From the IMG/VR virus record IMGVR_UViG_3300008050_000401, positions 1 to 21,134 of that record: a DNA stretch of 21,134 nucleotides; one strand, 5' to 3'. The position numbers and the translations under genes are program-made. Under the pieces are notes generated by a model. That model did no database searches and had not been told where the DNA came from. It saw only the letters and a list, made by a program, of their open reading frames with translations. The DNA comes from a virus. Below, piece after piece: positions 1 to 21,134 of this stretch. The stretch's first letter is position 1, and every line of letters starts with the position of its first letter.

Positions 1-403
1 GACGGTCTTCTTGTTGATGACCATTGAATGTTTGTTCCCACAAGCAATGGGCGAGAACCTCTTCAGGAGAAAATTCCTCAAGCGACTTCTCACAGATCTC
101 ACTATCAACCCACTTCTCCCATCTTGCAAAAGAAATTCCGATCGTGGTTCCTTCAGAATCAATGCCGTCTACTACAGGGAACAATTCGGGATCGTAGACA
201 CCTGACTTGTTTTGTACCGAAATAACAAAATCTGAGGGTTCCGGAACCAACCGAATGGTTTTGGAGATGGTGTCTAGATATCGCTTTTTGATCTTTTGCC
301 AATCGCCATCACGAAATAAGACAGGATCATCAAAATAGAGATCGTGCAATATTTGCAATGTCTCATCGATGTTGGCAACCTTAAAAAGTTCTAAATATTT
401 CAT
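1..403 (-). CDS. DUF6557-like phage protein, partial (C-terminus beyond left edge)
   Basis: An open minus-strand frame runs from an ATG at 403 off the left edge with no stop, giving about 134 residues. The protein starts MKYLELFKVANIDETL. It ends with an acidic, tryptophan-rich part containing WEKWVDS, a stretch of Glu/Leu residues (CEKSLEEFSPEEVLAHC) and then LWEQTFNGHQQED. The ending W-x-x-W...AHCLWE-x-TF-x-G is what I remember of the small phage/bacterial family DUF6557, whose function is unknown. The ribosome site is weak: there is no clear GGAG upstream of the ATG. It is the last visible gene of the minus-strand block and is separated from the gene before it by about 146 bases, so it may have its own promoter. 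The coding call is firm; the family name is from memory and less sure. Confidence 0.75.
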   Translation of the reverse strand, partial: MKYLELFKVANIDETLQILHDLYFDDPVLFRDGDWQKIKKRYLDTISKTIRLVPEPSDFVISVQNKSGVYDPELFPVVDGIDSEGTTIGISFARWEKWVDSEICEKSLEEFSPEEVLAHCLWEQTFNGHQQEDR

Positions 404-549
404 CACAGACTCGTTAACGAGAGAAGAGGGAAGACATCGGTATCATCCCTCTCCACCCGGTTTTTCACTGACTCACTAACAGCAGAACAACCTGCCGTCC
501 CTTACTATACACACACAGAGAACTTATTCGAACAACTTATCGGCTTCAT
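404..549 (-). other. Intergenic leader with possible promoter and inverted repeat
   Basis: This is the only clear gap in the left minus-strand block. On the minus strand a TATAGT hexamer lies at 509-504, which could be a -10 box, but no good -35 box sits 16-18 bases upstream. A 7-bp inverted repeat (AGAGGGA at 425-431, TCCCTCT at 446-452, 14-base loop) lies just ahead of the downstream start at 403. It could be a leader hairpin or chance. No coding frame is convincing here. Confidence 0.3.
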
Positions 550-804
550 TTAACGATTAAGCCAACGATCCGCGACCTTTTTTGCCGACTTCTTTTTCTT
601 ACCCCTCCACATCGTGTGACCGTGATATTGATCCAAGGTCGAAGCACAGAAAGCTTCTGGATTATCCATTTTACCTTTCATTCGCTCCACGCATTTAGTG
701 AATGGCGTTTTTGATTTGCCCGTGAGATTCTCTACAAACTTTTTGATGGACTTTTGAGTCCATCCTTTTGGGAGGCTACTCCACCCCGAACTTTCTTTCG
801 TCAT
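550..804 (-). CDS. Small basic phage protein of unknown function
   Basis: The product is 84 residues from the ATG at 804. I chose that start because an AAGGAG ribosome site stands seven bases before it. The frame stays open upstream to a start at 843, but that would add a basic stretch (FFLPTRRR) and lacks a comparable site. The protein opens MTKESSGWSSLPKGWTQKS, then has a KKFVENLTGKSKTPFTKC segment, a MDNPEAFCAS segment and a very basic tail rich in Lys (RGKKKKSAKK). The 'PKGW...SVKKF...PF-x-x-C...D-PEAFCA...WRGK' layout recurs in small phage proteins as I remember them, without an assigned function. It is small, basic and has two cysteines, so nucleic-acid or protein binding is possible, but nothing proves it. 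It lies 35 bases after the previous gene. Confidence 0.8.
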   Translation of the reverse strand: MTKESSGWSSLPKGWTQKSIKKFVENLTGKSKTPFTKCVERMKGKMDNPEAFCASTLDQYHGHTMWRGKKKKSAKKVADRWLNR

Positions 805-839
805 CACAACTCTCCTTCTAGTAGGAAGGAAAAATACAA

Positions 840-1295
840 TCAAGAACAGGCGTAGCCGTTCAACGCCACAATTTCCAGGTATACATTTTTAGATGTCCAA
901 AATCCCTGGGCCTGAGGATCAGGGATTGCGTTTACCAACATGAAAGAAGCAGTGGAACTGGGGTACCCCCGTGGCAGAGCGATTCTCAAGATGTTTTCCT
1001 CGGTAATTTGAAAAAAGGTCCCAATGTGTTCAGAAGACACCTCAAAAAATTCCAGGGAGACCGTATTCTCTTTTTTGGAAGCGACTAATTCCATCCAGAT
1101 ATTTGGCCCGATTTTCCAACAACATGAACCGAACACCTCGATGTGTCCTGCATGCATAGCATGAAACCACAAATGAAGATGTTTCTCAAAAAACCTACGG
1201 ACATGGGTAGGTGATGTTGTGTCTTCAAACGAGGCTAACAATGCAGAGTCGAAGTCTGAGCCGAAAGACTTGCCCCGCGCACAAATCACATTCAT
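840..1295 (-). CDS. Hypothetical protein (151 aa)
   Basis: I do not recognise this protein. It has 151 residues and starts at an ATG that overlaps the stop of the upstream gene (ATGA at 1295-1292), so translation is probably coupled. An AAGGA ribosome site lies eight bases before the start. There is a His/Phe-rich helical part near the N-terminus (RRFFEKHLHLWFHAMHAGH), a Cys-Cys-Trp (GSCCWKIG), then alternating hydrophobic residues typical of beta strands (IWMELVAS, VSLEFFEVSS). It ends with TSKNVYLEIVALNGYACS. No signal peptide or membrane segment is visible. The shape (N-terminal helix, then beta strands, about 130-150 aa) resembles several other unknown genes in this window. Confidence 0.75.
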   Translation of the reverse strand: MNVICARGKSFGSDFDSALLASFEDTTSPTHVRRFFEKHLHLWFHAMHAGHIEVFGSCCWKIGPNIWMELVASKKENTVSLEFFEVSSEHIGTFFQITEENILRIALPRGYPSSTASFMLVNAIPDPQAQGFWTSKNVYLEIVALNGYACS

Positions 1296-1690
1296 GTTCT
1301 GATTCCTTGACTACGAAGAACATGGTGTAAAGGACACAATGTGACATATTGTGTCCTTTCTGGATCTGCTTCCTCGCCGCACACTTCGCAAATCGTCACA
1401 CTCTCATGTTCTGCGGCTTGGATAAATCCTGCCAACGTACAAGCGATGTCCTTTGGGAGACCTCCTGTGTAAAATCTCAAGCCACCAAACTTAGATTTTA
1501 TTTGGTGAATCTCTAATTCTTCGTGTTCTTCAAAATAGGGATGCAGTTTAATGGACAATTCCCAAATAAGATTGAACCAACCCTCTCCAATTTCAAATTG
1601 GAAAAAATCATGTTCAGCACTGAAACAAGGACCACGCCGGAAAAGACAAGGGAACATATCCATCAAACATTTTTGAGATTCCGGTTTCAT
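1292..1690 (-). CDS. Small phage protein with FGGLRFY motif and C2-C/H zinc-type site
   Basis: The product is 132 residues from the ATG at 1690. This start gives a 4-base ATGA overlap with the upstream stop and has a GGGAG site five bases before it; an ATG four codons upstream has no good site. Residues 67-74 read KFGGLRFY, followed by a helix around AGFIQAAEHESVT. The protein ends with a CEVCGEEADP knuckle (C101, C104) and a second pair in TLCPLHH (C119, H122 or H123). This FGGLRFY-helix-CxxCG...TLCxxH layout recurs in uncharacterised phage and bacterial proteins, as I recall. A structural zinc ion is the obvious inference from the two pairs. Its role is unknown. Confidence 0.8.
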   Translation of the reverse strand: MKPESQKCLMDMFPCLFRRGPCFSAEHDFFQFEIGEGWFNLIWELSIKLHPYFEEHEELEIHQIKSKFGGLRFYTGGLPKDIACTLAGFIQAAEHESVTICEVCGEEADPERTQYVTLCPLHHVLRSQGIRT

Positions 1691-2163
1691 TCGTACTCCC
1701 ATCGCACATTTTCTTCAATTCGACGGATAAGTTTACTACTCGCGTCGTTTCTTAACCGGATATCATCCGGTAGAAGAGATAGATCCGTCTGGAAAAATAA
1801 AGCACCAAAACTCTCTACGGCTGTGGAACACATTTTCAGGTGTCCGTTTGAGGAATTTCGTTGCACGGCAATGCTTGTCATCGTCTTCGGTGTCAAAGAT
1901 CCCTGGAAAGTGACCTTTCGATCCTTGTTCTTACATAGGCAGGCTAACAAATACCGATTAGGCTTTCCACCACAAGTGGGTACTTCGAGAAACGTACCTG
2001 AAGCAAGCATGACCTGGAAGTTTGCTTCATGAATCAACTGTTCCACTCGGCGGATATATTTTTGGATGTGTGGGTTCTTTGGGGAAAGTAACAAGGTAGA
2101 AACCCAGGAATGGAACTCAAAAATCTCTCGATCTGTATTGAATACTGAATACTTAATTTGCAT
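1687..2163 (-). CDS. Hypothetical protein (158-164 aa)
   Basis: I do not recognise this protein. Reading from the ATG at 2163 gives 158 residues (MQIKYSVFNTDREIFEFHSW...); an ATG six codons upstream at 2181 is also possible. Neither start has a strong ribosome site, and both overlap the 3' end of the CoaB-like gene, so coupling to it is likely. The middle contains an IHEANFQVMLASGTFLEV segment and a basic, Cys-containing strand (LLACLCKNKDRKVTF). The C-terminus is helical and charged (SKLIRRIEENVRWEYE). A plus-strand frame overlaps it over most of its length but lacks matching gene context. Confidence 0.72.
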   Translation of the reverse strand: MQIKYSVFNTDREIFEFHSWVSTLLLSPKNPHIQKYIRRVEQLIHEANFQVMLASGTFLEVPTCGGKPNRYLLACLCKNKDRKVTFQGSLTPKTMTSIAVQRNSSNGHLKMCSTAVESFGALFFQTDLSLLPDDIRLRNDASSKLIRRIEENVRWEYE

Positions 2164-2893
2164 GGGCGCTGCCTGACTCATCCTGCAATCGAGAAAACAT
2201 CATCTCACACAGATTTCGAACTGCGGATCTTCGATCTTCGAAAGAACAGGGAACCTCTTCCGGTGTCACAATCATGTTAGTCTTGTTCCTAATGTCATTG
2301 GCAAACACCAGATTGGCGCTAGAGTCCCTTAACAATTTAAGACCTCTCAAGTAAGTGTCCTCGGAGGTGGTTCCAGCCGTGGTCTTAAATCCGACCAGGA
2401 AAATGTCTTCTCGTTCACTGCGGATAGTTTGAATCACCTTGTCAGAAGAGGTTAGTTCTAGAAGGTATTCCAATTTCGAGGAGAGTCTTTCCTGTCCTTT
2501 TCCAAATTCTGTTACGCTCTCGGTAACTTCTCCGGTTTCCCCATCCGTAACTTTCAGTTCGCAGGGTTCAAAATCGCAAACGGCGCTGGACAAGACAATC
2601 CCTCTGGTGTCTTCTCGATCCTTCAACAGCCCCAAGAATTTTTCTAAATCCTCGTTGGTTTCCAGGTGCTTGATTCCCAACTGATCAAATAAGGATTGAA
2701 CCCAGGAACACCTGTCGGTTTTTTCTGCCATTCGGGTTTCGACTAGGTGAACTTTGTGCTTGTCAAACGCACACAGGTTTTGTAATTCACCGTAGATTTC
2801 ACGGCCCACGGTACCAAAAGCAGGTGCACACAATGCAAAGTGTGGCGCAATGTGCACTAATGTACCACCAGCGATGACGTAAATTCTCTTCAT
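2153..2893 (-). CDS. CoaB-like phosphopantothenate-cysteine ligase fold protein
   Basis: The product is 246 residues. Two ATGs are adjacent (2896 and 2893); AAGGAG stands six bases before the second, so I use 2893. Counting from the first Met, the protein has the order of features of the DNA/pantothenate metabolism flavoprotein C-terminal (CoaB) domain. These are VIAGGT at 7-12 (family: xTSGGT), LSSAVCDFEP at 102-111 (family: AAAVaDf-x-P), a segment like K-x-K-K...L-x-L near 137-150 (RLSSKLEYLLEL), FLVGFK at 166-171, a Lys at 187 and NLVFANDI at 195-202 (family: D-x-IvAND). CoaB uses CTP to join 4'-phosphopantothenate and cysteine in coenzyme A synthesis. The usual CoaC decarboxylase half is absent. 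The Asn/Ser-rich loop after GGT in the cellular enzyme is replaced here by IAPHFALCAPAFG, and only R/K residues remain of the KxKK flap, so activity is uncertain. The fold is likely; the reaction is inference. Confidence 0.68.
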   Translation of the reverse strand: MKRIYVIAGGTLVHIAPHFALCAPAFGTVGREIYGELQNLCAFDKHKVHLVETRMAEKTDRCSWVQSLFDQLGIKHLETNEDLEKFLGLLKDREDTRGIVLSSAVCDFEPCELKVTDGETGEVTESVTEFGKGQERLSSKLEYLLELTSSDKVIQTIRSEREDIFLVGFKTTAGTTSEDTYLRGLKLLRDSSANLVFANDIRNKTNMIVTPEEVPCSFEDRRSAVRNLCEMMFSRLQDESGSAHAN

Positions 2894-2911
2894 CATAGAC
2901 TCCTTCTGGGT

Positions 2912-3310
2912 TCAGGGATCACAAATTTCCAACTCTGGAACCGAGAACTTAATTTGCCAATCCTCGAATTGCTGAAGTCCTCGATTAAAAATGGGAGGTT
3001 TTTGTTTAAACTCACCCGCTGCGACTACTCCGTAACACATATGATTTATCCCGAATTGTGTTATTTCTACATGTACCTCCAGGTCGTCGCCACCCACCAT
3101 GCCGTAAGACACCCCATTGAGTATCAAATACGACCAACACCAAAGAGGATCCGGCCCCTCAAGGTAGCTTTCCCATTGTCGAGTCAATTGACAGAACAAA
3201 TGTATAGATCGATGAAAAAGATTAACCGGAGGAAAGTCACAACCTCCGATCTTCCTCTGTTCAAATGACCAATAATTGATGATCTGGTCCAATGTCTGAG
3301 CGGAGTGCAT
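2912..3310 (-). CDS. Hypothetical protein (132 aa)
   Basis: I do not recognise this protein. The ATG at 3310 directly follows the stop codon of the exonuclease gene (TAA then ATG), with GGAG eight bases before it, so it belongs to the same transcript. It is rich in aromatic residues. It has an N-terminal helix region (TLDQIINYWSFEQRK), a middle HLFCQLTRQWESYLEG, a PLWCWSYLILNG strand and a VHVEITQFGINHMCYGVV strand. It ends in WQIKFSVPELEICDP. There are four Cys residues but no paired CxxC motif. No signal peptide is visible. A plus-strand frame of 104 codons overlaps it but has no ribosome site or context. Confidence 0.75.
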   Translation of the reverse strand: MHSAQTLDQIINYWSFEQRKIGGCDFPPVNLFHRSIHLFCQLTRQWESYLEGPDPLWCWSYLILNGVSYGMVGGDDLEVHVEITQFGINHMCYGVVAAGEFKQKPPIFNRGLQQFEDWQIKFSVPELEICDP

Positions 3311-4213
3311 TTAGATTTCTCCGTCCAACAACGAATGTATGCCGGTCATCAATGATGGACAATCCCAGGACAAGAGAAATTCTTGAAATTCGGAAACGGT
3401 GCTTCCGTTATACTTTTGTACGTCCACATCGGCGATATCCGTCACCATCTTTGTTACTCTAATGTTGATCGCAGCTTGAATCGCAAAATCTCGAATCTTT
3501 TCTCTTTCCGCGACGGAACCCGTGAACTCAGTGCTGACGAAGTCCAAAACCTCTTCGACTGTATTGGATTGCGTGAGGATTGGTGTGAGAACTTTCTTTC
3601 GGACTCGGAACAGTCCGGGGATATCGTCTGAGGTGTCTCCAAAAAAAGCTTTGTGGAGGGCAATCTTGTCACACGGCACCCCGTATTTCTGCTCTGCGAT
3701 CTCTTGTGTGGTCACCTCGGAGTTATTCCCAAAACATTTCACAGCAGGCTTCAGCAGCGACCAGAGATCTTTGTCGGAAGAGATGATCCACACAGAGTCA
3801 GAATCCGGTAACCAAGAGGTGACCAGGGTAGCGATAATGTCATCTGCTTCATACAAGTCATGGTGGTAGTGAGTAGAGGGAATTCGTTGGAGGACATCAC
3901 GAAATTCATCTTTTCTCTTCTTCATCTCCAAGATCTCTTCTTTTGGAGCCGAACCCGTGCGGCGAGAGATCTTATACTCTTTTAAGATGTCATATCTGAA
4001 TCGAGGGATTCCATCCCAGACAAAATGAAATTTGTAGAATCCATCTACTTTCCTCACGAGGCTCTGTAAGCTTCGAATTGCCCCGTAAACATGAGAGACG
4101 ACCCTCCGGGTGTTCAGCCGGTCATTTCCGTACAAAGAACGGAAAAAGAAGTTATTTGCATCCACTACAATGTGTGTAACGTCGTTGGAAAATAATGGGA
4201 ATGTCATGGGCAA
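3311..4213 (-). CDS. 5'-3' exonuclease, FEN/PIN-like (T5 D15 / Pol I N-domain type)
   Basis: The product is 300 residues from a TTG at 4213, chosen because AAGAGG lies five bases before it. An in-frame ATG two codons later (4207) is possible, but its spacing is about 11. Acidic metal-site motifs of the FEN family appear in order: VVDANN (D18), FVWDG (D67) followed by the basic FRYDILKEYK part, YEADD (E122, D124, D125), SSDKD (D147, D149) and GDTSDDIPG (D193, D196, D197). This enzyme class removes 5' flaps and RNA primers or degrades nicked DNA 5'-3' during phage replication. Length matches T5-type enzymes of about 290 aa. After GDTSDDIPG the usual G-x-G-x-K of the DNA-holding helix-hairpin is weak (LFRVRKKV). 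The gap to the upstream gene is AT-rich, without a clear promoter. Confidence 0.93.
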   Translation of the reverse strand: MPMTFPLFSNDVTHIVVDANNFFFRSLYGNDRLNTRRVVSHVYGAIRSLQSLVRKVDGFYKFHFVWDGIPRFRYDILKEYKISRRTGSAPKEEILEMKKRKDEFRDVLQRIPSTHYHHDLYEADDIIATLVTSWLPDSDSVWIISSDKDLWSLLKPAVKCFGNNSEVTTQEIAEQKYGVPCDKIALHKAFFGDTSDDIPGLFRVRKKVLTPILTQSNTVEEVLDFVSTEFTGSVAEREKIRDFAIQAAINIRVTKMVTDIADVDVQKYNGSTVSEFQEFLLSWDCPSLMTGIHSLLDGEI

Positions 4214-4275
4214 TGAGTCCTCTTTTTAAAAAATATCTTTAATCGAAACCAATGGGAAGACCGAATTCGAACATT

Positions 4276-4680
4276 CTATTGAGGAATGGTCATTCCGTGT
4301 GTTTTGACAAGATGACAAACTTTTCCACTTTCATAGGGATGAATACTTTCTGCGTCAATGGGGAGTTCAGTAGCGCTGATGACACGGACTAGGTAATTGT
4401 GTTTATCTTGGATGTATCCAAGATGGTCCATCTTGGTATTATCCCTCATGAGTACCATAAATCGAGTCTCCCGACGTTTCAAGGTGATGAAGACAGACCA
4501 CTTTTCGTTATTAATTCGAGTGTTGACGTGAGCCGAATCATCGGACATCATGGTCGCACACATTTGTGTGTAGCGGAGAGCTTCTAGAAAGAGATTGTAG
4601 GGTTCAAAATTCACACGCATCCAAGATAAAAACATGGATTCGGAACAATAACCCGTTGGAAGTCGGAATTTAATGTCCAT
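4276..4680 (-). CDS. Hypothetical protein (134 aa), first gene of the left minus-strand block
   Basis: I do not recognise this protein. The ATG at 4680 has a GGAGG site four bases before it, one of the best in the window. The protein starts MDIKFRLPTGYCSESMFL, then has a helix-like FEPYNLFLEALRYTQMCATM, a strand with a Trp (EKWSVFITLKRRETRFMVLM) and a LVRVISATELP strand. It ends in VCHLVKTHGMTIPQ. It is transcribed away from the sigma-like gene on the plus strand, so the 78 bases between them hold two promoters or share one region. It probably heads the transcript that includes the exonuclease. Confidence 0.78.
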   Translation of the reverse strand: MDIKFRLPTGYCSESMFLSWMRVNFEPYNLFLEALRYTQMCATMMSDDSAHVNTRINNEKWSVFITLKRRETRFMVLMRDNTKMDHLGYIQDKHNYLVRVISATELPIDAESIHPYESGKVCHLVKTHGMTIPQ

Positions 4681-4692
4681 TTGCCCTCCGAT

Positions 4693-4721
4693 TTGGCAAA
4701 ATCACTGTAAGTGAGTATACT
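4693..4721 (+). promoter_or_regulatory. Sigma-70-type promoter for the sigma-like gene
   Basis: TTGGCA at 4693-4698 and TATACT at 4716-4721 are separated by exactly 17 bases. This matches the host housekeeping consensus at five of six bases in each box. It lies about 38 bases upstream of the GTG start at 4759. The -10 box is part of the palindrome AGTATACT, so the minus strand also shows TATACT, but no -35 box fits on that side. Host polymerase should read it early in infection. Confidence 0.72.
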
Positions 4722-4758
4722 TAACATCAGTTACTATTTTTAGTGCAGGAGAAACACC

Positions 4759-5505
4759 GTGAGAACTTTGTGGACTAGATATGAACACGGCACACAACCC
4801 GTGAAAATTTTCCCGTCCGGGGAATTTGAGTATGCCAGAAAAACATTCACTCATCCAAAAGAATTACTCAAGACCATCACTGGCAAAGAAAATACACGTC
4901 TATCATTAGATAGGTACTTTCGAAGTAAAACCCAAAAAGAGGCCAACTCCATCTTCGAAATTTTCTTCGGGAAAGAAAACGAGCCTAAAACCGGGATCGA
5001 TGTCACGAAGAAATATGGTGACATCGAAAGAATCTTTTATGCCGGATTCGGATCGGAGATCGCTCGTGCGGGTCACGATCCCGAGGATGTCCTACAAGAA
5101 ATCTACAAGGGTATTCTTGTTCGTAACAAGGGGAGGTGTCCTTTCGACAAGAAGAAATCTTCTTTCGGTCATTATGTGTACATGGTGTGTCGTTGTATCG
5201 TGAACAATTACCACAAAAAACACCAGAAGAGGATGCAGAAGGAAAAGGCAGGGTTGCCGGAGAATCGGAACCACCCAGAAGTTAAGCCGGACACCTACCA
5301 AGGTGCCGTCGAGAACTTCCTGAGTTTCCTGGCAAAGAAACCGTTGTCTGAAGAAGACCTTCGTCAGATGCGTGTAGTAACTCTACACTTGTCGGCTGGA
5401 AAAACTCAAGAAGAGATTAGCCACGAAGAACAACTTTCTAAATCCCGATTAAAGTCCGTCGTAAAATTACTCCGATCTTACGGTCAGGAATATCGTGGAA
5501 TTTAA
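4759..5505 (+). CDS. Phage-encoded sigma-70-family-like factor
   Basis: The product is 248 residues from a GTG at 4759, with CAGGAG seven bases before it. Residues about 86-158 look like sigma region 2: a helix, then DPEDVLQEIYKGIL (107-120; compare D-x-x-QE-x-F in sigma factors), a linker RNKGRCPFD, then SSFGHYVYMVCRCIVNNYHKK (compare the SFxTWLYxIaxNxxxDxxRR of region 2.3-2.4). After a charged linker, residues 196-245 look like a region 4 helix-turn-helix (LSAGKTQEEISHEEQLSKSRLKSVVKLL). An N-terminal extension of about 85 residues is not recognised. Sigma factors bind RNA polymerase and choose promoters; a phage one usually turns on middle or late genes. It has a host-type promoter upstream. 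The next gene overlaps it or starts just after it. That the structural genes are its target is inference. Confidence 0.77.
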   Translation: MRTLWTRYEHGTQPVKIFPSGEFEYARKTFTHPKELLKTITGKENTRLSLDRYFRSKTQKEANSIFEIFFGKENEPKTGIDVTKKYGDIERIFYAGFGSEIARAGHDPEDVLQEIYKGILVRNKGRCPFDKKKSSFGHYVYMVCRCIVNNYHKKHQKRMQKEKAGLPENRNHPEVKPDTYQGAVENFLSFLAKKPLSEEDLRQMRVVTLHLSAGKTQEEISHEEQLSKSRLKSVVKLLRSYGQEYRGI

Positions 5506-5515
5506 GGAGAACGGT

Positions 5516-5947
5516 TTGCGACTTCTTGCATTAATTCTGGCATGGACCGTATTCTCTTGTACGTTACCGAAAGTGAAAACCAAAACCTCAGCACATCATT
5601 GGGTGAAAAAGCTCACGGGGAAAAGATGGTTTCTCACTAGACTATTGTCTTCTGGGAAACGCACACCCAAGAAACCGGCGCACTTGGAAATAGTCTGGAC
5701 ATTTCATTCCGGAAAACCCTGGGGAATACTAATTTCAACGGTCTACGCGGGTCACCGGATTCTACGTAGGAGAAAAGGAAGATGGCGTGTACTCGCCACC
5801 AACACGCTACTGTTCCCTGGATCTAAAACAGATCTCTTCTACCGAGTGTCTTTCCCTCGTAAAGGCCACTTGAAAGTACATTTACACTCCTCAAGAGGTC
5901 CACTTCTCGGTATTATGTGGTTCAAGCGAAAATTAATGTTCGAATGA
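5516..5947 (+). CDS. Basic phage protein with candidate lipoprotein signal
   Basis: The product is 143 residues if read from TTG at 5516. I prefer this start because AAGGAG (5504-5509) is exactly six bases before it. A GTG at 5495, overlapping the sigma gene, is the alternative. From the TTG the protein begins MRLLALILAWTVFSCTLPK: one Arg, a hydrophobic run and then VFSC, a loose lipobox with Cys15. This could direct lipid attachment; the -2 Phe is not typical. The rest is strikingly basic (many Lys/Arg, for example KRWFLTRLL, RILRRRKGRWR), with beta-type segments and no other Cys. The family is not recognised. It ends just before a terminator and shares its transcript with the sigma-like gene. 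Possible roles for phage lipoproteins include lysis (outer spanin) or surface exclusion, but nothing here decides. Confidence 0.65.
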   Translation: MRLLALILAWTVFSCTLPKVKTKTSAHHWVKKLTGKRWFLTRLLSSGKRTPKKPAHLEIVWTFHSGKPWGILISTVYAGHRILRRRKGRWRVLATNTLLFPGSKTDLFYRVSFPRKGHLKVHLHSSRGPLLGIMWFKRKLMFE

Positions 5948-5977
5948 TCCATCCTGTGCAGTAGAATAAAACAAATG

Positions 5978-5992
5978 AGTCCTAATAGGACT
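5978..5992 (+). repeat. Short inverted repeat ahead of the terminator
   Basis: AGTCCT at 5978-5983 and AGGACT at 5987-5992 can form a 6-bp stem with a 3-base loop. It lies 5 bases upstream of the strong terminator stem. No T run follows it, so it is unlikely to terminate alone. It may protect the RNA end or be chance. Confidence 0.4.
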
Positions 5993-5997
5993 TACCG

Positions 5998-6037
5998 GAA
6001 GCCGTTGAATCCCCCTCGTTCGACGGCTTCTTACTTT
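5998..6037 (+). terminator. Intrinsic terminator after the sigma/lipoprotein transcript
   Basis: GAAGCCGTTGAA (5998-6009) pairs with TTCGACGGCTTC (6019-6030) across a 9-base loop rich in C. This is a 12-bp stem with one G-U wobble. TTACTTT follows on the plus strand. There is no T run on the minus-strand side, so it mainly stops plus-strand transcription before the convergent minus-strand gene, whose stop codon lies at 6036-6038. Confidence 0.8.
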
Positions 6038-6308
6038 AAGATACCTCCATTACGAATGTGTTACCGGATTGAATCAAGCCATCGGGGATTCTGGATCCCC
6101 TTAATTCCCAACATGTGAACTGTAATGCCTGTACCACATCTACATTTAGATAACAATCTGACAATTCCCCCTTGCGAACGCTAAGGTGCCACCCACTTTT
6201 TAATGCAAACACTCCCAGGACATCTTTAAAGTAAACATAGAGATGTTGATACCTCAACACACCTTGTGTGATATACTCTACATGTTGAACAGGATAGCGA
6301 TTTCTCAC
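6036..6308 (-). CDS. Hypothetical protein (about 90 aa) with uncertain or disrupted start
   Basis: I do not recognise this protein. The first usable start in frame is GTG at 6308, but no ribosome site precedes it. The same frame stays open upstream for about 18 codons and still looks coding (LELFNFSVPV), but has no ATG, GTG or TTG there. An ATG at 6349 overlaps the stop of the upstream gene as ATGA and has GGAAG four bases before it, yet in its own frame it ends after 14 codons at 6305, overlapping the GTG. A one-base change between them would give an ordinary gene of about 104 codons starting at 6349. The protein has a helix-like VEYITQGVLRYQHLYVYF, a SGWHLSVRKG strand, and ends SGNTFVMEVS. 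Either a frameshifted gene or a tightly coupled one. Confidence 0.55.
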   Translation of the reverse strand: MRNRYPVQHVEYITQGVLRYQHLYVYFKDVLGVFALKSGWHLSVRKGELSDCYLNVDVVQALQFTCWELRGSRIPDGLIQSGNTFVMEVS

Positions 6309-6345
6309 CGGAACTGAGAAATTGAATAATTCGAGATTTGTAGCG

Positions 6346-6711
6346 TCATGCGTCTTCCGGGATTAGATCAAAAACGGCTTGATATAAGGCTTCATTCTGA
6401 GGGTCTGGTTGGGTGAATTGTGCTGGGGCATTGTGTATGGGCATTCTTCCAAAAATGGACATGGAAAAAACTTCCATGTCTGTGATTTTAGTTTGCGTGG
6501 TGACTTTACACCCAAAAGACCAGAACCCTAACATTCTTTGAAGTGGCAACAGCAGATACCCGTTTGTCATTTTGAAGTATCTAGAATAATACTGGTAGGT
6601 GTGAAATCCTTTTTGGATGAGTTGACAATCCTCTACCGTCAAGTCTGGATACTTTTGCCGAAATTCCTGCAACAAAATATTTAGGTGGAGGGTCGAAAAC
6701 GGGATCATCAT
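6346..6711 (-). CDS. Hypothetical protein (about 121-133 aa)
   Basis: I do not recognise this protein. The stop is at 6346. Several starts are possible: GTG 6747, ATG 6732, or the adjacent ATGs at 6711 and 6708. Only the last two have a good ribosome site (AAGGA four and seven bases ahead), so I use 6711. It begins MMIPFSTLHLNILLQEFRQ, followed by a charged helix (YPDLTVEDCQLIQKG), a Tyr-rich part (HTYQYYSRYFK), a LLLPLQRMLGFWSFG segment and a strand region. It ends ALYQAVFDLIPEDA. Together with the gene after it, it forms a two-gene minus-strand island between plus-strand transcripts. Its 5' end faces the baseplate module. Confidence 0.68.
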   Translation of the reverse strand: MMIPFSTLHLNILLQEFRQKYPDLTVEDCQLIQKGFHTYQYYSRYFKMTNGYLLLPLQRMLGFWSFGCKVTTQTKITDMEVFSMSIFGRMPIHNAPAQFTQPDPQNEALYQAVFDLIPEDA

Positions 6712-6777
6712 TTCATCCTTGTGAAGATCCATCAATACATTTCCCACTGTAGTGTTTCTTTAACAATGGAAATGTAA

Positions 6778-7839
6778 ATGAGTCGAGATATACAACTTAC
6801 ACATGCGTGTCCACATTTAATAATTGAGGAAGCGATTTCACTGGGGGCAGATCGCATGTCTTTGGTAAATAAAAATCCCATCGCATCCTCTGGTTCTATC
6901 CGATTATTGGCAAACGACCAATTTCACATCCCCTCCTACGGACTGAGCGTCCCGGCACTTCTAACCGGATCCTTCGCCGGTCCTTTCCGAATCAAAAAAG
7001 CTGAAAATACTCTGACAATTAAAACGCAAGGGGAATCCTTAGACGTGATTCTTCCAGTGGGGAATCGAATCACCACCGCTCAAGTCATCTCTAAAATTAA
7101 ATCAGCGGATCCTAAAACCTTTTCTGCGAGTGAAAAAAACGGCCATCTGCAAGTCAAAGAAGAATCTCTAGTGGGAAGAAGTTCTAGTCTTCAACTCTCA
7201 GGGGTCGTTCGAGATTCATTAGGATTTAAATTACAATTTGGATCTCGGGGTAAGGAAGTATTTCCTCCTTGGGAACTCATCACAACCGCATCCAACAGAC
7301 ATCTACGATTTACGAAGCCCATTCGAACTACCCCGATCATTAAGATGACCTACCAGACCTATCCTCAAACCTGCTTACGATGTCGAGGAACGTTGGTAGA
7401 AAATGACATCCGATTCGATGAGTCGGGGGATGCCCTGTATGTGGAAGATGAAAACCTACTCTACCAAAACAGTCTCAAGATCATCCTTACCGATCTAGGA
7501 TCAAATCTCTATCACACATGGTACGGTTCCAATATTAGGAGACGGATTGGATCCAAGGCAACAAGTACTGTTGCTGCTATGATCAGCGAAGACGTTAGAA
7601 ATGCCCTACAGAACCTACAGGCAACTCAGTTAGAGCAATCCAATTATCAAACGGTAACTTTTAAAGAACGTCTTTACCAAGTGCAATCGGTAGAGACGTT
7701 TCAGAGTGAAGAAGACCCCACGATGTACATCGTAGACGTGGTGGTCAGAAATGCTTCCAATGAGCCTGTAAAAATCACTACCATCTTCACTGTTCCAAGC
7801 GTGATCCCAATTATTCAAGGGAAGCCACTGAGGTTTTAA
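6778..7839 (+). CDS. gp25-like baseplate wedge protein with extra N-terminal domain
   Basis: The product is 353 residues. The ATG at 6778 has a weak GGA eight bases before it. The C-terminal part, from about residue 230, resembles the T4 gp25/GPW-lysozyme-like baseplate family: DLGSNLYHTWYGSNIRRRIG (239-258), followed by a helix (MISEDVRNALQNLQATQLEQ) and a beta hairpin ending in YIVDVVVRNASNEPVKI. gp25 sits in the inner baseplate wedge of contractile tails next to the J-like protein, whose gene comes next. The N-terminal 190 residues are not part of gp25 as usually known; they look beta-rich. A CLRC pair at 199-202 precedes the gp25-like part. The length is well above the roughly 130 aa of T4 gp25. 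The next gene starts immediately after the stop. Confidence 0.8.
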   Translation: MSRDIQLTHACPHLIIEEAISLGADRMSLVNKNPIASSGSIRLLANDQFHIPSYGLSVPALLTGSFAGPFRIKKAENTLTIKTQGESLDVILPVGNRITTAQVISKIKSADPKTFSASEKNGHLQVKEESLVGRSSSLQLSGVVRDSLGFKLQFGSRGKEVFPPWELITTASNRHLRFTKPIRTTPIIKMTYQTYPQTCLRCRGTLVENDIRFDESGDALYVEDENLLYQNSLKIILTDLGSNLYHTWYGSNIRRRIGSKATSTVAAMISEDVRNALQNLQATQLEQSNYQTVTFKERLYQVQSVETFQSEEDPTMYIVDVVVRNASNEPVKITTIFTVPSVIPIIQGKPLRF

Positions 7840-10800
7840 ATGTCTATTCCAACATTCAAAGGTCCAGATGGAATCTATCGAGAGAAATTCATTTTCTCGA
7901 CCACCAAGGAAGCGAACTTCTTCACAGGTAAGATCTCTGCCAACGTTGCAGACTTACAGGTCTCTATTCTAGAGGCGGCATTTACCAGTGACCCGGATCT
8001 CATCATCTGGGATTCCGACACATTCACGATTCCGAACCCCTCTGCATATCCGGAAGGGATCTATCTCCAACCAGGATCAAATCTCATTCAGGTTCGAGCG
8101 ATCACCACGGTCGGAACTATTTCTTCTCCTGGTATGATACAAGCTTCACTAATTCCTCAAAAAGATTCCGGTGTGATCACCGTGCCACCCTCTGCCATCG
8201 CAGTCGAGAAGAAAGATGGAACCGTGAAGATCAAATTTGATGGTCTTACTGACAGTGCTATTCTCGGATACCACTGCTATGCCTCTACAGAAAGTGGGGG
8301 AGGAGCCGGAGGCTACTTTAGAGTTAATGCCGATCTGATTTCCGGAGGGACAACCGAAAATGTCGTTTCGGAATTAGGTACCCTCAGTACCTCTGCTAAT
8401 GTAGTGGTGGACACAGACGGCTCTCTTAAGGAGACTCCTCAATACCTGCATTACAAAAGCACTCAAGAAGATAAGAATTCAGTAATTCTACAAACGGACA
8501 TGTCCGAGTTGGTTTCGATTCCAGAAGGAACTACAAAAATACAAACCGACATCACAGTGTCATCGGTTAGCACGAAACAGAAACTCTCTTTCATACATGA
8601 TAGAAACGGAGATTTCTCTTCTACTCCTTCCACATTACCGAATGGAGATTTTGCAGCGCTTCCCACAGAGGATCCTCTTTTCTATGTAGTGACTTCTGTC
8701 TACTATGATTCCACTTCCGGATTAGAAGTGGAATCCCATTTCTCACCCGAGGTGTCTGGATACCCTCTGAGAATATCTGCAACCATTGGAGGAATTCCCA
8801 CGGTTGGAAGGGCTCAAATCATCCAGGACACTACATTAGCAATTCACCGATCACAAACACAACTAGCGGTGCATGCCGGTTCCTACACCAAAGATGTGAC
8901 TCTGGATCCGTTCTCCTCTGAGGTGGAGAGGTTGCGTTTCATCCTGGACTTCATGCATCAGGCCCAATCGTTCTCCACGCTCCTTAACATTGATGATCCC
9001 TCTGAATCCGGAGACCCCATTCCAGTATCCCAATCCGCTTACAAGTTAGCATTGAAGCAGGCATTTTTCCTTACGGAAAATCAAGAAGTACAAGATCTTA
9101 TCGACATGTCATTCGACCACTTAGCGACAAAGGTCGGGACCACAAGAAAAGCAGGGGTTCGATCAAGAGGAGAGGTGACCTTCTACCTTACAAACACTCC
9201 TAATGTCTCTTTCCCCATCCCCATCGGAACAGGAATTTCCAGTGGAGATGTTCAATTTAGAACCACACAACATGCCGAAATCTCTGTCTCCAATCTCGCA
9301 TCTTTCTACAGCCCTTCTACAGGGAGGTACTCCGTAAAGGCTCTAGTAGAGGCGGAAGACTCAGGCACCTCTGGGAACCTAGCTTCCGGTCAGATTTCTC
9401 AACTTACGAACACCATCGCAGGTCTTTTTGTCATTAATGAAGCGAGAACATTTGGTGGAAAAGACGCAGAGACCAATAGAGAATTAGCAGAAGTCGCTCA
9501 ACGAAAGCTGGCGTCCTTAGATGTGGGAACTACACAAGGATACACGGCAACGGTTTCTGCTCTCCCCGGTGTGGAACAGATTCAGGTGGTTGATTCGAGT
9601 CATGTCCTAATGCAGAGAGACTTTGACGAAGCGACCTCCACACATCGAGGAGGAAAGGTTGATGTCTGGGTGAAAGGGGAAATCCTCTCCCCCACAACGG
9701 AGACATTCGCGTTCTCCTTTGAGATTAAAAAGAACATTCAATTTGTGGTCTCCGGCAGTCCTTCCAATCTAGAATTCGTTGCTGTGGATTCAGATCTTTC
9801 TGCTGCAAACCCCATCATTCAAATGCTCGATATTTCTTCTTGGGGGTACGTTTTCGAAAATGCGTCCACTGGAGAAATATTTAATCTAACGGATGTACAG
9901 ATCACGGACTACAACAAAATTAAGTTGTCCAACACGTACAACAGTGCACAAAACATTCAGGTCACGAATGTATTTTTGGGAGACTATCGTTATCGGAGTA
10001 GTGATAAATTTTACTTCACACAACAACCGATCCGCAGCATCTCCTCTTTTGCGGGATCTGTCACGGGCGAAGTCGATCCGGATGTGTACTCGACGTACCA
10101 ATTAGAAAACCCATTGCGGAATGGCAGGTCCAAACTCGGAAAGAATTTCCTCCAACTAATTGACTCACAAGACAGCACTGAGGTAATTCCATCGGGAACA
10201 CCCATTTCCGTTACGGAAGAATCACATGTAATTCTTCAAACGTACACCGAATTCCTCAACAATTTGGGAATCAACCCTCTGACAATTAAAGTCTATGACT
10301 CCACCCGAACCACATTATACATAAGCCCTCATTCATTAACCGGAACACCCGATTATTCGATCGTCGATGGGAGCACTAACATTCCCATTGGAATTAAAAG
10401 AACTTCTGCCAGCACCATTCCAGACGGTGCGACACTTTCGATTGATTACGATCATGACGAAAATTTCACCGTCTCATACTCGCACAACCTATTAACTAAG
10501 TTGGCACAAGAGGAAGTAGACAAGACTCGACACATCACCGCAGATGTGCTGATCAAAGATTCCATCCCGGTGCCTCTTGACCTGACAATGACAGTGGTCT
10601 TGGACAGGTCATCTGGTGAAAATCAGATTCAACCGGGCGTTGTGGATTCAGAGATTAGAACCAACATTCTCAATCACATTAATGCGTTGGGATTAGGCCG
10701 ACCTCTACGTCAAGCCGACATCATTTCTCTTGTGGACTCCACTGAGAATGTGTCCTACCCTGTGACACCCCTCACGAAAATGACGAGGTCTTCTGGGTCA

Positions 10801-11598
10801 CTCGTTCTGAAAGAGGAACTCACCCTGTCATTGGATTCCGATTACGAAATCCTTAAGGATTGGTCCACTACAACAATTAGTGCCTACCTACTCAAAAGTA
10901 AACTCAAGTACGCCACTTCTACAGGAGGTGGTCCGTCCACGCAATATCGAGGTGTGGATGTAGATGATTTAGACACTCTTCTTATCACTTCATCCCTAAG
11001 TTCATCCGGCTCCCCCCTTAATCAAAAAGAATTGTCTTCTTACATCATTGGAGACTCCGGAATGAGCATTCCAGGGTACACGGATGATGCGACACTGCTA
11101 AGTCAAGCCCCCTACTCCAACAGTGATCAAAACAACCAGTGGGTGCTAGATCAACGGAAAGAACTCACTCAAAATAGGGTGGTCCTTGCCTTAAAGGGTG
11201 GGGTGGATAGCACCACGGCACTACTAAAGAAGTTAACTGACCAAACAGTCACTAACCTAAGTCACCTTCAAATCTTTGAGGACACCATTGTAGTAAAAAG
11301 TAAAGATTTGGTGACCACCTATTCCAAAGACGTGGATTATGTGATCGTTCCAGGGACCACACAAACACCGGCTGGAATTAAAAGAACTGCCGCCAGCACC
11401 ATCGTGAGTGGAACTGAGGTATCCATTGATTACAAATATCGATCGGGTTCGGTAATTGATCTACCTACAAAGTACAAAGTGACTTGTACGTACATCGTAG
11501 CTAGTGACACACAGGCTAGAAATATCTCCACAGGTCCCACCGAATATCTAACGCTGGGTGAATTGGTTCTCTCTTTCGATGAGGATGTGGAATCATGA
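7840..11598 (+). CDS. Large baseplate J-like protein (gp6/gp47 family) with added Ig-type domains
   Basis: The product is 1252 residues, three to four times the usual J protein. The ATG follows the previous stop directly, with TGAGG six bases ahead. Residues about 100-160 look like a fibronectin-type fold (PPSAIAVEKKDGTVKIKFDG...ILGYHCYAS). The J core starts near residue 430 (AGVRSRGEVTFYLT) with GTGISSGDVQFRT and GGKDAETNRELAEVAQRKLA (539-558). A C-terminal J segment comes near 896-975 (VDSEIRTNILNHINALGLG). Two copies of a small domain ending GIKRT-x-ASTI...SIDY occur at about 850-870 and 1178-1198. J proteins form the inner ring of the contractile-tail baseplate. The gene is flanked by gp25-like and I-like genes, the classic order, and its stop overlaps the next start (ATGA). 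Confidence 0.9.
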   Translation: MSIPTFKGPDGIYREKFIFSTTKEANFFTGKISANVADLQVSILEAAFTSDPDLIIWDSDTFTIPNPSAYPEGIYLQPGSNLIQVRAITTVGTISSPGMIQASLIPQKDSGVITVPPSAIAVEKKDGTVKIKFDGLTDSAILGYHCYASTESGGGAGGYFRVNADLISGGTTENVVSELGTLSTSANVVVDTDGSLKETPQYLHYKSTQEDKNSVILQTDMSELVSIPEGTTKIQTDITVSSVSTKQKLSFIHDRNGDFSSTPSTLPNGDFAALPTEDPLFYVVTSVYYDSTSGLEVESHFSPEVSGYPLRISATIGGIPTVGRAQIIQDTTLAIHRSQTQLAVHAGSYTKDVTLDPFSSEVERLRFILDFMHQAQSFSTLLNIDDPSESGDPIPVSQSAYKLALKQAFFLTENQEVQDLIDMSFDHLATKVGTTRKAGVRSRGEVTFYLTNTPNVSFPIPIGTGISSGDVQFRTTQHAEISVSNLASFYSPSTGRYSVKALVEAEDSGTSGNLASGQISQLTNTIAGLFVINEARTFGGKDAETNRELAEVAQRKLASLDVGTTQGYTATVSALPGVEQIQVVDSSHVLMQRDFDEATSTHRGGKVDVWVKGEILSPTTETFAFSFEIKKNIQFVVSGSPSNLEFVAVDSDLSAANPIIQMLDISSWGYVFENASTGEIFNLTDVQITDYNKIKLSNTYNSAQNIQVTNVFLGDYRYRSSDKFYFTQQPIRSISSFAGSVTGEVDPDVYSTYQLENPLRNGRSKLGKNFLQLIDSQDSTEVIPSGTPISVTEESHVILQTYTEFLNNLGINPLTIKVYDSTRTTLYISPHSLTGTPDYSIVDGSTNIPIGIKRTSASTIPDGATLSIDYDHDENFTVSYSHNLLTKLAQEEVDKTRHITADVLIKDSIPVPLDLTMTVVLDRSSGENQIQPGVVDSEIRTNILNHINALGLGRPLRQADIISLVDSTENVSYPVTPLTKMTRSSGSLVLKEELTLSLDSDYEILKDWSTTTISAYLLKSKLKYATSTGGGPSTQYRGVDVDDLDTLLITSSLSSSGSPLNQKELSSYIIGDSGMSIPGYTDDATLLSQAPYSNSDQNNQWVLDQRKELTQNRVVLALKGGVDSTTALLKKLTDQTVTNLSHLQIFEDTIVVKSKDLVTTYSKDVDYVIVPGTTQTPAGIKRTAASTIVSGTEVSIDYKYRSGSVIDLPTKYKVTCTYIVASDTQARNISTGPTEYLTLGELVLSFDEDVES
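10390..10449 (+). repeat. Domain repeat copy 1 within the J-like gene
   Basis: This 60-base block is similar to the block at 11374-11433. The two share GGAATTAAAAGAACT at the start, GCCAGCACCAT in the middle and ATTGATTAC at the end, with identical spacing. It encodes GIKRTSASTIPDGATLSIDY. Confidence 0.85.
11374..11433 (+). repeat. Domain repeat copy 2 within the J-like gene
   Basis: Second copy of the block at 10390-10449, same length. It encodes GIKRTAASTIVSGTEVSIDY. The flanking protein is also similar in layout (a strand with D-Y-x-I/V before it), so a whole small domain was probably duplicated. Confidence 0.85.
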
Positions 11599-12866
11599 GT
11601 ATCAAAAAGGTTTTCCCCACGTCACTGGCACAAAATCCGGCACCCGTTCTAGAGAAGGGTCAGGATTGGAAGGACTCTCATCGAGATCAAGTAGAGAAAA
11701 TAATGGGTGTGTTTTTTGAGGTACTTCCCTCAAACTACTACAGTCAAACAATGGGACCTTCTTACACCCTGCAATTCCAAGCATTAGCAGAACAAATCGC
11801 ATCTGTGCAGTTGTCAGCACAGGAAATCTTCCATGACAACTCTTTCGATTACACCAGATCAGAGTTTCTCTTTCAAATTTTAGGTTTGTTCGTCTTTCCA
11901 GAACCCGAAAAAGGAATTCCAAATATCGACGGTGACATCACGTACCGAGAATTCCTCACGAAGATGATCAATCTGTTACTTCAAGGAAGTACGAAGGCTT
12001 CAGTCGAAGCCGGTGTGAAGTTGGTGGTGACGGGTTCTACCGTGGAAGTGCTTGAGAAATCCATTTTAGGAAGAGACACCGAAAATTCAGATTGGAGTTG
12101 GGATGATCAATTTGAATTTGAAGTTAACATTTCAGGGACATCGTTCCCAACCAATCCCATTGTGACACAACAAAATGTGGATAAGATCCTTCAGGCTCTG
12201 AAACCTAGCCACACCCTCTATCAATATCGACATGTGTTCAACGAGACTTTTTCGTCTCTCTTCACCGCGACACATGATTGGGTGTACGAAGAATTTAAGT
12301 ATGAGGATTATCGAAAATATTGGGGTGGTCTTCAAAAGATTTCAGGGACCACGGGAGAAGTACTCACCGATCGATTCTTCTTCTTGGATACATCTAGAGA
12401 TTTCAGTAACCTATCCATCCCAGGGACACTTACCATCTTATCTGGGGGAAATGCGGGAACGTACAAGATAAGTCAAATTCTCACACTTCCAGTGGGTGAT
12501 GACAGTACTTCTCGATCCTACACCACATCTCCCACAGGACTCACTGGAAAAGTGACAATTGCCAACGGCGTACTGACGGATACGAATCAAAATTTTGTTA
12601 CCGCAATTGAGGGCGAAGTACTCACCATCACGGAAGGACCCAATGTTGGCAGTTACCGACTGAAAACGCTAGTTGGCGGTGGACCTGTTGGATTTACGTC
12701 TGGAACATTTACGCAAGTGCTCTTAGCTCCGTCACTACTTAAGTTGAGTTCTCGAATCCCCACTGTTGCCAGCAGTCAAAGCTACGAGATTACGTTAGAT
12801 CGGTTAGGAGTCAAAACCGCTAAGTCGGTGATTGATGAAGATGTCTCTTTGCAATTCATCCTATGA
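11595..12866 (+). CDS. Tail protein I-like baseplate protein with C-terminal repeat domains
   Basis: The product is 423 residues. It starts by ATGA overlap with the J-like gene. The N-terminal 150 residues have the features of P2 gpI-type proteins: a helical start (DQVEKIMGVFFEVLPSNYY), then a long helix with LQFQALAEQIASVQLSAQEI, then YREFLTKMINLLLQG (117-131) and STKASVEAGVKLV. gpI-type proteins follow J in the baseplate and help attach the fibres; position here is the same. From about residue 275 the protein carries two short repeats, LTILSGGNAGTYKI and LTITEGPNVGSYRL (around 279 and 342), also found in the next gene, so these may be adaptor domains shared with the fibre. The exact family is inferred from position and from the N-terminal pattern. 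Confidence 0.72.
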   Translation: MSIKKVFPTSLAQNPAPVLEKGQDWKDSHRDQVEKIMGVFFEVLPSNYYSQTMGPSYTLQFQALAEQIASVQLSAQEIFHDNSFDYTRSEFLFQILGLFVFPEPEKGIPNIDGDITYREFLTKMINLLLQGSTKASVEAGVKLVVTGSTVEVLEKSILGRDTENSDWSWDDQFEFEVNISGTSFPTNPIVTQQNVDKILQALKPSHTLYQYRHVFNETFSSLFTATHDWVYEEFKYEDYRKYWGGLQKISGTTGEVLTDRFFFLDTSRDFSNLSIPGTLTILSGGNAGTYKISQILTLPVGDDSTSRSYTTSPTGLTGKVTIANGVLTDTNQNFVTAIEGEVLTITEGPNVGSYRLKTLVGGGPVGFTSGTFTQVLLAPSLLKLSSRIPTVASSQSYEITLDRLGVKTAKSVIDEDVSLQFIL

Positions 12867-12876
12867 GAGATAAAAA

Positions 12877-15800
12877 ATGAGTTTTGGTGTTTATCCATAC
12901 GGTGTTGGTCCCTACGGAACTAGTGAAGACGTCCTTCCTACATTTACGATTCTCAGTATCTCCGGGACGGTTTTTCGAGTCACCTATTCAGAGGAAATGG
13001 TGAACAATGCGTCACTGCTCCTAGCCGCCAACTATGTAGTCACCACACTTCACGGCGTGGCTCTCACACCCAGTGCGGTCGTGGTGCAGGATTCTAATAT
13101 CACGGGTGTTCTTTCCGTAGATGTCACACACTCCGGATCGACCCTGGCTGGGAAATACAATCTCCGTGTGATGAACGCTCAAACAGTTGGAGGATATACC
13201 TTTGACGTCCTGGCAGACACGGCTGACTTCTTGACCCGAGGAGACGCACCGTCATTTGAAGTCGCGGCTCCCACAGGAAATACCGTGGTGGTAACGTATC
13301 ACCAACCCATGTTGCCGGAAGCCACCTACACCCCAGGTCTTGGAGATCTTTCCACTTATGACATCACCCTGAATGGAGTTTCTTATCCGGTAGTCCCGAC
13401 CATTCAAAGTGTAGCAGAAAACTCAACCTCTCAAGTGACCTTGAATGTTCAGGGGATGACGTCTCTCTCCTACCAGATGGAAATCTCACCCTCGGATGCT
13501 TTCTTGTACGACGGATCTCTTCTCCCGTCTGCCAGTGCCGGATTTACTGGGACTGAGGTGGGTACTGGGACTTCTCAAATCGCCTCTGGAAAGTTAGTCC
13601 TCTCTAAAATGTTAGGTGACTCTTACGGTTGGTCTTTTCAGGACACCTCTGGAAACGTCACTTCTAGTTCCACATTCCAAACTGACATTTGGATTGAGTC
13701 ACCCGGAGTGGATTTCCTAACTCCATTTGGAAATGACATCGCATATACCTTTTCGTTCTCCAATGGGGACAAACAAGTTGATGTGAATTTCATGCACGTC
13801 AGCGGCAACCCCACTATTCAATTCCTAAGCGGTACTGCAAACGAGTCCGTAGAGCTAGATTGGACACAGGGAGAAAATAAAATATCCCTTCTTCGAAATG
13901 GGAAGGGTCTTTTTTATGCTCTCCTCTGGAATGACATTCCGACACTGTCTATTGCTGCTGCCAGTGTGACAAAAAATGCAGAGATCTTAGGTGGCTCCCC
14001 AGGGGCACAAGTCTTACTGTCTTCTAACTACCAAGTTTCAAACTTCAAAATCAATGCTCTGAACGTTCGATCAACGCAGACGGCGTTCTCTGCGACCTGG
14101 AATTACTTGCACGGTTCCACGTTTGTGTTCAATGGAAGCGCCGCTCTCGCAAACGACACCATCAATACTCAGTACGGACCTCTCACCAAAGGTTGGGGCG
14201 ATTCTACCCCGGCAACTAAAAACGATGTCACCGTCACCCTAAATGGAACGCCGGTGACCATCTCCAACGTTAATCCGTACATGGGTCTAATTACATTAGC
14301 GACTCCCATTCCCTATGCCGCTTCTGGAATTAATAATGTCCTTGTTGATTATTCCTGGATGGAAAATCCAACACTTCCAATGGAGAAACTCAATACTAAG
14401 GGATTGGTGTTGAATCAGCGAGGAGATTCAACACACACCAGATTCCCATTTAGTTTAGCGTTGTTGAACAAACCCAGAAAGCAACCGAAGAGATTTGGTT
14501 ATCAACACCTGGGTTTTCACAAGAAATACACGGCAAGTTTAAACAGACCCACCACACTAAAACTTAATCGGAACCCACACCATCCCTCAGTAGAAGACTT
14601 AGAATCCGCCTCAAAAGACTTCAACCTGTCTTACAATGGAGAAGTAACACCCACACTAGCATCGCCACCTTGGGTGTTAACAGGAGCAGACGCAGGAAAA
14701 GTTCTAACAGGTAACAAGTCCTATCAATTGATAGACAACAGTGCGCTGACGTTGCCCACAGGCACCTCTTCCGTCTACACACAAAATTTGAATCTGAATT
14801 ACAACAATGACATCCACCTATCTACCCGAATAGCGCTCACCTCGTACACACTAGATGGAGTCTTCACGGGAATTGGATTTGGGATCCACAACCAAAATCA
14901 CATCTGTCTTGTTGGGATGTTGGAAATCAACAGTCTGAAACATGTGGGTCTACTCAAAACACCTGGGAATTTCTTCGACGTGAACTCATGGGATGTGTTG
15001 GCTTCTCCAGTAGGGGAAATTCTAGAGGCTAACAAGATCTCATTCACGACTTCAGATCTCCCAAAGGGATTGCTTGCCGATTTAAAATTCCAGATTCTCT
15101 CTGGAACTCAGGCGGGAACATACACCATTAAATCAGTGACCGATTTCTCTTCTGGGGTGACACACATTGTCACCAAGGAGAACTTTCCGGCAGACTTTAA
15201 ACTCTACGGCAACGACAAACCAAAAGCATCTTTTCAAATTGATTGGTCTGTTTTAACCTCGTATCGAATCTTTGCACAATTCCATCGGAATGTTTTCCAA
15301 GTGTTTTTGGGAGGCTCTATTTACGGTCTCATTTCGTCAACGACTCCAAGTCTACCATCCCCTACAAACACACACCTTCAATTATCGCAGGATAAAGATC
15401 AAATCTTTTGGGGATCTTTTAGCCGGAAGTCCACCAATACTTCAGAATGGGATTTTTTCAGAGTCGGCACTACCTCTCCATTGGTGAAGAAGCACACTCA
15501 GTACTCTTCCATTTCTTTGGAGATGGATTCCCTACCAGAAACGAACTCCTGGTCACTGACCAATCAGTACGGTTATGTCCGAATCAAGAATAACCAACTT
15601 TTGTTAAAGTCCAACCAATCCTCCACGGTGTTTGATACCTCATATGGTTATTTTCGAGATGAGGAGTTTCTAAATCCTAGAACACATTTCAATGTGGAAA
15701 CACTCCTTCAACAAGACTTTGGGGTTTCTACTTCTGGAGACACACAGATTCAAGTTCTCGACGGGGTCAAAGAAGTCACCTGTTCGACTCTAATGTACTT

Positions 15801-17748
15801 AGAAGGTGGCTCTCCTCACCGTAAATTAATAGAGCTACCCTCTATCTCTTCCACTATGATTCAATCCCCGACACAAGACGGTTGGGTGGAAACAAACTCC
15901 AGCGCTACTTCGGCAATCTTTCAAAAAGAATTGCACTTAACGCAAACTCTCAAAACATCCATTCATTACACAAAAGATTTAAGTCCCACTTCCCCTCCTT
16001 TTGCAGATGAAGGAAAAAGAGTCATTGAAGCGAGGTTGAAGATCACCTCCTGGACAAAGAATGGAACAGATCTAATCGGTCCATTCTTTGGAGCCGACGT
16101 TGGAAATAATCCTCAAAGTGGTGGTGGAGATCCACGAAGAGTCACCTTGTCTTTTAAAGACTCTTCGCCAGCAAGGGTCAGCTTCGTGGATATCGACGAC
16201 GGATTGAGCGGATATGCTCCAATCCAAGATTACGATTTTGATTGGACAGACAAAAAACAACACACTTATCGAATCACTGCCGATGAAGTTGCGGGAACAG
16301 TGACACTGGTAATTGATGATGTGGTCCAAACACCCTCAGTGAGTCTGTCCAATTTTCCTCAGACTGAAAAAAACACCCGAGCATACTTTGGTTCTATCCT
16401 GATAGACACCCTTTCCACTTCGGTGTGGGAATCTTTCTCGGTGTTCTGGGATGCTTCCACCTCAGTAAAGAGAACTCTTGGAGTTTACCTGGGTGGAGAT
16501 CGAACAGACATCAACAGTTGGGAAATCCCTCGAACGGATGCCACAACAGAAAAGAATGAAACGGCTTCTGCCGTGGTGCAAGAGATGGATTGGAGAAGTC
16601 CTCTTCATGTCCGAATACACCGGGATCCCGATTGGGGAGTCACCGTATTTCGTCCCGACATGGCACTCCCGCCCTATTTCACAGGATCCTATGCCACAGA
16701 ACACACAAGTCCTTCAGCAGGGTGGATTAACGTAGAGACTCAAAAGCTACCCCAAAAGATAAAGACACACGGAAGTGTCTCTTTCGGTTCGATGCAAAGT
16801 TCTAGCATCGTTCAACAGAGGTGGGATTATTTTCGATATCAAATTTTCCGAAATTCCCCTCCGAATTTTGAATCTCCTCACCACATGGTGCTCAACCAGC
16901 ACCACAGTATTTCCAGCGCCGGATTTCTTAAAGATAAGACCGTAGAAGTTGTCGCTTTGACCAGCATCTCTTCTACAAATGTTTCCCTCATCCCAACTCA
17001 GATTAATGCGTCACATATTTACAAGATCGTGGATGGAGTCACCACGTTCACAGAAAATCAGTTAGTCTTCAATCCCAAAACCCAAGTCATCAGTCTGAAA
17101 GAAGGACTGAAGTTCTCCAACACCCTTGCTTCAGTTACGGTTCATTTTGTTGTTGGAAGACCTATCACAGAAACTTATCTCAAAGCGCAGCCTTTTGAAG
17201 AGATCTACACACTCCTTAATGAGGGAACTCCGCCTTTTGAAAAAGGTTTAGCAGACGGGCACACAAAAGAAGTGCAATCGGGTTCCCAACTTAATTATCC
17301 TCTGCATGCGTTGAACAACCACCAATCTTTGATTTTGAATGACCCACACAATCGAATTGTCTTTAAAGACCCTGCAACGGCACTTCTGGATTGTTTGGAG
17401 ATTTTCGAAAGCAACAATGGCGATACAGAAGGTCTTCTGTCATTCTTTTCGGATGAGACTTCTCCGATACAAGGTCTTCAAGAATTTGCCCTGCAAGGCG
17501 ACCAATTCACCGAATTACAAATGCCTGCCGGTCTGGTCCCACCTCTTTCCTCCTACCAAACTCTTTCGTTGAGCGGGGGTTCATATCCCGCGTTGGGTGG
17601 TGTCTTGGGACCAGTAGCCACTAAAAATTCTCCTCTCCTAACACCGAATCAAAATGGAAGCGGTGGTACTATGGGATTGAATCAACAAATGAGACTCCGT
17701 CTGGTGGATTCGGCTACCGGGGTACTCTTGCAAAAACTAGACCTTTAA
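12877..17748 (+). CDS. Large tail fibre / adhesin-like protein with repeated lectin-like domains
   Basis: The product is 1623 residues, starting ten bases after the previous stop with a weak GAGA site. The N-terminus reads GVYPYGVGPYGTSE, a short Tyr/Gly leader I associate with phage tail proteins. Residues about 22-230 hold two Ig-like (SwmB/SbsA-type) domains (FRVTYSEEMVNNASLLLAAN and VVVTYHQPMLPEATY). A basic linker follows near 530-560. The rest contains at least three jelly-roll (LamG/concanavalin-like) domains, each ending in a similar strand pair: FWGSFSRKSTNTSEWDFF near 843, YFGSILIDTLSTSVWESF near 1170 and SFGSMQSSSIVQQRWDYF near 1300. Such domains bind sugars or proteins, so this is the best candidate for host recognition. 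The C-terminus (after 1500) is Gly/Ser/Leu-rich. No intramolecular chaperone or peptidase is seen. Confidence 0.8.
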   Translation: MSFGVYPYGVGPYGTSEDVLPTFTILSISGTVFRVTYSEEMVNNASLLLAANYVVTTLHGVALTPSAVVVQDSNITGVLSVDVTHSGSTLAGKYNLRVMNAQTVGGYTFDVLADTADFLTRGDAPSFEVAAPTGNTVVVTYHQPMLPEATYTPGLGDLSTYDITLNGVSYPVVPTIQSVAENSTSQVTLNVQGMTSLSYQMEISPSDAFLYDGSLLPSASAGFTGTEVGTGTSQIASGKLVLSKMLGDSYGWSFQDTSGNVTSSSTFQTDIWIESPGVDFLTPFGNDIAYTFSFSNGDKQVDVNFMHVSGNPTIQFLSGTANESVELDWTQGENKISLLRNGKGLFYALLWNDIPTLSIAAASVTKNAEILGGSPGAQVLLSSNYQVSNFKINALNVRSTQTAFSATWNYLHGSTFVFNGSAALANDTINTQYGPLTKGWGDSTPATKNDVTVTLNGTPVTISNVNPYMGLITLATPIPYAASGINNVLVDYSWMENPTLPMEKLNTKGLVLNQRGDSTHTRFPFSLALLNKPRKQPKRFGYQHLGFHKKYTASLNRPTTLKLNRNPHHPSVEDLESASKDFNLSYNGEVTPTLASPPWVLTGADAGKVLTGNKSYQLIDNSALTLPTGTSSVYTQNLNLNYNNDIHLSTRIALTSYTLDGVFTGIGFGIHNQNHICLVGMLEINSLKHVGLLKTPGNFFDVNSWDVLASPVGEILEANKISFTTSDLPKGLLADLKFQILSGTQAGTYTIKSVTDFSSGVTHIVTKENFPADFKLYGNDKPKASFQIDWSVLTSYRIFAQFHRNVFQVFLGGSIYGLISSTTPSLPSPTNTHLQLSQDKDQIFWGSFSRKSTNTSEWDFFRVGTTSPLVKKHTQYSSISLEMDSLPETNSWSLTNQYGYVRIKNNQLLLKSNQSSTVFDTSYGYFRDEEFLNPRTHFNVETLLQQDFGVSTSGDTQIQVLDGVKEVTCSTLMYLEGGSPHRKLIELPSISSTMIQSPTQDGWVETNSSATSAIFQKELHLTQTLKTSIHYTKDLSPTSPPFADEGKRVIEARLKITSWTKNGTDLIGPFFGADVGNNPQSGGGDPRRVTLSFKDSSPARVSFVDIDDGLSGYAPIQDYDFDWTDKKQHTYRITADEVAGTVTLVIDDVVQTPSVSLSNFPQTEKNTRAYFGSILIDTLSTSVWESFSVFWDASTSVKRTLGVYLGGDRTDINSWEIPRTDATTEKNETASAVVQEMDWRSPLHVRIHRDPDWGVTVFRPDMALPPYFTGSYATEHTSPSAGWINVETQKLPQKIKTHGSVSFGSMQSSSIVQQRWDYFRYQIFRNSPPNFESPHHMVLNQHHSISSAGFLKDKTVEVVALTSISSTNVSLIPTQINASHIYKIVDGVTTFTENQLVFNPKTQVISLKEGLKFSNTLASVTVHFVVGRPITETYLKAQPFEEIYTLLNEGTPPFEKGLADGHTKEVQSGSQLNYPLHALNNHQSLILNDPHNRIVFKDPATALLDCLEIFESNNGDTEGLLSFFSDETSPIQGLQEFALQGDQFTELQMPAGLVPPLSSYQTLSLSGGSYPALGGVLGPVATKNSPLLTPNQNGSGGTMGLNQQMRLRLVDSATGVLLQKLDL

Positions 17749-17794
17749 TCAATCTATGATCCACCCCAACTGAAAGCTTTTGAGAATGAGAACT

Positions 17795-18421
17795 ATGAAA
17801 AGAGAAAAATTCACAAATCGGCAAGACCAAGTGGCATTTCATTTGGGACAACACGAAAAAGAGTGTTGGGCACCCTACCAAGGTTTGGTGATCCTAGAAC
17901 TGAAGGATCAAAATGGAAATGTGATCCAACGGATAGAAAAACCAAATGTGGTCACACTGGATGCAGGAATTCACGCTGCAAGGCTGTTCAAGGACAAAAG
18001 TGAACCCAACTTTGGAGCTTTAATGCTCGCGGTCGGAACAGGTGCCTCGGGTTCTGCGGTTTCACCGGACGCGCCCAACTCTAAACAGAGGAAGCTCAAT
18101 AATGAGGTCGAGAGAAAAGCTTTCTCCTCGGTCACATTTAGAAATGCTTCCGGTGTTGCCGTCGCGTACCCCACAAACATCATCGATCTGACCTGTCAAT
18201 TTACGGCTTCGGAAGCTGTTGGTGCCCTCAATGAGATGGGAATTCTTTCTCCAATCTCTAGTAATACGGCTACAAAGAATCACAATCCTAACGCTTATCC
18301 CACGTATGATCCCACGGTGGATGTCACCAATTATGATGTCTTGTTAAATTACCTGACGTTCGGATTAGTTTCCAAATCCGCATCTTCGATTTTGACTATC
18401 ACCTGGAGATTTACGTTCTAA
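17795..18421 (+). CDS. Tail-tip/fibre-associated structural protein
   Basis: The product is 208 residues. I use the ATG at 17795 (MKREKFTNRQDQ); a TTG at 17780 and an ATG at 17786 are alternatives, and all ribosome sites are weak. The protein has a strand pair LVILELKDQNGNVIQ, then NVVTLDAGIHAARLF, AVGTGA (79-84), a NSKQRKLNNEVER segment (95-107), LTCQFTASEAVGALNEMGIL (132-151) and a C-terminal beta strand LTITWRFTF. The order 'VGTG...P...T/KQ-x-L-x-x-E-x-x-R...F-x-x-x-EA-x-G...E-x-G' is one I remember from phage tail-tip and fibre-adjacent proteins. It follows the big fibre gene by 46 bases. Role inferred from pattern and place. Confidence 0.7.
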   Translation: MKREKFTNRQDQVAFHLGQHEKECWAPYQGLVILELKDQNGNVIQRIEKPNVVTLDAGIHAARLFKDKSEPNFGALMLAVGTGASGSAVSPDAPNSKQRKLNNEVERKAFSSVTFRNASGVAVAYPTNIIDLTCQFTASEAVGALNEMGILSPISSNTATKNHNPNAYPTYDPTVDVTNYDVLLNYLTFGLVSKSASSILTITWRFTF

Positions 18422-18450
18422 CGTTCCTCCACACAAGTTATGATGAGACA

Positions 18451-19263
18451 ATGGCCGGTGTTTACAGTTCTGGAATACTAAATATCTTAGGAGGTCAAGC
18501 ACTCCTTCACAGAGAATGGGGGATCTCCTCCACCATCCAGATCCCGTATGGGATTCGGCTAAGATTGACGAATCCCAGCACCTCTACAAATGTCATTTGC
18601 ATTTTCCTAGTGAAAGAAAAGAAAACTATCTCCGGGAACACTGACTTTTGGAGTTCTCAATATAAGGTTGAATTTTTAAAGAAGGAAGGGAATAGAGTAC
18701 GGAACATTTCTTCTATCAATGGAACCACAGGATACAAAATGAAGCAACTGATTGGATCTAGAGTGGGAATCCCCAGTGTTTCAACGGGTATAAAGGCCAT
18801 TGAAGAAATGGAAGTGGAAGACCTTCTGTGTTCCAAATTCTCATATGACGGTGAGCAAGATCTCTGGTACAGCATCGAAAAGAATCTGATGATTGCCTGG
18901 AGAAGTTTCCTACATGTCTCGGTGTGCACGATCTTACCGAGACAGAATCAGGGCATTAATGCCCAATTCAAACACGGAGATGTTTACCTCCAAGTTTGCC
19001 CCCATTGGAAAGAGATCTCTTCTGATCTGAAACCGACTGCGGATAACGTCTTACTAATTTGGTCACAATTCCACCAGAGAGATGACGTGGCTTCATTCCT
19101 AAAAGAAGAACTAGGTTTCTTCGAAAATTCGCTGAATCTTTTTGTTCCCGACATTGCCAAAGAGTTTTATTCGCAGAAAATGGAAGAGGATTGTTTGTCC
19201 TATTGGAGTCGAGTCCCCGTTATAGACATCCGAACACAAGCGCAAATGACGGTGACACCATGA
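18451..19263 (+). CDS. Hypothetical protein in tail module (270 aa)
   Basis: I do not recognise this protein. The ATG at 18451 has only a weak GAG before it. The first 60 residues look beta-rich (LRLTNPSTSTNVICIFLV). The middle has a GTTGYKMKQLIGSRVGIPS segment. From about 130 there are strands with WYSIEKNLMIAWRSFLHVSV, then VYLQVCPHWKEI. The C-terminal 70 residues are helical (DVASFLKEELGFFENSLNLF). It has five scattered Cys residues and no signal peptide. Its stop overlaps the next start (ATGA), so the pair is probably made together. Position in the tail module suggests a virion or assembly protein, which is inference. Confidence 0.78.
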   Translation: MAGVYSSGILNILGGQALLHREWGISSTIQIPYGIRLRLTNPSTSTNVICIFLVKEKKTISGNTDFWSSQYKVEFLKKEGNRVRNISSINGTTGYKMKQLIGSRVGIPSVSTGIKAIEEMEVEDLLCSKFSYDGEQDLWYSIEKNLMIAWRSFLHVSVCTILPRQNQGINAQFKHGDVYLQVCPHWKEISSDLKPTADNVLLIWSQFHQRDDVASFLKEELGFFENSLNLFVPDIAKEFYSQKMEEDCLSYWSRVPVIDIRTQAQMTVTP

Positions 19264-19670
19264 GTGAGATTCAGATATTACAACAGGAGATTAAGGAGGC
19301 GGAAAGGCTACGAACAAAAGTCCAGCGGATTTCGCGAACCCAAGGTGGTGAATGGGGAACCCTTTCCGGGATGCCGAATGGGAGGATTCTATTTCTGGAT
19401 CTGAGTCCAGAAATACCAGTAGATCCTCAACGACTATACTATCGCCTCTCAAATGAAAACACCATTTCTGAATACGGTTATTTCTCTAGAAACGGATCTC
19501 AAGTCACTCTGTCCACTAGATCCATGACTGTCGGATTTGGAGAGAAAAAACTACTCTCTTTTCTGATTCACTTCTTAACTCAAAAGATCCAAACGAAACA
19601 AATAGCTTTAAAACACTTACAAACAAACAAACTTAAGGATTCCTTTGAGGAAGCCTTATTCATTGGATAA
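19260..19670 (+). CDS. Hypothetical protein in tail module (136 aa)
   Basis: I do not recognise this protein. The start is ATG 19260, overlapping the previous stop as ATGA; the frame is open further upstream, but starts there would overlap the neighbour deeply. The N-terminal 30 residues form a likely coiled coil (IQILQQEIKEAERLRTKVQ). The middle is beta-rich (GRILFLDLSPEIP, YYRLSNENTISEYGYFS, SQVTLSTRSMTVGFG). The C-terminus is helical and Lys/Gln-rich (LLSFLIHFLTQKIQTKQ). It lies between a protein of unknown role and the large structural gene at the right edge, with 5 bases to the next start. Confidence 0.78.
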   Translation: MSEIQILQQEIKEAERLRTKVQRISRTQGGEWGTLSGMPNGRILFLDLSPEIPVDPQRLYYRLSNENTISEYGYFSRNGSQVTLSTRSMTVGFGEKKLLSFLIHFLTQKIQTKQIALKHLQTNKLKDSFEEALFIG

Positions 19671-19675
19671 AGAAA

Positions 19676-21134
19676 TTGAGCATTAAAGACCACAAAGACC
19701 ACTATTCGTCACTGAATAGCACCACGCCGAATACCGTTTCCCGGTCCAATGCCGTAAGGGAGCGTTCTTTTGAGCATGTGGTATTTCAGGCCGGTAAACC
19801 TGTCCTGGACAGTGAACTCAATGAATCCTCTGAAATTCGCCAGTTCTTACGAACTCTTTTGCAGGATCAAAACACCCCTTCCGGATTCCTAACAAACTCC
19901 TCGAATTTTGACGGCTACACCGACTTTCTTTTTGGTCTTCCTTCTGACCCAGACTTCCCCATCAATTCATTCCGAATGAACAAACGCACCGCAATTATTG
20001 CCGGTATGCCTGTAGTAATTGAGTACGCCAGTACAACTGACGTGGGAAAGAACAACATCCAACTCACAACACCGAAGATTTTTGATGGGACATCTTCTAC
20101 GTTCAAGCGAACCGACTTTGTATTTTTAGAGGTATGGCGAACATTAGTTGCCAGCAGTCCTATTGCTACTGGAACGGTCCAAGTCAGTACCCCCGTGGAT
20201 GGAGACACCGTCACAATTGATGGTCAGGTATTTACTGCTAAGAATACTCCAGCCGTCGCTACCGATTTCACAATCAGTGGCACTGATGCCAGCACCGCAC
20301 AAAACCTCGCATCAGTAGTAACAAGTCAATCCATCACCGTGAAAGCAACCTTCGATGGAACAGCTACCGTTCTAATCTCTGCGCTCACCCCCGGTGCCGC
20401 AGGAAATACAACCCCCTTAGTGACTTCAGATCCCGCAAACTTCATTTTGTCTGGTGGCACATTACTGAATGGTGCAGATCGAATCAACAAACCTGCCCAA
20501 AACAAGATCTACCGACACGGTAATACTCAATCTCCCAGCGGTGTGTGGTTAGATGATGAGATCGCAGACACCGTTGTGATTTCTGAATCGGCACAGAGGA
20601 TTCAAATCCAATACCGAATCCGTACCACAGGTACTACCGAAAACGTCAATCATAAAACACAACCAGACGGATTCTCCAACACCTCAATCCTGGCACAAGG
20701 TGCATTAGGTAGTCCTGTTGCAGGATATCCCTTTGTCCGAGCCGATGGAAGCTCTACTTCTAGTAGTTCCAGCGCGGTACAATATGAAAAGAAAGATACG
20801 GGACTTTGGATTGCAGGTGATGGTTCCAGCGCTGCCGCCACCTCCTTGGGAACGTTAGACGGATTTGTCTATGCGATCCCCATCGGATTCGTGTTTCGCA
20901 GGAACAACTGTTCCGATGTTGCCGCTTCCGTCAAAGGATTTGATCCTGAAAACAACACCAACGGTGGTCCAACGTGGAATCACGGAGGATATACCGGGGT
21001 CTTGGGTGCCATCGCTAGTACAAAGAGTGACCGGCCTGATGGAGCTTTTTGCGATGTGATTCAATCCACCGATTTCCTAGACTTAAGACGGCACGTCTCC
21101 CTTTCCCAATGGGACATGAGTTCATGTCTGCAAC
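19676..21134 (+). CDS. Large tail/baseplate-associated structural protein, partial (C-terminus beyond right edge)
   Basis: A plus-strand frame runs from a stop at 19646 to the right edge with no stop. No ATG lies near its beginning; TTG at 19676 (reading (M)SIKDHKDHYSSLN) is the likely start, with only an AAAG-type site before it. At least 486 residues are visible. The N-terminus contains VRERSFEHVVFQAGKPVLD followed by SELNESSEIRQFLR. The 'FQ-x-GKPVLD-x-ELNE' pattern is typical of phage tail-fibre/baseplate proteins, similar to those with DUF4815-type starts as I recall. DFVFLEVWR follows near 145. Residues about 165-266 form an Ig-like insert (GDTVTIDGQVFTA...FTISGTDASTAQNLAS), a module common in phage tail proteins. 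After it, NKIYRHGNTQ resumes the parent protein. Likely a virion surface protein. Confidence 0.75.
   Translation, partial: MSIKDHKDHYSSLNSTTPNTVSRSNAVRERSFEHVVFQAGKPVLDSELNESSEIRQFLRTLLQDQNTPSGFLTNSSNFDGYTDFLFGLPSDPDFPINSFRMNKRTAIIAGMPVVIEYASTTDVGKNNIQLTTPKIFDGTSSTFKRTDFVFLEVWRTLVASSPIATGTVQVSTPVDGDTVTIDGQVFTAKNTPAVATDFTISGTDASTAQNLASVVTSQSITVKATFDGTATVLISALTPGAAGNTTPLVTSDPANFILSGGTLLNGADRINKPAQNKIYRHGNTQSPSGVWLDDEIADTVVISESAQRIQIQYRIRTTGTTENVNHKTQPDGFSNTSILAQGALGSPVAGYPFVRADGSSTSSSSSAVQYEKKDTGLWIAGDGSSAAATSLGTLDGFVYAIPIGFVFRRNNCSDVAASVKGFDPENNTNGGPTWNHGGYTGVLGAIASTKSDRPDGAFCDVIQSTDFLDLRRHVSLSQWDMSSCLQ

Follow-up and report, generated by a model that had tools for sequence, protein, structure and literature searches.

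The closest described relatives of the phage protein analyzed here are cellular phosphopantothenate-cysteine ligases, which occur as the CoaB half of bacterial CoaBC (TIGR00521; PDB 1u7z and 6th2) and as stand-alone, type III CoaB in Streptococcus (2gk4; TIGR02114 and NF005231). In M. smegmatis CoaB, R207 (R206 in Escherichia coli CoaB) is critical for the second half reaction, in which the acyl-CMP intermediate is converted, and probably binds cysteine; D281 (E. coli D279) holds the metal, and lysines touch the CTP phosphates (PMC7794376). Two further systems bear on the phage relatives: the class II aldolase/adducin superfamily (PF00596; MtnB, AraD) and phage NAD+ salvage by NadV and NadM. 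At least one NAD-network gene is present in 85% of jumbo phages. NadV is found in 33% of jumbo and 22% of medium phages, and ADP-ribosylglycohydrolase in only about 5% of jumbo phages (PMC9503650).

Gene and operon

The window (the whole stretch of DNA analyzed, 21,134 nucleotides) is a 21-kb virus fragment. Its plus strand carries a baseplate-wedge-like gene (6778–7839) and a baseplate J gene (7840–11598), which identifies the source as a tailed phage whose baseplate is of the contractile type. The CoaB-like gene lies on the minus strand (2896–2153) and encodes 247 amino acids. The open reading frame that the first-pass annotation placed at 2153–2893 is real, with one correction: 2893 is the second of two consecutive ATGs, the first being at 2896. 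Immediately upstream of the start is AGAAGGAG. The gene is part of a tight minus-strand operon in which a 5'-3' exonuclease (4213–3311; PF02739, 2.6e-22) is followed by a 132-aa gene with no assigned function (3310–2912), the CoaB-like gene and four small genes, likewise with no assigned function, whose ends overlap (2181–550). The first of these four (2181–1687, 164 aa) overlaps the CoaB-like gene by 29 bases.

Divergent from this operon, a plus-strand gene (4759–5505) encodes a protein of 248 aa that weakly resembles sigma factors (phrog_1740, 0.0016) and is possibly a regulator. The plus-strand gene at 12877–17748, after the baseplate genes, encodes a 1623-aa protein that had zero PHROG matches and is probably a tail fibre or adhesin.

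CoaB fold

Profile searches and a structure prediction agree on the fold. PF04127 matched the window protein with E=4.6e-7 and 30.3 bits, above its curated cut-off of 22, and the best NCBIfam matches were the stand-alone CoaB models (2e-12 and 5e-10). A profile of the phage family matched Streptococcus CoaB 2gk4, the nearest enzyme by profile as well as by fold, with E=7.6e-17, and with 66 cellular CoaB sequences as the target, HHalign gave the family a probability of 98.9%. An AlphaFold2 model made from an alignment of 41 relatives had a pLDDT of 95.2 and a pTM of 0.90. CoaB/PPCS structures fill all 50 best Foldseek matches of this model in the PDB, led by 2gk4 (1.3e-14) and followed by M. 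smegmatis CoaB with CTP and E. coli CoaB with 4'-phosphopantothenoyl-CMP. A fold search of BFVD, which may not contain these phages, returned 0 matches. The predicted structure has a Rossmann-like core, and together with the profile matches it confirms the CoaB fold. The first-pass annotation had proposed this fold from the motifs GGT, SSAVCDFEP, VGFKTTAG and FANDI, all of which are present. It had named in advance the lack of a CoaB core or of a PF04127 match as evidence against its proposal; we examined both, and neither occurred.

Active-site residues

To see which parts of the active site are retained, we compared 41 family members with the 66 cellular CoaB sequences, using E. coli CoaB numbering. 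D203, R206, N210, D279, K289 and N353 are invariant in all 66 cellular sequences. R206 is found in 0 of 41 family members (Leu in 40, Phe in the window protein), as is N210 (Ala in 39, Thr in 2), and the D203 position holds Arg, Ala, Ser or Lys. In the window protein, the GGT loop and the rewired substrate loop read GGTLVHIAPHFALCAPAFG (residues 9–27 counted from the second Met; minus strand, 2869–2813), where F19 occupies the R206 site and A23 the N210 site. H18, beside the lost Arg, is invariant in the family. The first-pass annotation was right that the Asn-containing substrate loop has been replaced after GGT, and this replacement extends to the whole family.

Other parts of the site are kept. 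The metal-coordinating D279 is Asp in 41 of 41 members, corresponding to D107 within SSAVCDFE (residues 102–109; 2590–2567), and the GGT loop and the AND motif are retained, the latter as Asn199-Asp200 in FANDIRNKTNM (residues 197–207; 2305–2273). The K-x-K-K flap has become R-L-x-x in all 41, with one surviving basic residue; in the window protein the flap is RLSS (residues 136–139; 2488–2477), and its family-invariant R136 was aligned to K291 by MAFFT and to K289 by HHalign. Besides His18, the invariants specific to the family are Thr171-Thr172 and Asn206; the Thr pair lies in GFKTT (residues 168–172; 2392–2378) next to a type III-like Lys170, and Asn206 in the FANDIRNKTNM stretch. The family also has a Lys at the K152 position, as does type III CoaB. 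Together GFK, Lys152 and an RLSS flap in place of KISS bear out the suggestion that the protein resembles stand-alone CoaB. On the simplest reading of these alignments, nucleotide and metal handling would be kept and the acid and acceptor side rewired.

The first-pass annotation offered two functions, the first being that the phage boosts coenzyme A or 4'-phosphopantetheine supply, in which case the protein would be a genuine, though divergent, phosphopantothenate-cysteine ligase at work during infection. The fold, the PF04127 score and the mostly conserved nucleotide and metal residues would suit such an enzyme, and the NAD salvage genes near its relatives could suit a general cofactor-supply module. 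The loss of both R206 and N210 in every family member speaks against it, as do scores far below the NCBIfam equivalog cut-offs (47.5 bits against 265 for NF005231 and 39.5 against 217 for TIGR02114). CoaC (PF02441) was found in 0 of 18 related phage records, against 14 of 14 controls; the window's own genome is incomplete. Aureispira and Novimethylophilus, the cellular carriers of the family, each also keep canonical CoaBC. Since CoaC was found in none of the 18 phage records and the cellular carriers have their own CoaBC, a role in coenzyme A supply is disfavoured, and we consider it improbable. For annotators, a PF04127 match in a phage need not signal coenzyme A synthesis.

The phage family and its fusion partner

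The window protein belongs to PHROG family phrog_35624 (2.6e-26; 4.5e-128 for the phiPsa374 protein). Used as a single query, the window protein found 0 relatives among viral contigs; an alignment as query found 51 loci. Members occur in the 595-kb huge phage LR756511, Caulobacter jumbo phages, Otagovirus and the 51 viral contigs, which are up to 533 kb long. Annotated phage copies, for example in phiPsa374 and CcrBL9, are named hypothetical. Among 296 Bacteroidota and 299 Pseudomonadota genomes, the phage-type protein was found in two seed genomes only, and four further matches were canonical CoaBC. In two Aureispira genomes (L070 and L072) the stand-alone gene has the same chromosomal neighbourhood, which looks like a lasting cellular capture. 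Two sets of candidates were rejected: Bacteroidota matches of about 410 aa, considered as cellular relatives of the fusion described below, are canonical CoaBC in a panC-coaX-panD setting, and a Methanothermobacter psiM100 match is a host gene flanking a prophage. The family is described in none of the open-licence papers found by our literature search. Among the records and papers searched it is undescribed.

In most contigs the protein is 400–450 aa long and has a C-terminal class II aldolase-like domain. The 29 fused members matched Aldolase_II in 27 cases and DFP in 22 (E<0.01). The aldolase-like domain keeps the HxH motif, a third His, a Glu and two Cys; H337, H339 and H387 are present in 29 of 29 and E359 in 28 of 29. 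Its solved or named relatives are MtnB- and AraD-like, all weak. With the two-domain protein as Foldseek query, the matches listed were taken up by CoaB structures. The fusion turned up in none of the annotated records and papers that we searched.

The N-terminal domain stands alone in the window copy, Otagovirus and the Caulobacter jumbo phages. Neither the window protein nor any of the window's six reading frames contains the aldolase-like domain, and a split-off copy elsewhere in the window was accordingly rejected. A phylogenetic tree sets the whole family apart from CoaB with support of 100/99. The stand-alone forms of Otagovirus, Caulobacter phages, Aureispira and Novimethylophilus form one weakly supported group. 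The window protein falls among the fused forms, on a long branch with weak support, suggesting that it lost the second domain independently.

The chemistry of class II aldolases runs via an enediolate, which phosphopantothenoylcysteine cannot form. We therefore dropped the idea that the aldolase-like domain substitutes for CoaC. In three similar contigs (L057, 10001–11234, and L058 and L059) the CoaB-aldolase gene is split into several frames, with NadM-like and NadV genes downstream; the broken frames may reflect decay or assembly errors.

Gene neighbours

NadV-type NAPRTase is encoded in 20 of 30 related records and in all 12 records longer than 250 kb, although several of these 12 genomes are close relatives, which weakens the statistics. 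NadV lies within 4 kb of the family gene in five cases, against a null mean of 0.94 (P=0.0018), under a simple placement model that assumes fragments to come from 250-kb genomes. In contig L021 three genes are contiguous: CoaB-aldolase (9986–11302), NadM-Nudix (11354–12304) and NadV (12330–13730). The 21-kb window, too short to speak for its own genome in this respect, shows no NAD gene, and NadV is not adjacent to the Otagovirus and Caulobacter copies.

The association with NAD genes could reflect genome size and shared ancestry only, in which case the re-tooled CoaB-fold enzyme would make a different modified nucleotide or metabolite. Large phages often carry NAD-network genes (85% of jumbo phages; PMC9503650), just 5 of the 20 NadV genes are nearby, and a different gene, M23-like, is a recurrent neighbour. 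A NadV share of only 33% in jumbo phages, the proximity statistic and the contiguous genes of L021 weigh on the other side, and we give this explanation a lesser but appreciable chance.

Several stand-alone copies are followed by the M23-like gene, either directly or after one intervening gene (L006, 8591–9268; L047, 10624–11316; L071, 9472–10029). The usual HxH motif apparently has another residue in place of its first His in L006 and L071 (SMLHLE), so these proteins may not be peptidases. In the Novimethylophilus locus L071 (8612–10029), a semialdehyde dehydrogenase-like gene (PF22698, 6e-17) lies between the CoaB-like gene and the M23-like gene and overlaps both; the three are possibly a biosynthetic set.

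Other neighbours are related to ADP-ribose and nucleosides. In Otagovirus, a gene for DUF4326, a domain predicted to process ADP-ribose derivatives, is immediately upstream of the CoaB-like gene (7693–8001 in phiPsa374, locus L007; 3693–4001 in L011). An ADP-ribosylglycohydrolase gene is within a few kb of CoaB-aldolase in five loci (L018, L027, L028, L061 and L033), and a nucleoside deoxyribosyltransferase-like gene adjoins the family gene in LR756511. All three would fit a protein that has no ligase chemistry and binds nucleotides or ADP-ribose as a sink or signal processor, in counter-defence against nucleotide-based immunity. The metal Asp, the basic flap residue and many polar residues, all of them invariant, and the zinc-lyase-type residue set of the fused domain point instead to catalysis, and PADLOC models gave no match. 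We regard a sink or signal processor as unlikely.

Proposed function

The other function offered by the first-pass annotation was reuse of the fold on different substrates, and this we favour over coenzyme A supply, with substrate and reaction being what we infer. At roughly even odds (about 0.5), the protein is a neofunctionalized, acid-activating CoaB-fold enzyme that takes part in the phage NAD+/nucleotide network with a new substrate. Such an enzyme would be related to a stand-alone, type III-like CoaB and would still bind a nucleoside triphosphate, presumably CTP given its ancestry. It would activate an acid, probably phosphorylated, as an acyl-nucleotide and transfer it to an acceptor that is not cysteine. 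Further processing of the acid or the product would fall, in most phages, to the fused zinc class II aldolase-like domain; the window protein would provide the first domain only. The pathway is more likely to be phage NAD+, ADP-ribose or nucleotide metabolism than coenzyme A synthesis because of the co-occurrence with NadV and NadM.

A narrower version of this proposal is tentative, with the odds against it: the CoaB-fold domain, usually fused to the zinc class II aldolase-like domain, could be a new type of enzyme in phage NAD+ reconstitution. Faced with a host that defends itself by depleting NAD+, the phage would use it to make or repair an NAD precursor, or to recycle ADP-ribose. Known NAD salvage, as far as we are aware, offers no obvious role for the fused zinc domain. 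One specific step would use an NTP to amidate a phosphorylated pyridine acid; NaMN, for example, would yield NMN for the phage NadM. NaMN resembles phosphopantothenate in having both a phosphate and a carboxylate, and the idea would suit the L021 operon with NadM and NadV and the presence of NadV in 12 of 12 large records. This step is proposed purely from chemistry, however; it leaves the aldolase-like domain unexplained and would supply NMN that NadV already provides. We think it very improbable.

On the favoured reading of a re-tooled, acid-activating enzyme, a core cofactor-enzyme fold would have been recruited and rewired across dozens of large phages, mostly in two-domain form. Phage NAD+ metabolism is central to counter-defence, and the link in phage genomes to NadV and NadM marks this enzyme as a candidate for a missing part of that metabolism. 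Isolated phages (phiPsa374 and CcrBL9) carry the gene, so the proposal is testable now.

Comparison with known systems

The family shares with Streptococcus type III CoaB its fold, core length, GFK and Lys at the K152 position, and both depart from K-x-K-K at the flap (KISS in Streptococcus, RLSS here). Streptococcus CoaB keeps the equivalents of R206 and N210, whereas the family has lost both and adds the invariant His18, Thr171-Thr172 and Asn206; identity is about 21%. With the CoaB half of bacterial CoaBC, the family has in common the Rossmann-like core, the metal Asp, the GGT/GPT loop and AND, but it has no CoaC half, its flap is R-L-x-x, and D203, R206 and N210 are lost. PHROG phrog_35624 is the same family; its entry lists the function as unknown and is silent on both the relation to CoaB and the fusion to an aldolase. 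Fused relatives, unlike the window protein, carry a C-terminal domain that shares the HxH, third His, Glu and KPS motif of class II aldolases; its similarity to any one named enzyme is only weak, and it has an extra invariant Cys pair (C360 and C365 in L037). Phage NAD+ salvage by NadV and NadM is a neighbour in several phages, and NadV is present in all large records tested, but the CoaB-like protein is not among the described members of that pathway (PMC9503650).
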